Shown: in pieces, positions 1 to 64,000 of the stretch
Position numbering within the stretch: the stretch's first letter is position 1
How the letters are laid out: every line of letters starts with the position of its first letter
Assembly: GCF_002214505.1 (NCBI RefSeq)
Contig: NZ_CP015103.1
Coordinates: 744,001-808,000 of the forward strand
Length of the DNA stretch: 64,000 nucleotides
DNA from: Thermococcus siculi
GTDB lineage: Archaea; Methanobacteriota_B; Thermococci; Thermococcales; Thermococcaceae
Reading direction: 5' to 3'
The notes under the pieces: model-generated
Database searches by the model: none
Told to the model about the DNA's origin: nothing
What the model saw: the letters and a program-made list of their open reading frames with translations, nothing else
Position numbers and translations under genes: made by a program

Positions 1-63
1 AGAATAGCGATGGAGCTGAGACAGGCCCTGGAGGAGGGAAGACTCGGGGAGGTTTTAACATGA
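1..63 (+). CDS. C-terminal end of an upstream protein (partial)
   Basis: An open frame runs from the window edge to a TGA at 61-63 and encodes about 20 residues ending in GRLGEVLT. It is highly charged and helical in character (several Glu and Arg). The piece is too short to assign to a family. It lies just upstream of, and on the same strand as, the GMP synthetase gene, but a TATA box between them suggests that the latter has its own promoter. Confidence 0.5.
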   Translation, partial: RIAMELRQALEEGRLGEVLT

Positions 64-89
64 ATCTGTTTAATCTTCGTCAGGATAAG

Positions 90-98
90 TTTATAAAT
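90..98 (+). promoter_or_regulatory. TATA box of guaAB
   Basis: TTTATAAAT lies about 40 nt before the chosen ATG at 132. A start about 25 nt downstream (near 120) would leave a short leader containing the AGGTGAT ribosome binding site at 121-127. Confidence 0.6.
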
Positions 99-131
99 TG
101 ACGTCCGAATGGTGGCAAAAAGGTGATGGAG

Positions 132-1055
132 ATGTGGGAGAACTTCATTGAGGAGAAGGTGAGGGAAATCCGGGAGACCGTCGGCGACGGTAGGGCCATA
201 ATAGCGCTCTCCGGTGGAGTTGACAGCTCCACAGCTGCGGTGCTCGCTCACATGGCAATAGGGGACAGACTTCATGCGGTCTTTGTCAACACGGGCTTCA
301 TGAGGAAGGGTGAGCCGGAGTTCGTCGTTAAGACCTTCCGCGACGAGTTCGGGCTGAACCTCCACTACGTTGACGCCAGCGAGCGCTTCTTCAGGGAGCT
401 TAAGGGTGTAAGAGACCCCGAGGAGAAAAGAAAGGTCATCGGCAGGGTCTTCATCGAGGTCTTTGAGGAGGTTGCCAAGGACATAGACGCCCAGTTCCTC
501 ATTCAGGGCACGATAGCCCCGGACTGGATAGAGAGCAAGGGCAAGATCAAGAGCCACCACAACGTCGGCGGTCTGCCTGAGAGGCTCAACCTCAGACTCA
601 TAGAGCCGCTCAGAGACCTCTATAAGGACGAAGTCAGGGAGCTGGCAAAAGAACTCGGCCTTCCCCAGAAAATATACAACCGCATGCCCTTCCCGGGGCC
701 GGGGCTGGCCGTCAGGGTTCTCGGAGAGGTAACGCCCGAAAAGGTCGCCATAGTCAGGGAGGCAAACGCGATAGTCGAGGAGGAGATAGAGAAGGCCGGG
801 CTGAGACCCTGGCAGGCCTTCGCGGTTCTGCTCGGAGTTAAAACCGTCGGCGTTCAGGGGGACATAAGGGCATACAAGGAGACGGTAGCTGTCCGCGTTG
901 TCGAGAGCCTCGACGGTATGACCGCCAACGCTATGAACGTTCCCTTCGAGGTGCTCCAGAGGATAGCCTTCAGGATAACGAGCGAGATTCCCGAGGTTGG
1001 AAGGGTGCTCTACGACATCACCAACAAGCCGCCGGCGACGATAGAGTTTGAGTAG
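132..1055 (+). CDS. guaAB: GMP synthetase, ATP-pyrophosphatase subunit (subunit B)
   Basis: This subunit adenylates XMP and aminates it to GMP with ammonia delivered by the separate amidotransferase subunit (1763-2329). The PP-loop SGGVDSS is at residues 27-33, and the C-terminal region has the GuaA dimerisation-type sequence ending in [10 protein letters not shown]. At 307 residues the length is normal for the split archaeal enzyme. GTG (123) and ATG (126) are in frame upstream, but AGGTGAT at 121-127 is correctly spaced for ATG 132, giving MWENF. Odd context: a toxin/antitoxin pair separates this gene from its partner subunit, although all four genes are co-directional and nearly contiguous. 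Confidence 0.95.
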
Positions 1056-1102
1056 CTCGATACCCTTATTTAGTTTCGATGCCAACATGGAACGGTGGGA
1101 GC

Positions 1103-1336
1103 ATGGGGGAGAACGTTGAGGTCGTGGAGGCCGTCTATGAGAACGGCGTGCTTAGACCGCTTAAGCCGCTGAAGCTGAAGGAGGGTGAGAGGGTCCTGCT
1201 CAAGGTCAGAAGGGAATCCATCATAGAATTGGCCAGAGAACTGAGGAAAAAGATAACCCCGGAAACTGTGGATATGGATCCTACGGACTACCTGCTCAAG
1301 CTCCGTGAGGAGAGGGACTATGCGGGTCGTTATTGA
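1103..1336 (+). CDS. Antitoxin of a VapBC-type pair (AF2212/DUF104-like)
   Basis: A 77-residue protein whose N-terminal half carries the pattern VEAVYENGVLRPLKPLKL, typical of AF2212-like (DUF104) antitoxins that adopt a small beta fold. The second half is charged and probably wraps around the toxin. ATG 1103 was chosen because GGTGGGA lies just before it; an ATG at 1079 is in frame but has no ribosome binding site. Its last 17 bases overlap the toxin start, which suggests coupled translation. Predicted role: neutralise the adjacent PIN ribonuclease and possibly autoregulate. No separate TATA box is obvious, so it may depend on the guaAB promoter. Confidence 0.75.
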   Translation: MGENVEVVEAVYENGVLRPLKPLKLKEGERVLLKVRRESIIELARELRKKITPETVDMDPTDYLLKLREERDYAGRY

Positions 1337-1766
1337 TACCTCAGTGGTGTTTCATCTCTTCTCCAGCTTTTACCCTGAGAGAACGCAGATCGCTGAAAGA
1401 ATCATCGAGATGGTTCAGTCAGGACAAATTGAAGGCTTCGCCCCCCGGATGGGAAGGGCCGAGTTTGTGGCTGTGCTTTCAAGATATTTCGAGAAGAACG
1501 AAGTAATGGGAGCACTGTCCGGCTACGATGAGGTTATAACATGGGTTCCGGAGGAGCTTATTATGGAAGATATCATTGAGCTAGCCTTTGAGTTGAAGCA
1601 TCACGTTTCCGATCTGTATTTCATAGCCACTTCCAAGCTCCTGAATGCGGTTTTACTGACCAACGACAGGAAAATGGCAGATATGGCCAAATCCATTGGT
1701 TTGAAATCCTTCTACCTGATTGAAGAAGCAGATAAGTTTTTCAAGCTAGTGGAGGTGAATGAATGA
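1320..1766 (+). CDS. PIN-domain ribonuclease toxin (VapC-type)
   Basis: A 148-residue single PIN domain. The likely metal-binding acidic residues are all present: D6 in the opening MRVVIDTS strand, E48, D98 (in [10 protein letters not shown]) and D116 (in LLTNDRKMA). These are expected to coordinate Mg/Mn for RNA cleavage, so the toxin appears catalytically intact. ATG 1320 overlaps the antitoxin end by 17 nt. The stop TGA overlaps the ATG of the GMP synthetase amidotransferase gene (1763), so toxin and metabolic gene are likely translationally coupled. The target RNA cannot be told from sequence. Confidence 0.85.
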
Positions 1767-2329
1767 TAGTCATAATGGACAACGGGGGTCAGTACGTCCA
1801 CCGTATTTGGAGAACCCTCCGCTACCTCGGCGTCGAGGCGAAGATAATCCCCAACACGACGCCTCTCGAGGAGATAAAGGCTATGAAGCCGAAGGGAATA
1901 ATCTTCTCCGGCGGTCCGGACATAGAGAAGACCGGCAACTGCGAGGCAATACTCGAGCACTACGACGAGTTTAACGTTCCGATCCTTGGAATATGCCTCG
2001 GCCACCAGCTCATAGCGAAGCACTTCGGCGGAAAGGTCGGAAGGGGTGAGAAAGCGGAGTACAGCCTCGTGGAGATCGAAATAATCGAGGAGGACGAGAT
2101 ATTCAGGGGACTCCCAAAAAAGCTGAGGGTCTGGGAGAGTCACATGGATGAGGTGAAGGAACTCCCGTTGGGCTTCAAGCTTTTGGCGAAGAGCGAAACC
2201 TGTCCCGTTGAGGCAATGAAGCACGAGGAATTGCCGATCTACGGCGTGCAGTTCCATCCGGAAGTTGCCCACACCGAGAGGGGCGCCGACATCTACCGCA
2301 ACTTCGCCGAGATCTGCGGGGAGCTGTAG
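1763..2329 (+). CDS. guaAA: GMP synthetase, glutamine amidotransferase subunit (subunit A)
   Basis: A class I glutamine amidotransferase of 188 residues that supplies ammonia to the PP-ATPase subunit encoded at 132-1055. The nucleophile is C78 in GICLGHQ, with H165 and E167 in FHPE completing the triad. The ATG overlaps the stop of the PIN toxin gene by four bases. The sequence looks intact, so GMP synthesis should be functional despite the intervening toxin/antitoxin genes. A T-tract after the stop (2335-2339) could end the transcript. Confidence 0.95.
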
Positions 2330-2332
2330 CCT

Positions 2333-2345
2333 GCTTTTTATCTTC
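2333..2345 (+). terminator. Oligo-T terminator after guaAA
   Basis: A run of five T residues followed by ATCTTC lies four bases after the guaAA stop codon, in the form of an archaeal intrinsic terminator. Confidence 0.4.
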
Positions 2346-2430
2346 TCATACTTCCTGCAACGAGTTTCTCCCCTTCATCTACTGAAGGGTTAAAGCAGCA
2401 TCTTTACTCTAAAACATTGCAAAATCAAAA

Positions 2431-2442
2431 ACTTTTTAAAAT
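2431..2442 (+). promoter_or_regulatory. TATA-like element before the 2471 ORF
   Basis: CTTTTTAAAATT lies about 30 nt upstream of the GGTGAT/TTG start proposed at 2471, a spacing compatible with a very short leader. Confidence 0.4.
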
Positions 2443-2470
2443 TTCCATGCTTACTATGTATGGTGATATC

Positions 2471-2746
2471 TTGGGACATACGGTGTACTACCGCATTAAG
2501 GTCGAGAGATGGGGGGATTTCAGGGATTTTCTGAAGCGAATCTGCGAGGGTTTGGGCTATACATTTATCGATGGGAATGATTCGGTATTGGTTATCCCTG
2601 ACTGCTCCTTGGTGGAACCCCTGGAGATAAAGAAGGACGGGGAGGGCTTTTCAAAGACAAATTTCATCGAGCCATGCCATTCGATATACCTGCTCATCCT
2701 TCACTCCGTCTCTTCCTTCGGCTCAGTTTCTGTCTGGGAGGACTGA
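2471..2746 (+). CDS. Conserved-looking hypothetical protein, TTG start
   Basis: A 91-residue soluble protein of unknown function; no family recognised. It is preceded by a TATA-like element and a GGTGAT ribosome binding site at 2462-2467, which fits the TTG at 2471 (protein GHTVYYRIKVE) better than the in-frame ATGs at 2447 and 2456. The central segment alternates hydrophobic residues, suggesting a small alpha/beta fold. The last 46 bases overlap the 3' end of the convergent DUF2101 gene, so the tail HSVSSFGSVSVWED is antisense to that gene's acidic C-terminus. Whether both reading frames are used there is uncertain. Confidence 0.5.
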   Translation: MGHTVYYRIKVERWGDFRDFLKRICEGLGYTFIDGNDSVLVIPDCSLVEPLEIKKDGEGFSKTNFIEPCHSIYLLILHSVSSFGSVSVWED

Positions 2747-3462
2747 TCCCTGGACTCATCTCCTTCCAGGTAGACCTCTATTATCCTCGACGGGACGGAA
2801 CCCCTGAATTTTCGATCCTCCACCAGCAGCTTGACGACCCTCCCAACCCGGAGATCCTCGACGGCGTCCACCCAGTAGTAGCCGGGCTTCACGTTTGCCG
2901 CTATGTCGTCGTGGACGAAGACCCTGACTGCGTCCCCTTTGATCTCCTCCACGACGCCGTAGGTGTAGTCGCGGCCGTACCTCTGCTTGAAGTACCAGCG
3001 GAATGCGAGTATTAATACGACCACGAGGGCCAGGTATGCGTAGTAATAGTACACGCTGGTGGCTATCGTTCTAACCATGTCGTACCCGGCGAAAGCGGCG
3101 AAGGTTAGCCAGGTTATCGAGTAATAAAAAAATCTGTAAGGCTCAACATCGACGAAAAATCCCCGATTCCTCGTCGTCAGGTACCTTATGTACAGGAATT
3201 CAACCGTGGCCAGTGCCAGTATCCAGAGGGGATTTGTTCTGAAAAAAAGGAGAATCAGGCCGGTAATTAAGTAGATCAAAAAGCTGATCTGAAGCTTCAG
3301 GCTGAGGAACTCGTGGGGGCTGAGGGGCTTTTTGATGAGTCTCTTCAGATGCCTGAAGTTTGGTGGTTGTTCGACTGGGGAGGGCATCAAAAATTCGGTG
3401 ATTTTATCGACGACAGAGTACACTGCATCCCCCAGTTGGTACAGGAAGCCTTCAACCGACAT
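2701..3462 (-). CDS. DUF2101-like membrane protein, last gene of the CetZ/pilin array
   Basis: A 253-residue membrane protein resembling the Thermococcales DUF2101 family. It has a soluble N-terminal part, three or four hydrophobic helices between about residues 55 and 155 (for example SFLIYLITGLILLFF and LALVVVLILAF), then a soluble beta-rich domain (GVVEEIKGDAVRVFV) and an acidic tail. ATG 3462 has GGAGGG upstream; the longer frame from 3501 starts inside the preceding gene. It begins four bases after the stop of the 1,101-residue pilin-like gene, so it very probably shares its transcript. A role in assembling or anchoring the pilin-like proteins is inferred from context only. Confidence 0.7.
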   Translation of the reverse strand: MSVEGFLYQLGDAVYSVVDKITEFLMPSPVEQPPNFRHLKRLIKKPLSPHEFLSLKLQISFLIYLITGLILLFFRTNPLWILALATVEFLYIRYLTTRNRGFFVDVEPYRFFYYSITWLTFAAFAGYDMVRTIATSVYYYYAYLALVVVLILAFRWYFKQRYGRDYTYGVVEEIKGDAVRVFVHDDIAANVKPGYYWVDAVEDLRVGRVVKLLVEDRKFRGSVPSRIIEVYLEGDESRDQSSQTETEPKEETE

Positions 3463-3466
3463 GATT

Positions 3467-6400
3467 TCAACCCTCCAGCAGATCGCTTGCCCCTTGTACA
3501 CCGAATATCTTCCTCGCTATGGCGGGCGTTAAATAGAAGTTCTCATCCAGTAATGGAGATGAGACGCCACCGTTGGTGGAGATTCCGTACACTTTCTTGG
3601 CGTTCGGATCGTCCGAGGGATAATTGCGGTAGTCGAGGTATATGTAATCTGCCGCCGGCTGTTTTCTGACGAGGAAGTTGAGGTTGGGCGGAAGGTCCTT
3701 CGGGAGGATGAAGCTTATCAGTCCGATCGGGTATCTAGCGGCCCCGTACACTGCCTCCTGCATCTTTGCGGCCATTCTCTCGTAGTAGGCCCTGTTGGTT
3801 GTGTCCCCTCCCTCCAGTCTCTCGAAGAACGAGGGTGCCCCGGGAACTCCGAAGTACTTCTGTGCCTGGATGCAGTCGATGAAGGGCTGGATATCGTACA
3901 CCCTAGCTGTTGAGTATCCGCCTCCGGAGGATGGTAGGCTCTCGCTTGGGGTAATGGTGAGCTGGCTGTCGGTGTATGTGTTATACGGGTAAGGTGCGGC
4001 AACTATCCAATGGAAGGTTGCACTGTTGTTATCTTTCTGGGGATTGTTATCTATTGTGGCATAGAGTTCATAGCCGTTTGGGTTGCTATCTACCAGAGTA
4101 TGGGATTCGTGCGTGATGTCTAGGTTGGGGTTGTATGTGAACGTGAGGTCGAGTCCATCGCTTACCTTGCTAACGACTACCTCGTACCTCTGCGCTGTGT
4201 CTAGGTGCCAGGCTCCGTTGTAGTTGTCGAGGTTGTTGGTCCAGTTTTGCAGTATGGCGAGCTTGTCCCCGTCGTGATCCGGATTGCCAGGATTGTCGTC
4301 TATGAACTCGATCTTAGTCTGCACTGGAAGGAAGATGCTGTCCTGCTTCATATCGGATATATCGAGGTATTTCCTGACATAGATAAAATCGTACTTTGCC
4401 GGTCCCTTGTAAATCTGGCCCAGTCCAATAGGTTCGTCCGATTCAGATAGATACCATAGGTATTCACTCACGGGACTGCCCCAGGTTCCTTTGAATTGCC
4501 CTGTAGTCTGGTATGTGTAGAAGTCACCGGCGTCAATGTACAGCTCGAGACGACTCCATCTGTTCTTAGTATAACTTCCTCCGTTCTCCTTGTTATTGGA
4601 GAGACTTCCATCGTTTATGTTGAATTCTCTTAAATATCCTGTAGTTCTTTTTATATGCTCAATCCAGGCATCACCATCAGAATCTATGTACCACATGAAG
4701 AATGGCTGGTTCTTTAAGTACGCCTTCATTCCGATGACGTAAGAACTTGGAAATGTCTTTTTGGTCCATATCCACACGTCAGCCTTGGAATCTTTATCTC
4801 CCTGCAGGCTCAGAATTCCGTTGGAGACGGAATAACTTCCACCCTGAGCAGTTTTGTAATTCCACTTGCTGGTGTCTAGGGAGTTTCCACTGAAGTCATC
4901 AAAGAACTCGAAGACCTTGTTACCGTCTCCCCTAGTGGGTTGGCCATCCGATGGGCATATCAGGAAGGCATTGTAGTAGTAATCCGAGAGCCATCCAAAC
5001 ATCCACTCCATCCATCTCTGAACAAATGATGGCATGAAGCCGTACATCATCTTGAAGAACTCTTCCAGCAGGGATTCGTCGTTGGTCAGATTGGCTTTGA
5101 CCCATATCAGGGCACCATCGGAGTCCCAGTACTCTATCCAGAACGGTACCTTGTTTCCATAAACGTCGGTTATCTCTATCGCCGCCCTGTTGGTCGTCCA
5201 CTGTGCTCCAAGCTTGCTTATGTTGTCTGGGGAGAGGTATATGGGTATCTGAATGTCCTCCGTGTCAACACCTGAAAAGATGGAAGTGCTTATCGATTTT
5301 ACAACGAGCAGGCACTTTGATGAGTTAAAGCTCATCTCCACGCCGCTGTCGAAGTCCCTTGCGTTTGACTCCGCTTTGAGTGAGTATCTGACGAAGAACG
5401 ACTCCCAGGGTATATCGGATACAAGTTCGCTCCATTCCTCTGCTGCCGGAAGGGTAACGCTCTCGTTGTGGACGGGGAATAGTGCAATGTTTCCTTCCCA
5501 TTCCATGCTCTGGTCGCTGGTGGAGTAGTAGACGGTGTAGTCCCTCGTGTCCGTGGTGTTCAGCCAGATGAGTATCTTATCGTCCCCCCAGTACTCGATC
5601 CAGTAGGGGGCCATCTCACAGGCCGTATCGGAGCGTTTGTATATCCTAATCGAGGCGGCATTTCCATCGTGAACGGCACTTCCAAATGGAACGTTCGACG
5701 GGTTCAAAACAAGGAGGACGAGGGAATTCAGGGGCGCCGTGCTGGGAAGGGTCATATTCGTCCTGAATTCCATATTCTTCTCGCACCAGTGCGCCTGAGT
5801 GCCCGTGCCCCCCCCGCTCACCGAATCGAACGTCATCACTCCGATATCCCCCGGGCTGAAGACGCTCAGTGGGGAGGTGCGTTTCCCGTTTAGAGAGGTG
5901 TTGAATATGTATGGTGCGTTGGGACTCTCCGATGGTTGGTTCGCCATCACGTAGCCAAGAAGGTTGCTTCCGCTGATGTACTTGTCGCCGTAGAATATCT
6001 TTCCGCCCCTGGGCACGTTGTAAAGCTGGCCGGAGAACGTCTTTATGCTGGATTGGCCATAACCATCCATTTTAATGTACGGAGGTGTTATTGAGGGGTA
6101 CGCGAATTTACATGCCGAGATTATTCTCGAGGCCCTTCCCTTGGTTAGGTGGGGGAAGAGCGGGTCTTCGATTCCCTCAATTGGTATGACCACGTAGACC
6201 GAGCCGTTCTGGGGGATCGAGGAGTTGTAGACGACCTTCCCTGAGAGGTCTTCTATGACGATGTTGGGAATGCTCGCGTTCACAACTATATGGAAGGAGT
6301 CCAGGGGGGCTATTGTGAGCTTCATATTCCTCATGATGTCATCTGGACTCGTCTTCATGATGTAACCCTGCTTTCTCAGCTCCCATTTCATGTTCCTCAG

Positions 6401-6772
6401 CCAGTCCCTGATGGTGTTGTTCTTCATGAAGAACTTCTCCCTGGCGGTCCAGTTGGAGTTAGTGCCCCCTATGTATGAATAATGGCCGTACATTACGAGC
6501 TGTTCCAGGGCCCTGCTGGAGTTGTCCAGGGGCCTTTCAGCGGTCGCATAATCAACGGTCAGGGCTATCGCCCTCTTGGTTGAGAGGGAGAGTGTGTTCT
6601 TGAAGTCTTCTTCGAGATAGGAGGTTACCCTGAACGTTCTCTCTATCTCGACCTTCTCGCCTTGGGACGCTATTATCATCGATGACGCATCTTCGTAGGT
6701 GGCTATCAGTAGAAGTAAGGGGATGAGAAGGAGCAGTACTGCGGAGTTCATCAGAAATCCTCGCCTTTTCAT
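3467..6772 (-). CDS. Giant pilin-like surface protein with DUF2341 and lectin-like domains
   Basis: A 1,101-residue exported protein. A short basic MKRRG tract is followed by one hydrophobic segment (residues 6-25), as in class III (type IV pilin-like) signals, though the usual QxSxE motif is missing. Around residues 340-430 there is a DUF2341-like domain (VPFGSAVHDGNAASIRIYK, then PYWIEYWGDDKILIWLN), with a second PFWIEYWDSDGALIWVK copy near 543-561. From about 620 FFDDFSGNSLDTSKW marks a concanavalin-like domain, the usual partner of DUF2341. Many NxS/T sequons suggest N-glycosylation. The ATG overlaps the upstream stop by one base (TAATG). It probably forms an adhesive or tip element of a pilus-like fibre (inference). 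Confidence 0.75.
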   Translation of the reverse strand: MKRRGFLMNSAVLLLLIPLLLLIATYEDASSMIIASQGEKVEIERTFRVTSYLEEDFKNTLSLSTKRAIALTVDYATAERPLDNSSRALEQLVMYGHYSYIGGTNSNWTAREKFFMKNNTIRDWLRNMKWELRKQGYIMKTSPDDIMRNMKLTIAPLDSFHIVVNASIPNIVIEDLSGKVVYNSSIPQNGSVYVVIPIEGIEDPLFPHLTKGRASRIISACKFAYPSITPPYIKMDGYGQSSIKTFSGQLYNVPRGGKIFYGDKYISGSNLLGYVMANQPSESPNAPYIFNTSLNGKRTSPLSVFSPGDIGVMTFDSVSGGGTGTQAHWCEKNMEFRTNMTLPSTAPLNSLVLLVLNPSNVPFGSAVHDGNAASIRIYKRSDTACEMAPYWIEYWGDDKILIWLNTTDTRDYTVYYSTSDQSMEWEGNIALFPVHNESVTLPAAEEWSELVSDIPWESFFVRYSLKAESNARDFDSGVEMSFNSSKCLLVVKSISTSIFSGVDTEDIQIPIYLSPDNISKLGAQWTTNRAAIEITDVYGNKVPFWIEYWDSDGALIWVKANLTNDESLLEEFFKMMYGFMPSFVQRWMEWMFGWLSDYYYNAFLICPSDGQPTRGDGNKVFEFFDDFSGNSLDTSKWNYKTAQGGSYSVSNGILSLQGDKDSKADVWIWTKKTFPSSYVIGMKAYLKNQPFFMWYIDSDGDAWIEHIKRTTGYLREFNINDGSLSNNKENGGSYTKNRWSRLELYIDAGDFYTYQTTGQFKGTWGSPVSEYLWYLSESDEPIGLGQIYKGPAKYDFIYVRKYLDISDMKQDSIFLPVQTKIEFIDDNPGNPDHDGDKLAILQNWTNNLDNYNGAWHLDTAQRYEVVVSKVSDGLDLTFTYNPNLDITHESHTLVDSNPNGYELYATIDNNPQKDNNSATFHWIVAAPYPYNTYTDSQLTITPSESLPSSGGGYSTARVYDIQPFIDCIQAQKYFGVPGAPSFFERLEGGDTTNRAYYERMAAKMQEAVYGAARYPIGLISFILPKDLPPNLNFLVRKQPAADYIYLDYRNYPSDDPNAKKVYGISTNGGVSSPLLDENFYLTPAIARKIFGVQGASDLLEG

Positions 6773-8937
6773 TAGCTCTCCCTCCATACTCTAAGGGTTA
6801 TAACTATTGGGGTTATGGAACTCGGAATCCCCCCGAGGGACGCGAAGTCTATCCTGGCGTCGGACAGCTCAACGAGTATCGGGTGATCCCAGCCGTCTCC
6901 TCCGAGCTTGTGGAACAGCCTGAGAACGGCATCGTCCACGGCATAATCGTCGGGCTGGAGTTCTGTGGCGGTCAGATTCTTGTACTCTCCCCTGGACACT
7001 GCCGCCTTGTCTCCGATGATTATGCTCGACATCCTGACGGTGGTTCCTACCTTATACTTGTAGGTGAGGTTGTAAGCCTTTACCTCCGGGTATCCCTGGA
7101 GGAGTTTGGGCTTGATGTCCTTGTACGGTGCGTAGGCGTCGAGCAGGAACAGTACCTCTCCGAGGGCGTGGGATGGATCAACTCCGTAGCAACTCCCGAA
7201 TGTGAGCTTGAACTTGTTAAGGCCTGGGTGTATGGCGTCGTTGACCACGTTACCCTGATAATCCCTCGTGGTCACGGTGTACCCCCACCTGGCAAAAACG
7301 TTCAGGAAATCGTTGTGATCGGGGGCGTCGTAGAGGGTTACCCATGAGGTTTCGTCTTTTTTCAGTATCTGAACGTTCTGGTCGCAGATCTGGCCGGCAG
7401 TGTGGAGCCACGGGAGCTGGTACTTAACGTATATTGGATTACCCTTAGTGGGGAGGTTCCACTGCCAGGTGACCCTGTGATAGAAGTCTCCACTGAAGTG
7501 ACCGCTGGCAGTGTAATCGTTGAGAGTCTTCCGGAAGTCTATGGAGTAGAGGCTGGCATACACGAAGGGGGTGTAATCAACGTAAACGTAGGATTTAGTC
7601 CCCTCGACGTGTAACTCCTCACCCCTTTTGCGCGTTATGTCGAAGATTATGGTGAAGAACGAACCTGATATGTCCCTGTAGGTGTACCCGGTGGATTGTA
7701 TGGCACTTGCTATCGTGGCGTTATCCGCGGTGAATATGTTACCGGACTGGGATAGCGTTATTGGGTCTGAAAGTTTGTTGAAAATCCTGAAGCGGGCGGT
7801 CACGGATTCTATGTTCTCGCCCTCGATGTGAATCCTCATCTCACTGATGTTTCCGGGTGCGAACACGTACTTTTCCATGTCCAGCGAGTCGTTGGCATAG
7901 ACGTCGGCGAAGTAGAACTTATGTGGGTACGTGAAGGTGGACGCCTGGGAAGTGCGGTATGTGATTATGACGTGCTGGGCACCGTCCTCTCCCGAGTTCC
8001 TTGAGTGGTCCACCAGAACCTCAAACGTCGTGTTGGTTCTCTGGCTGGTTCTGTTCTGTACCTCCTCAACCAGATTGCAGGTGTTGTAGTCATTGGCACT
8101 AGTGTCTTCGATCTCTTCGTTGAGATAAACCTCGTTCCACCTTCCGTTGTCCCAGTTTCCACATGTCACGTACTTGCCGTTTATTCTGAGTGAGTAGTCC
8201 GAGTGGGTCCACGCTCCCTCCAGGAGCCACTTTACCCCGGTAATCTTGGCATCGGAGGGGAACTGTGAGGTCGGGATGATGTATCTGATTCTTATCGGCC
8301 CAGTGCGGTAGTTGGCCGTCGCTATGTAGTCACCCATGTATGTGTACGTCGTTTCCTTCGCCTTCAGCTTTGTCAGGTAAGCCCTCGCCATGTATCCCCT
8401 GGGCGTCTTATTGTACTCGTAACCGCTCAGTATTAAAGTGGCTGGCATGACGTCTGGGGTCAGGTTGTAGTTGCTCCCCTTCTTGATGATGTAGGGTTTC
8501 TCGTAGTTGTATAAGCTACCGCTCTCGTTTGTGGATATTATCAGCTCGTAGTTGTAGTTCTCCAGCGAGGTGTTGAGGATGTATTCAAGAATCTCCCCCG
8601 CCTTTTCCCTGAGTTTCAGCCCCGGATACTTGGCCTCCAGTGACCAGTAGGTGGCCGTTATCTCAAGGGGGGACATGCGGGGATCCACGAAGGTGGTGTT
8701 GAGAACCCCCGAGGAAATCCACTCCGAGATTTTTTCCTGGGGGACTATGTCGCTGAGGGGAACGGTTTTCAGCATGGTTAGCGTATCTTCGGCGAGGTAC
8801 TTGTCGCTCGAGCGCATGTAAGTTGAGTATACGTCCCTGCTCTGGGCCTCTATCCCGATTATGCTGGTAATTATTATCAGGGCCAGAAACACGGAGAGTA
8901 TCGCGTCCAGGGTAAAAATGAAGGCTCGCCTCTTCAT
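6772..8937 (-). CDS. Large pilin-like membrane-anchored surface protein
   Basis: A 721-residue protein with a pilin-like N-terminus: MKRR, then FTLDAILSVFLALIIITSIIG as a single hydrophobic helix, then an extracellular ectodomain rich in Asn, Thr and Tyr with many NxT/S sites. The ectodomain looks beta-rich and is not recognised. Its ATG overlaps the stop of the preceding gene (ATGA), and its own stop overlaps the next start, so translation is coupled along the array. The LDAIL motif matches the neighbouring 464-residue protein (LDAML) and suggests that these are successive large pseudopilins. Confidence 0.7.
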   Translation of the reverse strand: MKRRAFIFTLDAILSVFLALIIITSIIGIEAQSRDVYSTYMRSSDKYLAEDTLTMLKTVPLSDIVPQEKISEWISSGVLNTTFVDPRMSPLEITATYWSLEAKYPGLKLREKAGEILEYILNTSLENYNYELIISTNESGSLYNYEKPYIIKKGSNYNLTPDVMPATLILSGYEYNKTPRGYMARAYLTKLKAKETTYTYMGDYIATANYRTGPIRIRYIIPTSQFPSDAKITGVKWLLEGAWTHSDYSLRINGKYVTCGNWDNGRWNEVYLNEEIEDTSANDYNTCNLVEEVQNRTSQRTNTTFEVLVDHSRNSGEDGAQHVIITYRTSQASTFTYPHKFYFADVYANDSLDMEKYVFAPGNISEMRIHIEGENIESVTARFRIFNKLSDPITLSQSGNIFTADNATIASAIQSTGYTYRDISGSFFTIIFDITRKRGEELHVEGTKSYVYVDYTPFVYASLYSIDFRKTLNDYTASGHFSGDFYHRVTWQWNLPTKGNPIYVKYQLPWLHTAGQICDQNVQILKKDETSWVTLYDAPDHNDFLNVFARWGYTVTTRDYQGNVVNDAIHPGLNKFKLTFGSCYGVDPSHALGEVLFLLDAYAPYKDIKPKLLQGYPEVKAYNLTYKYKVGTTVRMSSIIIGDKAAVSRGEYKNLTATELQPDDYAVDDAVLRLFHKLGGDGWDHPILVELSDARIDFASLGGIPSSITPIVITLRVWRES

Positions 8938-10328
8938 GAGTCATCCCACACCCACAGTTTTAGTACACTCCTCTCAAACTTCGGTTCCATCATGGTGTCC
9001 AGATGGCCCAGATCTTTTACACGAACAGTCCCGCCGAACGTGTTGTCGTAAACCCATACCGCGACAACCTTGGAACCGGCACCCGTTTCGAACGTCGTGA
9101 AAACCGAACTCCACGGGATATCTATGCTGGTGGTGTTTCCAATGTAGAACTTGGGTGGTGTGGAGTCGCCCGAGGTCGCCACCACCGCCTGGAGGTTGGA
9201 ATCCTCACTCTCCTTCCTTATCAGTATCCCCCTGTACTCGTCCCCGTCCCGCACCACGAGGATGATACTTCCCGTGTCCTGGGGAGCAACGGTAACCCTG
9301 AGGTACGCGTATTCCGGCACGTTCATTGTCAACCTGCCGGATATCCATTCCAATGTGGAGGAAGAGTCAACGTCAAGCTCTTCCTGGTACTCAAATCTCT
9401 CCACCGTGACCTTCCTCTCGATGTACTCAATCCATGGGGAGCGATCCCTCGATTTCTGTATCGTGGTGGCATCGCTCACCTTGCTGCCGTTGATGACAGT
9501 TATCGTGTATGACGGGGCCGTTAAATCCTCCGGCTCGATCACCGTAACGTTAACGCTGATCGTGCTCTTCTGGTATCCCTCAACGATGATCCTGACCCGT
9601 CCCTGCCCGGTTATGTGAAGGCCCTGCTTACTCCACTTCACCTGGAAGTTGGAGCCGGTTGATATTACCTGCACCTCAATGTAAGCCGGAGCAGTGATTG
9701 GGTAGTCCTCATGGTTTTTCCGGTCATGAACGGTTATATCCTCAAGGGCATAGAACGCCAGAACGTCTCCAGGAGATAGAGTGTAGGGCTGATTCCTCTT
9801 GGGGAGCTCGTCACCATTCAGGGTCACGTTGGCCGCGTCGAAGGCGTTGTTTCCGGTGCTACCCTGGCCGATCTGAATGTTTCTGTCCCTACCGTCGCTG
9901 AGGTCAATGAATATTCTCCTTGGAAAGTTACCTGTTAGCTCGACCGTGGTATTTGTGAGGTAGAATTGAAGCTCAAAGTCCTTGTTGTTGCTCATGTTGA
10001 CGAGGCTCTGAACCACAACTGCGTCGTCTTCCAGCTCCATCAGGGTGGATATCTTGTCGTAACTAATGGCGTAGGGCCGATAGTTGCTCCTGAGGCCCAG
10101 GCTCTTGAGCGTTGAAACGTCCTCGCTCCAGTTCGCGGGATCTCCGGGGCTCTTCGTCAGGACGTCGAGCATGTTGCTCGCGATGTTGGCCCGCTCATAC
10201 CACCCCACCATGGTGGATATCTCGTTCTGCAGGGCGCTGGACGTGCTGGTTATGGTGCCCAGAAGTACGACTACCATAACGAGAGCCAGCATGGCATCGA
10301 GTGAGAGTAGCTGTCCCCTGCGCCTCAT
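8934..10328 (-). CDS. Pilin-like surface protein with class III-type signal
   Basis: A 464-residue protein beginning MRRRGQLLSLDAMLALVM: the basic tract plus GQ fits a class III prepilin signal cleaved before the hydrophobic helix, although the +5 Glu is replaced (SLDA). The remainder is an extracellular, mostly beta-strand region with NxT/S sequons. A GGTGGGACC ribosome binding site precedes the ATG, and both ends overlap neighbours by four bases. Function is unknown apart from likely incorporation into, or priming of, a type IV-like filament. Confidence 0.7.
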   Translation of the reverse strand: MRRRGQLLSLDAMLALVMVVVLLGTITSTSSALQNEISTMVGWYERANIASNMLDVLTKSPGDPANWSEDVSTLKSLGLRSNYRPYAISYDKISTLMELEDDAVVVQSLVNMSNNKDFELQFYLTNTTVELTGNFPRRIFIDLSDGRDRNIQIGQGSTGNNAFDAANVTLNGDELPKRNQPYTLSPGDVLAFYALEDITVHDRKNHEDYPITAPAYIEVQVISTGSNFQVKWSKQGLHITGQGRVRIIVEGYQKSTISVNVTVIEPEDLTAPSYTITVINGSKVSDATTIQKSRDRSPWIEYIERKVTVERFEYQEELDVDSSSTLEWISGRLTMNVPEYAYLRVTVAPQDTGSIILVVRDGDEYRGILIRKESEDSNLQAVVATSGDSTPPKFYIGNTTSIDIPWSSVFTTFETGAGSKVVAVWVYDNTFGGTVRVKDLGHLDTMMEPKFERSVLKLWVWDDS

Positions 10329-10807
10329 GGTCCCACCACTTGGACGTTTATCACTACCTTCTTGTCCCCGTAGTAGAGGGAAGTGCCCTCCAATCTGGCA
10401 TCCGTGTGGTCTAGAAGGTCTCTGATTAGAAACGCCTTGAACGCCAGCGCCATCACGTCATTGTCAAGGTCTATTCTTCCGGAGTACCTCACCTGCACGT
10501 TTATGGTTATCGTGTCATCGCTCTCGCTCGATGTTATCGAGGAGACCATGAAGTTCTTCGAGGTGTAATTTGATTTCACGATTATCGCGTTGAGGAGGCT
10601 GTATGGCTGGGAGTTTACGGTAACCCCGGAGTTCAGGTATGAGCACGCGTGTGATGCCGATGATTTAACGTAGGCTATCAGCGATGTGTTGGTGTTTTCG
10701 TTTAGATAAGGGGTGACTACGAGGAGTACCCCGGTCAGTATGACCGCGGTTATGAAGAGAACCTCAATCGCCACCTGCCCCCTACGGCGAGTAGCTGAGT
10801 TCGACAT
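10325..10807 (-). CDS. Class III signal peptide protein (minor pilin-like)
   Basis: A 160-residue protein with the prepilin motif RRRGQVAIEVLF followed by one hydrophobic helix (ITAVILTGVLLVV). The rest is a small extracellular domain with several NxT/S sites (NTSLIAY, NYTSKNF). No earlier in-frame ATG fits, so the start at 10807 overlaps the preceding gene by 26 nt. Size and motif fit a minor pilin. Confidence 0.75.
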   Translation of the reverse strand: MSNSATRRRGQVAIEVLFITAVILTGVLLVVTPYLNENTNTSLIAYVKSSASHACSYLNSGVTVNSQPYSLLNAIIVKSNYTSKNFMVSSITSSESDDTITINVQVRYSGRIDLDNDVMALAFKAFLIRDLLDHTDARLEGTSLYYGDKKVVINVQVVGP

Positions 10808-11225
10808 AGACCTTCCCTCCCCTCTCCCTGGCCTTTACCCAGATCTCGCTATTGTCAGGGGTCATCTGAATTGACTCGTTTTGATAAATCGGGACGGGGC
10901 TCCTCTGGACTGTGACGTACTGCCTTCCCCCTACGTTGGCGGTTATGATTATGGTGTTATTACCGGTTATCAGCTGGATTGTAATGCTGTCCCCTGAGTC
11001 GAGAGGGATGGGTGGTTCCTTCTTGACGCTGAAGCCGTTGCCGGAGGCGTAGACCTTGGCGACGGTATCCCTCATATCCACGGAGAATATTTTAAGCCGG
11101 GTCGTCGCGTCGAACGTTTCCGCGTGGCTCCTCTGCATGTTGGCTATGTACACGATGTTGAGGACGGTGATGGCGATGAGAGTAATCGCGAAAAGGAAGT
11201 CCAGGCTTATCTGTCCCCTCTTCAT
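10782..11225 (-). CDS. Class III signal peptide protein (minor pilin-like)
   Basis: A 147-residue protein starting MKRGQISLDFLFAITLIAITVLN, a near-canonical archaeal prepilin signal with Asp in place of the usual Glu. A small ectodomain follows with SPVPIYQNESIQM-type beta strands. Two ATGs are possible: 11231, which overlaps the previous stop, or 11225; GGGGTG is better spaced for 11225. It is the second gene of the six-member pilin-like run. Confidence 0.75.
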   Translation of the reverse strand: MKRGQISLDFLFAITLIAITVLNIVYIANMQRSHAETFDATTRLKIFSVDMRDTVAKVYASGNGFSVKKEPPIPLDSGDSITIQLITGNNTIIITANVGGRQYVTVQRSPVPIYQNESIQMTPDNSEIWVKARERGGKVYVELSYSP

Positions 11226-11227
11226 GG

Positions 11228-11776
11228 TCATCCACCGGGGTTGATGTTGATTCTGATCTCCAGGTAACCGTTGACGACCGTTGCGTTCCAATCTTCCTTC
11301 TTGTCGGGGTTCCACTCCACCACTATTCTAACGGACTTTGCTGGAAGGCCGCCGGAGAATGAGAGGGATGCTTCATCCAGGCTGTAGGGTACCTCGGTAG
11401 TCACAGCGTTCTTGTTACCTCCACTGGTGACTGGGCTATCACCAACCCATACTTGAACCGAGTTTCCGCTTCCTTTTATCGTCACCCTTGTGGAACCAAA
11501 CGCCTTCTGCAGATAGTCAGGCTCCCCAAGATAGGTAACCTTTGCATATGTGGTGGATTTCGCTCCCGGTCCTTGGGCGTAAACCTGCGCTATGGTGCCC
11601 GCTATGGCATTGGCGAGGCTCTTCTCCTCGAGCAGAATCTGCATGCTCAGGGTGTCCGTCGAGGTAGAGCCTTCCTGAAAGGTGATGCTGTTGACGGAGT
11701 ACAGCATAAGCACGAGCATGACACCGAATACAAGCATGAACTCCAAAGACACCTGACCGCGTCTCGCAATACGCAT
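11228..11776 (-). CDS. Class III signal peptide protein, first pilin-like gene of the run
   Basis: A 182-residue protein with the most canonical prepilin motif in the array: ARRGQVSLEFMLVFGVMLVL (positively charged tract, G/Q cleavage site, Glu at +5, hydrophobic helix). It should be processed by the archaeal prepilin peptidase, which is not encoded in this window. ATG 11776 is preceded by GGGGAGAAAT; the in-frame extension to 11809 lacks a ribosome binding site. It starts 37 nt after the two-TM gene, the largest gap in the ten-gene array. It could be the main subunit or an initiator. Confidence 0.8.
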   Translation of the reverse strand: MRIARRGQVSLEFMLVFGVMLVLMLYSVNSITFQEGSTSTDTLSMQILLEEKSLANAIAGTIAQVYAQGPGAKSTTYAKVTYLGEPDYLQKAFGSTRVTIKGSGNSVQVWVGDSPVTSGGNKNAVTTEVPYSLDEASLSFSGGLPAKSVRIVVEWNPDKKEDWNATVVNGYLEIRININPGG

Positions 11777-11813
11777 ATTTCTCCCCTCAATTGGTATATC
11801 TTCGAACATCTAT

Positions 11814-12443
11814 TTAATGGTTACCCTTGGATTTTTCGGTCTTTACCACCGCGAAGAGGCCCGTTCCGAGTTTTTTGGTCTCCACACCGAAATAATCCCC
11901 GCTGAATATCTTGAACCTGTAGCGCTCCGGCTGGAGGTTGTGTCTCTCCACGAGGTTCCTCAGCTCGTCGATGAAGAACTGGGTCAGCTCGTAGTAGATT
12001 AGGTCGAACCGCTCCTTTGCCCGGTCATGGAGCATCACCGCGAGGGGGAGCAACGCCAGAGTCAGGAGGACGTAGGGCTGGCCGGTTACTATGGAGACCG
12101 CTCCCCCGGCCGCTATCACGGCCCCGAGAATGGCGTATCCGAGCTTTTCTCTCTTTCTTGTGTCCTTTATCTCCTTCACCTTGGCCTCCCAGATGTCGAG
12201 GAGGGCTGGATTGTAGAAGTCGAAGGCAGTATGCCTTTTTCCCTTCGCTATCCTCTCCCTTATGAGGTCGTCCCAGTCGTCTTTGTAGTAGATGACCTCG
12301 CCGTGGAGTTTGGCTCTCTCGGCATCGAGGGAGGAGATAATCCTGATAATGTCCTCGGCGCTCTCGTGGGCTATGTGGGAGTAGACTTCCTTCTCGTCGA
12401 GGTCGAGGGCCACTTCCACGGAGTCCTTGACCGGTTCAGTCAT
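11814..12443 (-). CDS. Unknown protein with a central two-helix membrane hairpin
   Basis: A 209-residue protein. The N-terminal 100 residues are acidic and helical. Two adjacent hydrophobic segments near residues 103-137 (LGYAILGAVIAAGGAVSIV and YVLLTLALLPLAVML) form a membrane hairpin, and the remainder is a basic helical cytoplasmic domain. No family recognised. It overlaps the CetZ-like gene by eight bases and precedes the pilin-like genes, so it could link the tubulin homologue to the membrane (inference). GGAGG is seven bases before the ATG. Confidence 0.7.
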   Translation of the reverse strand: MTEPVKDSVEVALDLDEKEVYSHIAHESAEDIIRIISSLDAERAKLHGEVIYYKDDWDDLIRERIAKGKRHTAFDFYNPALLDIWEAKVKEIKDTRKREKLGYAILGAVIAAGGAVSIVTGQPYVLLTLALLPLAVMLHDRAKERFDLIYYELTQFFIDELRNLVERHNLQPERYRFKIFSGDYFGVETKKLGTGLFAVVKTEKSKGNH

Positions 12444-13605
12444 CCTCCCGCCTCCGGAGGCCTTTCGTCACCTCGTTAAAGTCGGGGAACGAGCCTTCGT
12501 ATATCTCTGAAAGGTCCTCGTTCCCTGCGGGGTATATATCGTCAAAATCGGGCAACCCGCTGAGGAGTTCCTTCTTCTTTGTCTCGGCCTCCTCCTTCGC
12601 CTCCATGAAGGATTTAGCGTAGTTCTTTGCGGTGATTATGATGTCCTCTATGCTCTTGCTGTCGTAGATTCCGCTGAGGAGCGTAACCACCTCAACCTCC
12701 CTCTCTCTTGGATCCGGATAGAAGCCCCTGAAAATCTGCTTGCCCCTTATCTTGCCCGTGAGGTAATCGAGGGCCTCGAATATGTCTCCCGCCTTTAGAA
12801 CCTCCGGCGGCCCGTGGATCGCAACCAAGCCGTAGAGGGCCGATTCGATGTTGGCCTCCAGATAGAGGCCCTCGCTTTCGAAGGACTTTATTATTAGCCT
12901 TGAGAGGCTCTTTACTCTGCTCGCGTCCGCCTTGGCGTAGCCGACCGTCGCAAAGCTTCCAAAGGCCTTGAGAACGAACTTCAAATCGCTGGCATCGAGC
13001 GTCTGTTCTCCGGGAACATCAACCAACGCGAGGAGGGAAGCGATGCGCTCGACTATCGTGTAGTTTATCCTCTCGTAGGCCTGCTTTATGTCCAAGTCTC
13101 CTTCCTTGAGCTTGTTGTTGTCGATCGCTATAATGGAGTCCGCTATCTTAGAGAGCTTGTCTATCGTTATGGCCGCGTTGATGGTCGGCCTTATGCCCTC
13201 CTCCTTCAGGGGAAGCGCGCCTATGGCAACGACCAGCGAGTCGGGATACTCCTCCTTGAGGGCCTCCGCTAAAACAGGCGTTCCCCCTGCCCCCGTCCCG
13301 CCGCCGAAGCCAAAGGTGAGGAAGAATACGTCGACGTCCTCGTAGCCGATGATTGAGCCTATTTTGCGCATCACCATCGGCAGGTCGCGCTTCATGGCTT
13401 CCCTTCCGAGGATAGGGTTGGCGTTAACTCCTTTTCCGCCCGTCAGGCTCTCGCCTATTAGTATCCTCCTCTCCTGGGGGACGTGCTTGAGATAATCAAG
13501 GTCCCCCCTGGAGGTGTTTATCGCGAGAGCCTCAAAATCGACGAGGGAGAAGAGGTCGGCTATCTTCGTCCCGCACTGGCCGACCCCTATGATTAAAGCC
13601 CTCAC
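12436..13605 (-). CDS. cetZ: CetZ/FtsZ-like tubulin superfamily GTPase
   Basis: A 389-residue GTPase of the tubulin/FtsZ superfamily. The N-terminal MRALIIGVGQCGTKIAD and the tubulin signature GGGTGAG at residues 101-107 form the GTP site; a T7-like segment follows (INAAITIDKLSKIADSIIAIDNN). The GQCG opening favours CetZ over classical FtsZ. The GTG start at 13605 has GGTGAT six bases upstream. The tail is acidic (DFDDIYPAGNED, SFPDFNEVTKG), as in proteins that use a C-terminal peptide to bind partners. CetZ proteins are known to control cell shape and motility in haloarchaea; here the gene begins seven bases after a secreted-protein gene and heads into pilin-like genes, suggesting a role in positioning a surface structure. 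Confidence 0.85.
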   Translation of the reverse strand: MRALIIGVGQCGTKIADLFSLVDFEALAINTSRGDLDYLKHVPQERRILIGESLTGGKGVNANPILGREAMKRDLPMVMRKIGSIIGYEDVDVFFLTFGFGGGTGAGGTPVLAEALKEEYPDSLVVAIGALPLKEEGIRPTINAAITIDKLSKIADSIIAIDNNKLKEGDLDIKQAYERINYTIVERIASLLALVDVPGEQTLDASDLKFVLKAFGSFATVGYAKADASRVKSLSRLIIKSFESEGLYLEANIESALYGLVAIHGPPEVLKAGDIFEALDYLTGKIRGKQIFRGFYPDPREREVEVVTLLSGIYDSKSIEDIIITAKNYAKSFMEAKEEAETKKKELLSGLPDFDDIYPAGNEDLSEIYEGSFPDFNEVTKGLRRREDD

Positions 13606-13612
13606 TTCCCTA

Positions 13613-15832
13613 TCACCCCACGATTATCAGCTTTACTTTCCCGTTCTCCCTGAGGAGGATCATCGCGTCTCCACTTATGTACCGTATGAAGCCCGTGGTG
13701 AACACTTCCCTGGCGATATCCTCGTTTTCTGATTCATAGAACACGAAGAGAACCACTCCCTCTGGGGTCTTGCCCGGCACGAGGACGACGGAGCTGTTCA
13801 TTGGAACGGTGACGTTCCCGACGGTGACGTTGTTCCCCTCGATGTAGAACCTCAGGTAGGGGTTGTACTTCCTGATGCTGTAGTCCTCAAAGCCCGCCAT
13901 GACTATGTAGCTGCCCTCGCCTATCTCTGTGGTGTTCGAGGCAACGAAACCACCGCTGAACGCTTCGTTGAGGGCCTCGATTATCTCGCTCACACTCTCG
14001 TTGTCCATCTTGGGGGCTATTATCTCGAAGAAGTCGGTGTCGAGGGCGTTCCTGACATCGTAGAGGTTAACCGGAGGTATGTACTGGAAGCGGCTGAGGT
14101 AGATTATCGCGCTGGCGGTCTCTATGGGCTTGTCCTCTATCAGCCCGCTGTCCCTGGCGTCCATGACGAAGTCCAGGGTGTCCTCGGTGTAGTTGTAGCC
14201 GTACCTGGAGAGAAGGTCCGTGGCGCGGACGGTAAGCTCCACGCTGGGCGTTCCGGGGTACTCCTCGTTCTTCTGCCAGACGTAGTAGGTCTTCCAGTAG
14301 GCCCAGCCGCCGCCGACCCTCTGCTCAATGAGCCACTGGAGATGCGGGGCAAGCTCTTCAGGTGTGGCAACCCCGTCGAGGGCTTCAAGGACGGTTATCG
14401 TGGTGAGCACGTCTGGCTTGAGCATGTATGAGAAGTGGGGCGTGGTAACGTGGGTTCCCCAGCCGGTGTTGGTTATGCTGAGAAGCCAGTCCTTGGCCCT
14501 CTGTATGAGCGGGTCGCTGACTGGAACCCCGAGGTCGCGGAGGGCCTTGATGGCGAGGGCCGTATCGTAGGGCTGCGGACCGAGGACGGTGTTGCCCCAG
14601 AGACCGTAGTCGAGCTGGGCGTTCCTTATCGTCTCGATGGCCTCGGCCTTCTCCTCCTCGCTCAGCATGTTGTAGTGGAGGAGGGTTTCGAGGGCGTAGA
14701 AGTAGCCGACCGACATCCTGCCGTGCTCCTTCACCCAGAGGGCGTCTCTGGCAAAGGCCTCCCTGCTCCAGTTGATGGCCCTTTCAACGCTCTCGTTGCT
14801 CGGCTGGCACTTCTCGAGACCGAGGAGGGCGTAGTAGGTGGCCTTCTCGTCGCTTTCCCAGTCGACTATGAGGCCCCAGCCTCCGTCGAGGTTCTGCATC
14901 CCCTTGAGCGCCTCGCAGGGCATCGCGTAGGGGTTGGGCTTCTCCTCCGGGATTACAACCTTGATCGGATGGGAGAGCGCCATGAGGGCGAAGGATGTCG
15001 AGGCGATTATCTCCGTGGATGACATAAGCTGGGGGGTGTTCATCCAGTAGAAGAGGCCGTCAGAGGTCTTGCCCTCGTCCCTGAGGATCGAGAGTATCTT
15101 CGCGATGTCTAGGTCGAGCGGGGCTATGAGGACGAGGGCGTAGGTTAACATCGCTCTCTCCTTGACCTCGAGGTTATCGTTGAGGAGGATATCCTTGAGT
15201 TCATCGATTACATCGTCTCCGAGGGGATAACCAGTGCTGTGGTAGGCGATTACCTTGAGTGCCAGAAACTCGTAATCGGAAATCTCGCAGGAGGAGACGT
15301 TCTGTAGGTATCTCACCGCGTCCCTTATCGTCCTGCTGTTGTAGTTGTAGCCGTTCTCCCCGAGGGCCCACAGGGCCACGACGGTTGGATAGCAGGAAAC
15401 GGGCGTCCCGGGCACGTAGCCCCAGCCGTTCTCCTCCTTGGCCGAGAGAAGGTATGAAACGCCCCTGCTTATCGCCGCATCGGCGTCCTTGGCCCTCCAG
15501 AAGTCCAGAACGGGGTAGGCGTGCTTCAGAGCTATGACCGCGTAGGCGGTGTCGAGGACGTTGCTCGGCTCGTTGATGTAGTAGCCCCATCCCCCGTCGG
15601 CGTTCTGATCCTCCAGGAGCCTGTCAACAAGGGCGTTTATCTCGGGGGTTACGTCCCACTTCACGTCGTCTTTGGCGGCGACGAGGGCCATTATGCTGAG
15701 GCTTATCTCCCTAACCTGCTGGGTGTTCTCCGATGCCCCGCTGAGAAACCTCACGGAGCCGTCTATCGCTCCGGCGCTGACGGCTGGAATCAGCATGAAA
15801 ACAATCATTATTACGGCCAGAACCTTCTTCAT
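13613..15832 (-). CDS. Secreted prenyltransferase/squalene-cyclase-repeat (alpha/alpha-toroid) protein
   Basis: A 739-residue exported protein with a Sec signal (MKKVLAVIMIVFMLIPAVSA). Repeated helical units carry QW-like motifs, for example QNADGGWGY at residues 76-84 and MQNLDGGWGLIV near 310, typical of the alpha/alpha toroid shared by prenyltransferase beta subunits, terpene cyclases and alpha-2-macroglobulin thioester domains. No DxDD cyclase acid motif and no catalytic set were noticed, so a binding or structural role outside the cell is more likely than cyclisation. There is a GGGGTG ribosome binding site, and a TATA box (15868-15880) makes this the first gene of the CetZ/pilin array. 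Confidence 0.75.
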   Translation of the reverse strand: MKKVLAVIMIVFMLIPAVSAGAIDGSVRFLSGASENTQQVREISLSIMALVAAKDDVKWDVTPEINALVDRLLEDQNADGGWGYYINEPSNVLDTAYAVIALKHAYPVLDFWRAKDADAAISRGVSYLLSAKEENGWGYVPGTPVSCYPTVVALWALGENGYNYNSRTIRDAVRYLQNVSSCEISDYEFLALKVIAYHSTGYPLGDDVIDELKDILLNDNLEVKERAMLTYALVLIAPLDLDIAKILSILRDEGKTSDGLFYWMNTPQLMSSTEIIASTSFALMALSHPIKVVIPEEKPNPYAMPCEALKGMQNLDGGWGLIVDWESDEKATYYALLGLEKCQPSNESVERAINWSREAFARDALWVKEHGRMSVGYFYALETLLHYNMLSEEEKAEAIETIRNAQLDYGLWGNTVLGPQPYDTALAIKALRDLGVPVSDPLIQRAKDWLLSITNTGWGTHVTTPHFSYMLKPDVLTTITVLEALDGVATPEELAPHLQWLIEQRVGGGWAYWKTYYVWQKNEEYPGTPSVELTVRATDLLSRYGYNYTEDTLDFVMDARDSGLIEDKPIETASAIIYLSRFQYIPPVNLYDVRNALDTDFFEIIAPKMDNESVSEIIEALNEAFSGGFVASNTTEIGEGSYIVMAGFEDYSIRKYNPYLRFYIEGNNVTVGNVTVPMNSSVVLVPGKTPEGVVLFVFYESENEDIAREVFTTGFIRYISGDAMILLRENGKVKLIIVG

Positions 15833-15867
15833 AACCTTACACCCCTAAGGACATTCTAAGCGCCCAG

Positions 15868-15882
15868 AATAAATAAACTTTT
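15868..15882 (-). promoter_or_regulatory. Promoter of the CetZ/pilin array
   Basis: On the minus strand AGTTTATTTATTC forms a TATA box about 40 nt ahead of the ATG at 15832, leaving a short leader with GGGGTG. No other clear TATA box was seen before the gene at 3462, consistent with one long transcript. Confidence 0.5.
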
Positions 15883-15916
15883 TCCATCGTTCAAAAGGAT
15901 AAAACGGGAGAAGGGT

Positions 15917-16918
15917 TCAGTGCTTTATGAAGCGGCCTTCTATGCCGGTTTCATGGGGGTCAACGTCGTCGCGCATTATGAGAACGACCCTGCTCGGCTC
16001 GTACTCGTCCTCCAGATGGTAGCCCGGCAGGTGCTTGACCAGCTCCTCGGCGAAAGCCCTTATCTCCTCGTGGCGCGGCATGTTGTTGATGGTGAGCCTC
16101 TGCCTCGAGAAGCCCACGAACATGTAGGCTTTGGCCTCAACAAACATCGGGTTGGCGAGCTTTATGAGCTTGGCGTAGCCCTCCGGGTTGTGCATGTTCT
16201 CGCCCTTGACGAGCGTGAGCCTAACCACCGTCCTGCTGTCTGCGTCGGCCATGAGCCTCAGGGTTTCCTTTATCCTCTCCCAGCCGTCGGGAATCATGGG
16301 GACGTTAACGCGGTTGTAGGTCTCGATGTCCGGGGCGGTGAGCGAGACGTAGAGCTGGGTCGGGAGTTTATCCTCACGCTTCATCTCTTCCAGTCTCTCT
16401 GGAACCGTTCCGTTGGTGACTATGAAGGTGGTGAAACCCCTCTTGTGGAACTCCTCCACCAGGTCGCCTATATACGGGTAGAGCATCGGCTCGCCGGACA
16501 GGCTTATTGCTGCATGCTTGGGGTTCCACGCCTCCTCGAACTTCTTCATGTTTATGCCGGGCATGCCCTTGTAGCCCACTATGAGCTTTCTCTGGGCCTT
16601 TATGCTCTCCTCCACGATGAAGGCCGGGTCGTCCCAGGGCTGGGGCAGTTCTGTGCCGAGGAAGCCCTCCATTGGCCTCCAGCAGAATATGCAGTTGTGG
16701 GTGCACCAGGCCGTAACCGGCGTCATCTGCAGGCAGCGGTGGGAGTGTATGTTGTAGAACTTCTGCTTGTAGCAGAAGCGGTCGTGCTTTATGCTCTCCT
16801 TGAGCCAGTGGCAGAGCTTCACCGAGCTGTGCCTGCCAACGAGCGCGTAGTGCTGCCTCCTGAAGAGGTTGGCGATCTCCTCGGGCATGTTCGGGTTGGA
16901 CTTGAACGTTATCGCCAT
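15917..16918 (-). CDS. taw1: tRNA 4-demethylwyosine synthase (radical SAM)
   Basis: This enzyme converts N1-methylguanosine-37 of tRNA-Phe to imidazoguanosine (4-demethylwyosine), the first tricyclic step of wyosine synthesis, using SAM and pyruvate. The radical SAM motif is WCTHNCIFC with C72, C76 and C79. A second cluster is implied by C36, C49 and C62 spaced 13 apart, as in archaeal TYW1. At 333 residues the length is normal. ATG 16918 follows AGGTGAGG; a GTG three codons earlier (16927) is less likely. It is probably monocistronic, with TTTTTAAAA near 16960-16968 as TATA box. Confidence 0.95.
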   Translation of the reverse strand: MAITFKSNPNMPEEIANLFRRQHYALVGRHSSVKLCHWLKESIKHDRFCYKQKFYNIHSHRCLQMTPVTAWCTHNCIFCWRPMEGFLGTELPQPWDDPAFIVEESIKAQRKLIVGYKGMPGINMKKFEEAWNPKHAAISLSGEPMLYPYIGDLVEEFHKRGFTTFIVTNGTVPERLEEMKREDKLPTQLYVSLTAPDIETYNRVNVPMIPDGWERIKETLRLMADADSRTVVRLTLVKGENMHNPEGYAKLIKLANPMFVEAKAYMFVGFSRQRLTINNMPRHEEIRAFAEELVKHLPGYHLEDEYEPSRVVLIMRDDVDPHETGIEGRFIKH

Positions 16919-17040
16919 TAGCCTCACCTAATCTCTCTCTGGGTTGAACTCCGGTCAGGCTTTTAAAAAGGTGATGGGTCGGGTCTGTGAAGCGGGCGAT
17001 TATTTTATCGTCGAAAAATAGTTCGGCAATATACGAAAGG

Positions 17041-17048
17041 TTTAAAAG
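17041..17048 (+). promoter_or_regulatory. TATA box for the 45-residue ORF
   Basis: TTTAAAAG, preceded by GAAAGG (BRE-like), lies 22-29 nt before ATG 17070, which fits a leaderless transcript. Confidence 0.5.
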
Positions 17049-17069
17049 TTCCGCGTCGTGTTTACCCCC

Positions 17070-17207
17070 ATGTTCGAGCGGATGAAACCCCAAACCGAGA
17101 TCAAGGCAAGGGAGATTGAAATAGACTTCTTCGAGGATGGCCCCGACTCTCCGGAGCGGCCGAAGGTGAAGCTCCTCTTCGAGATCAAACGCTACCACAT
17201 TGCGTGA
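17070..17207 (+). CDS. Small hypothetical protein (45 aa), probably leaderless
   Basis: The frame ATG 17070 to TGA 17205-17207 encodes a 45-residue acidic/basic peptide starting [20 protein letters not shown] and ending EIKRYHIA. A good TATA box about 25 nt upstream and no ribosome binding site suggest leaderless translation. The codon pattern ([15 protein letters not shown]) looks coding. The last 16 bases overlap the 3' end of the convergent HemK2-like gene. No family recognised; the predicted structure is a helix followed by a beta hairpin. Confidence 0.5.
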
Positions 17208-17773
17208 GCGTTTATCAGCACTATGTCCTCAAAGAAGACGTGCCTCTTAGCGGCAATCTTCGCGGTTAACCCTGCCTTCTCCAGCCTTTTGAGCGTCTCC
17301 TCAACCCCTGTTATCGAACTCTGAACTATCTGGGCGGTTCCTCCAGGTTTCAGGTAGTCGGGTACTTCATATATGAACCTGTCGAGGACTTCCCTTCCGG
17401 TTTCGCCTCCAACGAGCGCCAAATCGATGGGTTCCTCCGGCTCGCCGGGAAGGTAAGGCGCGTTGAAGGTTATAACGTCGAATTTACCAGAAACGTTCTC
17501 GAAGAGGTCGCTAACTCGGAACTCAACGTTTTCAATGCCGTTTATGCGAGCGTTTTCCCTGGCCAGCTCAACCGCGATGGGATTGATGTCCACCCCCAAG
17601 ACTTTGCGAGCTCTTCTCGCCATTAGAAGGGCTATTATCCCGGTTCCGGTGCCGACGTCGAGGGCTGCGTCACCTTCTTTGACCGCAAGGTTTTCGGCGA
17701 GCAGGAAGGTATCTTCTGCAGGTTCGTACACTTGGGGGTGGAGCTTTATATCGAGACCGTAGTAGATTGGCAT
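17192..17773 (-). CDS. HemK2-like class I methyltransferase (PrmC/N6AMT1 type)
   Basis: A 193-residue SAM-dependent methyltransferase. The SAM-binding motif I is [13 protein letters not shown] (residues 38-50), with an acidic VDINP after strand 2. The catalytic motif that is usually NPPY reads NAPYLP here (N104-A105-P106-Y107). The short length and YEPAEDT motif match archaeal/eukaryotic HemK2, which with Trm112 methylates the release factor GGQ glutamine. Its position near translation and transcription genes fits. The A-for-P change may be a lineage variant rather than a defect, since Asn, Pro and Tyr remain. Confidence 0.8.
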
Positions 17774-17849
17774 GGGGCAACCTCACCCGATTGGTGGTGC
17801 AGGTTAGAAGAGGTGAGAGAATCAACGTTGTTGAGAGGGGAAAAGGAAA

Positions 17850-18020
17850 TCACTTCCTCTTCCACTCGGTGTAGCCGCAGCGGCCGCAGCTCCAGCGGTC
17901 CTTGTGCTCGGCCATGAAGACGCCCGGACCGCAGCGCGGGCAGAACTTGCCCTTCCTCCTGACCTTTCCGCCCTGAACCTCGTACATCTTCCACTTCTGG
18001 CTGGTCCTCTTCTTGGCCAT
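17850..18020 (-). CDS. rps27ae: 30S ribosomal protein S27ae (eS31)
   Basis: A 56-residue zinc-ribbon ribosomal protein. C27, C30, C45 and C48 form the zinc site ([16 protein letters not shown]), with a basic N-terminus ([10 protein letters not shown]). The ATG at 18018-18020 follows GAGGTGGTTTAG. It is the last gene of the rpoE-spt4-kinase-S24e-S27ae run, ten bases after S24e. A T-rich tract downstream on the minus strand may terminate the operon. Confidence 0.95.
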
Positions 18021-18030
18021 CTAAACCACC

Positions 18031-18327
18031 TCACTCCTCCTCTTTCTGGATGAGGCCGTCCCTCACGAGTATGTACTCGGGCTCGATGTAGAGCATCCTC
18101 TCCCTGCTCTCGTAGGCCTTGGCGTATCCCTTGCTGACCCTGCTACCGAAGAACGACCTTATGTACTGGACGACGACGGTCTCGGGGTCGAGGTCGAGCA
18201 TGGCGACGAGCTTGCCCTTGACGTCGGCCCTGCTCGGGGTCGGCTCTCCCTCGTGGATGACATCGAAGTATATCTCCTTCCTTCCGAGGAGCTTGTTTTC
18301 CTTTATCTCGGTAACCTTAATCTCCAT
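18031..18327 (-). CDS. rps24e: 30S ribosomal protein S24e
   Basis: A 98-residue S24e protein with the characteristic [17 protein letters not shown] strand and the basic loop [19 protein letters not shown] 18327 has GGAGGTGG upstream and overlaps the kinase gene's 3' end by 11 nt. It is part of the conserved archaeal transcription/translation cluster. Confidence 0.97.
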
Positions 18328-18847
18328 CGTGAACCACCTCCATCTTCGACATGAGCTTTCCGCACTTGAGCTTGCATTCGGGTGTTACCTTTATAAGCAC
18401 TACTCCCTCGTCCGGCTGGCCGTAGAGGACCAAACTCCCGTAGGGGGCGTAGAGCACGGCCGGGATGGCCGCCAAATCTTCCTCGCCGTTCACCTTTATG
18501 TAAACCCTCCGGCCCCTTTCGGCCAGTCCAAAGCCCTTTCTGATTGCGTTTAATAAAGCTTTCGTTATCGTTCCGGCTGGATTCTGGACGGTCATCACCA
18601 CGGCGTCGGTCTCTATGTCCGGGTCGTAGTCCTTCCTCTTCGTCTTGTGGTCGTATATCGCGACGCTCGGCTGAATGCCGATCTTGAGCACGTTCTCCGT
18701 GACCACGTCGCCGACGGTAACGACGTGTTTAGCTCTCTCAAGCTCGTCCCTAACCCTGTAATAAGGTTCGGGGATTTCCCCGCGGATTAGAGTTCCCAGT
18801 GGCTGTTTTAGCTCCCTTCGGAGCTCTGGGGTGAGTACGAACTTCAT
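18317..18847 (-). CDS. GTP-dependent dephospho-CoA kinase
   Basis: This is the last step of archaeal CoA synthesis: GTP-dependent phosphorylation of dephospho-CoA. The 176-residue protein matches the former DUF359 family, with [31 protein letters not shown] and [11 protein letters not shown], the conserved acidic/basic residues proposed for Mg-GTP and substrate binding. Two tandem ATGs (18850, 18847) overlap the Spt4 stop; the second has better spacing from AAGGGTTAG. The same adjacency to spt4 and rpoE is known in Thermococcus, which supports the assignment. Confidence 0.9.
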
Positions 18848-19035
18848 CATCTAACCCTTATGGCGTATTTGCCGGGGACTTTAACCCCGAGCTTCTGCGC
18901 TATCCTGCTCTTCTCGGGGTCTGTGATTATCACCAGATCGAACCACTCGTCGCTCAGGTCCCTGCTCCCGCAGACCGGGCAGCGGTCTTCCGTGGTGATG
19001 TAGTGGCAGTGCCTGCACGCCCTCTCCTTCGCCAT
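18847..19035 (-). CDS. spt4: Transcription elongation factor Spt4 (RpoE'')
   Basis: A 62-residue zinc-binding protein with C7, C10, C19 and C22 (ACRHCHY, DRCPVCGS), followed by the Spt4 beta sheet (WFDLVIITDPEKSRIA). It partners Spt5 to make RNA polymerase processive. The gene starts two bases after the rpoE stop and runs into the kinase gene. Confidence 0.95.
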   Translation of the reverse strand: MAKERACRHCHYITTEDRCPVCGSRDLSDEWFDLVIITDPEKSRIAQKLGVKVPGKYAIRVR

Positions 19036-19037
19036 GG

Positions 19038-19598
19038 TCAGGCCTCCTTCTCCTTGCGCTTCTCCTTCTCAATCCAGTCCCTCTTTCCGAGGCCCGGCTG
19101 GCGCATGGTGAGGCCTATCTTGTTCTCCCTTATTACCCTGCTCTTGACGCTTATCGCGATTATCCTCGCCCTCGTGTAGTCTCCAAGCTTGAGCGTTCTG
19201 TTGGTCTCCTTGCCGATGAACTGCTTGTTCTTCTCGTCGAAGACCACGTAGTCGTCCATGAGCTGGCTGATGTGGACGAGACCGTCCATCGGGCCTATCC
19301 TGATGAAGGCACCGTAGGGAGCAACATCGATTACCTCGCCCTCAACGACCTCGTGCATCTCGGGCTTCCAAACGAGGACGTCAAAGACGACTTCGTGGTA
19401 GGTTGCCCCGTCTCCGGGCACTATAACTCCCTGGCCGACCTCCTCAACGTCCATGACTGCTAAAACGACGCCCTCGTCCCTGTCGTAGATGCCCTCGTAG
19501 GCCTCGCGGAGGACGAGCTTGGCGGCTTCCTTTGGGTCCATCGTGAACATTCTCGGGGGAATCCTGACGACGTCCTTAATCTTGAGGAGCTTGTACAT
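19038..19598 (-). CDS. rpoE: RNA polymerase subunit E' (Rpo7/RPB7)
   Basis: A 186-residue RNA polymerase stalk subunit. The N-terminal RNP domain (MYKLLKIKDVVRIPP) is followed by an S1/OB RNA-binding domain (GEVIDVAPYGAFIRIGPMDGLVHISQL, residues about 88-115). Its C-terminus is Lys/Glu-rich. AAGGAGGTTGAGGC precedes the ATG. With Rpo4 it forms the stalk needed for open-complex stability and transcript binding. It starts the co-directional rpoE-spt4-kinase-S24e-S27ae run. Confidence 0.96.
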   Translation of the reverse strand: MYKLLKIKDVVRIPPRMFTMDPKEAAKLVLREAYEGIYDRDEGVVLAVMDVEEVGQGVIVPGDGATYHEVVFDVLVWKPEMHEVVEGEVIDVAPYGAFIRIGPMDGLVHISQLMDDYVVFDEKNKQFIGKETNRTLKLGDYTRARIIAISVKSRVIRENKIGLTMRQPGLGKRDWIEKEKRKEKEA

Positions 19599-19633
19599 GC
19601 CTCAACCTCCTTGGAATGGGAGAGAAAAAGAAA

Positions 19634-20170
19634 TCACTCCTTCTTCCCAAACTTTTCCTTGTAGAGCTCGATTGCCCTGAGGATTTCCTTCTTGGCCTCC
19701 TCGGCGTTGCCCCAGCCCTCTATCTTGGTGACCTTGCCCTGGAGCTCCTTGTACCTCTGGAAGAAGTGGGCTATCTCGTCGAGGAAGGCCTTGGGAACGT
19801 CGTCGATGTCCTTCCAGTCGGCGAAGTACGGGTCCTCAACCGGGACGGCGAGAACCTTCCAGTCCTTGTCGCCGGAGTCCTCCATCTTCATTATGCCTAT
19901 CGGCCTGCTCTCGATGAGGGTGAGCGGGTAGACCGGCTCGCGCATGATGACCATGATGTCGAAGGGGTCGCCGTCGTCGTACCAGGTCTGCGGGATGATA
20001 CCGTAGTCGACCGGGTAGAAGAACGGGCTGTAGAGGACGCGGTCGAGCTTTATAAGTCCGGTCTTCTTGTCAAGCTCGTACTTGTTCCTGCTCCCCTTCG
20101 GAATCTCTATGAGAGCGTAAACGACCTCTGGAACCTCCGGTCCGGGTTCAAGCTCGTGGAACGGGTTCAT
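19634..20170 (-). CDS. ppa: Inorganic pyrophosphatase, family I
   Basis: A 178-residue soluble pyrophosphatase. The signature [10 protein letters not shown] carries the catalytic aspartates, with [12 protein letters not shown] ahead and the lysine/arginine phosphate contacts ([17 protein letters not shown]) present. It hydrolyses PPi from biosynthetic reactions. GAGGTGG lies before the ATG, and a TATA box (ACTTTAAAAGCC on the minus strand near 20227-20235) gives it its own promoter; rpoE follows 35 nt later. Confidence 0.97.
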
Positions 20171-20245
20171 CTCTAACCACCTCTAACCTTTTTGTAGAAC
20201 TTCTAGCTTAGGCTTTCGGGTAGGGCTTTTAAAGTTGTTGGTTAG

Positions 20246-20260
20246 GAAAACCCAAAAAAG
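20246..20260 (-). terminator. Oligo-T terminator after the DUF5305 gene
   Basis: On the minus strand CTTTTTTGGGTTTTCC lies about 20 nt beyond the stop at 20280, two T-tracts in tandem. It closes the SipW/TasA-like cluster. Confidence 0.55.
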
Positions 20261-20279
20261 AGCCGGAGGGAGGAGACCG

Positions 20280-21302
20280 TCAGTTGGCCTTCTCCTCTTC
20301 CTGGGGTAGGGGTCTGCGGTACTCGTAGGACACGCCGTCATCTATTATTGCGTAGACTTCCTCGTCTCCTTCAATGTAGTGCAGTATTGGCTTGTCCACC
20401 AGCTCGAAGGTCGTCTCGAGGTCCTTTGGTGTTTTCAGGGCCACGACTTTCTCAACCTCCCCCGGTGCGCCCTTCACGACGTAGGGCCTTACCTTTGACA
20501 GCTCGTCCTTTGGAGGTCTCGAAACGTAAACGTAGCCTAGCAGGGGCAGCAGCATAAGTGCCGCCAGTACGGTGGTGACCACCTTGGCCGTTCCGAGGTC
20601 GCTGGTAATCCCCAGCACCGTTGCATCGTTCTCGGTCACGGTTCTCTCGGTGAGTGCCCTCTTCTCCGCCTTGCTGGTGTCGGTGAAGTAGTACAGCTCT
20701 GCCGCTGAGTCCCTTATCAGCTCGACGCTGTGGTCGAAGTCCTCACTTATCTCCTTGCCTCCGACGGTGGCCTTTCCGTTCACGGTGGTTTCGATGGTTA
20801 TCCTGTTCTTCAGCCTCTTAACTCCGAGTTCCTTGGCTATCTCCCCGCTGTCCGTTGCGAACTTCCCCATGTCGAGGACGTACTCCGTCGTGAATCCTCC
20901 GTTCGTCAGGTCTCCCCTTTCCTCAAAGAGCTTCTCGTCCCACAGGACGATTTCTTCGCTCCCTTTGTTCACGTAGTACTCCGCCCTCACGACGACGTGG
21001 TATGATCCCTCGCTCAGCTGGGGTTCCGAATGGTAGGTGTACCTGAGTATGAACCTGTCAACGAGGGGTATCGGATAGTCGTCCATGGTTACTCTGTACC
21101 CGTAGAGTTCGTTGGGTTTAAGATACGCCTCGTGCTTCAGCGTTCCCTCTTCCCGATAAGTCCCTATCCTCTGCGTGTTGACCACATACGGGTTTGCGCT
21201 CATGAGCTTTACGGAATAAAACCCAAACACTATGAAGAGCACCAGGAATATCCCCAGCACTTCCTTCCTTCTGATAAACTTTGTGACACTTTCTTTCTTC
21301 AT
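20280..21302 (-). CDS. DUF5305-like bitopic membrane protein of the SipW cluster
   Basis: A 340-residue protein with an N-terminal membrane helix (about residues 15-34, VLGIFLVLFIVFGFYSVKLM), a roughly 200-residue extracellular beta-rich domain, a second helix near 243-262 (TVLAALMLLPLLGYVYV) and a cytoplasmic tail. The layout matches DUF5305 proteins that accompany archaeal SipW-type signal peptidases. Last gene of the cluster. Its likely role is export or assembly of the TasA/AbpA-like subunits, inferred from context. Confidence 0.65.
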   Translation of the reverse strand: MKKESVTKFIRRKEVLGIFLVLFIVFGFYSVKLMSANPYVVNTQRIGTYREEGTLKHEAYLKPNELYGYRVTMDDYPIPLVDRFILRYTYHSEPQLSEGSYHVVVRAEYYVNKGSEEIVLWDEKLFEERGDLTNGGFTTEYVLDMGKFATDSGEIAKELGVKRLKNRITIETTVNGKATVGGKEISEDFDHSVELIRDSAAELYYFTDTSKAEKRALTERTVTENDATVLGITSDLGTAKVVTTVLAALMLLPLLGYVYVSRPPKDELSKVRPYVVKGAPGEVEKVVALKTPKDLETTFELVDKPILHYIEGDEEVYAIIDDGVSYEYRRPLPQEEEKAN

Positions 21303-21326
21303 CTTTCACATTCTCCTTTCAACTAT

Positions 21327-22313
21327 TCAACCACCGCATGCGCACTTGCCTTCGTGGTGATCGCAATCGCAGCAGTTCCCACAGCCGTCGCATGCCACGC
21401 TGACCGTCAGCGGGTTGCTGGTTATGCCGTACTCCACTAGGGTTGCCCCATCGTTCAGGTTGTACTCCCCGCACGAGGTGAACTCCTGCTGGCAGCCGTG
21501 GTTCACACGGGTGAATATCGTCACGTTCATGTGCTCGCTTCCACCTGCCGGAATCGTCACGTTCCACTCCAGCTTTGTGGCCGGATGGGCGTGTCCCCCG
21601 TGGTGGTTGTGTCCGCTGTTAGCAGCTCTGAACTCGTACGTTCCGGCGCTTGCGGCCGTTCTTGCTAGGCTCACGTTGAACTCCGCTGGAATGGTGTCCT
21701 TCACGGTCACGGTTATATCCTCGTCCGTGGGGTTGGTTACCTTTATCTGAAACACCCACTCCTGGTAGGTCTTCATGGGTATGTCGGTTGTGTTGCCCGA
21801 GAGCAGTGTCTTCTCTATGTTGGGCCCGTCCTTCACGACCAGCTTTATCGGGCACGGCGTTATCGACGCGTCCCCGTCGTTCCACTCTGCGTACATGTCC
21901 ATGGGGACTATGTACTCGCCGGGGGCAACGTCTCCAACCGTGACGTTCCCGAAGAAGGTGTACTCGTCTTCGGACGCGATTATCCTGGGTGCCCCGTCTT
22001 CGGTCTCCACGAACATCTCCGCGTTTCCTGGAAGGCCGGAATAATCCGGATACAGCAGGATCGTGACGTCCCTGTTTCCGGTCAGGTAGTTCCTGACTGT
22101 CAGGGCATCGAAATCCGTCTCCGAATTGGCGGTTACCTCCACCACCGCGGCGTATCCATCCCTGCAAAGGAAGCCTATGTACTCCTCCTCGTGGGGTACC
22201 ACCTGAATCCTTACCTCCCTCGCTGCCTCAAAGCTTACAAAAGTGCCGCTTGAGCTGACGATGATGAGTGATGCCAACGCGAGTGTTATTAGTACCGCTG
22301 CTATACTCCTCAT
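21327..22313 (-). CDS. Large TasA-like surface protein with Cys/His-rich tail
   Basis: A 328-residue exported protein. Its N-terminus (IAAVLITLALASLIIVSSSGTFVSFEAAREVRIQVVP) shares the signal and mature-start pattern of the two main DUF1102-like proteins in this cluster. A beta-rich body follows, including a DUF11/CARDB-like stretch (WVFQIKVTNPTDEDITVTV). There is a His cluster (SGHNHHGGHAHP) near 232-243 and a final tail containing CDGCGNCCDCDHHEGKCAC, which looks metal-binding or disulfide-forming. The ATG overlaps the signal peptidase stop, with GGAGGTG upstream. It could be an adhesin or cap of the fibre. Confidence 0.65.
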   Translation of the reverse strand: MRSIAAVLITLALASLIIVSSSGTFVSFEAAREVRIQVVPHEEEYIGFLCRDGYAAVVEVTANSETDFDALTVRNYLTGNRDVTILLYPDYSGLPGNAEMFVETEDGAPRIIASEDEYTFFGNVTVGDVAPGEYIVPMDMYAEWNDGDASITPCPIKLVVKDGPNIEKTLLSGNTTDIPMKTYQEWVFQIKVTNPTDEDITVTVKDTIPAEFNVSLARTAASAGTYEFRAANSGHNHHGGHAHPATKLEWNVTIPAGGSEHMNVTIFTRVNHGCQQEFTSCGEYNLNDGATLVEYGITSNPLTVSVACDGCGNCCDCDHHEGKCACGG

Positions 22314-23374
22314 AACCTAAACACCTCCGGTATCCCTTTGGATTTGGAATGCCTCTTCTTTCTTATTCTGAGAACGTCTTCGCTCCCCATGCCCGAGATG
22401 ACGTAGAGAACCCCGAGGAACGCTGAAACCACCGCGAGGATCCCGAACAGAGGAACCATTGGGTGAACGCTGTATAGTCTGTCCATTACCGATGCCGGCA
22501 GCAGGGGCGGGTAGGCGTTTACCCTGACCTTCGTGGTGTAAATCGATGTTGCCTGCGGTGCCACTATGGTAACGGTTAGATCCTCCTTATCCCCGCTTGA
22601 GAGGCGGAACTTATCGGTCGAGAGTCCAGTGACCGGCGAAGGGGCAGAGACGTAGTAGACCATCGGGTAGAAGTTGTGGTTCTCGACGCTTATCCCGCTC
22701 TGGAACTCCTCCCCCGGCTGGTACCAGTTCTCCCTGCTTCCGCCGGCTGAGGTTACGGAGTACTCGATGGGAACGACCTCCCACGAGACGAATATCGAGA
22801 TGGCCACCATGAGTACGAGGAATGCCGAGGCCAGCATGAAGAGCGTTCTGAACTTCACGACAAAGAACTTCTTCCTTTTTCCGCTTCTCTGGGCTTCACC
22901 GCCGCCGAAGGCCACTATACCCACCACTATCAGCAGTGCCCCGAGCAGTATCTTTCCCCTGTCCGAGAGGCCACCCTCGAGGTAGTTCCCTACCCTCGGT
23001 ATCGTTGGCACGTATCCACCTATCTGAACAACGGTCCCACCTATCTGTTCCCTGGTTATTGGGGGTATATTGTGGCTCTGCTGGTCCGTTGCTATGTTGT
23101 TGTCGCCCCTCGTTATGTAGCCCTCCTCGGTTATGGCCGCGACCCTGTGAACCGTCCAAGTGCTCCCCACTTTGAAGACTATTATGTCCCCAACGTCGGG
23201 GTTTCTGGCCAGGGGGTCGATGAAGAAAACGTCCCCCTTGTTTATGGTGGGCGTCATGCTTCCCGAGTAGGCGTACGACATGAATACGGGCCTGTCGAGA
23301 ATGGCTCCTGCCAGTGAACCGATGACGAGAACCCCGAGGAGTGCTATGATGAGGTACTCGAGAAAAGCCTTCAT
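22310..23374 (-). CDS. SipW-type signal peptidase I with extra C-terminal domain
   Basis: A 354-residue membrane protease. The serine nucleophile is S39 in SGSM. The ER/archaeal-type histidine is H76 in TVHRV, with D91 in RGDNN, so the catalytic set is Ser-His-Asp rather than Ser-Lys. Membrane helices lie at residues 6-26, about 138-156, 177-195 and near 310-330. Between the last two is an extracellular domain (about 200-305) beyond the usual catalytic core. It lies within a run of DUF1102-like genes, whose signal peptides it presumably cleaves, as SipW does for TasA. The stop overlaps the next gene's start. Confidence 0.85.
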   Translation of the reverse strand: MKAFLEYLIIALLGVLVIGSLAGAILDRPVFMSYAYSGSMTPTINKGDVFFIDPLARNPDVGDIIVFKVGSTWTVHRVAAITEEGYITRGDNNIATDQQSHNIPPITREQIGGTVVQIGGYVPTIPRVGNYLEGGLSDRGKILLGALLIVVGIVAFGGGEAQRSGKRKKFFVVKFRTLFMLASAFLVLMVAISIFVSWEVVPIEYSVTSAGGSRENWYQPGEEFQSGISVENHNFYPMVYYVSAPSPVTGLSTDKFRLSSGDKEDLTVTIVAPQATSIYTTKVRVNAYPPLLPASVMDRLYSVHPMVPLFGILAVVSAFLGVLYVISGMGSEDVLRIRKKRHSKSKGIPEVFRL

Positions 23375-23883
23375 CCGCAGTTTCCTCCCCAGGCCTCGAT
23401 GGTTATTTCATTCCAGTAATCGCCGAGCTCCAGCCCGGTTGTATTTACCCTCATTCCCACGTCAACGCTCTCGTCAGCGGCCAGGGTGACCTCGATAACC
23501 TCCTCCCAGTTCCCGTTGAAGCTGCCCACGAAGAAGCCCATGTTCGGAAAGTCCGAGCTTATTCTCACGCATATCTCTTCGTAACCGGTCTCGCTCTGAT
23601 TGTTCTCTATCGAAAAAACTCCATCAAACACGTATGTGCTGTTAACGCTCAAGCCCTCTCCTTCCCCCGGATAGAACGGGCTATCCTGGGATATGTCAAC
23701 CACAAGAACTCCATCGTCGTTTTGATACGAGTACGGGGGGATGGGTTCATCGATCGAAAGCACCTCTCCGTCTTCAGTGGCGTAAACAACCGTGATTGGT
23801 GCCGTGGGGCGGAGCCCCATGACTCCGATGAGCAGAAGGATCATTATTCCAATTCCAGCAAGGATTTTTCGGTTTGTCCCCAT
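23371..23883 (-). CDS. Divergent DUF1102/TasA-like secreted protein
   Basis: A 170-residue protein with one N-terminal hydrophobic segment (ILAGIGIMILLLIGVMGL). Its body has the block PYSYQNDDGVLVVDIS...GLSVNSTYVFDGVFSIENN, clearly homologous to the two following DUF1102-like proteins, but the signal-processing region (GTFxxF motif) has diverged. Its stop overlaps the signal peptidase start. GGGGGAAGAAAG precedes the ATG. It may be a minor or capping subunit. Confidence 0.7.
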   Translation of the reverse strand: MGTNRKILAGIGIMILLLIGVMGLRPTAPITVVYATEDGEVLSIDEPIPPYSYQNDDGVLVVDISQDSPFYPGEGEGLSVNSTYVFDGVFSIENNQSETGYEEICVRISSDFPNMGFFVGSFNGNWEEVIEVTLAADESVDVGMRVNTTGLELGDYWNEITIEAWGGNCG

Positions 23884-23943
23884 CTTTCTTCCCCCTAAAT
23901 ATCAAAGAGAGGAGCAAAGGCTCCAGATAGAAAACTAATTACT

Positions 23944-24483
23944 TCACTGCGGTCCGCCGTCGCACTCGCCGGCCTCAGCGTAGAACTGGATCTGGCCATC
24001 AAGTGCGTCCGGGGCGCTTATGCCGTCGGTGTTTATGATCATGCCGATCTTGACAACGTCGCCCGGCATGACGGTCACGTCGAGTGTGGTCTCGCCCGGC
24101 TGTCCGGTGTAGTCGCCCTCGAAGAAGGTAACCTCATCCGCGCCGCTGTAGGTTATGTGCATGCAGATCGGGGTCTGCTCCCACAGGTCGTTGCTCACGC
24201 CGAATACTTCCTCAAACACGTAGGTGCTGTTCGGGCTGACGCCTTCGCCGTATCCTGTCTCCCAGTTCGGGTTGTTGTGGCTCATGTCAACCACGAGCAT
24301 TCCGTTGTCGGTTATGTAGGCGTAGGGCTGGATTGGCCTGAGGTCAATGAGCTCGTTGTCGTCTGGAACTATCTGGATGTGAACGTTCCTGTCGGCCTCA
24401 AAGTATGCGAAGTTCGCGCTGCTGGCGGTGACCGCTATCAACAGTCCTGCTATAAGGACGAATAGTCCGATTACTTTTTTCAT
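23944..24483 (-). CDS. DUF1102/TasA-AbpA-like fibre subunit
   Basis: A 179-residue secreted protein. The signal region VIGLFVLIAGLLIAVTASSANFAYFEADRNVHIQIVPDD ends in the AxFxxF start typical of camelysin/TasA-like subunits. The body has PYAYITDNGMLVVDMS and GEGVSPNSTYVFEEVFGVSN. ATG 24483 follows a strong GGAGGGTGAT; an in-frame ATG at 24501 is less plausible. DUF1102 proteins include the archaeal bundling pilus subunit AbpA of Pyrobaculum, where donor-strand exchange builds the fibre; the same is inferred here. Confidence 0.75.
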   Translation of the reverse strand: MKKVIGLFVLIAGLLIAVTASSANFAYFEADRNVHIQIVPDDNELIDLRPIQPYAYITDNGMLVVDMSHNNPNWETGYGEGVSPNSTYVFEEVFGVSNDLWEQTPICMHITYSGADEVTFFEGDYTGQPGETTLDVTVMPGDVVKIGMIINTDGISAPDALDGQIQFYAEAGECDGGPQ

Positions 24484-24488
24484 TTTGA

Positions 24489-25106
24489 TCACCCTCCGCA
24501 AGTAATAGGCGCGTCGTCAATGGGCCAGGCCTTGACGGTAATGGTCACGTCGTAGCTTCCAAGGCTGTTGCCGGCCGCCAGCTCCATGCCGATACCGAGG
24601 GCCTCTCCGGGCTGCAGGATGAAGCATACGTCTCCAACTGCTGTGTCTGAGTTGTAGGGAACCGCGTTTCCGCCGGTTGCTATCATGTGCTCACCAGGGT
24701 CGTAGAATGAGACCTTACCCGAGTCTGAGGATATGACCTCAACGACTATTGCCTTGTCTTCCCACAGGTGGTTGCTCACGTTGAAAACGTGGTCGAAGTT
24801 GTACCTGCTCTGCGGGCTCAGGCCGAGTCCCCTTATGGGAACACCGTTCTCGTCCTTCCAGGTCGGATCGTTGTGTCCCGGCCAGTTGGGGTTGTTCTCT
24901 GAGAAGTCAATAACAAGCTGTCCCCCATCGTTAATGTACGCGTAGGGCTGGACTGGCGTCAGATCGATGAGCTCATCGTCGTCCGGAACGACGGCGATAT
25001 GCGTGCTCCTCTGGACGCGGTAGTCCCTGAAGGTCGCGCTCGTGCCTAAAGCAAAGGCAGCCGCGATCATCAGCCCCAGCATACCGAGGGCCAAAAGTTT
25101 CTTCAT
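24489..25106 (-). CDS. DUF1102/TasA-AbpA-like fibre subunit, first structural gene of the cluster
   Basis: A 205-residue secreted protein paralogous to the next gene: the signal LLALGMLGLMIAAAFALGTSATFRDYRVQRSTHIAVVPDD, then PVQPYAYINDGGQLVIDFS and LSPQSRYNFDHVFNVSNHLW. GGAGGAGAAAACC precedes ATG 25106. It is the promoter-proximal structural gene, so it may be the most abundant subunit. The leader contains a perfect hairpin (25146-25163). Confidence 0.75.
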   Translation of the reverse strand: MKKLLALGMLGLMIAAAFALGTSATFRDYRVQRSTHIAVVPDDDELIDLTPVQPYAYINDGGQLVIDFSENNPNWPGHNDPTWKDENGVPIRGLGLSPQSRYNFDHVFNVSNHLWEDKAIVVEVISSDSGKVSFYDPGEHMIATGGNAVPYNSDTAVGDVCFILQPGEALGIGMELAAGNSLGSYDVTITVKAWPIDDAPITCGG

Positions 25107-25145
25107 GGTTTTCTCCTCCGTAGTATCAAGTTTCGCATCCTTCGA

Positions 25146-25163
25146 CACCGCCTCTTGGCGGTG
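25146..25163 (-). promoter_or_regulatory. Leader hairpin before the TasA-like genes
   Basis: CACCGCC and GGCGGTG form a perfect 7-bp stem around a four-base loop, about 40 nt before the ATG at 25106 and inside the predicted 5' leader. It could stabilise the mRNA or act as an attenuator; no T-tract follows it. Confidence 0.5.
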
Positions 25164-25200
25164 CATCACGGGGACACTTGTATCTTATTGTGATCTTTCT

Positions 25201-25210
25201 GGTATATAGG
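25201..25210 (-). promoter_or_regulatory. TATA box of the SipW/TasA-like cluster
   Basis: The minus strand reads CCTATATACC, giving a predicted start near 25180 and a leader of about 75 nt. A nested palindrome lies immediately upstream (25221-25254). Confidence 0.5.
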
Positions 25211-25220
25211 AAATTCCGGC

Positions 25221-25254
25221 TTACTGGGGGGTAACGATGCATTACCGGCAGTAA
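25221..25254. promoter_or_regulatory. Nested inverted repeat upstream of the fibre-cluster promoter
   Basis: Outer arms TTACTG (25221-25226) and CAGTAA (25249-25254) enclose inner arms GGTAA (25230-25234) and TTACC (25242-25246) with nearly the same centre. The site is 11 nt upstream of the TATA box, where an archaeal activator would bind. The two small HTH genes just upstream are obvious candidates for the binding protein. Confidence 0.5.
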
Positions 25255-25299
25255 AACCCGGTTTTTTGATTAGAAAAGGCCAGTATCTCCCTCGCCCCT

Positions 25300-25740
25300 T
25301 CAGAGAAGGCGTTTGATCTTCCTGTGGTGCACGAGGCTTATGGCCAGGTACACGAGTGCCGCAAAGATCAGGGGCAGGCTCCCGAGGTACCACCCCGCTA
25401 TCAGGAATATCACCGAGGTGCCCATGTAGAAGGCGCTCCAGCTTATGTCGTGCTTGTTCACGACCTCCATATAGACGGTAACGTCATCGGGAATCCTCAG
25501 CAGAGTTATGACGCCGTGATCAAAGGTTATTACCCCCTCCCTCTCAAGCTTGGGAATGTGGGTCTGAACCAGGCTGACGTAGACGCTCTTCCTGTGCTTC
25601 CTGTCCGTGTCTCCTTCTCTCTCGGCTATGAACTCGACCATGTCCCTTAACTCTGCGTGTCCATCCTTTTGCTGGAGGAACTCTATCATTAACATTCTCC
25701 TGTCGTTTCCCAGGATCGCGGTCGTTGCACCCAATGCCAT
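25300..25740 (-). CDS. Membrane-anchored winged-helix protein (DUF7344-like)
   Basis: A 146-residue protein. The N-terminal 95 residues form a winged helix resembling DUF7344 (ILGNDRRMLMIEFLQQKDG, VYVSLVQTHIPKLEREGVI, DHGVITLL). Two hydrophobic helices near 100-136 then anchor it in the membrane. ATG 25740 overlaps the stop of the next upstream HTH gene. It probably regulates the adjacent SipW/TasA-like cluster, perhaps sensing at the membrane; this is inferred from position. Confidence 0.65.
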   Translation of the reverse strand: MALGATTAILGNDRRMLMIEFLQQKDGHAELRDMVEFIAEREGDTDRKHRKSVYVSLVQTHIPKLEREGVITFDHGVITLLRIPDDVTVYMEVVNKHDISWSAFYMGTSVIFLIAGWYLGSLPLIFAALVYLAISLVHHRKIKRLL

Positions 25741-25955
25741 CACCGCAGGCGGTAATGCTTCCGCTTATTCCCGTTGGTGTAGAAGGCTTCCACCTTCTTC
25801 TGCTGTATCATCTTCCTCAGCGTCCTCTCCACTTTCTGCCTCGTGCAGTCGAGTCCCCTCTCGTTCAGGAACCTCGTGAGGAACGCCACGCTCAATGAAC
25901 CGTGAACCCTCAACAGATTCGTTATTTCACCCTCGAGATTTATGGTAGCGCTCAT
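25740..25955 (-). CDS. Small winged-helix DNA-binding protein
   Basis: A 71-residue basic wHTH: EGEITNLLRVHGSLSVAFLTRFL, then a recognition region (CTRQKVERTLRKMIQQKKV) and a beta wing (EAFYTNGNKRKHYRL). GGAGGTGCGGGT precedes ATG 25955. It overlaps the membrane wHTH gene, so the two are co-expressed. It is a likely local regulator of the fibre cluster downstream. Confidence 0.7.
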   Translation of the reverse strand: MSATINLEGEITNLLRVHGSLSVAFLTRFLNERGLDCTRQKVERTLRKMIQQKKVEAFYTNGNKRKHYRLR

Positions 25956-26016
25956 ACCCGCACCTCCCGTGTTAGGCAATCGCTGTGTAACATCACTATG
26001 AAGGTCGGCCGCATAC

Positions 26017-26025
26017 TATTTAAGG
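26017..26025 (-). promoter_or_regulatory. TATA box of the two-regulator operon
   Basis: The minus strand CTTAAATAG is preceded by AACC. It would start transcription near 25993, about 38 nt ahead of ATG 25955. Confidence 0.5.
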
Positions 26026-26026
26026 G

Positions 26027-26360
26027 TTCCTAAAAAGTCCGATTTTTGAATTTTTGGCAATTATCTTGCCTATTCTGCTGAAAAAAGCTTTATTGGTGGA
26101 TAAAACCATCTTAGAGGCCCGTTTATTCGATTTTTAGTTGCATTTTCCCCAACGTTTGTTGTATAATATCCAAGGTATTGGAACTTTTGCGAGCAGAATG
26201 TATCGGACTTCACTAAGGGGAGTTTGACCATGAAACTTCCTTTTTTAAAACGGGTTTGTGGCAAGAAGGCAAGGTACGACTTGAGGTGTAACATGAGGTT
26301 CGAGAATAGAACCTTAAAGGGAATTAAGGGTGGGGTTCGAAGGTCTGGAGCCCAGGTGAA
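26027..26360. other. AT-rich intergenic region, no gene recognised
   Basis: About 330 bases between the regulator promoter and tRNA-Gln. The only frames crossing it run into the tRNA on the opposite strand and lack ribosome binding sites. It holds AACTTTTGCGAGCA near 26186, related to hairpins elsewhere near tRNAs, and T-rich tracts. No RNA gene could be assigned. Confidence 0.4.
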
Positions 26361-26436
26361 TGGTAGCCCCGCGGGGATTCGAACCCCGGTCGCGGGATCC
26401 AGAGTCCCGCATGCTTGGCCGCTACACCACGGGGCT
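26361..26436 (-). tRNA. tRNA-Gln (CTG)
   Basis: The minus strand starts AGCCCCG and closes with CGGGGCT, discriminator A and an encoded CCA (26361-26363). The anticodon loop CTCTGGA gives anticodon CTG. TTCGAATC lies in the T arm. A TATA box (ATTTATAAAT, 26463-26472) lies about 27 nt upstream. Confidence 0.95.
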
Positions 26437-26462
26437 GTGCCCGTTGATAGCTGTCCGGAAGG

Positions 26463-26472
26463 ATTTATAAAT
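26463..26472 (-). promoter_or_regulatory. TATA box of tRNA-Gln
   Basis: The minus strand ATTTATAAAT lies 27-36 nt before the tRNA 5' end. Confidence 0.6.
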
Positions 26473-26552
26473 TTTATCCTCCTCAACAGGGCAACGCTTA
26501 TATCCTGGCGGGCCGTCCCATACAGGATGGTGGATGTAGATTTCGCCCTTTT

Positions 26553-26797
26553 ATGGAGCGCTACGGCTACAGGCTGTTAATGCTCCTGACCGTGGCGGTA
26601 ATACTGGGGTAGCCCTGGCCCCGTTCGTGATGGCCTTCTGGGCATTCAGCAGCGATGGCGTGGCCGTAGCCGTCACCGTGACGATTCTCCTCGGAATAGG
26701 TGTGCTCCTCATGTCCGTTCCCAAGATCGACTATTTCGCCCACAAGTTGCACCATACCCACGTCCTTGAGGACTGGAGCCGCGATGAGGAGGATTAA
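26553..26797 (+). pseudogene. Frameshifted small two-helix membrane protein
   Basis: ATG 26553 opens MERYGYRLLMLLTVAVILG, then stops at TAG 26609-26611. The next frame continues without a break as ALAPFVMAFWAFSSDG, a second hydrophobic helix (VAVTVTILLGIGVLLM) and the soluble tail KIDYFAHKLHHTHVLEDW to TAA at 26797. One extra G in the GGGG run at 26606-26609 would restore an 81-residue protein. It is either a recent disabling deletion or a homopolymer sequencing error. A TATA-like GCTTATATCC sits near 26491-26500. Family unknown. Confidence 0.6.
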
Positions 26798-26814
26798 TGG
26801 CCTTCTGTACCTGG

Positions 26815-26841
26815 AACTTTTGGGAAACTTCATCAAAAGTT
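26815..26841. repeat. AACTTTTG/CAAAAGTT hairpin
   Basis: Perfect 8-bp arms separated by 11 nt, just after the frameshifted gene. It shares the core motif with the hairpin at 27084-27108. Confidence 0.4.
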
Positions 26842-27083
26842 TGTAGCTCCTCTTAGAAAAGGCTGTGTGAAAGGATTTTAAATTGCAAGCGCTCGTTTCC
26901 AGGAGAGAACACTTTGGATTAACTCTTGACGGGGTTTACTCTTCTTTTGACGTCCTTCGGGCGTCGATTTAGGGTTAAACCAGCACTAATGGGACATTTC
27001 TGAAGGTTCTCAAGTCCAAAATAACCATTCAAAGGGAAAATCATGCGGGAGTTAGCTTTTTAGAAAGGGCTGCAAGCTTTGAT
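26842..27083. other. Intergenic region between frameshifted gene and tRNA-Pro
   Basis: About 240 bases without a supportable gene. It contains a short hairpin at 26949-26965 (GACG...CGTC around a TTCG loop). No promoter or RNA family was recognised. Confidence 0.35.
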
Positions 27084-27108
27084 GAAACTTTTGCTCGGCA
27101 AAAGTTTC
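27084..27108. repeat. Perfect 11-bp hairpin beside tRNA-Pro
   Basis: GAAACTTTTGC and GCAAAAGTTTC are separated by TCG. It starts two bases beyond the encoded CCA of tRNA-Pro. It could act as a transcript end for the tRNA or be one copy of a dispersed short repeat. Confidence 0.5.
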
Positions 27109-27110
27109 TG

Positions 27111-27188
27111 TGGTGGGGCCGCCGAGATTTGAACTCGGGTCCCCGGCTCCCGAAGCCGGAAGGATAGGCCAAGCTACCCCACGGCCCC
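27111..27188 (-). tRNA. tRNA-Pro (CGG)
   Basis: The minus strand begins GGGGCCG and pairs with CGGCCCC, then discriminator A and encoded CCA (27111-27113). The anticodon stem CCGGC/GCCGG encloses loop TTCGGGA, anticodon CGG. A TATA box (TAAACTTTATAA, 27217-27228) is upstream. Confidence 0.95.
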
Positions 27189-27216
27189 ACTGCCCGGTGT
27201 TAAGGGCATTCGCAGG

Positions 27217-27228
27217 ACTTATAAAGTT
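27217..27228 (-). promoter_or_regulatory. TATA box of tRNA-Pro
   Basis: The minus strand reads TAAACTTTATAA, about 30 nt upstream of the tRNA. The near-symmetric TTATAAAG could also serve the divergent glycosyltransferase gene. Confidence 0.5.
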
Positions 27229-27263
27229 TACGGATTTACTGAAGTGCACCGGAGGGAAGGGCA

Positions 27264-28322
27264 GTGAAGGTCTCTGTAATCGTGCCAACCTACAACGAGA
27301 GGGACAACCTGGAGGAGCTGTTCGCGAGAATAAGTAATGCACTGAAGGAGTACGACTACGAGATCATCGTCGTCGACGACGATTCCCCTGACGGAACCTG
27401 GGAGTTCGCCCAGCAGCTTTCCGACAGGTATCCCGTGAAGGTCATCCGCAGAACCGAGGAAAAGGGTCTCTCCTCCGCTGTAATCAGGGGTTTTAAGGAG
27501 GCAACTGGGGACGTCTTCGTGGTTATGGACGCCGATTTACAGCACCCGCCGGAAGTGATACCCGACCTGCTGCGGGCCATAGAGAGCGGCGCTGACATTG
27601 CCATAGCGAGCCGCTACGTGCCCGGCGGAGGTGTTAAAAACTGGTACTGGTACAGGAAGCTCATATCGAAGGGGGCGATAATGATAGGTCGCCTCGCCCT
27701 CCCAAAGATAAGGGACATCAAGGATCCTGTGAGCGGCTTCTTCGCCCTCAGGAGGGAGGTCGTGGAGGGAGTCGAGCTAAATCCAATCGGCTTCAAGATA
27801 CTCATGGAGGTACTCATTAAGGGTCGCTACAATCGGGTCGTCGAGGTGCCCTTCACCTTTGGCCTCAGGAAGGCCGGCGAGAGCAAGCTGAGCGGCAAAA
27901 CGATGGTCAAGTACATCAAGCACGTTTACCGCCTCATGCGCTGGGAGGGAGAATTGGACCGGCTGATAAAATTCACACTGGTGGGTCTTTCGGGCGTTCT
28001 CGTCAACGAGGGCTTTCTCTGGGCCTTCGTGAACTTCCTGGGCTGGGACAAGATATTCGCCAACATCCCAGCCACGGAGCTGGCTATACTCAACAACTTC
28101 ACCTGGAACGACCTCTGGACCTTCAGGGATCTGAAGAAGAACCCCCTCTGGAGGCGCCTGCTGACGTTCCACATAGCGGCCCTAACCGGAGCGCTCGTCC
28201 AGTGGGTCATCTACGCCGGCTTGGTGTACCTCGGCCTCCACTACCTGGTCTCAAACCTGATTGGAATAGTGGTTTCCTTCATCGTCCGCTTCCTCGTGAA
28301 CAGACACGTTACCTGGGGTTAA
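27264..28322 (+). CDS. Dolichol-phosphate mannose synthase with GtrA-like membrane domain
   Basis: Transfers mannose from GDP-mannose to dolichol phosphate, the lipid donor for archaeal N-glycosylation. The N-terminal GT2 domain (about residues 1-230) has VIVPTYNERDNL, DDDSPDGT and the metal-binding DADLQHPPE. The C-terminal 120 residues contain four hydrophobic helices of the GtrA type (KFTLVGLSGVLVNEGFLWAF). At 352 residues it matches the structurally known Pyrococcus enzyme. GTG start at 27264 after GGAGGGAAGG. It could serve the many NxS/T-rich surface proteins in this window. Confidence 0.9.
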   Translation: MKVSVIVPTYNERDNLEELFARISNALKEYDYEIIVVDDDSPDGTWEFAQQLSDRYPVKVIRRTEEKGLSSAVIRGFKEATGDVFVVMDADLQHPPEVIPDLLRAIESGADIAIASRYVPGGGVKNWYWYRKLISKGAIMIGRLALPKIRDIKDPVSGFFALRREVVEGVELNPIGFKILMEVLIKGRYNRVVEVPFTFGLRKAGESKLSGKTMVKYIKHVYRLMRWEGELDRLIKFTLVGLSGVLVNEGFLWAFVNFLGWDKIFANIPATELAILNNFTWNDLWTFRDLKKNPLWRRLLTFHIAALTGALVQWVIYAGLVYLGLHYLVSNLIGIVVSFIVRFLVNRHVTWG

Positions 28323-28350
28323 TGCTTTCCCTTTTCTTCCGTGCGGTTAG

Positions 28351-28359
28351 CTTAAATAG
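28351..28359 (+). promoter_or_regulatory. TATA box of the M28-like peptidase
   Basis: CTTAAATAG lies 19-27 nt before ATG 28378, fitting leaderless transcription. Confidence 0.5.
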
Positions 28360-28377
28360 CCGTTGTCGCCATACATA

Positions 28378-30078
28378 ATGGGGATGCCCATGAGGCGCTT
28401 CTTGAAGGAAACCGAGGTGTTTGACCCGGATCGGGTTCTGCATTACATAGCTGAGATAAGCCAGTTTCACAGGATACAGGGGTCGAAGGAGCTTCCGGAG
28501 GCGGTTAGGTTCATAATGGAGGAACTTCGCATCTGGGGCCTTAATCCGGTTCTGCACGAGGAGATCTACGACGGGGAAGCGAGCTATCTGACTTTTAGGA
28601 CTCCCATAGCCTGGGACCCGGTAAGGGGGAGGGTTGAGGTCCTTGGAAGAACCCTCACGACCGGCCAAACTCCCCTGGTTGTTATGGCCCACTCCCCGAG
28701 CGGGAGGGCTGAGGGTGAGGTGGTTCACGTTTTCAGAGAGGATGACTGGGAGAACGTTGAGGGGAAGATAGTCCTCGCCGGCAGGGACTGGCGCGATGCC
28801 TACAGGAGGGTCAACGAAGCCGGGGCGAGGGCGTTCATCGCTTACAGGGAGGGAACCGGTAATGCCGTGCCCTACATCGGCCTCTTCCTCACTCGGGACG
28901 ATCTCGAATGGGCTAAAATCCCTGCAGTAGCGGTTCCGGAGAGCCTAGCGAAGGATATAATCGGAAAGCTGAACTCCGGAGAGAAGGTCGAGGCGAAGAT
29001 CGAGGTGGAGACCCAGATAAACGAGCTCCAGGTTCTCCCGATCCTCTACGCGGAAATCGGAAGGCCGCCGTTCATACTCTTCACCGCCCACATCTGCCAC
29101 CCCAAGCCAGGAGCCAACGACAACGCGAGCGGGAGCGCGATGCTCATGGAGCTGGCCAGAGTGCTGAGCAAACTGTACGACGACTCCTTCCGCTTCGGTT
29201 TCGCCTTCCTCTGGATTCCAGAATATTATGGCACGGCGGCTTTCATTGAGAGATACGCGGATCTTGGGAAGTACTACACGGTCATCAACCTCGACATGGT
29301 GGCCGGAAGCCCCGACCGCTCCGGTTCGACGGTGATGCTGGTCAGGACGCCCCTCTCGCGCTTCTCGGTCGTTTCAGGCGTTCTGGAGTACTTCCTTGAG
29401 CTGGCCAACGAGTCTGGAAGGAGCTTCTCCGGAAGTCCGCTCCCGAAGCTGAGGCTCAAGAGCTTCCCCTACAAGATGGGCAGCGACCACGACATCTTCA
29501 ACTTCTTCGGAATCCCCTCGGTGATGCCGATAACGTGGCCGGACAGGTTCTACCACTCAAGCGAGGACACCGTTGATAAGGTGAGCAGGGAAACAATCGA
29601 GATCATTGGAAGGGCCGTCCTCGCAACGGCCCTGGCCCTCGCAAAGGGCGAAAGGGCTGAACTCCAGCGCTTCGCGAGGGGCTATACCATGAAGTACCTC
29701 GGGGAACTCTCACGCGAGAGAGATGCCGAGGAAGCCGAGAGGCTGGTGATGATCGGCCTATCGAGGGATTCGGAGTTCCTGGGGATAGAGAGCGGCCACC
29801 GCTTTGAGGCCGAACCCTGGCTGGTCTGGGAGCGCAGGGGGGTCATCTCGGAGCGCTTCATAAGGGAGCGCGATGGAAAGCTTGCCGGCGAGTTCAAGGA
29901 ACTCACGAGGGACAGAAAAGTTCTCGCCCAGCTTCACGAACTCCTGATGCTCGGGGAGCTGCTCCCGAAGGAGCGGGCCTTCGAGGCACTGAGGGAGGAG
30001 TATGGGGAGATTGATGAAGAAAAGCTGGAGAAACTGGTCTCCCTCCTTGAGAAAGGTGGGGTGGTGAGAATCATTTAA
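28378..30078 (+). CDS. M28-family zinc aminopeptidase-like protein with PA insert
   Basis: A 566-residue predicted metallopeptidase (DUF4910/DUF2172-like relatives). N-terminal M28-type scaffold, then a PA-like insert (about 75-200: VFREDDWENVEGKIVLAGRDW), then the catalytic half with zinc-binding motifs TAHICHP...ANDNASG, WIPEYYG, NLDMVAG and SDHDIF...YHSSEDT. The last 100 residues are a helical wHTH-like extension. No signal peptide, so it is probably cytoplasmic. ATG 28378 was chosen from the TATA distance; ATGs at 28384 and 28390 are in frame. The preferred peptide substrate is unknown. Confidence 0.75.
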   Translation: MGMPMRRFLKETEVFDPDRVLHYIAEISQFHRIQGSKELPEAVRFIMEELRIWGLNPVLHEEIYDGEASYLTFRTPIAWDPVRGRVEVLGRTLTTGQTPLVVMAHSPSGRAEGEVVHVFREDDWENVEGKIVLAGRDWRDAYRRVNEAGARAFIAYREGTGNAVPYIGLFLTRDDLEWAKIPAVAVPESLAKDIIGKLNSGEKVEAKIEVETQINELQVLPILYAEIGRPPFILFTAHICHPKPGANDNASGSAMLMELARVLSKLYDDSFRFGFAFLWIPEYYGTAAFIERYADLGKYYTVINLDMVAGSPDRSGSTVMLVRTPLSRFSVVSGVLEYFLELANESGRSFSGSPLPKLRLKSFPYKMGSDHDIFNFFGIPSVMPITWPDRFYHSSEDTVDKVSRETIEIIGRAVLATALALAKGERAELQRFARGYTMKYLGELSRERDAEEAERLVMIGLSRDSEFLGIESGHRFEAEPWLVWERRGVISERFIRERDGKLAGEFKELTRDRKVLAQLHELLMLGELLPKERAFEALREEYGEIDEEKLEKLVSLLEKGGVVRII

Positions 30079-30416
30079 TTCTTGCTGGAGTTTGACTTCT
30101 TCAGCTCCTGCTCCAGCTCGTTTATCCTCTTTACTATGTTCTGCTTGATGTTCTCGAGAACCTCCCCCGGAGAAACGGCGCTGTAGGTGTATCCCAGCCA
30201 GCCCTGCTCGATAAGCGTTCTCCTGAGTATGCCCTTGCGGTAGAGGCTAAGGACGTGCTCCCTTACGGAGCGCTCGCTTATACCGAGTTCTTTCTGTATC
30301 TCGGTGATCCTCATCGGTGTTTTCTTCTCCAGCAGGAGGCGGTAAATCCTCAGCTCGGTCTTCTTCACTCCCAGGGAGCGAAGCAGGGCCTCAAGTCTCT
30401 CGTAGACGTCGCTCAT
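30075..30416 (-). CDS. TrmB-like transcription regulator
   Basis: A 113-residue wHTH protein: LRSLGVKKTELRIYRLLLEKK is a TrmB-type opening, ITEIQKELGISERSVREHVLSL is the helix-turn-helix, and the C-terminal IKQNIVKRINELEQELKK is a dimerising coiled coil. It has no sugar-binding domain, so it is a short TrmB-like form. ATG 30416 follows GGTGAGAGTG. A perfect palindrome (30446-30469) sits between its TATA element and its start codon, so autoregulation is likely. It converges on the peptidase gene with a four-base overlap. Confidence 0.75.
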   Translation of the reverse strand: MSDVYERLEALLRSLGVKKTELRIYRLLLEKKTPMRITEIQKELGISERSVREHVLSLYRKGILRRTLIEQGWLGYTYSAVSPGEVLENIKQNIVKRINELEQELKKSNSSKN

Positions 30417-30445
30417 CACTCTCACCCGATACTTATGGATTCCCA

Positions 30446-30469
30446 CCTATGAAGTATTATTTTCATAGG
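30446..30469. promoter_or_regulatory. Perfect 8-8-8 palindromic operator
   Basis: CCTATGAA (30446-30453), an eight-base AT-rich spacer, then TTCATAGG (30462-30469). It lies just downstream of TTATAAAC/GTTTATAA (30471-30480) read on the minus strand, over the predicted start site of the TrmB-like gene. This geometry suits a dimeric repressor. Confidence 0.65.
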
Positions 30470-30470
30470 G

Positions 30471-30480
30471 GGTTATAAAC
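30471..30480 (-). promoter_or_regulatory. TATA box of the TrmB-like regulator
   Basis: The minus strand reads GTTTATAACC, immediately upstream of the palindrome at 30446-30469. Confidence 0.5.
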
Positions 30481-30514
30481 TTTGCCCAGGGGTTGAAGAT
30501 ATGGTGAGTCTCCG

Positions 30515-31165
30515 TCACCTAAGCGAAACCTCGCCGAGGTAGAGGCCTTCGGGTAGAAATAGCTCCAGTGAAGGGTTTTCTTTCAAAAACGGCACCATCT
30601 TTATTCCTTCTCTCACGTCGAAGCCCTCGATGTATGGGTTCACCGTGGGCAGTATGAGGAATCTACCAGAGCGTGCGAAGACCTTCGTCTTCCTCGAAAT
30701 GCCCCCGCTCCTGAAGGTGTACGCCGGATGGATATGGCCAAGATACGCCTCCTCGAACTCGACCTCCGGCAGGTTTGTGTGTCCGTGGAGGAAGAGCCTT
30801 TCGTCGATTTGGAAGTGTTCCACGACCTCCACGTGCGAGAACTTTCCGGCGACTTCCTCTATTCTGCCGTCGTGGTTGCCCTTGGTTATTATCACAGGTA
30901 TTCCGCGCAGGTCCGAGAAGAAGCCCATCAGGAGGCGCTTTACTGTGAAGCTCAAGCCTATCGGCTCCTTGACGTCCCCGAGGATAATCAGCAGGTCCGG
31001 GTCTTTCTCCAGTATGAAATCAGCCAGCCTTTCCTCGAAGTGAGTCCTTATCCTCAGCCCCCTCGAAAGCTCGAAGCCGATGTGGGGGTCAGCTATGAGA
31101 AGCGTTTTCCCCTTTGAAGTCTCGATCTCCAGGGAGAGCCTCTCGAAGTCCTCAAAAGAGTCCAT
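30515..31165 (-). CDS. Metallophosphoesterase (calcineurin-like, MJ0037-like)
   Basis: A 216-residue phosphoesterase with all the metal-binding blocks: IADPHIG, ILGDVKE, KGNHDG, LHGHTN and LGHIHP. The compact archaeal family often occurs near DEAD/DEAH helicase genes, but none is present here. The substrate is unknown (nucleotides or nucleic acid phosphodiesters). It appears monocistronic, followed by an intergenic spacer on one side and the L41e gene upstream. Confidence 0.85.
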   Translation of the reverse strand: MDSFEDFERLSLEIETSKGKTLLIADPHIGFELSRGLRIRTHFEERLADFILEKDPDLLIILGDVKEPIGLSFTVKRLLMGFFSDLRGIPVIITKGNHDGRIEEVAGKFSHVEVVEHFQIDERLFLHGHTNLPEVEFEEAYLGHIHPAYTFRSGGISRKTKVFARSGRFLILPTVNPYIEGFDVREGIKMVPFLKENPSLELFLPEGLYLGEVSLR

Positions 31166-31190
31166 AGAACCACCGGAAAGGGAAACGATA

Positions 31191-31197
31191 GAAAAAG
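31191..31197 (-). terminator. T-tract after the L41e gene
   Basis: The minus strand CCTTTTTC lies about nine nt beyond the L41e stop. Confidence 0.35.
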
Positions 31198-31205
31198 GAA
31201 GGGCG

Positions 31206-31319
31206 TCAGATCAGACCGCGCTCCTTCCTGCGCTGCCTCTTCAAGCGCCTGATCCTCTTCTTGATCCACTTCCACCTCATCCTTCCCTTCTTCTTCCACT
31301 TCCTCGGGCGCCTCTTCAT
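31206..31319 (-). CDS. rpl41e: 50S ribosomal protein L41e
   Basis: A 37-residue, extremely basic peptide: [20 protein letters not shown] opens a single Arg/Lys/Trp-rich helix, exactly the L41e type. ATG 31319 is preceded by GGGGTGATGATC; the in-frame upstream extension to 31400 includes its leader. A TATA element (minus strand GCTTAAAAAGG, about 31366-31376) lies upstream. Confidence 0.9.
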
Positions 31320-31365
31320 GATCATCACCCCTGAGTTTCTCTCCAGCCTAGGCTCTGGAGGTTCC

Positions 31366-31376
31366 TTTTTAAGCTT
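31366..31376 (-). promoter_or_regulatory. TATA box of L41e
   Basis: The minus strand GCTTAAAAAGG lies about 50 nt before ATG 31319. The leader holds a CTCCAG...CTGGAG inverted repeat. Confidence 0.45.
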
Positions 31377-31379
31377 TTC

Positions 31380-31684
31380 CGTGGGGGAGGGTTTCTCCAT
31401 TCCCGACGGCAGAAATGCCCTTATAACGTCCGTAGGGGGCGAAAGAAACGCTTGAGCTTCGGGTTTGTGTTTTTGATTTTTCCGGGTTTTTGATAGCTTC
31501 TATGTGGTTATTGTTTTGTTTAAGGGTCTGTACTATTCGTTGCGTTTTTTGCGGTATCGCAATTGGAATTTGCAGCTTGTATGATTCCAGAATCCTTAAA
31601 TGTACCGTGATTTTGTGTGAAATATACGGCGGTTCCCTCCCGCTAACCTTATTTGCGTTCGGTGCAACTTTAACCGGTGATGGT
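31380..31684. other. T-rich intergenic region before nitrilase
   Basis: About 300 bases between the L41e promoter and the nitrilase start. It contains long T-rich tracts and a short inverted repeat TTGCG/CGCAA (31549-31562). An in-frame extension of the nitrilase reads through part of it but has no ribosome binding site. No RNA gene recognised. Confidence 0.35.
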
Positions 31685-32479
31685 ATGAAGGTCGCGTACG
31701 TCCAGATGGAGCCGGTCTTTCTGGAACCCGAGGTCAACTACTCAAAGGCCGAGGATCTGATAAGGATAGCCGCTGACAGGGGAGCGAAGCTGGTCGTCCT
31801 TCCAGAGTTATTCGACACCGGCTATAACTTCCGCAGCAGGGATGAGGTTGAGAGCGTCGCCGGTCAGATTCCAGACGGCCCAACCACGCAGTTCCTGATG
31901 GAACTCTCGAGGGAGCTGGGGGTGTTCATAGTTGCCGGAACGGCCGAGAAGGGCGAGGATGGAAAGCTCTACAACTCTGCGGTGATAACCGGGCCAATAG
32001 GGAGCGGCTACATCGGAAAGTACCGCAAGGTGCACCTCTTCTACCGTGAGAAGCTCTTCTTCGAACCCGGAAACCTCGGCTTCCGAGTCTTCAACATCGG
32101 TATGGCCAAGATCGGTGTCATGATATGCTTCGACTGGTTCTTCCCTGAATCGGCCAGAACGCTCGCCCTCAAGGGAGCCGATGTAATAGCCCACCCGAGC
32201 AACCTGGTGATGCCCTACGCGCCGAGGGCGATGCCGATAAGGGCCTTAGAAAACCGCGTTTACACGATAACGGCCAACAGGATTGGGGAGGAGTTCGGGC
32301 TGAGGTTCATAGGCAGGAGCACGATAGCCTCGCCGAAGGCGGAAGTTTTGGCCATGGGGAGCGAGGACGAGGAAGAAGTCGGCGTGGTTGAGATAGACCT
32401 CGAACTCGCGAGGGACAAGAGGCTCAACGAGGTGAACGATGTCTTCAAGGACAGACGCCCTGAGTACTACTCCCTGTGA
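31685..32479 (+). CDS. Nitrilase / carbon-nitrogen hydrolase
   Basis: A 264-residue member of the nitrilase superfamily, very similar in length and motifs to the characterised Pyrococcus abyssi nitrilase. The catalytic triad is E41 (VLPELFDTGYN), a lysine in KYRKVHLFY (near 115) and C148 in MICFDWFFPE. ATG 31685 follows GGTGATGGT. It hydrolyses aliphatic nitriles or amides; the physiological substrate is unknown. Confidence 0.9.
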   Translation: MKVAYVQMEPVFLEPEVNYSKAEDLIRIAADRGAKLVVLPELFDTGYNFRSRDEVESVAGQIPDGPTTQFLMELSRELGVFIVAGTAEKGEDGKLYNSAVITGPIGSGYIGKYRKVHLFYREKLFFEPGNLGFRVFNIGMAKIGVMICFDWFFPESARTLALKGADVIAHPSNLVMPYAPRAMPIRALENRVYTITANRIGEEFGLRFIGRSTIASPKAEVLAMGSEDEEEVGVVEIDLELARDKRLNEVNDVFKDRRPEYYSL

Positions 32480-32690
32480 GAACTCACGTCCAACCACCTC
32501 ATTTTCTTCTTGAATGATGCCCATCGGGGGCCCAGCGGCGATGGAGGATTTTCATGCCCGTGGAATTCTCCCCAATACCTCCCCGCGGGCCTTCGATGTT
32601 ATCCATAGGGTGTGCCTCCGGGTTGGAGATTTCTCATAGAACTGCCTGATTAATGCTCTGTTTATCGAGCGGCCCCGAATTTCGAAAGAG

Positions 32691-32700
32691 TTTTAAAAAC
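32691..32700 (+). promoter_or_regulatory. TATA box of the small exported protein
   Basis: TTTTAAAAAC lies 21-30 nt before ATG 32721, so the transcript is likely leaderless. The 210 bases before it (32480-32690) hold no recognisable gene. Confidence 0.5.
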
Positions 32701-32720
32701 TGAAGCCGTATAAACCTGTG

Positions 32721-33101
32721 ATGGCGAAGGTAAGAATCCACGCACTTGTAATCCTGCTCCTGCTGGTGGCGGCGGGGGCGATCATCTACACGTGGCGGCC
32801 ATTAGAGGGTCGGTCGTATCAGGATAGCTACACGCAGGCGGGGGCCACCTACGCTGAGGCGCTCCCCTCCAACTCCCACATAACCGGCTACATAGAGGCG
32901 CGGTATCCCTTCTCCGTCTATGTGGTTAACTCGGACTCCGGCTACTTCGAGGGCATCAACGGAAGCGACGTCGTCATGAGCTGGGAGAACGTCACCGAGG
33001 TGGACTTGAACTTCACGACCTCCAACGGCACCCAGTATCTGGTAATAAAAAACGGCAACGTGAGCCAGAGGATAGGCGTGGTCATAAACTCGAAGCGCTG
33101 A
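32721..33101 (+). CDS. Small exported or membrane-anchored protein, unknown
   Basis: A 126-residue protein with an N-terminal hydrophobic anchor (ALVILLLLVAAGAIIY) and an extracellular beta-rich domain with sequons (NGSDV, NVTEV, NGNVSQ). No family recognised. Start ATG 32721 chosen over the adjacent GTG because the TATA box is about 25 nt upstream. The last 20 bases overlap the convergent methyltransferase gene. Confidence 0.6.
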   Translation: MAKVRIHALVILLLLVAAGAIIYTWRPLEGRSYQDSYTQAGATYAEALPSNSHITGYIEARYPFSVYVVNSDSGYFEGINGSDVVMSWENVTEVDLNFTTSNGTQYLVIKNGNVSQRIGVVINSKR

Positions 33102-33885
33102 AGTTCTTCAGAACCCCCCGTGCGGTCTCTTTTACCGGCCTTCTCAGCACGATGACGGTGCCAACCCTTGGGTTTCCATGGGCTTCCCTTTCGATGAGTT
33201 CGTGCTCCCTGAAGAAAACCCTGCCGATGGCGAGCTGGGTTGCCAGATCCCAGTAGTGGAAGTCGACGGTCTCTATCTTCCTGAGGCCCGGCAGGACGTA
33301 GTAGCCCCTTTTGAAAGTTCCCCTCTTGAAGTCGTAGCCCTCGTGCATCGAGGCTATGGTGTAGTTCTCCCTGCGTCCCTCCACGAGGAACTCCCTGTAA
33401 CCGGCGCGGTAGAGAATCCAGTAGACCCTGTCCATGTCCTCTATGATGAAGACTCCATCGTCGCTCAGCGTGAGCGCAACGTTCGCGAAGAGCTTCACGG
33501 CATCGAAGGGGTCAAAGTGCGGCATCGTGTAGCCCCAGAGAATGGCTATATCGTGCTCGTCCACGAGGTTGGCTACCTCCCTCGCGTCGCCCCGCACAAG
33601 TCTAAGTTCGGGGTTTATTCCTGCTATTCTGAGCCACTCTTTGGCGAGTTCGAGGTCCTCCCTTCGGGCGTCTAAAACGGTGAGGAGCCTCGCATCGGTC
33701 GCCTTCGCGAGGGCGACTCCGGCTATGCCCGTTCCTGCACAGACATCGAGGACTCTCCCTCCCCCTGGAAGCCTATCCGAGATCGATTCGAAAAACTCCG
33801 TTATCCCCTCAAACCTCTCCCTCGCCCTCTCGTCCGCCGGGTCCATTCGCCAGTTGATGTAGCGGTAAAGCTCCTCGAGGGACAT
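33082..33885 (-). CDS. Class I SAM-dependent methyltransferase
   Basis: A 267-residue methyltransferase with motif I VLDVCAGTGIAGVAL (about residues 45-59), motif II-like LTVLDARREDLELA and a post-I acidic RGDARE. The substrate cannot be told. The N-terminal RYINWRMDPADERARERFEG segment is helical. It is the only gene of its transcript, converging on the small exported protein gene. Confidence 0.8.
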   Translation of the reverse strand: MSLEELYRYINWRMDPADERARERFEGITEFFESISDRLPGGGRVLDVCAGTGIAGVALAKATDARLLTVLDARREDLELAKEWLRIAGINPELRLVRGDAREVANLVDEHDIAILWGYTMPHFDPFDAVKLFANVALTLSDDGVFIIEDMDRVYWILYRAGYREFLVEGRRENYTIASMHEGYDFKRGTFKRGYYVLPGLRKIETVDFHYWDLATQLAIGRVFFREHELIEREAHGNPRVGTVIVLRRPVKETARGVLKNFSASSL

Positions 33886-33933
33886 GGCATCACCACAGGA
33901 TGGAGTGTGAGAAGTAATTTAAGGATATCGAAA

Positions 33934-33945
33934 GGCTTAAATATT
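33934..33945 (+). promoter_or_regulatory. TATA box of the four-membrane-protein operon
   Basis: GGCTTAAATATT with an upstream AAAGG (BRE-like). The 24-bp palindrome starts one base later. Confidence 0.55.
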
Positions 33946-33969
33946 TTGTCAACTTACTTAAGTTGACAA
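33946..33969. promoter_or_regulatory. 24-bp perfect palindromic operator
   Basis: TTGTCAACTTA (33946-33956), CT, then TAAGTTGACAA (33959-33969): 11-bp arms with no mismatch. It overlaps the predicted transcription start, between the TATA box and ATG 33980. The operon's last gene encodes an HTH regulator, the obvious candidate for the binding protein. Confidence 0.7.
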
Positions 33970-33979
33970 GGTGGGAACA

Positions 33980-34657
33980 ATGAGGGCGGGGGCCACTCGG
34001 GCATACTGGGTGGCAGTTGGTGTTGGATTCGCGGTCTTTGTATCCGGGGTATTTCTCAACAGCGGTCCGCTCATTCTGCTTTCCTTATGCATTTTAGCGC
34101 TTGGTATCGTCCTGTTTTACGGCAGGGAGGTTCGCATTGAGCGTGGGAGGGTGATCCTCGAGTGGGGGCTCCTCAGGAGAAGGAAGATCATAACGTCTGA
34201 TGACGTTCTTGACGTGATCGATGCCCCTTCGAGCAGGTACCTCGTCTTGGCCAGGTACCTTCCCGAGGCCGCCATAGTCCCCGCGCTCATGGTACTCTTC
34301 GGTGTATTGGCAGTTTTTGAGTCTGATCTCGGCTGGGTCGGTCTTGGATGGCTTCTCTTCAGTGGTGCCTCTCTTGTCTCGTACATCCTTCCGGAGGCAG
34401 AGAAGGGGAAGGGAGCCCTTCTGATACTTCTCATAACGGCTGTTGTAGCCCTTGCGGGCTATTACCTCCGGGAAAAGATGGTAGTCCCAATAGTCGTCTC
34501 CGGGCTCCTCCTCGCGGTCATGTTCTGGGAAGGCGGCCCAATGGTGGTCAGTATGGTTCTCCTCGTAACAGGAGATGGGGTTTACGAGATCAGGTACGGT
34601 TCCAAGAGGGAGTTGAAGGAACTGCTCTCCGCCCTGGGTGATGTCAATGAGGGTTAA
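33980..34657 (+). CDS. Membrane protein A of the A-B-A'-B' operon
   Basis: A 225-residue protein: two N-terminal helices (about 10-50), a soluble beta segment VRIERGRVILEWGLLRRRKI...DVLDVI, a group of about four helices (about 90-195), then the strand/helix end LLVTGDGVYEIRYG...LKELLSAL. The two soluble pieces together resemble a bacterial PH-like (bPH2) domain interrupted by membrane helices; this is inference. Closest relative in the window is the third gene (35320). ATG 33980 follows AGGTGGGAACA. It overlaps the next gene by 11 nt. Confidence 0.65.
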   Translation: MRAGATRAYWVAVGVGFAVFVSGVFLNSGPLILLSLCILALGIVLFYGREVRIERGRVILEWGLLRRRKIITSDDVLDVIDAPSSRYLVLARYLPEAAIVPALMVLFGVLAVFESDLGWVGLGWLLFSGASLVSYILPEAEKGKGALLILLITAVVALAGYYLREKMVVPIVVSGLLLAVMFWEGGPMVVSMVLLVTGDGVYEIRYGSKRELKELLSALGDVNEG

Positions 34658-35330
34658 GGACGCGTGGCCGTTGACTGCTCCCTCATGGATGGAGCTCTTC
34701 CGGGTTGGTATGATGGGAATTTGGATAGCTCTAATGCTCGTTGGATGGGAAAAATCTTCGTTGGGACCGGGTTATTTGCTCCTTCCGCTTCTATTGCTCC
34801 CTCTGACGGCTGGTTCGGGTGTGGAAGTGCAGAATGGGGAGCTTGTTCTCACCTATGGCGGTTTCATAAAGGTCTCCGCGGGAAGCGTTAAGGGGGTAAC
34901 CGACCTCAGTGGCGTTAGATTTGCCAGTATAGGCCGGCACGTGATTTGGGCACTCTCTTTTCCCGTCTTTTTTACGGTTCTCGCGTTTCTTCTCTTAGGC
35001 GTTGAAGGTGGAGACGTCTCGGGAGCGTTGCTTTACTGGGCGTTTCTTTACGCTGTTATACTTCTCGTCCCCGTGAAGACTCTCAAGGAAAAAGCCCACC
35101 TTTTAATGCTGTCTTCCCTTTTCCTCCCATGGATTCTGATAGCCCCTTGGGCTAAGGGCTACAACGGCTGGGGGATGAGCCTTTTTTACTCACTTACCGG
35201 CTTCTTCTACCTTATGGGGTTCGTTGGTAGTGATCATGTACTGGTCTCCACGGATAGGGGAGAGTTTGTGATCTGGTGCTACAATGCAAGAAAAGTCATG
35301 CACGAGCTGGTGGGGAGCCATGAAGGTTAG
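34647..35330 (+). CDS. Membrane protein B of the A-B-A'-B' operon
   Basis: A 227-residue protein with two N-terminal helices, a soluble strand segment VEVQNGELVLTYGGFIKVS...VKGVTDLSGVRFASIGRH, further helices and the C-terminal HVLVSTDRGEFVIWC...ARKVMHELV. It resembles the fourth gene (36026) more than its immediate neighbours. ATG 34647 is spaced by GGGTGATG; it overlaps the previous gene by 11 nt. Confidence 0.65.
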   Translation: MRVKDAWPLTAPSWMELFRVGMMGIWIALMLVGWEKSSLGPGYLLLPLLLLPLTAGSGVEVQNGELVLTYGGFIKVSAGSVKGVTDLSGVRFASIGRHVIWALSFPVFFTVLAFLLLGVEGGDVSGALLYWAFLYAVILLVPVKTLKEKAHLLMLSSLFLPWILIAPWAKGYNGWGMSLFYSLTGFFYLMGFVGSDHVLVSTDRGEFVIWCYNARKVMHELVGSHEG

Positions 35331-36036
35331 GACGGGGTGGTCTTACGTATCTTCATTCGTACTTGTCTCTATTGCTCTGCTGACGTTGCTCTACATATTG
35401 ACTGGAATAGATGCCTTCTGGGATCTTTCGGGGATTCTCTTCTGGGTCTCGCTCTCCCTCCTGTGGCCGAGGTCGGTTAAGTTCGAGAAAAGCGCTTTAA
35501 TCCTTGAGTGGGGGTGGCCGAAGGTCGTTTTCAGGAGGAAGATACTCCTCCAGGATATCAGAGAGGTTATCAACGTATCCTCCGCGGAGAGGCTTCGGCT
35601 GATACGCTACATGAAAGACGCCTATCTCTGGCTCGTTCTCTGGCTTTCAGTGGGGCTCATCGGCATTCTCAAGAACGCTCCTCCAGGGCCGTACCTCTGG
35701 GGCAACTGGATATTCTGGGGGATAGCAGGGTTCATCAGGGAAGCCGTTCCCATTGGAAACAGGGTGAGGCTCTTCGTCAGCGTTCTCGGCACCGCCTTCT
35801 TAGTGGCCGCCATCGTTTACCCCACCAGTCCGGACGCGGCCTTCTATTTTGTCGCCATAGGAGTTCTTATGGCCTTCTTCTTTGCCGACGAGGAGAACAG
35901 GCCCTCTGGAGTGCTGCTGATCACCGACGAGGGTTGGTACATCGTCGCCCCCATGGGCGGGGAAGGGCGGTTCCTTAATCAGCTGGCCCAAGTGGTAAAT
36001 GAGAAGAACCCCGGAGGTGAAGGAGGTGGCTTCTGA
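35320..36036 (+). CDS. Membrane protein A' of the A-B-A'-B' operon
   Basis: A 238-residue paralogue of the first gene: VKFEKSALILEWGWP...RRKILLQDIREVINVSSAERL parallels the RIERGRVILEWG...DVLDVIDAPSSRY block there, and the C-terminal GVLLITDEGWYIVAP...FLNQLAQVV parallels its end. It has about six hydrophobic helices. ATG 35320 follows GGTGGGGAGCC; it overlaps the preceding gene by 11 nt. Confidence 0.65.
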   Translation: MKVRTGWSYVSSFVLVSIALLTLLYILTGIDAFWDLSGILFWVSLSLLWPRSVKFEKSALILEWGWPKVVFRRKILLQDIREVINVSSAERLRLIRYMKDAYLWLVLWLSVGLIGILKNAPPGPYLWGNWIFWGIAGFIREAVPIGNRVRLFVSVLGTAFLVAAIVYPTSPDAAFYFVAIGVLMAFFFADEENRPSGVLLITDEGWYIVAPMGGEGRFLNQLAQVVNEKNPGGEGGGF

Positions 36037-36739
36037 AGGGGGAAATAGGCTTCGTGTCGGAGGACTCCCTGTCATGGGAATTCCCTTCCTGCTCCTAACT
36101 CTTGGCCTGCTGGGTGGTGCTCTGGCGCCCCTCCTTCAGAAGCTTACGGGGGGGATTATCTCCTGGGTCTTCGTTTATCCCCTTGTCCTCTCAAACCCCA
36201 TGGGGGCGAGGCTTGAGGACGGAAAATTAACCCTTCTGTACGGCTTTGGTCTCATAAAGCAGAGTATTTCCCTCGACTCCATCGAAGAGATTAGCGTCCT
36301 CTCGCGCCTCAGGTATGCCACCATAACGAGGCACTTTAAGGCCTACGCGGCCCTGTGGCTCGTCGTTGTCCTGCTGGCGGTCGGTTACCTTCTCTTGGAC
36401 TGCAACGACCCAATTGGACTGTACTTTGCCCCCCTCATAATCTCGATGTATGCCGTCTTCTTCCTGGTGCTGACGTTTCCAAGGAGGGGAGAAGTCCTGT
36501 ACGTCGGCGCCCTGCTCTGCATTGCCTTTCTCATAGTCTATCCACTCGTTAAGCTCGGTCCGAAAACGCTCGTTCCCGAGGTCGTGTTTGCCCTTCTCAT
36601 CATCTGGCTGGTAAAGGTTTTTCAAAGGGACGAGCTCATACTCGTAGTCGCCGATGGAAAATCCTACCTGCTGACGGCTAAGAACGGTGACGAATTCCTT
36701 AGACTGCTCAGGAGGGCAGGCAATGCTCAGACTCCCTGA
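36026..36739 (+). CDS. Membrane protein B' of the A-B-A'-B' operon, GTG start
   Basis: A 237-residue paralogue of the second gene: ARLEDGKLTLLYGFGLIKQSIS...SRLRYATITRHFKAY matches its VQNGELVLTYGGF...RFASIGRH block, and ELILVVADGKSYLLTAKNGDEFLRLL ends it. The GTG at 36026 is placed by a GGAGGTGA five bases before it; ATG 35999 lies deep in the preceding gene with no ribosome binding site. With this start the overlap is again 11 nt, as at the two previous junctions. Confidence 0.65.
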   Translation: MASEGGNRLRVGGLPVMGIPFLLLTLGLLGGALAPLLQKLTGGIISWVFVYPLVLSNPMGARLEDGKLTLLYGFGLIKQSISLDSIEEISVLSRLRYATITRHFKAYAALWLVVVLLAVGYLLLDCNDPIGLYFAPLIISMYAVFFLVLTFPRRGEVLYVGALLCIAFLIVYPLVKLGPKTLVPEVVFALLIIWLVKVFQRDELILVVADGKSYLLTAKNGDEFLRLLRRAGNAQTP

Positions 36740-37115
36740 GGGCATGGAGAGGGTCTGGCTCATGAGGGCCAGGGGCATGCGTGAGGTTGAGATAGCCGAA
36801 ACCCTCGGGATATCAAGGCAGGCCGTCAACAAAGCCCTGAAAGATGCGAGGGTCAAGCTCTTCGAGGCCTTTTTTGGTCTTACCGAGGTGTTTTCGTGGG
36901 ATGTGGTGAGGGTCAACGCCGAGAAGGGCTTCATGGTGGCTAGAGGAAAGTGCGGTGATAAAAACGTCCGCGTTTACGCCTTCTACCTCCCGGGGAGGGG
37001 GATAAGGGCCTTCTTCAACGGGGAGTTTCCGGAGTATATACTTGAGCACGCACTTAACATCGACTTGATAGAAAGGAAGGAAAGCGGTGAGCTGGTGAAA
37101 GCCCTTGAGGGCTGA
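36723..37115 (+). CDS. Tfx-like / sigma-r4-like HTH regulator
   Basis: A 130-residue protein. The N-terminal 45 residues hold a helix-turn-helix (MRARGMREVEIAETLGISRQAVNKALKDARVKL) like Tfx or sigma-70 region 4; a C-terminal alpha/beta domain (VNAEKGFMVARG, VRVYAFYLPGRGIRAFF) may bind an effector. GGAGGG lies before ATG 36723. Overlaps the fourth membrane gene by 17 nt, so it is made with the operon and probably controls it through the palindrome at 33946-33969. Confidence 0.7.
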   Translation: MLRLPEGMERVWLMRARGMREVEIAETLGISRQAVNKALKDARVKLFEAFFGLTEVFSWDVVRVNAEKGFMVARGKCGDKNVRVYAFYLPGRGIRAFFNGEFPEYILEHALNIDLIERKESGELVKALEG

Positions 37116-37544
37116 CTACCTCCCGACGCTCGCCAGTCTGTATATTGCGAGGAAGGCGAAGGCCAGGAATATCCACACCGAGTAGCCTATCCACTCCCCT
37201 GGGATGGCCTCCACGTTGTAGAGAACCGTCATCGACGATACTGTGAGGAGCCCGAGGCCCATCAGTGTGTTGAACTCTGCCCAGGCTCTCCAGCCGGATG
37301 GTGAGAAGCGCTTCATCCTCGCGAAGAAGCCCGGATCCCTCCCGAGCACCGTGAGGCCGAAGAACATGGCCCACACCATCAGGGGTATTCCTACGGCTCC
37401 CCACGCCTGCGACATGAAGCCGTTGGGGTCTCCCGATGCGTCGAAGTGGACCGCCATCGGCTCCGGCAGGGCGCTCCAGTTGACAGCAACGAGAAACAGG
37501 TAGAGACCCAGAGCGGCGAGCTGAATCAGTAGGTAGGGACTCAC
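37116..37544 (-). CDS. DUF1648-like membrane protein
   Basis: A 142-residue protein with about four helices. The DUF1648 hallmark LPEPMAVHFDASGDPNGF lies after the first helix. DUF1648 often accompanies or is fused to SdpI, as in the Bacillus Sdp immunity protein; here the SdpI-like partner is the adjacent gene (37565-37918). The start is a GTG at 37544, with GGGGGGAAG upstream at a rather long distance; the true start is uncertain. Its 3' end abuts the convergent regulator gene. Confidence 0.75.
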   Translation of the reverse strand: MSPYLLIQLAALGLYLFLVAVNWSALPEPMAVHFDASGDPNGFMSQAWGAVGIPLMVWAMFFGLTVLGRDPGFFARMKRFSPSGWRAWAEFNTLMGLGLLTVSSMTVLYNVEAIPGEWIGYSVWIFLAFAFLAIYRLASVGR

Positions 37545-37564
37545 GTTGATCTCTATCTTCCCCC

Positions 37565-37918
37565 CTACCGGCTTTTTGGGGCCTCCGTTGACATCTCCTC
37601 AATCTCGTAGGCCTTCCTGGCTACCATGCTCGAAATTCCAACTACCGTGAGCACTCCCCCGAGGAGGACCAGTGTGCAGGTCGTCATGGAAACGCCGGCG
37701 GCGGTCATCGCGAGCAGTATCCCCGAGAGGCCGAGGAGGAGCGCTCCCCCGGCGGTGTTGGCCTTCCTCCAGGCTTCCTCTGACATGTAGGTGTAGCCCA
37801 TCCTGACGCCTATGAGGGAGTTGGGCCTGTTCCTGAAGGCCAGTGTCATAACCCCCGCGATTAAAAGGCTCAACCCGGCAAAGAGCTCGACCGCAGTTTG
37901 GGCATCCACCTTCACCAT
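37565..37918 (-). CDS. SdpI-family membrane protein
   Basis: A 117-residue protein with three hydrophobic helices. The SdpI motif RNRPNSLIGVRMGYTYMSEEAWRKAN (residues about 29-54) is clear. In bacteria SdpI-like proteins give immunity to membrane-active toxins. It overlaps the PadR gene by seven bases and is followed 20 nt later by the DUF1648 gene, so regulator plus split SdpI unit form an operon. Confidence 0.8.
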   Translation of the reverse strand: MVKVDAQTAVELFAGLSLLIAGVMTLAFRNRPNSLIGVRMGYTYMSEEAWRKANTAGGALLLGLSGILLAMTAAGVSMTTCTLVLLGGVLTVVGISSMVARKAYEIEEMSTEAPKSR

Positions 37919-38268
37919 CTCCCCTCTATCCTCTCCACAACCTGGATTATCTCCCTGATTTCACCCTTCAGCTCATCCAGCACCTCCCTGCCGAACCCAG
38001 TGAGGCTGTAGTACTTCCTGGGCCTTCCACCGACTTCGACCCACTCGTCCTGCACAAGGCCTATCTTCTTCAGGCTCTTGAGGATATCGTACAGCGCCCC
38101 CTCACTTGGCACCACCCTGCCGTTGCTCAGCTCCTCCAGCCTCTTCCTGATGGCGTAGCCGTGGAGCTCGCCATCCTTTTCGAGGAGAAGGAGAACCAGG
38201 TACGAGTAAAGACCCGAGCGAAACTCCTTTCTGAGCTTTTTCAGGGCCTTCTCCTTCCTGTTCAGCAC
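37912..38268 (-). CDS. PadR-family transcription regulator
   Basis: A 118-residue winged-helix protein: LYSYLVLLLLEKDGELHGYAIRKRLEEL, VPSEGALYDILKSLKKIGLV and GGRPRKYYSLTGFGREVL are typical PadR blocks, followed by a dimerising helix. GTG 38268 is six bases after GGTGAT; a GTG at 38274 is in frame but too close to that site. Overlap with the protease gene's 3' end and with the SdpI gene indicates an operon. Likely represses this group. Confidence 0.8.
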   Translation of the reverse strand: MLNRKEKALKKLRKEFRSGLYSYLVLLLLEKDGELHGYAIRKRLEELSNGRVVPSEGALYDILKSLKKIGLVQDEWVEVGGRPRKYYSLTGFGREVLDELKGEIREIIQVVERIEGRW

Positions 38269-38275
38269 CCTCACA

Positions 38276-38980
38276 TCACCAGAGCACCTTTTCTTCCTCA
38301 ACGGCCTCGGGCCTCGCCTTTGGAACCGTGTAGTACAGCAGACCCACCGCAATGACGGCCGCAACTATCTCTGCCGCGTAGAGAACGGGCTCGCTCTTCG
38401 TGAGCTGGTAGTAGGCCGCCATGGAGTCCACGGCAGTGTGGAGCCCGATAATGGCCAGCAGGCCGGTCTTTCCGTAACCTTCCCTGTATGCGTAGGCGAG
38501 ATAAGTGGCCGTTCCAACATGGAAGAGAACCGCGAAGTAGCGCTCGACCAGTGAGAGGAGTGCGTTACTTGCTGAGACGTCGAGCGGCTTACCGGTGGCT
38601 ACCGAGGTGGCCAGCGCAGTCCCGGCTATTACGAAGACCTCCGTGATTCCAAACCCGAGGCCGAGGAAAACCCCTGTTCCGAGGCTCTTTCCCTTGACGA
38701 GGAGGTATTTGACACCCTCCTGGACGATGCCGGCGACGAGGCCGAGCCATATGGAAACGCCTATCGTGAAGGCCGTTCCCCTCGCTATCACATCGGCGTT
38801 CTCCCTGATGCCCATCCCGAGGAGGGGGAGCTGCTGGAGGGGGTTCTGGACGATGAGGGCTATGAAAAACGCCGCCAGGCCGAGGAGGAACTCCCCCCAC
38901 CTCTGCTTCCTGAAGCCGAGGAGGTAAACCGTGGCCCAGGCTAACAATCCCCCGATTATTGGAAAGGGAAGGAGGTACAT
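38276..38980 (-). CDS. YhfC-family glutamic-type intramembrane protease-like protein
   Basis: A 234-residue polytopic protein with about seven helices. Conserved polar residues sit inside helices: VQEGVKYLLVKG (E-G-x-K), GFGITEVF and FHVGTATYLAY plus GLHTAVD, the Glu/His pattern of YhfC/PrsW-type proteases. It could process a membrane peptide or regulator in the same operon. ATG 38980 chosen over GTG 38986 from the GGGGG spacing. Confidence 0.7.
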   Translation of the reverse strand: MYLLPFPIIGGLLAWATVYLLGFRKQRWGEFLLGLAAFFIALIVQNPLQQLPLLGMGIRENADVIARGTAFTIGVSIWLGLVAGIVQEGVKYLLVKGKSLGTGVFLGLGFGITEVFVIAGTALATSVATGKPLDVSASNALLSLVERYFAVLFHVGTATYLAYAYREGYGKTGLLAIIGLHTAVDSMAAYYQLTKSEPVLYAAEIVAAVIAVGLLYYTVPKARPEAVEEEKVLW

Positions 38981-38982
38981 GC

Positions 38983-39321
38983 TCACTCCCCCTCTATCTT
39001 CTCAACCACCACCGCGGTTCCGTAGGCGTATATCTCGGCCATGCCAGAGGCCACCGCTGAAGTCATGAAGCGAACCCCTATGACCGCGTTGGCGCCCATA
39101 TCCTCGGCGTGGAGCTTCATCCTCCTTAAGGCCTCTTCCCTTGCCTCGGCCAGCATCTGTGTGTACTCCTGAACCTCCCCTCCCTTGAGGTTCTTGAAGA
39201 AGGCCATTATATCCCTCCCGACGTGGGTTGCCCTGACGATACCGCCCCTGGCGAGGCCCTTGATCTCGACCACCCGGTAGCCGGGTATCGATTCGGTGGT
39301 GGTAACTATCATATCCTCCAT
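38983..39321 (-). CDS. YbjQ/UPF0145-family protein
   Basis: A 112-residue protein of the YbjQ (DUF74, putative heavy-metal-binding) family: TTESIPGYRVVEIKGLARGGIVRA, GRDIMAFFKNLKGGEVQEYTQML and MGANAVIGVRF are its conserved blocks. The family forms pentamers of unknown function. ATG 39321 is placed by GGGGTGA; ATG 39312 is an alternative. Its stop overlaps the protease gene start region. Confidence 0.85.
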   Translation of the reverse strand: MEDMIVTTTESIPGYRVVEIKGLARGGIVRATHVGRDIMAFFKNLKGGEVQEYTQMLAEAREEALRRMKLHAEDMGANAVIGVRFMTSAVASGMAEIYAYGTAVVVEKIEGE

Positions 39322-39394
39322 ACCAGTCACCCCGATGCATCGAACTTCGAGGTATAGTGGAGCGCCGGAGTATTTAAGGGTTTCTTCAGTTGCC

Positions 39395-39401
39395 CAAAAA
39401 G
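39395..39401 (-). terminator. T-tract after the first YiiX-like gene
   Basis: The minus strand CCTTTTTGG lies about 15 nt beyond the stop at 39415. Confidence 0.35.
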
Positions 39402-39414
39402 GAAGGGGAGGGTC

Positions 39415-39984
39415 TCATGCGGAGTGCTGATAGACCACCGCGGTGTCGGAGTCGTCGTATATTTCCTGAGGCGCCACTCCCCAGAGGTACTTCCAGGAGA
39501 AGCCGGGGTGGGCGTCGATGTCCGGCCCGCCGGCGACCATGTAAGCCGCCCAGACCAGCTCAGAACAGTAGTACGACCTTCCATAAACCTGCTTGGTCCA
39601 CATGGCAAAGTCGTAGGGCTTGCCGACCTGGGCTAGGGCGAATCCAACCGCCCCTGCCCTGGTGTCCTCGGGGGCAGAGACCCTCAGGAGGGCGACGCTG
39701 TCGTACCTCTCCAGGTACTCCCGGAGGGTTATTACCCTGACCCCGCTGAACCACGCCTCCACGACGTACCACTCGCCGTTCTCCCTGTAGGCTACGAGGG
39801 CACTGTGGGTCCAATAGCCGGGGATGAGCCAGTCGCTGTCCTGACTGTGTCCGACGAGGACATCACCAACCTGGACGTCCTCTGGGATGGGGTGAGTGTA
39901 GGTTCCCCCTCCTCCAAGGGCGGAGGCCGGTGTGGACACTGCCGCAATGACCAAAAACACCACAATCCAAAAACGGATCTTCAC
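39415..39984 (-). CDS. Secreted YiiX-like (permuted NlpC/P60) cysteine hydrolase, copy 1
   Basis: A 189-residue exported protein with a signal peptide (FWIVVFLVIAAVSTPASA). Circularly permuted papain-like residues: H60 in GYWTHSALV, E76 in YVVEAW, C140 in SYYCSELVW. GTG 39984 is five bases after GGAGGTGA. Close paralogues lie at 40114 and 40893. In bacteria such enzymes cut peptides, amides or lipids; archaeal substrates are unknown since there is no murein here. Confidence 0.75.
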   Translation of the reverse strand: MKIRFWIVVFLVIAAVSTPASALGGGGTYTHPIPEDVQVGDVLVGHSQDSDWLIPGYWTHSALVAYRENGEWYVVEAWFSGVRVITLREYLERYDSVALLRVSAPEDTRAGAVGFALAQVGKPYDFAMWTKQVYGRSYYCSELVWAAYMVAGGPDIDAHPGFSWKYLWGVAPQEIYDDSDTAVVYQHSA

Positions 39985-40092
39985 TTTCGTCACCTCCAGG
40001 ATGCCTCTATTTTGCTTTAGTCAATAAAAAACTTCGTATTCCTCAAGAATTTCCTACTAAATTACGAATAAAATCCGGAAACTTGAGGGGCG

Positions 40093-40100
40093 GAAAAAAG
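40093..40100 (-). terminator. T-tract after the second YiiX-like gene
   Basis: The minus strand CTTTTTTCC lies about 15 nt after the stop at 40114. Confidence 0.4.
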
Positions 40101-40113
40101 GATATGGAAGAAG

Positions 40114-40728
40114 TCAGGCCTCGTGCTTGTAGATGGTGTAGGTCATCGGGTCGTCGTAGACCTCCTGCGGGGCGACCGAGTAGAAGTAGGTCCAGTCGAA
40201 GGCACCGTCGTTCAGGTCGAGGTTTATCTCGTAGTTGCTGGCGACGAGGTATGCCGCCCAGACGAGCTGGGAGCAGTAGTACTTGTCGTCGTAGACTTTC
40301 GGCTTGCCTATGTAGTTGTAGTTGTAGGGCTTGCCGAGCTGCTGGTAGGCGAACTCTATCGCCCTCTGCCTGACGTCGTCGGTGGTCTTAACGCGCTGGA
40401 GGGCGACGACGTCGTACCTGCTGAGGAACTCGCTGAGCGGGCTGACGATGACGCCCTTGCCTATCTTGGCCTCTATGACCATCCAGTCGTCGATGGTGTC
40501 GTTGTACCAGGCGACCATGGCGACGTGTATCCAGTAGCCCGGAATGATGGCGTTGAAGAGGTCCGGGCTGTGGCCGTAGACGAGGTCGCCGGGCCTGACG
40601 TCGGTCGGATACGGGTGCTGGTAAGTCCTGGTGTCCCAAATGTAGTTCAGGAGGTCGCCGGCGCTGGCGCTTGGAATGGTGGCCCCCAGAAGGAGGAACA
40701 CCACTGCTATTATTCCAATCTTCCTCAT
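40114..40728 (-). CDS. Secreted YiiX-like cysteine hydrolase, copy 2
   Basis: A 204-residue paralogue with a signal peptide (GIIAVVFLLLGATIPSASA). Catalytic H68 (GYWIHVAMV), E86 (MVIEAK) and C152 (KYYCSQLVW). More divergent than copies 1 and 3: the KQVYG segment is replaced by a Lys/Tyr-rich stretch and Ser-Gln replaces Ser-Glu after the cysteine. GGGGGGTGATAGA precedes the ATG. It has its own upstream spacer and a T-tract downstream, so the three copies may be separate transcripts. Confidence 0.75.
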   Translation of the reverse strand: MRKIGIIAVVFLLLGATIPSASAGDLLNYIWDTRTYQHPYPTDVRPGDLVYGHSPDLFNAIIPGYWIHVAMVAWYNDTIDDWMVIEAKIGKGVIVSPLSEFLSRYDVVALQRVKTTDDVRQRAIEFAYQQLGKPYNYNYIGKPKVYDDKYYCSQLVWAAYLVASNYEINLDLNDGAFDWTYFYSVAPQEVYDDPMTYTIYKHEA

Positions 40729-40892
40729 TCTATCACCCCCCTGATTGGGCGGGATTAAAGTTGGACAACGGGGTTAATAAGTTTTATTCTCGCTCGTTGT
40801 TTATCATGGGCATAATCTGCGTGGTTTTGAAGTACTTTGTGTAAAAATACGTTGTGGGTGCTCTGGGGAAGAAGAGAAAACAGAAGGGGTGC

Positions 40893-41474
40893 TCAGGCTG
40901 AGTGGTAGTATATCACGTAGGTATCTCCATCGTCGTAGACTTCCTGGGGTGCGACGCCGTTGAGGTACGTCCAGCTCCATCCCGGGTTGGCGTCGATGTC
41001 CGGACCACCGGCGGCCATGTAAGCCGCCCAAACAAGCTCTGAGCAGTAATAGCTGTCACCGTAGACCTGCTTAGTCCACCAGCCCCAGTCGTAGGGCTTC
41101 CCCAGCTGGTAGTAGGCGAAGTAGACCGCGTTGTACCTCACGTAGTCGCTGGTGGCGACGCGCAGGACTGCCACGGTGTCGTACCTTCTCAGGAAGTCTG
41201 AGAGAAGAACCATCCTCACGCCCGATTCCCAGGCTTCTATGACCACCCATTCTCCGTAGTAGTCGTCGTAATAGGCTATCATTCCGGTGTGCGTCCAGTA
41301 GCCGGGTATGAACTTGTCGCTGTTGGGGTTGTGGCCGATCACTATGTCGCCCGGGCCGACGTTCCACGGATAGGGGTGCCAGTAGTTCGCGTCCCCCTTG
41401 CTGCTGGACGCTGCAACAGGGTTCAACATCGCCGCCAGAACCAGCAACCCGACTATTGCAGCAACCCTCTTCAT
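40893..41474 (-). CDS. Secreted YiiX-like cysteine hydrolase, copy 3
   Basis: A 193-residue paralogue with a signal peptide (AAIVGLLVLAAMLNPVAA). Catalytic H62 (GYWTHTGMI), E80 (VVIEAW), C144 (SYYCSELVW). It shares KPYD-W-WTKQVYG and a C-terminal APQEVYDDGDTYVIYYHSA with copy 1. GGAGGTGCTCCAA precedes ATG 41474. All three copies lie head to tail within 2.1 kb, evidence of local duplication. Confidence 0.75.
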   Translation of the reverse strand: MKRVAAIVGLLVLAAMLNPVAASSSKGDANYWHPYPWNVGPGDIVIGHNPNSDKFIPGYWTHTGMIAYYDDYYGEWVVIEAWESGVRMVLLSDFLRRYDTVAVLRVATSDYVRYNAVYFAYYQLGKPYDWGWWTKQVYGDSYYCSELVWAAYMAAGGPDIDANPGWSWTYLNGVAPQEVYDDGDTYVIYYHSA

Positions 41475-41605
41475 TTGGAGCACCTCCAAGGTCTTGCATA
41501 AAATATGGTGCAGTAATGTCTAATAAAGGTTTTGGTTGCACGTTTATGGAATATAATGTATTTTTATGTCCATCAACGCCCTGTACACATTGGGGGATCG
41601 ATGGG

Positions 41606-41615
41606 GATTTAAAGG
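41606..41615 (+). promoter_or_regulatory. TATA box of dph2
   Basis: GATTTAAAGG lies about 30-38 nt before ATG 41644; a start near 41635 would leave a leader of only a few bases with GGTGGG at its beginning. Confidence 0.45.
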
Positions 41616-41643
41616 GTGCCTCCAACTCTCGTCGGTGGGTTCA

Positions 41644-42672
41644 ATGCACGAGGTTTCGAAGGGCGAGATACTGGAAAGGCTCCGTGAGATCGAAGCTGGG
41701 AGGATACTCATTCAGACGCCGGAGGGACTGAAGAGGGAGGCTCAAGAACTGGCCGATTTCCTCGAGGAGAACGGGATAGAAGCGATAATAAGCGGCGACA
41801 TCAACTATGGCGCCTGCGATCCGGCCGATACGGAGGCGAAGAGGCTCGGCTGCGACGCGCTGATTCACCTCGGTCACTCCTACATGACGCTCCACCTGGA
41901 GGTTCCGGTGATATTCGTTCCCGCCTTCGCGAAGGTGGACGTCGTTCCGGCGCTTGAGAAAAACCTGGGTGAGATTGAGAAGCTCGGAAAGAGGTTAGCT
42001 CTCGTCACGACGGCACAGCACATCCACCAGCTTGAACGGGCCAAAGAGTTCCTCGAAAAGAACGGTTTTGAGGTGCTCGTTGGAGAAGGCGACTCAAGGG
42101 TTTCATGGCCCGGCCAGGTTCTCGGCTGCAACTTCAGCGCGGCGAAGCTCGATGCCGAAGGTGTTCTCTTCATAGGGGCGGGCTATTTCCACCCGATTGG
42201 AGTTGCGATAGCTGTTAAGAAGCCAACCCTGGCGATAAACCCCTACTCCGGCGACGCCATCTGGATGGACAGGGAGGCCGAGAGGCTCGTTAGAAAGCGC
42301 TGGGCGCAGATAGCCAAGGCGATGGACGCCCAGAGGTTCGGGGTGATAACTAGCACGAAGAAGGGACAGCTTCGGCTTGCCGAGGCGAGGAGAATGGTCA
42401 GGCTCCTCCGTGAGCACGGGAAGTACGCCAAACTGATAGCGATGAACCACATAAACTATCCCGCTCTTGAGGGCTTCGATTTTGACGCCTACGTCGTCGT
42501 CGCCTGTCCGCGCGTTCCCATCGATGACTACGAGAACTGGAGGAAGCCCGTGCTTACGCCCAAGGAGGTGGAGATACTCCTCGGCCTCCGCGAGGATTAT
42601 GAGTTCGACGAGATTCTTGGCGTCGAGAGGAAGGGGGACGAACCCCTCGGCATAGCGCTCCACGGTGGTTAG
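41644..42672 (+). CDS. dph2: Diphthamide synthase subunit Dph2
   Basis: Transfers the 3-amino-3-carboxypropyl group from SAM to the histidine of elongation factor 2, using a noncanonical radical SAM [4Fe-4S] cluster. The three cluster cysteines are C58 (NYGACDPAD), C162 (VLGCNFSAA) and C288 (VVACPRVP), matching the spacing in the Pyrococcus enzyme. 342 residues. ATG 41644 follows GGTGGGTTCA; the upstream in-frame extension has no ribosome binding site. The methyltransferase gene begins two bases after its stop. Confidence 0.95.
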   Translation: MHEVSKGEILERLREIEAGRILIQTPEGLKREAQELADFLEENGIEAIISGDINYGACDPADTEAKRLGCDALIHLGHSYMTLHLEVPVIFVPAFAKVDVVPALEKNLGEIEKLGKRLALVTTAQHIHQLERAKEFLEKNGFEVLVGEGDSRVSWPGQVLGCNFSAAKLDAEGVLFIGAGYFHPIGVAIAVKKPTLAINPYSGDAIWMDREAERLVRKRWAQIAKAMDAQRFGVITSTKKGQLRLAEARRMVRLLREHGKYAKLIAMNHINYPALEGFDFDAYVVVACPRVPIDDYENWRKPVLTPKEVEILLGLREDYEFDEILGVERKGDEPLGIALHGG

Positions 42673-42673
42673 T

Positions 42674-43285
42674 GTGAGGAAAAAACACCTTGCGATGTCT
42701 CTCTCCAGGCTCAGGGGCTTTCCGGAGCCGAAGCCGGAGCTTGAGCAGTACAGGACGCCGGGGAATGTAGCGGCCGAACTGCTCTGGTTGGCCCACTCCC
42801 TGGGGGACATCGGGGGAAAAACCGTAGCTGACCTCGGAGCCGGCACGGGCGTGCTCTCTATAGGGGCCTGTCTCCTCGGGGCGGAGATGGTTTACGCGGT
42901 TGAAATCGACAAAACTGCCCTGGAAGTTGCGAGGGAGAACGCCTTATCCCTGGGAGTTGATGGGTGCATCGAGTTCATAAACTCGGACGTTTCTGGCTTC
43001 TCAATGGGCGTCGATACCGTCATCATGAACCCGCCCTTCGGGAGCCAGAACCCCCATGCCGACAGACCCTTTCTCATAAAGGCCTTCGAGATAAGCGACG
43101 TGGTCTACTCAATACACCTCGCCAAGCCAGAGGTGAGGCGCTTCATTGAAACTTTTGTGGGAGACTTTGGTTTCTCCATCACGCACAGAGTAACCCTCCC
43201 CTTTGAGATTCCGGCCCAGTTCTTCTTCCACAGGAAGAGACTGGAGAGGGTCTTGGTGGACGTCTACCGGTTTGAGAAGGTCTAA
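42674..43285 (+). CDS. METTL5-like rRNA adenine methyltransferase
   Basis: A 203-residue class I methyltransferase with motif I VADLGAGTGVLSIGA and catalytic NPPF (residues 119-122, in MNPPFGSQNPHADRPFL), the METTL5-type m6A signature. The likely target is small-subunit rRNA adenosine. GTG 42674 is placed by GGTGG in the dph2 tail; an ATG at residue 8 is an alternative. It is coupled to dph2, another translation-modifying enzyme. Confidence 0.85.
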   Translation: MRKKHLAMSLSRLRGFPEPKPELEQYRTPGNVAAELLWLAHSLGDIGGKTVADLGAGTGVLSIGACLLGAEMVYAVEIDKTALEVARENALSLGVDGCIEFINSDVSGFSMGVDTVIMNPPFGSQNPHADRPFLIKAFEISDVVYSIHLAKPEVRRFIETFVGDFGFSITHRVTLPFEIPAQFFFHRKRLERVLVDVYRFEKV

Positions 43286-43343
43286 TCGAAAACGATATAT
43301 TTGCTGACTCCAACTTATCATGGTTTTAATGGGGGGTTGCCCT

Positions 43344-44291
43344 ATGGATCAAATTAAGGAAATTGTAATGTCGTGGCGGGCGATGGATGCAATAGACCTC
43401 GTCCGGGAGGACCGGGAGGTTCTCGTCCCCCTGCTTCGTCTCCTAGATGAGGAGGACAGCACGCTCCGCCTCAGAACCCTGGAGGTCGTCGAGGGCATTC
43501 TGCGGGAATACGGCGATGGGATGAGGAAGCTCGTCATGAAGTACGGTTTCGAATCCACGGTGGCCTGTCTCTCCGACGAAGACCCCAGGGTCGTTGACCG
43601 GGCTGGGAAGGTTCTCTCCCTGCTTCTCAGGGACACACTCCTCGACGAGGAGGGGTTCCTCCTTCTTCTGGAGACGCTCGCTGCGGCCATCGATTGCTCG
43701 GATGTTCTCATGTGCACCTCATTCGTCGACCTTCTCAAGGGAGTTGAGACCGCGCCGATCGGAGAAAACGGCCTCATGAGGATCCGCTCCATAGCCACCT
43801 CCGGTTCCCTCGCGGGCAGGCTAATGGCCCTCAGGGTTCTCGTTAATATGGGGAGGGTCGATGGCCACTGGAGAAGCCTGAGAAAGACCCTGGAGGTCCT
43901 GCTGTCGAGCGGCAACCTCCTTTTGATAGAACTCGCGATGGACTTTCTGGAGGAGGTTGCGGAGTTCCCTGGAACGGGCGAGATGATGAGGGAACTCCTT
44001 GGCTTCGTATTCCGCCTGAGATATCTTGAGGCAAATGGTGAGAACGTCATCCTGCGCAACAGGGCCGTAAAGGTCAGGGCTGCCCTCGAAAACGCCATCT
44101 CCTCCTACTACCGCGCCCACCGTGAGGAGGCGGCCTATCTGATGAGGGAGCTTCTCATGGAGGGCAGGGAGAGGGATGCCCTCTTTCTGGCCTTCGTCCT
44201 TGGGGACGCTGACCTGATGTTTCGAATGTGGATGGAGGCGGGTGAACGGCCCGAATTGATGGAACTACTCAACCAGTCCCAGTCGGCGTGA
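43344..44291 (+). CDS. Helical-repeat (HEAT-like) protein, unknown
   Basis: A 315-residue all-helical protein of paired amphipathic helices (LVPLLRLLDEEDSTLRLRTLEVVEGIL, STVACLSDEDPRVVDRAGKVLSLLL), the pattern of HEAT/ARM repeats. It is likely a protein-interaction scaffold in the cytoplasm. GGGGGG lies before ATG 43344; ATG 43320 would suit a leaderless transcript from the ATATATTT element near 43294-43301. No closer family recognised. Confidence 0.6.
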   Translation: MDQIKEIVMSWRAMDAIDLVREDREVLVPLLRLLDEEDSTLRLRTLEVVEGILREYGDGMRKLVMKYGFESTVACLSDEDPRVVDRAGKVLSLLLRDTLLDEEGFLLLLETLAAAIDCSDVLMCTSFVDLLKGVETAPIGENGLMRIRSIATSGSLAGRLMALRVLVNMGRVDGHWRSLRKTLEVLLSSGNLLLIELAMDFLEEVAEFPGTGEMMRELLGFVFRLRYLEANGENVILRNRAVKVRAALENAISSYYRAHREEAAYLMRELLMEGRERDALFLAFVLGDADLMFRMWMEAGERPELMELLNQSQSA

Positions 44292-44346
44292 TGCCGCTTC
44301 CGAAACCGATATATGTTCCTTCCCCCAGGTTGGGCTGGAGGTCAAG

Positions 44347-45675
44347 ATGCCGAAGTTGAAGCTCAGCGACAGACAGCTCTATGCACTCATCGAGGCGGTT
44401 AAACTCGGCGAGGAAGTCAAGCCGAGCCAGCAGGCCAAGAGGAAGGCCTTCGCGAGGTATAAAATCGACGGCTGGGAGAACTCCAAGCTGACAGGGATAT
44501 TTTACTCGATCCAGCGCCGCCTGGGTCTCATTGACGAGGTAATCGAGGAGCTGGTTGGCGTTTCTCCTCTGATCCTCGACCCCTGGCTGAGGGCAACTCT
44601 AAGGGTGGCGGTCGAGATAGCGGTCTTCCGCGACCCCGGGGAGAGAACACGTCAGCATCTGAAGGGCCTCGCCGGATTCCTCTCAAAGAGGACGCACCCC
44701 TACGCCGGCTATTACTACTACGACCTCCTGCCGAGGATCCTTGAGTACGTGCCGGTGATAGATTCTGAGGAAAAGAGGCTGAAGTGGGACTACATGTTCC
44801 CGGAATGGTTCATCGCGAGGATGCGCGCCCTCCTTGGAGATGAGGCCGAAGAACTCCTCAAAGCCCTCAACGAGACCCTCCCGACGAGCTTAAGGGTGAA
44901 CCGCCTGAAGGCGAGCGTTGAGGAAGTTGAATCCTATCTCCAGAGGAAGAACGTCCGCTTTGAGAGGAGCGGGAGGGTTGAGACCGTCGTCAGGATTCTT
45001 GACCCCTTCAACCCCGAGTGGCTGCTCAACAAGGGCTGGGTCATAGCGCAGGAGGAAGCGGCGGCCGTTGCTTCCCTCGTCCTCTCCCCGAGGCCCGGCG
45101 AAACTGTGGTCGATTTGGCGGCTGCACCGGGAGGAAAAACCGCCCATATGGCCGAACTGATGAACAACGAAGGTAAAATCTACGCTTTCGATGTGGACAA
45201 AGCCCGAATAAAGCGCATGAACGAGGTTCTCAGTAGAACGGGTGTTGAGATCGCCGAGACCATCAAAGCCGACGGCAGGAAGGCCCCCGAAATTCTCGGC
45301 GAAGGAATAGCCGACAGAGTCATGCTCGACGCTCCGTGCACCAGTGACGGGACGATAGCGAAGAACCCAGAGCTGAGGTGGCGCCTCCGCGAGAAGAACA
45401 TCCTCAAGGTCGTTTCCCTCCAGAGGGAACTCATGGAGAGCGCCTGGAAGCTCCTGAAGCCCGGCGGAAGGTTGCTCTACTCCACCTGCTCGATGCTGCC
45501 GGAGGAGAACGAGGAGAACGTGAGGTGGTTCTTGGAGGGACACCCGGAGGCGAAGCTGATACCGCTCAGCGGCCCCTACGACCCCGGCTTTTTGGATGGA
45601 ACGATGAGGGCCTGGCCCCACAGGCATAAAACGATAGGCTTCTTCTACGCGCTGATTGAAAAGAAAAGAGGTTAG
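44347..45675 (+). CDS. NSUN-type RNA m5C methyltransferase with NusB-like N-terminus
   Basis: A 442-residue RsmB/NOP2/Sun-family enzyme. An N-terminal helical NusB-like region (1-150), a PUA/RRM-like linker, then the Rossmann domain: motif I VVDLAAAPGGKTAHMAEL, catalytic motif IV DAPCTSDGT and motif VI YSTCSMLPEENE, both cysteines present. It methylates cytosine-5 in tRNA or rRNA; which one cannot be read here. Converges with a four-base overlap on the MscS gene. Confidence 0.88.
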   Translation: MPKLKLSDRQLYALIEAVKLGEEVKPSQQAKRKAFARYKIDGWENSKLTGIFYSIQRRLGLIDEVIEELVGVSPLILDPWLRATLRVAVEIAVFRDPGERTRQHLKGLAGFLSKRTHPYAGYYYYDLLPRILEYVPVIDSEEKRLKWDYMFPEWFIARMRALLGDEAEELLKALNETLPTSLRVNRLKASVEEVESYLQRKNVRFERSGRVETVVRILDPFNPEWLLNKGWVIAQEEAAAVASLVLSPRPGETVVDLAAAPGGKTAHMAELMNNEGKIYAFDVDKARIKRMNEVLSRTGVEIAETIKADGRKAPEILGEGIADRVMLDAPCTSDGTIAKNPELRWRLREKNILKVVSLQRELMESAWKLLKPGGRLLYSTCSMLPEENEENVRWFLEGHPEAKLIPLSGPYDPGFLDGTMRAWPHRHKTIGFFYALIEKKRG

Positions 45676-46763
45676 GTTTCGGTTTTCCCCTCTTCCCCGG
45701 GGGAGGGTTCCTCCACCCTCACCCTCAGCTCGTTGGCGAACCAGTTGACCCTCTGCGGGAACGGTATCTCTATGCCTGCCTCGTTGAGGGCCTTCTTGAC
45801 GTCCCTTATTATCCTAGTCCTGACGTCGAACCACTTCTCACTCGGTGCCCAGGCCCTTATGGCTATCATGACCGCGCTGTCGGAGAGATTGTCAACGTAG
45901 ACCAGCGGTTCCGGCTCGGCCAGGACGAGAGGTATCTCATCGAGGACCCTCTTTATTATCTCGACCGCCTTATCTGCCTCGGAGCTGTAGGCTATGCCTA
46001 TGTCGACATCGACGCGCCTGATGGGGTAGTGCATGAAGTTAACTATGTTGCTGTTGAAGAGCTTCTCGTTTGGTATCCTGATGAGCGTCCCGTCCCAGGC
46101 GCGTATCCTCGTCGAGAGTATCCTCATGTCCTCGACGACGCCTTCAAGCTCCCCTATCTGCACCTGATCGCCTATCTGGAGGGGCTTGTCGAAGTACATG
46201 AAGACGCCGGAGACGAAGTTGGCAACGACGGTCTGGGCGGCGAAACCGAGGACTATACCGGTTATCCCTATCGCGGCCATCACCGCGCTGAGCTGTCCGC
46301 TAACTCCGGCGAAGTTGAGCGCCAGGAAGAACATGACCGTGAGGAAGATGTAGTAGAACACCTTTGCCTTGACGATTACGTCCGGCTTCCTTCCGGAGCT
46401 GGCTATCATGTAGTCCTTGGACTTCTTGGCTATCAGGTAGGCGAAGTAGAAGAAGCCTATGGCGAAGGCTATGTTCCCGATGGTGGTGCCCCATATCTCG
46501 TAGTTCATTATGCCGAGTACGTAGAGGGCCCAGATGATGCCCCCGAGTATGAACATCCTGGCGACTATCTCCGCGGTGTCCTCGTTGATTATCCATGTGA
46601 GGTTGGTCTCCTTTGACTTCCTGATTATGACCCGCCTGGCGACCCTTCCAAGGAAGATCATGCCCACGATTATGATTAGGGCCTCCGCTATCGTCAACAG
46701 CGAGATGTTTATGTCCACGGGCACTTCTGGAATGGGAAGGGTATCCGTGGTGTTGTTGGCCAT
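45672..46763 (-). CDS. MscS-family mechanosensitive channel
   Basis: A 363-residue channel: four or five membrane helices, a pore-lining helix rich in Gly/Ala (SAVMAAIGITGIVLGFAAQTVVANFVSGV, about 155-185), then the MscS beta domain (KPLQIGDQVQIGELEGVVEDMRILSTRIR) and the C-terminal alpha/beta cap (VDVDIGIAYSSEADKAVEII). It releases solutes on hypo-osmotic stress. ATG 46763 follows GAGGTGGTAACC. Its start overlaps the DUF432 gene end region. Confidence 0.92.
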   Translation of the reverse strand: MANNTTDTLPIPEVPVDINISLLTIAEALIIIVGMIFLGRVARRVIIRKSKETNLTWIINEDTAEIVARMFILGGIIWALYVLGIMNYEIWGTTIGNIAFAIGFFYFAYLIAKKSKDYMIASSGRKPDVIVKAKVFYYIFLTVMFFLALNFAGVSGQLSAVMAAIGITGIVLGFAAQTVVANFVSGVFMYFDKPLQIGDQVQIGELEGVVEDMRILSTRIRAWDGTLIRIPNEKLFNSNIVNFMHYPIRRVDVDIGIAYSSEADKAVEIIKRVLDEIPLVLAEPEPLVYVDNLSDSAVMIAIRAWAPSEKWFDVRTRIIRDVKKALNEAGIEIPFPQRVNWFANELRVRVEEPSPGEEGKTET

Positions 46764-46765
46764 GG

Positions 46766-47404
46766 TTACCACCTCATCCTGAAGTTGGGGAGGGGTTCCG
46801 AGACGTGGGTCGGCTTAAGCGTTCCATCTGGCGGGTTCCCGGTGTTGTTGACCTCGTAGGTTTCCTTCGTGGTGAGTATCACGAGCGGATAGTAAGCCTT
46901 ATCCTCGGAATAGAACATCACGCTGTTCCTTATTGGGAAGACTACCCTCTCGACGAGCTTCCACTCCTCTGTGGGGTTGCTTATGATGAGCTTGATGACG
47001 CCGGGGGTGTCTGGAATCGTGCTGTGGAAGTCGCTCACATGGTAGCGCGTTATCACGCCGACGGTTTTCTCTCCGTAGAGGGCGTACTTCTCCCTTCCGA
47101 CGACGAAACGGTCTATTTCGATGTCTCCAGCTCGCACGGATATGTCTATCGGGGCGGAGAGGTAACCCATCAGCCTCTCACCGGGGGGAACGGCTATCTT
47201 CTCCGCGAGCCTCACCATCAGAAACTTGACACCGTAGCCCTCAGCAGGGGCGGGGAGAACGAGGAGTTTTCCGGTCTTCTTCTTTATCAGAACCTTGACT
47301 CCATCGCGCCGGTAGAGGATTCTATCCCCGGACTCCTCGACCAGGTGAATTTTTTTGTCGATGATTTTGATGAACTGGGTTTTGAGTTCATACTCCCCAA
47401 ACAT
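46766..47404 (-). CDS. DUF432 protein, upstream partner of MscS
   Basis: A 212-residue soluble protein of the archaeal DUF432 family: beta-rich, with PPGERLMGYLSAPIDISV, REKYALYGEKTVGVITRYH and PIRNSVMFYSEDKAYYPLVI. It ends immediately before the MscS start, so both are co-transcribed; the pairing suggests a regulator or accessory part of the channel. No catalytic motif seen. Confidence 0.75.
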   Translation of the reverse strand: MFGEYELKTQFIKIIDKKIHLVEESGDRILYRRDGVKVLIKKKTGKLLVLPAPAEGYGVKFLMVRLAEKIAVPPGERLMGYLSAPIDISVRAGDIEIDRFVVGREKYALYGEKTVGVITRYHVSDFHSTIPDTPGVIKLIISNPTEEWKLVERVVFPIRNSVMFYSEDKAYYPLVILTTKETYEVNNTGNPPDGTLKPTHVSEPLPNFRMRW

Positions 47405-47464
47405 GAGAATAGATACCCTTTGAAGGATTTAAGTTTTGCCTGAAAATTGAAAGGGGGAAGACAT

Positions 47465-48571
47465 TCAGACCTTCTCGAATCCTATGTCCTCGAGCTTCAC
47501 GTGGGTGAAGACGTTGGTTCCCTGGGCTATGAAGACTCCCTTCGCCTCTATCGGCACGGGGAGGTTGGCGCTCAGTGTTGCCTCACCCTGGCCTGTGACT
47601 TCGCCGAAGGTGTATGTCCACTTCACGGTTGAGACCTTGAAGTCGTGTCCGCCGAGGGTTACCGTCCCGTCGGGGGTTATCTCGTAGTTGTACTGGTAGC
47701 CCATCGCTCCCCAGCTTCCCTGGGTCGCCTGGTAGATGTTCTCGTCCTCAAGCAGTCCCCAGAATCCGAAGTTGTAGAAGCCCCACCAGCTCATGTAGAT
47801 GTCCTGAACGTCCGCGATCTGGGATAGGGTGTTCAAATCTCCCTCCTGATACGGGGTGACGCTCATATCACCAACGGCGCCGGGGTTGTAGAACTCAAAC
47901 TCCATGTCCCCATACTTTATCCAGACTCCAACGGTGTTCTCGGACCCCCCGTAAAGCGAGGCGTATATCGTCAGGAAGTCGAGCGTGGGGAACAGGAAGA
48001 ACGTGTCGGTGTCCTCCGTGCGCTCCGTCACCCACAGCTTGTACTCAAAGGTTCCGTTCATGCTCTCGGAGTTGAGGGGCGTTATCTTTCCTGAGTACTC
48101 GTAAACGTCGAACTCCCCAAGGTCGACCTTCTCCTGCTCTCCCGTCTCCATGTTGATCTTCATGCCGTAGACGTGGACCTTTGCGGGTCCCCTACTTTTC
48201 TCGACCTCGTACTCGTAGATGGGGCCGCCCTCAACCGTCCTTATCCTGAGTTTGTACTTGAGGTACGTTATGAGGTAGCTCTCCCCGTCTATCTTCACTG
48301 GATTGTACGCGTCCCACGGGTTCGCCCAGGAGGCATATTCCTCCGGAGTGGTCTGGGTCTCGGAGGGACTCTCGGTCGTGGTGTAGCCTGTGCCCGGACT
48401 GCTCGAAGTGCCTCCCGAACCGCCACCTCCGCCGGTTCCTCCCGTCTGTTCTCCCGCGCTCGTTGTTTGCGACGGGCTTGTTTCTCCTTTCCCTCCACCG
48501 ATGCAGCCTGCGGCGGCCACGCTAAAAATCAAAACCAAAACTAGCAATAAAGCAACTTTCTTTTTTCTCAT
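47465..48571 (-). CDS. Lipoprotein, Gly/Ser/Thr linker, paralogue of the 49754 lipoprotein
   Basis: A 368-residue lipoprotein: signal VALLLVLVLIFSVAAAGC with lipobox Cys, a low-complexity Gly/Ser/Thr linker (about 25-75), then a beta-rich domain starting NPWDAYNPVKIDGESYLITYLKY. The domain blocks (PVKI-GESY-ITY-KY, YEYE-EKSRG, ANLPVPIEAKGVF, VKLEDIGFEKV) match the lipoprotein at 49754-50932. Two ATGs (48574, 48571) follow GGTGAT. It has its own TATA box (GGCTTAAATACC, near 48608-48619). It may bind ligands at the outer membrane surface; function unknown. Confidence 0.75.
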   Translation of the reverse strand: MRKKKVALLLVLVLIFSVAAAGCIGGGKGETSPSQTTSAGEQTGGTGGGGGSGGTSSSPGTGYTTTESPSETQTTPEEYASWANPWDAYNPVKIDGESYLITYLKYKLRIRTVEGGPIYEYEVEKSRGPAKVHVYGMKINMETGEQEKVDLGEFDVYEYSGKITPLNSESMNGTFEYKLWVTERTEDTDTFFLFPTLDFLTIYASLYGGSENTVGVWIKYGDMEFEFYNPGAVGDMSVTPYQEGDLNTLSQIADVQDIYMSWWGFYNFGFWGLLEDENIYQATQGSWGAMGYQYNYEITPDGTVTLGGHDFKVSTVKWTYTFGEVTGQGEATLSANLPVPIEAKGVFIAQGTNVFTHVKLEDIGFEKV

Positions 48572-48638
48572 CATATCACCAACCTTTGAAATAACTACAC
48601 CCTTCGGGTATTTAAGCCATTGGTTTGAGCAACTTGGG

Positions 48639-49757
48639 TCACCCGGAAGTGTACAGCCAAAAGTCCCCGTATTCTCCCGATACGAGCATCACCCTCCCAT
48701 CTTCGCTCAGTTCTACATATCCCATGCTTTCAACCGGCGCTTCAACTGAGAAAACCTCGTGGAAATCTCTTAGTGAATAGCAGTGTATAACGCCCTCCTT
48801 CTCCGTAACGACGAAGTTCTCGTTGGCGAAGCGCATCAGTCCCGGAAGGCTCTTTACTTCCCTCAAATTCCAGTCCAGGACGTGCGTTCCGCTGTACTCG
48901 TCCGTCCAGATGATGTAGTCCTTCGTCGCCCTTACCGTCGGGATTATAAGGCTCATCCATCTGAGGTCGTATTTTTCAGACTCCGCCAGGGTGTTGCCCT
49001 CGAGGTCGAGAACCTTCAGCTTGCCCTCGAACCCTCCGATGATTCTGTCCCCGTAGAGAACCACCATGTGGCTCTCGGGATTTAGCGTGAGTATTTTGCT
49101 TCCGTTCTTGAAGAGGAGGACGCCCTTCTTACTGTCCCCCACGGCGACCAGTCCCGTGTCCGAAACTCCTACCATGCCGTAGTCCCCGGCGTTTTCCAGA
49201 ACGGTCTTTACTCCGTCACAGTAGAGTTCCTGCCTTGTTGCACCGGTCGTTATCAGATAGCAGAGGTGGTTTCCGCTTGAAGAGCGCGCTATCCAGTCCG
49301 CCACGCTTCCGGCCCAGCCGTGCCTCTCCTCACCAGTTTGACCGCCCCACGAATATATCCTCAATCCCGCGAACTCGGCGTATCCGGCAAGTACGTACGC
49401 CTTATCATCCTTCACAACAACCCCGCTGACGACCGGCTTCACCGCGTCGTGCCCCTGGAGGTCGAAGGAGACGCTCTCCCCGTCGGGCCTCACGAGGTAC
49501 AGATAGGCGTCGTCCCAGTCTATCACCGCGGAAAGACTCCCGTCCGGACTCAGGTCCATGAAGGGTATTCCCGACGTGCTCAGATTCCAGACGATCTCCA
49601 TATCCCACGTTGTTGGCTCCTGGCTCGTCGTGGTTCCGGCCTGGGAGTTCGTTGCAGTGGAGGGGCTTGGGGTCGTCCCGCCCCCGTTTTCCGAACCCAG
49701 ACAGGCCGCAGAAACGACGATAATGGAGAGAAGGAGGATAAAGAGAAAACGTCTCAT
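48639..49757 (-). CDS. Lipoprotein with beta-propeller-like domain
   Basis: A 372-residue lipoprotein: signal FLFILLLSIIVVSAAC, a Ser/Thr linker, then repeated four-strand blades such as SPDGSLSAVIDWDDAYLYLVRPDGE and DTGLVAVGDSKKGVLLFKNG, a WD40/PQQ-like propeller of about seven blades. Its ATG overlaps the stop of the upstream lipoprotein gene (ATGA), so they are co-translated. Likely an extracellular binding protein. Confidence 0.7.
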   Translation of the reverse strand: MRRFLFILLLSIIVVSAACLGSENGGGTTPSPSTATNSQAGTTTSQEPTTWDMEIVWNLSTSGIPFMDLSPDGSLSAVIDWDDAYLYLVRPDGESVSFDLQGHDAVKPVVSGVVVKDDKAYVLAGYAEFAGLRIYSWGGQTGEERHGWAGSVADWIARSSSGNHLCYLITTGATRQELYCDGVKTVLENAGDYGMVGVSDTGLVAVGDSKKGVLLFKNGSKILTLNPESHMVVLYGDRIIGGFEGKLKVLDLEGNTLAESEKYDLRWMSLIIPTVRATKDYIIWTDEYSGTHVLDWNLREVKSLPGLMRFANENFVVTEKEGVIHCYSLRDFHEVFSVEAPVESMGYVELSEDGRVMLVSGEYGDFWLYTSG

Positions 49758-50932
49758 GGACTCACCTTCTCAAGCTTTAGGTCTTCGAGCTTGAGGTAGC
49801 CGTAGATGACGGTGGTTTTCCCTTCCTCGTCCTGGTAGGAATAGTAACCCTCGCTCTCCACGACAAGCGGGAGGTCGGGGGAGAACTTGCCTTGCCCCTG
49901 GAGCTTAACCCCTTCCACAGTGCCCTCATAGCTCCACTGGAAGTCCACCAGCTTGAATGTGTGTCCGGAGTAACTCGCGGTGCCGTCCGGAGTGGTGCTC
50001 CAGGCCCAGCTGTGCCCCTGAAGGTCGGTCCATGCCCCCGACTGCGGGACCAGGACGTTGACATCGCTCCATTCGTACCAGAAGCCGAGGTGAATGACCG
50101 CCACCCATCCCATGTAGAGATAGCTTAGGTCGTCGCCTATCTCCCCGAGCGAGTCAGAGTCCCCCTCAACGCACGGGAAGAGGCCGCTCTGGAACGGGGC
50201 CGGATTGGTTAACCTCATGGTCTGGCCTTTGTACTCGAACTGGATGCCCACGAAGTTCTTATCGGTTGCTCCAGTGGGCGACATGTAACCCATCCACATA
50301 ACGTCCCACGGATAGAGGAAGGCCTCGCTCATGTTCGAGACGTACCAGACGGTTATCGTCAGGGTATCGTCGAGGGCCTTGCCCTTTACGGGGGTCACGA
50401 CGGTCCTGTAGGCGTAGACCTCCTGCTCCCCGAGATCCTTCTTGTTGCCCATTAGGTCCATACCGCAGACGTCCACGCTCTCCTTCCCCACGCTCTTCTC
50501 GATTATGTACTCATAGACTGGCGCGCTCTGGTTGGGCTGTACCTTGTAGTCGTACTTGTAGTAGGTTATCCAGTAGCTCTCCCCGCCTATCTTCACAGGC
50601 GCGTACTCCCAGGGATGCTCCCAGTAGGCCTCCTCGGTTGGAGCTGTGGTCGTCGTTGTGGTGGTGGGCGAGGGAGTCTGGGACTCGGAAGTGGTGGTAG
50701 TGGGGCTGGTCACGCTTGATGAGGTCGTTGTCGAGGGTTGAGTCGTTGCCGTTTCAGAGGGGAACGAGGTGTTGCTTGGCGAGGAACTTGGCTTCGAGGT
50801 TGTGGGCAGGGAGGTTGATGATGCGGTGGTCGGGGGGGCGGTTGATGTCTTCTCCCCGCCGCCGAGACAGCCGCTGGCCACGGCCATTCCAAAAATTAAC
50901 ACCATCATAACGATTGCCATCGCCTTTCTCAT
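49754..50932 (-). CDS. Lipoprotein with long Ser/Thr/Pro linker
   Basis: A 392-residue lipoprotein: signal VMMVLIFGMAVASGC, then about 75 residues of almost pure Ser/Thr/Pro (residues 28-100), then the beta-rich domain EHPWEYAPVKIGGESYWITYYKYDYKV that recurs in the 47465 protein. The linker is a probable O-glycosylated stalk holding the domain off the membrane. Promoter: minus-strand ATTATATATCCCC near 50983-50993. Confidence 0.75.
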   Translation of the reverse strand: MRKAMAIVMMVLIFGMAVASGCLGGGEKTSTAPPTTASSTSLPTTSKPSSSPSNTSFPSETATTQPSTTTSSSVTSPTTTTSESQTPSPTTTTTTTAPTEEAYWEHPWEYAPVKIGGESYWITYYKYDYKVQPNQSAPVYEYIIEKSVGKESVDVCGMDLMGNKKDLGEQEVYAYRTVVTPVKGKALDDTLTITVWYVSNMSEAFLYPWDVMWMGYMSPTGATDKNFVGIQFEYKGQTMRLTNPAPFQSGLFPCVEGDSDSLGEIGDDLSYLYMGWVAVIHLGFWYEWSDVNVLVPQSGAWTDLQGHSWAWSTTPDGTASYSGHTFKLVDFQWSYEGTVEGVKLQGQGKFSPDLPLVVESEGYYSYQDEEGKTTVIYGYLKLEDLKLEKVSP

Positions 50933-50982
50933 ACCAATCCCTCCAACCCCGCAAAAAACGAATGCGGGCGTAGATGGGGATA

Positions 50983-50993
50983 TATAATGATTC
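50983..50993 (-). promoter_or_regulatory. TATA box of the lipoprotein pair
   Basis: The minus strand TTATATATCCC would start transcription near 50960 and leave a leader of about 28 nt before ATG 50932. The rest of the spacer to 51075 holds nothing recognisable. Confidence 0.5.
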
Positions 50994-51075
50994 TAGCCCC
51001 CAGGATGTATTAAAGGCTTTCTAAAACTTCAAACGGGTCTGCAACTGTTCGACACGGATCTAAATGCTGAACTCT

Positions 51076-51729
51076 TCATAATTCCGTTTCTCCAAGGAGT
51101 TCAATGAAGCACCCCGGGTGTTTGCCCAGCTTCGCCCCCACGAACCTGGCCAGGTCAAAAACCGTCCCGGCTTTCTGCACTATCGCAACGTCGGCCGTGG
51201 CGACGGTTTCAAACCTCTTCAGCTCGAAGTCCGGGTTCCTGACGAGGTGCACTTCCCCCGTAACGCCAAGCCCCCTCAGGGATTCTTCGGTGAGTGTTCG
51301 GATAATTCCGCTCTTTGGAACGTTCCTCCCGTAGAAGAATACGGCTTTTTCGACCCCCAGCTCTCCCAACACCCCCGCTATCTCCTCCAGGAGTTCCCCG
51401 GTTCCTTCATTGAGCCGGTACTTCCCCTGATACTTCAGGTCCCTTACGAGGCCGTCCTCGCAGAGTATCGCCTTCCCCTCGAGGAGTGATTCAAGTGTTA
51501 TGAGAACGTTGAAGCCGTCGATGGCAAGGATCTTCCCCCCCAGCTCCCCCGGTTCCAGGAGCTTCATTTTAACCTCCTCTATCCAGGAATCCGGAAAAAC
51601 GCACCTCGCCAGTAAATGGCGCTGTTCCCTGGGTAGCCTGTAGTGGTTGGCCACGAATTCCAGGGCGTAGGTTTTCCGGTAGCCCCTGTTGAGGAGGTAC
51701 TTGAGGTCGCGGTAGGCTTCCACCAGCAT
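51076..51729 (-). CDS. DUF434-family protein
   Basis: A 217-residue protein of the archaeal DUF434 (with DUF5616) type. An N-terminal helical domain (YRDLKYLLNRGYRKTYALEFVANHY, RCVFPDSWI) is followed by an alpha/beta domain with AIDGFNVLITLESLLEGK, AVFFYGRNVPKSGII and TVATADVAIVQKAG. The acidic residues in the second domain recall a PIN/NYN-like nuclease fold, which is inference. Follows the HD gene by 21 nt on the same strand. Confidence 0.7.
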   Translation of the reverse strand: MLVEAYRDLKYLLNRGYRKTYALEFVANHYRLPREQRHLLARCVFPDSWIEEVKMKLLEPGELGGKILAIDGFNVLITLESLLEGKAILCEDGLVRDLKYQGKYRLNEGTGELLEEIAGVLGELGVEKAVFFYGRNVPKSGIIRTLTEESLRGLGVTGEVHLVRNPDFELKRFETVATADVAIVQKAGTVFDLARFVGAKLGKHPGCFIELLGETEL

Positions 51730-51750
51730 GAATAGAGAAAGGGTGGAGGG

Positions 51751-52521
51751 TTAAATAACCTTCTCCATGACCTCCCCACCGGCATGTATCCTGAGCCTGA
51801 CCCTTCCGCTGAGGAGGGAGCTTTTGACCTTCTTCGTGAGGATTTCGTCTACCTGGAAGATTCCAGCTGGGTGCTTCATCCATATTTCGATCAGTATCGG
51901 CTCCTCCTCGTTTCCCTCCTTTATCTCGACCCTCTCGATGGCGAGGGCAGAGACGGCGTGTATGTCCACCTTGTCCTTCTTGTGAACCAGCCTGCTCCTC
52001 CCTGCTTCCATGTCGCAGCCGTCAGCTATCGTAACCAGGGAGCCTTCGATTGTGGTGCACGGGACGGCCTCGTCGTGGGTGTAGATTGCGTTGAGCGTGA
52101 GGGCCTTGAGGAGGAGCGGGTCCTCGGTTTTGAACTCCCGGACGAGCTTCTCTATTATCGGTTCAGCCAGCTGGACGCTGAAGCCGTAGTGGTTTATCCT
52201 GTGTATCATGTTGCCGATGTCGTGGAAGAGCGCCCCGAAGGCGACGATGAACTTGCTCCAGCGGAGCGGCTTTCCGAGCTTTTCCGCCGTTGTCTGGATG
52301 CCGAACTTCTTTATTGTCCTGAGGAGCTCCAGCGCCCTCCTCGTCGTCAGGAGAACGTGTATCGGCCCGTGGTCGTTGAAGCCGTAGACATTGAGGACGA
52401 TGTAGTTGGTGGTCTCGAAGTAGTAGTGGTACTCTCTAAAGGCCCTCTCGTAGAGCCTGAAAAGCTCCTCGTCATCAAGGATTTCCCTTATCTCTCCGAG
52501 CAGTTCTTCTTCCGTGTACAT
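51751..52521 (-). CDS. HD-domain phosphohydrolase
   Basis: A 256-residue protein with HD-type metal motifs: DHGPIHVLLT, ALFHDIGNMIHR and THDEAVP, plus VTIADGCDM. The HD domain covers about residues 50-180; the C-terminal part is a small beta domain. The substrate may be a nucleotide. ATG 52521 follows GGGTGGGGGAA; the frame upstream to 52626 lacks a start signal and overlaps the PIN gene. Confidence 0.8.
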   Translation of the reverse strand: MYTEEELLGEIREILDDEELFRLYERAFREYHYYFETTNYIVLNVYGFNDHGPIHVLLTTRRALELLRTIKKFGIQTTAEKLGKPLRWSKFIVAFGALFHDIGNMIHRINHYGFSVQLAEPIIEKLVREFKTEDPLLLKALTLNAIYTHDEAVPCTTIEGSLVTIADGCDMEAGRSRLVHKKDKVDIHAVSALAIERVEIKEGNEEEPILIEIWMKHPAGIFQVDEILTKKVKSSLLSGRVRLRIHAGGEVMEKVI

Positions 52522-52600
52522 TTCCCCCACCCACACAACTGGATGCGGGCGGGTTTTAAGGGTTTTGAAGGAACTCAGAAGAGCACCCCGTGGTCCGGCC

Positions 52601-53023
52601 TCACTCCAGCATCCCCTCAAGCTCAAGGATTTTTTTCGACCGGAGGTAGACCACTGGGATTCCTTTTTCCCTTAAGCGTCGTTTTAGCCCCTTGTCGTTG
52701 GTGCAGACTACAACCCTCTCGTTGTTCAACGCGAAGTCGAGTATCTGGTCGTCTATGGGCCTCTCCCCAAAGCGGCCTATCTCGACGGTCTCGAAGCGCT
52801 CGGCCAGCTTTTTCGCCATCCTTATAGCCATTAGGTCCTTTCCCCGGGACTTCCTCTCTATCACGTCCAGCTCGTCGAGAACAACGTTGGGAACGGTTAT
52901 TCTGAACTTGACGTCCAGAACCCGGTGTAGCTCGCCGATGATATCAACACCGAACTGCCCGGGAACGAGGAGAAAGTTCGTGTCCGGAACGACCAGCCAC
53001 TCTCTCCTTCGGCTTTCGCTCAT
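52601..53023 (-). CDS. PIN-domain protein (Fcf1/VapC9-like), partner of aIF2 gamma
   Basis: A 140-residue PIN domain: D14 in VVPDTNFLL, ELDVIERKSRGKD, DDQILDFAL and CTNDKGLKRRLREKG supply the acidic metal site. Unlike the toxin at 1320-1766 it has no antitoxin neighbour and directly follows aIF2 gamma, the conserved archaeal arrangement. It is therefore more likely a housekeeping RNA-processing nuclease. ATG 53023 follows GGTGGTTCTT. Confidence 0.85.
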   Translation of the reverse strand: MSESRRREWLVVPDTNFLLVPGQFGVDIIGELHRVLDVKFRITVPNVVLDELDVIERKSRGKDLMAIRMAKKLAERFETVEIGRFGERPIDDQILDFALNNERVVVCTNDKGLKRRLREKGIPVVYLRSKKILELEGMLE

Positions 53024-53055
53024 AAGAACCACCAGAATTGAAAATAGGGAGAAAA

Positions 53056-54288
53056 TCACTCCCTGATGAAGCCGTAGCCAATGAGGCGCCACCTGCTGCC
53101 GACCTGCCTGCTGATGGCGACCCTGTCGCCGACTTCCGCACATATCGGTATCTGGAGCTTTAGCTCGACCTCGTCCTTTCCGAGACCGGTGACGAGGCCC
53201 ATCGTTCTTGCCGTCCCGACGTTGAGGAGGAGAACTTCCCTCCTCTTTATCGGCTCCACCCTGAGTTCCTCTTCCGTTCCGACAACCCTGTCGAGCAGGT
53301 GGACTTCGAGCCTTAAGTCGTCCCACACCGGCGGGAGCTTTCCGGGCTTTCCTACAACGTTTCCCGCCATGAGGTCGCCCTTGGTGAGGAACGGGTCGAG
53401 CTTGGTTCCGACTCCGACGAGTCCGCCGGGGTAGGCCTCATCGACGAACTTCCCACCCGCCTGGAGGGACACTATCTCGGTCGTTATCGGCTCGTAGCGT
53501 ATCCTTCCGTGATCCTCGTACGGCACTCCAGGCCTTATCTCGATCTCATCGCCGACCTTGAGCTTGCCCTGAATTATCGAACCGCCTATGACACCGCCGA
53601 CGAGCTTCTCGGGCTTGGTTCCCGGCTTGTTGACGTCGAAGCTCCTCAGTATGAGCATCTTGGGCGGCTTGTTGAGGTCGTGCTCGGGGGTGGGTATGAA
53701 CTCCTCTATGGCCTGGAGGAGAACGTCGACGTTGGCGCCGTGCAAAGCTGAAATCGGGATTATCGGGGCGTTTTCTGCGACGGTGCCCTTCACGAACTCC
53801 TTGATTTCGTTGTAGCGCTCCATGACCTTCTCCCTGTCAACAAGCTCGATCTTGTTGAGGGCTATGACGATGTTCCTGTTGCCGACTATCTGGAGGGCCA
53901 TGAGATGCTCCCTGGTCTGGGGCATTACACCCTCGTTCGCCGCTATGACGAGAACGGCACCGTCCATGAGCGAAGCTCCCGCGAGCATCGTCGTCATCAG
54001 GGCCTCGTGGCCCGGGGCGTCAATGAACGAAACGCGCCTCTCAAACTCGGTCTCGTGCCCGCAGTAGGGACACACGGGCGAGTTCGAGTACCTCCCGCAG
54101 CTCGGGCACTTCCTTATCTCGGCATCGGCGAAGCCTATCTTGATGGTAATACCTCTCCTCAGCTCCTCGCTGTGAGTGTCCGTCCAAATTCCGGTTAAGG
54201 CCCTGGTGAGTGTTGTTTTACCGTGATCAACGTGACCGACCATTCCTATGTTAACCTCAGCCTGCCTAAACTCCTTCTTCTTTGCCAT
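53056..54288 (-). CDS. eif2g: Translation initiation factor aIF2 subunit gamma
   Basis: The GTPase subunit of aIF2 that delivers initiator tRNA. G1 GHVDHGKT at residues 18-25, zinc knuckle C61, C64, C73 and C76, DAPGH (G3) and ALNKIEL (G4), then two beta-barrel domains. 410 residues, full length. GGGGTGAGAGAAG precedes the ATG and a TATA box (54324-54334) is upstream. Co-transcribed with the PIN gene. Confidence 0.97.
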
Positions 54289-54323
54289 CTTCTCTCACCC
54301 CTAAAGATTAGAAACGATGGGCG

Positions 54324-54334
54324 CTTATTAAGGT
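54324..54334 (-). promoter_or_regulatory. TATA box of eif2g
   Basis: The minus strand CCTTAATAAGC lies about 40 nt before the ATG, so eif2g does not need a promoter from the S6e side. Confidence 0.5.
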
Positions 54335-54392
54335 TTCTTCATCCCAAGTTCCTGCTTCTTTGCTGGGGTGTATACTGGAGAATCATGACCTT

Positions 54393-54851
54393 TCAATCTT
54401 CAGGTTCGTTGCTTCTGGTGGAAGCTAGAACCCAGCTTACTATGAAAAGCGAGGACACGCTCATCATAAACGCCATTGATAGAAGGTATTCCTCCGGCAT
54501 ATAAGGCGCCCTCCGGCAGACCCCTTCGGGGGAGACCTCCCAGGGGATTAAAATGCTGTCCAGCGGTGTGGTCAGCAGCAGAAAGACCAGAAAGGAACCG
54601 ATGAGCGTGGGTACCCCTATGCCTTCCAGGTTCCCCCGTCCCAGGAATTCCCCGAGGAGATACCCGAAGGACAGAAACACCGCGGCAGGAATGAGTATGT
54701 CTAAGTACAGGCCCGTTAAGATGCTGATTGGTAAGGGAGCATTATCTCCCCTCATCTCCCTCAAAGCCATCGATACTACTGCCCAGCCAAGGGCTGAGGA
54801 AGAGATAAACAATGAGAGGAGGAATATCATCAGTACTCTCTGGCATCTCAT
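54393..54851 (-). CDS. Unknown four-helix membrane protein
   Basis: A 152-residue protein with about four hydrophobic helices (VLMIFLLSLFISSSALGW, ISILTGLYLDILIPAAVFL, VPTLIGSFLVFLLLTTPLDSI, YLLSMAFMMSVSSLFIVSWVL). No family recognised. ATG 54851 is five bases after GGGGATGA; ATG 54860 overlaps an upstream TGA. It lies, with the apparently decayed region at 54864-55215, between S6e and aIF2 gamma. Confidence 0.5.
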   Translation of the reverse strand: MRCQRVLMIFLLSLFISSSALGWAVVSMALREMRGDNAPLPISILTGLYLDILIPAAVFLSFGYLLGEFLGRGNLEGIGVPTLIGSFLVFLLLTTPLDSILIPWEVSPEGVCRRAPYMPEEYLLSMAFMMSVSSLFIVSWVLASTRSNEPED

Positions 54852-54863
54852 CCTGTTCATCCC

Positions 54864-55215
54864 CTAATCCTTGATATTCCAATCGCGGCAGCCCCAAATA
54901 GTACTGCGGGAATCCATAGCTTTACGCCAATAAGCACTGAAGTTATACCTTCTGAGGGAGTCCACCAAGTCAGAAACGTGTCCCCAAGTAGGAAATTTTG
55001 TATCGGTGCTCATTTTTGCGCTCCCCTCATATATGGACAACTTCAGCTTATAATTCTTTCCACTTGGCTATGGTAAAGATTAGCCCCTTTCCAAGTACAA
55101 GTCCACATCGAGTTGGGTTTCCCTTAGAATCGACCAAAAGGAGCCTGAGTAAAAGAGCTGCCTGATGATGTACCCGGAGAATCCAAACGCCTGTAGATGA
55201 TCAAAGAAAAGGATG
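54864..55215 (-). pseudogene. Possible decayed gene between S6e and the orphan membrane protein
   Basis: Coding-like stretches occur in shifting minus-strand frames. In transcription order they include LLVDSKGNPTRCGLVLGKG (frame ends at TAA near 55056), then LSIYEGSAKMSTDTKFPTWG, then DTFLTWWTPSEGITSVLIGV and a hydrophobic end (WIPAVLFGAAAIGISRIRG) stopping at the TGA that overlaps ATG 54860. One base more in the G4 run (54982-54985) would join the last two pieces. No frame gives a complete protein. A disrupted membrane-protein gene is the best explanation, but this rests on reading frames by eye. Confidence 0.4.
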
Positions 55216-55219
55216 AAGC

Positions 55220-55597
55220 TCAGAAGACGAGCTTCATGTTGATCTGGACGATCTCGGGGCTGATGGTGTTGCCCCTGACGGTCTTCTTCCTCCTCTCTCC
55301 CCTCTCCTTGGGCCTGAAGCCCGGTCCGCGGGAGACGAGGATCTTGACCCTCCTCGGGCCGTGAACGTCGGGCCTCATGGCGAAGCCGTCCTTGTCGGTT
55401 CCGCCGGTTATCCTGAGCTTGACGTTGCCCGGAATCTCCTCCCCGAATATCTCGGTGAGGTTGAGTCCAAGCTCGCTCGCCGGTATCTCGTCACCGATGC
55501 GCTTTCCTACGAGCTTCTCAGCCTCTTCTCCGCTTATCTCAACCTGTCTGGCAACGCCGTTCTTCGGGTTGGATATTACAAGCTTGAAAGTAGCCAT
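55220..55597 (-). CDS. rps6e: 30S ribosomal protein S6e
   Basis: A 125-residue S6e: [17 protein letters not shown] at the start, [20 protein letters not shown] in the middle and the basic [15 protein letters not shown] at the end. GAGGTGGGAGGAA precedes the ATG; a minus-strand TATA box (ACTTTTTAAACAC, near 55670-55682) is upstream. Confidence 0.96.
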
Positions 55598-55735
55598 TTC
55601 CTCCCACCTCCTCTGTCATTAGCGGGATTCATTGGGATAACCCCTTATCCACTGCCCGGTGTGGTTTGGTGTTTAAAAAGTTTCCTCTGGAAGTCTCTGG
55701 CCGGAAAGCGAGGGGTTGACTTTTTCAATCACAAC

Positions 55736-55745
55736 TTTTTTATAT
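55736..55745 (+). promoter_or_regulatory. TATA box of secG/sec61b
   Basis: TTTTTATATG lies 36-45 nt before ATG 55781, with GAGGTGAGAGAAA as leader ribosome binding site. Confidence 0.55.
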
Positions 55746-55780
55746 GCAACCGGTTTACTTTCTCAAAGAGGTGAGAGAAA

Positions 55781-55951
55781 ATGGCGAGGGAAAAGACCAC
55801 CCTACCACCGACCGGTGCGGGACTGATGAGGTTCTTCGACGAGGACACGAGGGCCATAAAGATAGGCCCGAGGGGTGTCATAGCGCTTACCCTGATACTC
55901 GTTGCCCTTGAGATACTCCTTCACGCCTTTGGTCCGGAGCTCTTCGGTTAA
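55781..55951 (+). CDS. Preprotein translocase Sec61 beta subunit
   Basis: A 56-residue tail-anchored protein: MAREKTTLPPTGAGLMRFFD cytoplasmic head, IGPRGVIALTLILVALEILL membrane helix. The PTGAGLMRFF motif and length identify archaeal Sec61 beta (SecG-like). It stabilises the SecYE channel. It overlaps the convergent PRC-barrel gene by four bases. Confidence 0.93.
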   Translation: MAREKTTLPPTGAGLMRFFDEDTRAIKIGPRGVIALTLILVALEILLHAFGPELFG

Positions 55952-56604
55952 ATGAAGCTCGTTTTCTTCAATCCCCTTGCGTTCAGCTCTTCGTTTATTA
56001 TGCCCCTCACCACTTCCTCCAGCTGGGTCTGAAGGAGTCTGTCCACGTCCTCCTTTATCTTGTCTATGTCGTGCCTGAGTCCCTCCAGGAGCCTTATGTA
56101 CTCCTTGGCCATCTCCAGCTGCCCCTCCTGCCTGACGAGCTGCTCCTTGAGGTGCTCGAAGTCCTCTTTCATCACCTGGAGCTTTCTAAGTTCCCTCTGA
56201 AGCTCGTCCAGCTGCTTGGTCAGGGAGTAGTTCTCCTCCTTGGTCTTCTCGATGAGCTTCTCCTTGGCCTCAAGCTCCCTAACGATGGTGTTGTACTCCT
56301 CCGCTATCTGGTTGAGCCTCTCTATCTCCCTGAGCGGCGGAACCTTCCCGTTCCCCAGTATGATAACGTCCGGACCGACGTTCACGATGTCCCTTGGCCT
56401 TATTTTCAGCTTCTTCTCACTCGAGAACATGCTCTGGCCCTTTCCAAGGTTCTCTATCTCCCTCATTTTGAGGATGAAGTAGAACTGATCGCCCTCCACT
56501 TCGACGTTGATATCGGTCACGTAGCCCAGTATCCTCCCCTCTGTGAGCGAGATTACAAACTTGTTGATGAGCTGGTTTGCCTTGGCTTCACTCCCTTCTG
56601 GCAT
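55948..56604 (-). CDS. PRC-barrel plus coiled-coil protein (CdvA-like layout)
   Basis: A 218-residue protein. The first 80 residues resemble a PRC-barrel (LINKFVISLTEGRILGYVTD, then KIRPRDIVNVGPDVIIL). From about 95 to 200 it is a continuous coiled coil (REIERLNQIAEEYNTIVRELEAKEKL and onward). This PRC-barrel/coiled-coil layout is that of CdvA, the Crenarchaeal division scaffold, but Thermococcales use FtsZ and no ESCRT gene is nearby, so the likeness may be only architectural. Likely a cytoplasmic scaffold. Confidence 0.6.
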   Translation of the reverse strand: MPEGSEAKANQLINKFVISLTEGRILGYVTDINVEVEGDQFYFILKMREIENLGKGQSMFSSEKKLKIRPRDIVNVGPDVIILGNGKVPPLREIERLNQIAEEYNTIVRELEAKEKLIEKTKEENYSLTKQLDELQRELRKLQVMKEDFEHLKEQLVRQEGQLEMAKEYIRLLEGLRHDIDKIKEDVDRLLQTQLEEVVRGIINEELNARGLKKTSFI

Positions 56605-56703
56605 AGAATATCACCGGGCCAATTTTGTCGGAAAGGATACTTAACCTTTCCGCCGGCCAACCCTTATAAAGCCTCGACTTTCACCAACCTACGGTGAGAG
56701 ATC

Positions 56704-57327
56704 ATGATAATCTTCGCGGGACGGTCGAACGTGGGGAAGAGCACGCTCATATTCCGTTTGACTGGAAAATGGGTCAAGAGGGGCAAGAGGCCGGGGGTGA
56801 CGAGAAAGCCCGTGGAGGTCAACTGGAGGGGAAAGACGGTAGTCGATATGCCCGGCTTCGGCTTCATGAGCGGCGTCCCAAAGCGGGTTCAGGAGAAGGT
56901 TAAGGACGAGATAGTTCGCTTCATCGAGGAGAATGCCGATGAGATTGAGCTGGCCGTCCTCGTTGTAGATGGAAAGGCCGCACCCGAGATAATCGAGCGC
57001 TGGGAGAAGCGTGGCGAGATACCCATCGACGTCGAGTTCTACGGGTTCCTCAGGGAACTCAACATACCGGTTATAGTGGCGGTCAACAAGCTTGACAAGA
57101 TAAAGAACCTCCAGAGGACGATAAACTTCCTGGCGGAGAAGTTTGGGGTCCCGTATTCGGAAATCGACGAGACCTTCGTGCCAATCTCAGCGAAGTTCGG
57201 GAAGAACCTCGATAAGCTCAGGCTCCTCATGGAGAAGAAGCTGAGGGAGGGCAGGAAGCCTCCCACTACCGAATCAGAGGACTTCGAGAACGATGTGGGT
57301 GATGGTCTCCTTAACGCCGTCGAGTGA
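56704..57327 (+). CDS. engB: GTP-binding protein EngB
   Basis: A 207-residue TrmE-Era-EngA-EngB-Septin GTPase: G1 GRSNVGKST (residues 6-14), G2/T RPGVTRKP, G3 DMPGFGF, G4 NKLDKI and G5-like PISAKFGKN. EngB-type proteins assist ribosome assembly. GGTGAGAGATC precedes ATG 56704. The 3' end overlaps the convergent Lrp-like gene by 54 nt. Confidence 0.92.
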   Translation: MIIFAGRSNVGKSTLIFRLTGKWVKRGKRPGVTRKPVEVNWRGKTVVDMPGFGFMSGVPKRVQEKVKDEIVRFIEENADEIELAVLVVDGKAAPEIIERWEKRGEIPIDVEFYGFLRELNIPVIVAVNKLDKIKNLQRTINFLAEKFGVPYSEIDETFVPISAKFGKNLDKLRLLMEKKLREGRKPPTTESEDFENDVGDGLLNAVE

Positions 57328-57738
57328 GGATATCTCTTCGAGTATCTCGTCGAGCCTAGTCTTGTCGGCCTCGACTATGAGGTCTATGTCGCCGGTGACG
57401 CGGTATATCTTCTTTATGTTGAGCTTCTTTATGGCCTCGTAGACGCTCCTCCTCTTGGTTGGCTCGATCCTGACGAAGACGAAGACGTCGCCCTTCTTCT
57501 CGCCGAGGAGATCGAGGGCCTTGTCGGTGAGGTCGATGAAGCCCCTTCCCGTCCTTATGTAGCCAAGCTCTTTCAGCACTTTGAGGTGGTTGCTGAGGGC
57601 CTGCCTGGTTATCCCCAGCTCCTCCGCAAGCTCGTCCTGGGTCTTCTCAACGGTGTGGACCTCTATGGTCTTGCCCTCCTCGTAGAACTTCCTGAGCAAC
57701 CTGATCTGCCTTGGGGTAAGGGTGGCCTTCTCTTCCAT
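57274..57738 (-). CDS. Lrp/AsnC-like transcription regulator
   Basis: A 154-residue regulator with a winged helix (KTQDELAEELGITRQALSNHLKVLKELGYI) and a C-terminal RAM-like ligand domain (GDVFVFVRIEPTKR, KKIYRVTGDIDLIVEAD, DGVKETITHIVLEVL). The ArsR-like N-terminus with RAM end is a common Thermococcales layout. GGAGG lies before the ATG. The spacer beyond it contains a CCCGGC/GCCGGG repeat and a TATA element CTTATAAAAG (minus strand, near 57846-57855). Confidence 0.8.
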   Translation of the reverse strand: MEEKATLTPRQIRLLRKFYEEGKTIEVHTVEKTQDELAEELGITRQALSNHLKVLKELGYIRTGRGFIDLTDKALDLLGEKKGDVFVFVRIEPTKRRSVYEAIKKLNIKKIYRVTGDIDLIVEADKTRLDEILEEISSLDGVKETITHIVLEVL

Positions 57739-57922
57739 TTTTAAACCTCCTCTACATGATTTGCATTTACACCTTTATTAAATCAACTATTTCCCCGGCC
57801 AATGTCAAATTTTGCCGGGCCTATATTGTGTGGCGTATGACATCTTTTATAAGTCTTTTCATTGCACATGTGCAGGCATTGTCCCTGCCGGCTTTCGGAG
57901 ACCTTGCCTCCTCTGCAGTTAG

Positions 57923-57932
57923 GTTTTTAATT
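57923..57932 (+). promoter_or_regulatory. TATA-like element of the polynucleotide kinase gene
   Basis: GGTTTTTAAT lies 21-30 nt before ATG 57953, fitting a leaderless mRNA. Confidence 0.4.
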
Positions 57933-57952
57933 TCTCCCGGGAAGTCCTTCAC

Positions 57953-59020
57953 ATGAACAAAGCCGCCTATACCTTGGATGTACCCGAGGACAGGTTCGAC
58001 CTCCTGGATAACCTCTCCTCCCGTCCCGGGCCGCTCAAGGTCATGCTGGTGGGCGGCACCGACAGCGGGAAGACGACGCTCCTCACATTTCTCGCCAACG
58101 GCCTCATCGAGCGCGGTCTGAGGGTTGCCGTGGTTGACAGCGACGTGGGCCAGAAGGGAATCCTTCCTCCCGCGACCATAAGTCTGGCCTTCCCAGAGGG
58201 GTCGTTCTCCAGCCCGAGCGAGCTCACCGGGGTTGCCCACTACTTCATAGGGACCACCTCCCCCGGTCAGTACGCCGGTGAGATGGCGGTCGGCGTTAAG
58301 AGGCTCGTCGATATCGCACTCGAAAGCGCGGACGTAGTCCTCATAGACACCACCGGCTTCGTGGAAGGCCCAGGCGCCGAGATGAAGCGCCTCAAGGCCG
58401 AGCTGGTGCGGCCCGACGTGACGGTCTTCCTCGAGCGCGATAACGAGCTTGAGGGCCTCAGAAAGCTTCTCTCACCGTACGGTGATGTGGTATCCATACG
58501 GGTCAGCCCGAAGGCCAGGGAGCATTCGAGGGAGCAGCGCAGGGAAGTGCGAAGGGAGAAGTGGAGGGCCTACTTTTCAGGCTCAGCCCTGGTTGAGGTT
58601 GACCTTGAGAACGTCTCGATCGGCGGCACATCGCTCTTTCAGGGCAGGCCGCTCACGGATGAAGAGGTGGAGCTTCTCTCGTCCCTCTTCGGCTGGCTCG
58701 TCCTGGCCGGCTGGAGGGGAAGGAGGTACACCGTCGTCAAGTCGGACGTCCAGTCATTTCCCAGGGGCTACGATCGTTTTGCACTCCACGCGATCGACTT
58801 CGAGAGGCTGAGCAACCTGCTCGTGGGCTTCATCGACGGGAACGGGCTGTGCCTTGGGGTGGGGATACTGAAATGGATAAGCTTCAGCGCGAAGAAAGCG
58901 CAGGTTCTGACTCCCATCCCTCCTGAAGAAATCGGTAGGGCGGTGGAGCTTCGCTTTGGCCGCATCAGAGTTCTCGAAACGGGTGAGGAACTGGGGCTTC
59001 TCCGGAGGGAGGAGCTGTAG
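57953..59020 (+). CDS. Clp1/Nol9/Grc3-family polynucleotide 5'-kinase
   Basis: A 355-residue kinase. Walker A GGTDSGKTT at residues 34-42, then VVDSDVGQKG (Walker B-like), ATISLAFP and a lid segment (RREVRREKWR). Matches archaeal Clp1-like enzymes that phosphorylate 5'-OH RNA/DNA ends. The C-terminal 100 residues are a small mixed domain ending in a short tail. It is followed 35 nt later by the promoter of the UbiA gene. Confidence 0.85.
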   Translation: MNKAAYTLDVPEDRFDLLDNLSSRPGPLKVMLVGGTDSGKTTLLTFLANGLIERGLRVAVVDSDVGQKGILPPATISLAFPEGSFSSPSELTGVAHYFIGTTSPGQYAGEMAVGVKRLVDIALESADVVLIDTTGFVEGPGAEMKRLKAELVRPDVTVFLERDNELEGLRKLLSPYGDVVSIRVSPKAREHSREQRREVRREKWRAYFSGSALVEVDLENVSIGGTSLFQGRPLTDEEVELLSSLFGWLVLAGWRGRRYTVVKSDVQSFPRGYDRFALHAIDFERLSNLLVGFIDGNGLCLGVGILKWISFSAKKAQVLTPIPPEEIGRAVELRFGRIRVLETGEELGLLRREEL

Positions 59021-59026
59021 CAAAGA

Positions 59027-59035
59027 TTTTTAAAT
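59027..59035 (+). promoter_or_regulatory. TATA box of the UbiA-type gene
   Basis: ATTTTTAAA lies about 30 nt before ATG 59065; the palindrome at 59041-59057 follows directly. Confidence 0.5.
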
Positions 59036-59040
59036 CGATT

Positions 59041-59057
59041 ACCTAATCGAATTAGGT
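59041..59057. promoter_or_regulatory. 17-bp palindrome at the UbiA-type promoter
   Basis: ACCTAAT (59041-59047), CGA, ATTAGGT (59051-59057): perfect 7-bp arms. It sits between the TATA box and the ATG, over the predicted start site, in a repressor-like position. The AGGT end also forms part of the ribosome binding site. Confidence 0.5.
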
Positions 59058-59064
59058 GCCCCTA

Positions 59065-59895
59065 ATGGAACTCAAGGCTTTCATCGAGATAACCAGGCCC
59101 CACAACTGCGTCCTGGCGGGGGTAGTCGGTGTTCTCGGTTCGATAGTTGCGGTAGGCCACCTTCCCGACGCCCTCACAACGCTCCTCGTCTTCCTCGTCG
59201 TCACGCTGGGCTGTGCCGGCGGGAACACCGTAAACGACTACTTCGACTACGAGATAGATAAAATCAACCGGCCCGACAGGCCCCTCCCGAGGGGGGCCAT
59301 CGGAAGGAAGACCGCCCTCTACTACGCGCTCCTCCTGTTCGCCGTTGGGCTAATCCTCGCGGCCATGATAAACGTTTACGCCCTCGTCCTGGGCATAATA
59401 GCCTACGTCACCATGTTCCTCTACGCCTGGAAGCTCAAGCCCCTTCCGTTCATCGGGAACCTCGCAGTCGCGGGCCTCACAGGTGCGACCCCGCTCTACG
59501 GCGCGGTGGCCGTTGGACACCTCGGCCTGGCAGGGTATCTGGCCGTCTGCGCCTTTCTAGTCAACGTCGCGAGGGAGGTCATCAAGGACATAGAGGACGT
59601 TGAGGGGGACATGGCCAAGGGTGCCAAAACCCTTCCAATAATCTGGGGGAAGAAAAGAGCCGCCTATGTTGGGGCGACCTTCGCGGTCCTAACGGTCGTC
59701 GCTTCCTTCCTTCCGATTAAGGCTGGCGTTGGGCTCGGTTACTACGCGATGATTCCCGTTGATCTGATAATACTCTACGCGGCGTATCTAATACTCCGCT
59801 CCCAGGAGCGTGAGGTAGCTCACAGGTCGCAAAAGCTGCTCAAAATCAGCATATTCCTTGCCGTAATGGCCTTCCTGATCGCGGCACTGGTTTGA
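59065..59895 (+). CDS. UbiA-type geranylgeranylglycerol-phosphate geranylgeranyltransferase
   Basis: Probably (S)-2,3-di-O-geranylgeranylglyceryl phosphate synthase, the second ether-bond step of archaeal lipids. UbiA motifs: NDYFDYEIDKINRPDRPLP (first Asp-rich) and REVIKDIEDVEGD (second Asp-rich), with about eight membrane helices. 276 residues. ATG 59065 follows AGGTGCCCCTA; a GTG at 59056 is in frame. A palindrome at the promoter suggests control. Confidence 0.88.
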   Translation: MELKAFIEITRPHNCVLAGVVGVLGSIVAVGHLPDALTTLLVFLVVTLGCAGGNTVNDYFDYEIDKINRPDRPLPRGAIGRKTALYYALLLFAVGLILAAMINVYALVLGIIAYVTMFLYAWKLKPLPFIGNLAVAGLTGATPLYGAVAVGHLGLAGYLAVCAFLVNVAREVIKDIEDVEGDMAKGAKTLPIIWGKKRAAYVGATFAVLTVVASFLPIKAGVGLGYYAMIPVDLIILYAAYLILRSQEREVAHRSQKLLKISIFLAVMAFLIAALV

Positions 59896-59912
59896 AAAAG
59901 GAGGTGATGCTC

Positions 59913-60293
59913 ATGGAGTTTAAAGAGGAAATCGTGAATGCCCTCGAGGGAGACGGCCTCTGGACGGTCGTGACGTTCAAGACCCCGTACGGACCGGGAA
60001 CCACGTTGGAAAAGCTCGTTGAAATCGCCCGGGAAGCCGGCTGGAGGGTGACCTTCAAGGCCAACTGGTGGACGGCCGACATACCCTACGGCCTGGCGAG
60101 GCTCGACCTGAGAAAAGGAGAAAGGGAGAAGATACTCCTCGGGAAGTGGATACTCGGCGGGAAGTGCGAGCTGATAAGGCTCGAGAACATGCCGCTCGAG
60201 AGGGGCCGCGACGAGTTCTTCCGCATGGTGGACAGCATAACCTCAACGCTAATCCACGACCCGGTCATTAGGACGATGAGGGAGCAGTACTGA
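59913..60293 (+). CDS. Unknown small soluble protein downstream of the UbiA gene
   Basis: A 126-residue alpha/beta protein (LWTVVTFKTPYGPGTTLEKLVEIAREAG, WWTADIPYGLARLDLR). No family recognised. A perfect AGGAGGTGATG precedes ATG 59913, 17 nt after the UbiA-type stop, so the two are in one operon. T-tracts and a GGTCC/GGACC repeat (60301-60323) follow. Confidence 0.65.
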   Translation: MEFKEEIVNALEGDGLWTVVTFKTPYGPGTTLEKLVEIAREAGWRVTFKANWWTADIPYGLARLDLRKGEREKILLGKWILGGKCELIRLENMPLERGRDEFFRMVDSITSTLIHDPVIRTMREQY

Positions 60294-60300
60294 TCCCTCG

Positions 60301-60361
60301 GGTCCTTTTCTTTTGGCGGGACCTTTTTGAACCCGGTAAAAATTCGGAGAAAGGGTAAAAA
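60301..60361. terminator. Bidirectional terminator region
   Basis: Between convergent genes. On the plus strand GGTCC/GGACC arms frame TTTTCTTTT and TTTTTG follows. On the minus strand TTTTTACC ends near 60356-60361, just beyond the RPA32 stop. Suited to ending both transcripts. Confidence 0.45.
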
Positions 60362-60363
60362 GC

Positions 60364-61170
60364 TCAGAGCGGCTCGTAGTAGCCTATCTCCGGCTCGTAT
60401 ATTTCGCCCTCTGCCAGGAGCTGGGTTATCGCTTCCTCGATGAGGTCCTCGTCAAATTCGCTCGAGAGCTTCTTGACTATGAACTTGTGAGATAGTGCTT
60501 TACCCTTCTCCCTCAGGAGGTCCATTACGGCCTTCTTTGCCTTCTCCAGTTCCTCGTTTGCCTGGACTTCCTCGGTTTCCTCCGGGATTTCCTCCTCGAA
60601 GAGGGCCTCCTCAGCGGTTCTCTGCTCCAGCATCATTGTGTACAGCTCGTCTATCGTCTGGAGCATGTCCTCGCTTACCCCCTTGTTCTTGGCTATGACC
60701 TTGGCCTTGGCCGTTATGCCGTACTTGTCGTATATCTCGAAGGCTATCCTCGCCTTCCTCGCGTGCTCCACCTTCTCCTTGAGGGTCTCGAAGCGGTGGA
60801 GTATCCACATGTTGGGGTCGACCTTGGCGATTCCCTCCACCTGTATCTCCTTGTCGTCGCGCCACTCGGTTACCTTGCCGATGATCTGGACCAAATCGCC
60901 CTTCTTAACGAGCCTGATGAAGCGGGTTGCATCTCGGAAGCCGAGAACCCAGATGGTTCCGGTCCCATCGTCGATCTGGAACTTTCCGTAGGTTTCGTCC
61001 TCGCTTATCGCGGGTTCCCTTACCACCGTCGCGACCACTTTTACCCTGTAGACCTTTCTGGCGTCCTTGGTTATCAGGTAGTTTGGCTCGAAGTCGCCCT
61101 CGCTCCTCACGAAGTAGCCGTTCACGATGTCCCTGATGTAGACCCTGCTCGCTGGGAGGCGCTTCTTCAT
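60364..61170 (-). CDS. Replication protein A, 32-kDa subunit
   Basis: A 268-residue RPA subunit: N-terminal OB-fold (residues about 35-130; YRVKVVATVVREPAISEDETYGKFQIDDGTGTIWVLGF), a helical linker, an acidic stretch and a C-terminal winged helix (SHKFIVKKLSSEFDEDLIEEAITQLL). Third gene of the RPA41-RPA14-RPA32 operon that makes the single-stranded DNA binding heterotrimer. Overlaps RPA14 by four bases. Confidence 0.92.
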   Translation of the reverse strand: MKKRLPASRVYIRDIVNGYFVRSEGDFEPNYLITKDARKVYRVKVVATVVREPAISEDETYGKFQIDDGTGTIWVLGFRDATRFIRLVKKGDLVQIIGKVTEWRDDKEIQVEGIAKVDPNMWILHRFETLKEKVEHARKARIAFEIYDKYGITAKAKVIAKNKGVSEDMLQTIDELYTMMLEQRTAEEALFEEEIPEETEEVQANEELEKAKKAVMDLLREKGKALSHKFIVKKLSSEFDEDLIEEAITQLLAEGEIYEPEIGYYEPL

Positions 61171-61544
61171 ATCTCCTCACCCCCGAAGAACTCAATGATG
61201 CCCTCCACCTTCGGAAGGATCCTCCTCTCTAGCTCTCGTACCTCCTCCAGTGCCTCTAGATCAGCGTCGCTGAAGTCCTGGATGACCTCGCCGTAGATGT
61301 GGGTCTCCTCCTCGTTTCTGATGACCCTACCTATAACGCGGACTATCTGGCCGTTCTCAGGAAGAACATTCTCCTCGCTCTCGATGAGTATGACGCCGGT
61401 TCCGTCGTCGAGCCAGAAGGTGTAGTCCATCTTGTCGACCTTGAAGGCCTTTCCGATGAGCGATACGCGCGTGTCGTCCTCCCTTATCTCGCCTATCTTC
61501 CTCTCAACGGCGGGCTTTCTCCTCCTGAAGCGGACTTCCTCCAT
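61167..61544 (-). CDS. Replication protein A, 14-kDa subunit
   Basis: A 125-residue single OB-fold subunit: DDTRVSLIGKAFKVDKMDYTFWLDDGTGVILIESE, QIVRVIGRVIRNEEETHIYGE. Central piece of the trimerisation core. ATG 61544 follows GGTGGTGAGTGAA; one base lies between it and the RPA41 stop. Confidence 0.92.
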   Translation of the reverse strand: MEEVRFRRRKPAVERKIGEIREDDTRVSLIGKAFKVDKMDYTFWLDDGTGVILIESEENVLPENGQIVRVIGRVIRNEEETHIYGEVIQDFSDADLEALEEVRELERRILPKVEGIIEFFGGEEI

Positions 61545-61545
61545 T

Positions 61546-62619
61546 TCACTCACCACCCTCAAGCTCGGCTATCGCCTTCTTCAGCTCGGCCCTAACCCTG
61601 GCTATCTCCCTCTTCGGGTCGACCTCGTCCCAGCCGAAGGCCTTGAGAATCAGTCCCAGGAACTTGTCGTCGACGACGTTGCCCCTCACCACTATCTCCT
61701 TTCCGAGGAGGTAGTAGTACTCGTCCTCGGCGAGCTTTCTTCCTGCTTCTCTGAGGGTCAGTCCGCCCTCGACTAGCTCCTTGAGCTTCTCCGCTACCTC
61801 TCCCGGCTCCCTGCCGAGGAGATCCGCCGCGTCGTCGCCGAAGAGGGTCGTCCTTATGTAGCCCGTCGAGTCGTCCAGTCCGAAGTCGAGGATGACTATG
61901 GTTGTCGGCTTCACCTCGCCGTGCTCCGGGCATATCCAGGTCTCGGTGGTCGGGTCGTAGTCCACCTTTCTCCTGCACTGCGGGCAGGCGTCGTATGCAG
62001 TAACGCGGTAGAGCCTTGCTATGGTTCCCCTCACCTCAACAAACTTCTCGCCGCCCATCAGCTCGCCTATCTTCCTCCTCTGGTAGTTGTAGCTCCTGAC
62101 CTCCTCCAGCGGCGGAATCTCGTCGACTCTTGGATCCTCCGGGTTGAGGATTATCCTCGTCCTGAAGTTGGCGTGAAGTTCGACGCCGTTCCTCCCCTCC
62201 CTGACGCTGGGGTCGATTATCTTGATGATATCTCCCGGCTTGAGTTCCTCGTAATACTTGCCCACGAGGTTGTCCCAGAGGACGAGCCTCGTTCTGCCCG
62301 TTGAGTCGTAGATTATGAGGTTTGCCACCCTTCCCGTTGAGCCGTCGCGCTTCTGGTACTCCCTCGGCGGGTACTTCCTCATTATCCTCGCGACGATGTT
62401 CACCCCGGTCATTCCGGGGACGAGGTCCGCTATGTGAAGAAGCTCCTCCTTTCCTTCCAGGTTAACGCCAAGCTCCTCCGCGAGCATGACCGCTGCCGCG
62501 TGCTCCGAGATGCCCTCGCGTCTCGCTATCTCGGCTATTCTTTCCTCGATTTCATCCCTCGAGAGGCCCCTCTGCCTCTCGATCATCTCCATAATCTGTT
62601 CCTTCGTTAGCACTCCCAT
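61546..62619 (-). CDS. Replication protein A, 41-kDa subunit
   Basis: A 357-residue DNA-binding subunit. Two OB-folds (DLVPGMTGVNIVARIMRKYPPREY and FVEVRGTIARLYRVTAYDACPQC) and a zinc finger CPQCRRKVDYD...WICPEHG (about 218-238). Binds ssDNA at forks and repair sites. ATG 62619 follows GGTGAGTGTT; a GTG at 62628 is in frame. First gene of the RPA operon. Confidence 0.95.
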   Translation of the reverse strand: MGVLTKEQIMEMIERQRGLSRDEIEERIAEIARREGISEHAAAVMLAEELGVNLEGKEELLHIADLVPGMTGVNIVARIMRKYPPREYQKRDGSTGRVANLIIYDSTGRTRLVLWDNLVGKYYEELKPGDIIKIIDPSVREGRNGVELHANFRTRIILNPEDPRVDEIPPLEEVRSYNYQRRKIGELMGGEKFVEVRGTIARLYRVTAYDACPQCRRKVDYDPTTETWICPEHGEVKPTTIVILDFGLDDSTGYIRTTLFGDDAADLLGREPGEVAEKLKELVEGGLTLREAGRKLAEDEYYYLLGKEIVVRGNVVDDKFLGLILKAFGWDEVDPKREIARVRAELKKAIAELEGGE

Positions 62620-62742
62620 AACACTCACCTTAATGGTAATTGAGGGTTCGGGTATTTAAACCTTTCTCCAAGGAGGGCGTTTCCAAAAATAGAGCGCCTG
62701 CCCCCGACATATGCGGAAATGGGGAAAATGGTGCCTGAAAAT

Positions 62743-63372
62743 TCACTCCTCGACCGGGGGAGCGGCTTCGGTGCCCTCAATTTCTCCCGCCTCTTCACCC
62801 TCCTGGGCCTCCTCGGCCCCGCCCCTGCCCTCGAGTTTGGCTATCAAATCACTGTACTCGGCGTGGACGACCTTCTTAAACGCCTCCTTAATGAGGTTCG
62901 GGTCGTTTTCGGGGAAGCCGTAGAGTTCGGCGAACTTTGAAGTGGTTCCGAGGAGCTTCGTTCTCTCGTAGGGTTCCGCGTATATCATCCCCATCTCGAG
63001 GAGCTTTCTTATGTGCTCGTATGCCTGGCTCCCGCGGAGCTTCACAACCTTGCTTTGCTCTATCGGCTGGAGGTAGGCTATGAGCGCGAGGGTCTTCAGC
63101 TCGCCGGTTCTTAAATCCGGCCTCGGCATGAGGTGGACAACCCTCTGGGAGTACTCCTGCTTGACCTGCATGACGTATTTATCGCCCAGAACCCTAACGA
63201 CCTCTATCGCGCTCTTCCTCTCGGCGTATTCCGCCGCTATCAGCTCGATGAGCTTCTCAAGATAGTCCAGCGACCTTATTCCGAGGGCCCTCGACAGTTC
63301 TTTGATGCTCAGCGGCCTTCCAGAAACGAAGAGGGCCGCCTCCACGAGCGCCTTGTCCTCAAGCAGTCCCAT
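62743..63372 (-). CDS. scpB: Segregation and condensation protein ScpB
   Basis: A 209-residue ScpB: two winged helices (ALVEAALFVSGRPLSIKELSRALG; LKTLALIAYLQPIEQSKVVKLRG with EHIRKLLEMGMI) and an acidic Gly-rich tail. It is a kleisin partner of SMC condensin. ATG 63372 follows GGGGTGATAATA. No scpA is in the window. Confidence 0.9.
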   Translation of the reverse strand: MGLLEDKALVEAALFVSGRPLSIKELSRALGIRSLDYLEKLIELIAAEYAERKSAIEVVRVLGDKYVMQVKQEYSQRVVHLMPRPDLRTGELKTLALIAYLQPIEQSKVVKLRGSQAYEHIRKLLEMGMIYAEPYERTKLLGTTSKFAELYGFPENDPNLIKEAFKKVVHAEYSDLIAKLEGRGGAEEAQEGEEAGEIEGTEAAPPVEE

Positions 63373-63436
63373 TATTATCACCCCTCCCTGAAACCTCGCC
63401 GACAACCGCTATAACCTTTTCTCCCCCAACCGCAAA

Positions 63437-63446
63437 ATTTATAAAC
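63437..63446 (+). promoter_or_regulatory. TATA box of the 5S remnant / tRNA-Asp unit
   Basis: TTTATAAAC (63438-63446) is the core; a start about 25 nt later falls at 63470, exactly the 5' end expected for a 5S rRNA. Confidence 0.6.
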
Positions 63447-63469
63447 TAATCCCGGGAGGTTGGTACCGG

Positions 63470-63507
63470 TACGGCGGTCATAGCGGGGCGGGGACGCCGC
63501 CGGCCAC
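63470..63507 (+). pseudogene. 5S rRNA remnant with internal deletion
   Basis: TACGGCGGTCATAGCGGGG (63470-63488) matches the 5' end of Thermococcales 5S rRNA and CGGGGACGCCGCCGGCCAC (63489-63507) matches its 3' end, but the roughly 80 central bases (loops B to E) are missing. About 38 nt remain, able to form only the terminal stem. The promoter and downstream tRNA-Asp are intact, so the stump is probably still transcribed as tRNA leader. Recognition is from memory of 5S sequences; an assembly error is possible. Confidence 0.65.
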
Positions 63508-63514
63508 TCCAAAC

Positions 63515-63592
63515 GCCCGGGTGGTGTAGCCAGGCCCATCATACGGGACTGTCACTCCCGTGACTCGGGTTCAAATCCCGACCCGGGCGCCA
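63515..63592 (+). tRNA. tRNA-Asp (GTC)
   Basis: GCCCGGG pairs with CCCGGGC, then discriminator G and encoded CCA (63590-63592). The anticodon stem CGGGA/TCCCG encloses CTGTCAC, anticodon GTC. It directly follows the 5S remnant, the usual 5S-tRNA-Asp pairing. Confidence 0.95.
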
Positions 63593-63596
63593 TTCT

Positions 63597-63617
63597 AACA
63601 AACTTTTGCGGGGCAAA
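63597..63617. repeat. AACTTTTGC...GCAAA motif after tRNA-Asp
   Basis: AAACTTTTGC, GGG and GCAAAT form a weak hairpin related to the perfect one at 27084-27108. The rest of the spacer to the tRNA-Lys promoter holds no recognised gene. Confidence 0.35.
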
Positions 63618-63793
63618 TCCAGCCAAAATTGCAGATTTTAACGGAAAATCCTTATTGACTGGTGAATCCTACAGAGGAATCACAAACTTAAACCCGAGTT
63701 TAGGGATGCAATTTGCGGGTGCACGATTGATTCTTGCCCTCTTGATGATGAAGGCATTTTTTCGCCAGCCTTTCTTAAAGGCTGCGGGGCAAA

Positions 63794-63803
63794 ACTTATA
63801 AAA
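63794..63803 (+). promoter_or_regulatory. TATA box of tRNA-Lys
   Basis: ACTTATAAAA lies 27-36 nt before the tRNA 5' end. Confidence 0.6.
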
Positions 63804-63829
63804 TCACCACTGGAATTCCCATCGGGCGT

Positions 63830-63907
63830 GGGCCGGTAGCTCAGCCTGGTTAGAGCGCGGGGCTTTTAACCCCGTGGCCGCGGGTTCGAATCCCGTCCGG
63901 CCCGCCA
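63830..63907 (+). tRNA. tRNA-Lys (TTT)
   Basis: GGGCCGG pairs with CCGGCCC, discriminator G, encoded CCA (63905-63907). The anticodon stem CGGGG/CCCCG encloses CTTTTAA, anticodon TTT. The bases after it to the window end (63908-64000) show no recognisable gene. Confidence 0.95.
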
Positions 63908-64000
63908 GAAACAAACTTCTGTCAGGTGAGCAAACCTGCGAAGGCGATATGATTCTGGGGGTAGTCCTGCCAGTTGGCCTGCGAAGCAAGGGTCCGTTGG

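Follow-up and report, generated by a model that had tools for sequence, protein, structure and literature searches.

A CetZ-pilin gene array of Thermococcales and its possible role in type IV pilus assembly

Background

Why does the gene for a CetZ protein, a tubulin-family GTPase, stand in one array with the genes for six pilin-like proteins in Thermococcus siculi, and what might such an array do? The locus bears on the placement and initiation of archaeal pili and on the function of CetZ in archaea other than the haloarchaea. It lies in a window of 64,000 nucleotides, the whole stretch of DNA that was analyzed, which corresponds to 744-808 kb of the 2.03-Mb single-contig genome (NZ_CP015103.1, here G000) of this member of the Thermococcales. 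Coordinates are window positions unless they are given in kb or with a genome or locus name.

A preliminary description of the window presented the array as an unstudied surface apparatus. The locus and the main idea about it are in fact already published. According to Makarova et al. 2016 (PMC4858521), who cite Szabo et al. 2007 for the first observation, most Thermococci encode an FtsZ-family GTPase and a squalene cyclase within their clade-1 type IV pilus loci, and the large DUF2341 proteins of these loci are placed at the pilus tip by analogy with PilY. Brown & Duggin 2023 (PMC9856176) describe the same locus, state that every analyzed cetZ of the Thermococcales adjoins pilins, and put forward the same hypothesis that is considered here, with CetZ as a scaffold for the assembly of type IV systems. 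According to both papers, the CetZ2 of haloarchaea lies, independently, next to a different pilus regulon. Our literature search found no experimental study of the proteins of the array, and no earlier report of the N-terminal code of the pilins, of the internal TTAAATA element before the first pilin gene or of the loss of the toroid gene in two complete genomes. These points, and the use of the conserved flanks as a limit on the synteny argument, do not appear in the available parts of PMC9856176.

The reading that we prefer, with a probability of roughly 0.5, is that the array supplies a clade-1 archaeal type IV pilus with its minor pilins and tip, and encodes in addition a CetZ module that probably organizes assembly at the membrane. 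Our analysis adds to the published locus a residue-level case for the pilus starter, an internal promoter-like element that is conserved, and a control against which to weigh synteny. The candidate starter protein and the second promoter make the proposed link between CetZ and pili testable, with p9 as a target for studies of initiation and of the identity of the tip, CetZ together with the two-TM protein for positioning, and the promoter P2 for independent control. Thermococcus kodakarensis and Pyrococcus furiosus, which belong to the same order, are genetically tractable.

Gene content of the array

The array consists of ten minus-strand genes (2701-15832) in the order secreted toroid, CetZ, two-TM protein, pilin-like p4 to p9, and DUF2101. 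They are as tightly packed as the preliminary description had stated: the largest intergenic gap is 37 nt if p4 starts at the ATG at 11776 (MRIARRGQ...), and genes overlap by 4-35 nt at several junctions. The first gene (13613-15832) encodes a secreted alpha/alpha-toroid protein of 739 aa with a signal peptide and QW-like repeats. It is followed by the genes for CetZ (12436-13605; 389 aa) and for a two-TM protein (11814-12443; 209 aa) that has a conserved soluble N-terminal part, a TM hairpin and a short C-terminal part.

The pilin-like proteins are p4 (11228-11776; 182 aa from the downstream ATG), p5 (10782-11225; 147 aa), p6 (10325-10807; 160 aa), p7 (8934-10328; 464 aa), p8 (6772-8937; 721 aa) and p9 (3467-6787; 1106 aa), in the last of which Pfam finds DUF2341. 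Two of the six match a class III signal family just below the Pfam cut-off, and the assignment of the other four as putative pilins rests on their conserved N-terminal pattern. The tenth gene encodes a DUF2101 membrane protein (Pfam, 1.1e-77), found in the open reading frame at 2701-3501; its true start is likely the internal ATG at 3462 instead of the listed start at 3501, which would place the gene at 2701-3462.

Conservation across the order

Orthologs of cetZ occur in 89 of the 94 Thermococcales genomes, and each of the six genera has the array. The five genomes in which cetZ is missing are 73-91% complete and fragmented. One of them, G056, was considered as a true loss and not accepted as such (210 contigs, 91% complete, the toroid being represented by no more than a match of 53 residues on a single contig). 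The toroid gene lies directly upstream of cetZ in 87 of the 89 genomes that have cetZ. DUF2101 was matched in 87/94 Thermococcales genomes and in none of 14 control genomes; in 74 of the 75 genomes where it shares a contig with cetZ, it is encoded on the same strand at a distance of 7.1-9.9 kb downstream. Among the genes present, the order is invariant in 34 loci from all six genera. The preliminary description would have been refuted by an adjacency confined to this genome; the adjacency of CetZ and pilins is instead a property of the order. In the locus L077 (G008, of genus g3), DUF2101 has been relocated about 36 kb away to the other strand and the remaining array is intact.

Order-wide synteny is nevertheless weaker support for a shared function than these counts suggest, because two unrelated neighbors are nearly as conserved: twy1 adjoins the array in 30 of the 34 loci, and guaAB is a conserved neighbor as well. 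We have downgraded synteny accordingly and do not treat it as strong proof of function. Better arguments are the overlaps between genes, the survival of an intact array in genus g3 even though no twy1 was found beside it there, and the haloarchaeal link between CetZ2 and pili, which is independent.

The flank holds a further observation. Between the GMP synthetase genes guaAA and guaAB, at 1079-1766, lies a pair consisting of an AF2212-like antitoxin and a PIN-domain toxin. One or both have relatives at this position in only some related loci (L084, L085, L089, L091 and L093, with PIN alone in L023), suggesting that the pair was gained or lost among relatives.

One transcription unit or two

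The preliminary description recognized one clear promoter. That promoter, P1, is present on the minus strand at 15881-15870 (AAAGTTTATTTA), with an A-rich BRE and a TATA element about 49 nt before the first start codon, but a second conserved element was missed: TTAAATA at 11817-11811, also on the minus strand, which overlaps the stop codon of the two-TM gene and which we call candidate promoter P2. The strict pattern for P1 (AAA[GC]TTTATTTA) matches before the toroid gene in 28 of 35 loci. For P2, the element T?TAAATA precedes the first pilin gene, p4, in all 35, at -38 to -57 from its start (-29 in one locus), against a background of 2% of 51-nt windows of the arrays and 7% of shuffled sequences. 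If transcription began about 23 nt past TTAAATA, the leader would be close in length to the T. kodakarensis median for 5' leaders, which is 16 nt (PMC4247193). The usual A-rich BRE is missing from many of the P2 copies, so the strength of the element is uncertain and may be low.

A single ten-gene operon is weakened by this result, not rejected; the tight packing of the genes favors it, while the conserved TATA-like element before p4 speaks against it. Because that element is conserved, separate transcripts for CetZ and the pilins, which the preliminary description named as a refutation of its reading, are now a live possibility. CetZ may be transcribed separately from the pilins by way of P2 and, if P2 is active, the two would be separately expressible.

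Carried further, the same evidence allows the array to be two neighboring units with promoters of their own, a toroid-CetZ-two-TM module for cell shape or the envelope and a p4-p9-DUF2101 tip set, which stay together because they share a conserved region of the chromosome. We regard this as possible. The presence of the P2 element in every locus argues for it, as do the spacing of P2 to its start codon, which is the same as that of P1 and fits the T. kodakarensis leader, and the likewise conserved flanks twy1 and guaAB. The survival of the array in genus g3 without an adjacent twy1 points the other way, as does the haloarchaeal CetZ2 beside a pilus regulon of a different kind; P2, moreover, may be weak in the many loci where it is without the A-rich BRE of P1.

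Pilus machinery encoded elsewhere in the genome

The array encodes no filament ATPase, platform protein or prepilin peptidase, and the preliminary description, which had noted this, proposed that it borrows the general pilus machinery of the cell. Both statements are supported by the rest of the genome, where all three are encoded. One strong secretion/pilus-type ATPase is followed by two TadC-like proteins at 503-507 kb of G000 (a PF00437 match and two PF00482 matches in a row). A single EppA-type peptidase (400 aa; Arc_PepC, 1.3e-30) is encoded at 2017 kb, where its neighbor is a major pilin of 55 aa with a class III signal; a further two small pilins lie at 1343 kb. An archaellum-type ATPase was not seen in this genome, and the pilus ATPase is present in 94 of 94 Thermococcales genomes. 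The motor genes are about 250 kb from the array, which probably supplies minor pilins to a pilus whose motor is encoded elsewhere.

These parts agree with those of the clade-1 loci in PMC4858521, which include an FtsZ-family GTPase (arCOG02202), a squalene cyclase (arCOG03396), at least five minor pilins, large DUF2341 proteins, an EppA peptidase and an ATPase with two TadC proteins. We found here a VirB11-type ATPase with two TadC proteins, assigned to the clade by family matches rather than by a tree, an EppA-type peptidase and, in one locus, minor pilins, DUF2341, the GTPase and the squalene-cyclase protein. The difference is that in clade-1 loci the motor genes share a locus with the pilins, whereas in this genome they do not. 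The EpdA-E minor pilins of Methanococcus maripaludis (PMC3875500) also belong to a clade-1 system, with a small major pilin, EppA processing, Q at +1 and E at +5. The available text mentions neither CetZ nor a toroid, and the minor pilins discussed there have 130-299 aa, with no member of the 1000-aa class.

Two observations concern the motor locus itself. The ATPase and TadC genes are preceded by genes for a DUF515 membrane protein and an uncharacterized secreted protein of 342 aa (L067:4783-7273), which resemble further pilus parts. In roughly half of the Thermococcales genomes, the ATPase ortholog is split near residue 455 by about 500 extra in-frame residues that look like an intein, giving open frames of about 1050-1230 aa; the insert is absent from the ATPase of this genome (L067:7280-9139; G000 503279-505135).

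A candidate filament-starting subunit

We read the N-termini of the six pilins from an alignment of 33-35 loci and found a code that is fixed in about 33 of them: three pilins carry an acid at +5 and two carry it at +6, while the last has it at neither position. In detail, p4 has Q+1, S+3 and E+5; p5, Q+1 and D+5; p6, Q+1 and E+5; p7, Q+1, D+6 and A+7; p8, F/Y+1 (F in the window), D+6 and A+7; and p9, F/Y+1 and N+4, with no acid at +5 or +6. In L016, the called open reading frame of p6 lacks the N-terminus.

The signature proposed for a first subunit in PMC5207764 is the sole minor pilin without Glu5, larger than the others and encoded at the 3' end of the cluster. In 33 of 33 loci p9 alone lacks an acid near +5; it is the last of the pilin set in every locus and the largest in 27/33, p8 being larger in 6/33. 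It matches two features of the published signature throughout and the third, size, in most loci, and is a candidate GspK-type filament-starting subunit. The core of p9, about 365 aa in the shortest form, accommodates a variable insert, in which DUF2341 is found in 7 of 13 members. Structure prediction gives this core an N-terminal helix of 45 residues together with an alpha/beta domain (pLDDT 79.5). Because a Foldseek search of the PDB with this core returned no match at E<=0.001, and so no GspK fold, kinship with GspK is unsupported by structure.

Like the GspH-I-J-K pseudopilins of type II secretion and the PilX/TcpB class, the set ends in a subunit, here usually the largest, that lacks Glu5 and has an extra domain. 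It differs from them in that no structural homology was detected for p9, that p7 and p8 have their acid at +6, and that the +1 residue of p8 and p9 is F/Y where Q would be usual. The model in PMC4858521 places minor pilins near the base of the pilus and DUF2341 proteins at its tip; here, the residue pattern would make the DUF2341-bearing p9 itself the pilin-type first subunit.

The p7 orthologs of two loci (L016:13339-15795 and L087:8285-10789) contain a bactofilin/DUF5649-like stretch (best E 8e-08), that is, a cytoskeleton-type beta-helix repeat within a secreted pilin-like protein.

If the array is the tip set of a type IV pilus, the motifs present and the peptidase found suggest that p4-p9 would be inserted through their class III signals and that the Q+1 pilins p4-p7 would be cut by the EppA-type peptidase at 2017 kb; according to PMC3875500, Q+1 probably matters for EppA. 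The subunit p9 would be the first and outermost of the filament since, having no acid near +5, it would be unable to pair with the N-terminus of another subunit placed above. Next to it would come p7 and p8, with their acid at +6, and p4-p6 would connect the tip complex with the small major pilins, an order that we infer from the invariant residue pattern and its match to the published signature. To judge by the protein families, the ATPase and the two TadC proteins at 503-507 kb would extrude the filament, and the variable inserts of p9 with DUF2341 and the extensions of p7 and p8 would serve as modules for contact or adhesion.

The cluster combines large minor pilins, the last of them GspK-like, with a secreted protein, and together with the single strong pilus-type ATPase of this genome these could also make up a short pseudopilus, a piston like that of type II secretion that exports the toroid or other substrates, instead of a long adhesive pilus. 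Archaea of the Thermococcales kind have no outer membrane to cross, which counts against such a piston. The signal peptide of the toroid is an ordinary one, and in two genomes the system has been retained although the toroid is gone. There are also small major pilins encoded on their own, and in M. maripaludis pili are the product of the orthologous clade-1 system (PMC3875500). We therefore consider a pseudopilus very unlikely. Least likely of all is a surface apparatus distinct from any type IV pilus, as the wording of the preliminary description suggests, since the points in its favor (no motor gene within the array, pilin-like proteins of up to 1106 aa, the unusual +1 residues of p8 and p9) meet only one motor in this genome and the published placement of such arrays in clade-1 type IV pilus loci (PMC4858521).

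CetZ, the two-TM protein and the toroid

In the preferred reading of the array as a pilus tip set with a CetZ module, the two-TM protein would anchor CetZ polymers to the membrane, and the polymers would cluster the site of assembly or position it, with the secreted toroid as a dispensable extracellular partner. This step is suggested by the gene order and by analogy with the published association of CetZ and pili in haloarchaea. The identity of CetZ is clear, with Pfam matches above cut-off to Tubulin (3.6e-31) and CetZ_C (2.8e-15), conservation of the nucleotide-binding GGGTGAG (T4) and of the T7 acidic residues in 35 loci, and solved CetZ proteins as its best matches in the PDB. Across the order, CetZ retains at least 82% identity; most of the pilins go down to 30-50%. 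In the two-TM protein, it is the soluble N-terminal part (SAEDIIRIISS; GKRHTAFDFYNP) that is conserved, rather than the TM hairpin, as would be expected if the N-terminal part contacts a conserved cytoplasmic partner, for which CetZ is the obvious candidate. A Foldseek search of the PDB gave no fold match for this protein.

The C-terminal LLxGLPDFDDIY of CetZ was considered as a dock specific to the array and rejected, because NDLEEIY, a similar sequence, closes the third of the solved CetZ-type chains (3zid) and because the CetZ proteins of Archaeoglobales, Methanomicrobiales and Methanosarcinales are reported in PMC9856176 as not associated with pili.

The most detailed version of the proposal has a CetZ polymer, held at the membrane by the two-TM protein, that nucleates or positions the pilus by way of a six-pilin tip with p9 as a GspK-like starter and swappable adhesive inserts, the two halves of the array being under separately controlled promoters; taken as a whole, we consider it doubtful. 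If CetZ does organize pili, a tubulin homolog would be scaffolding a type IV filament in archaea that are distantly related to the haloarchaea.

Pfam identifies the secreted protein as an alpha-alpha toroid of the squalene-cyclase/TED type. The window protein contains neither DxDD nor DDTA, only LDTA and YDTA, and with the catalytic acid motif DxDD missing a working squalene cyclase is unsupported. The toroid gene has been lost in two genomes that are 99% complete, G020 and G072. In G020, twy1 stands directly before cetZ with a promoter-like element there, and in G072 twy1 lies just before cetZ too; a P1-like element precedes cetZ in both.
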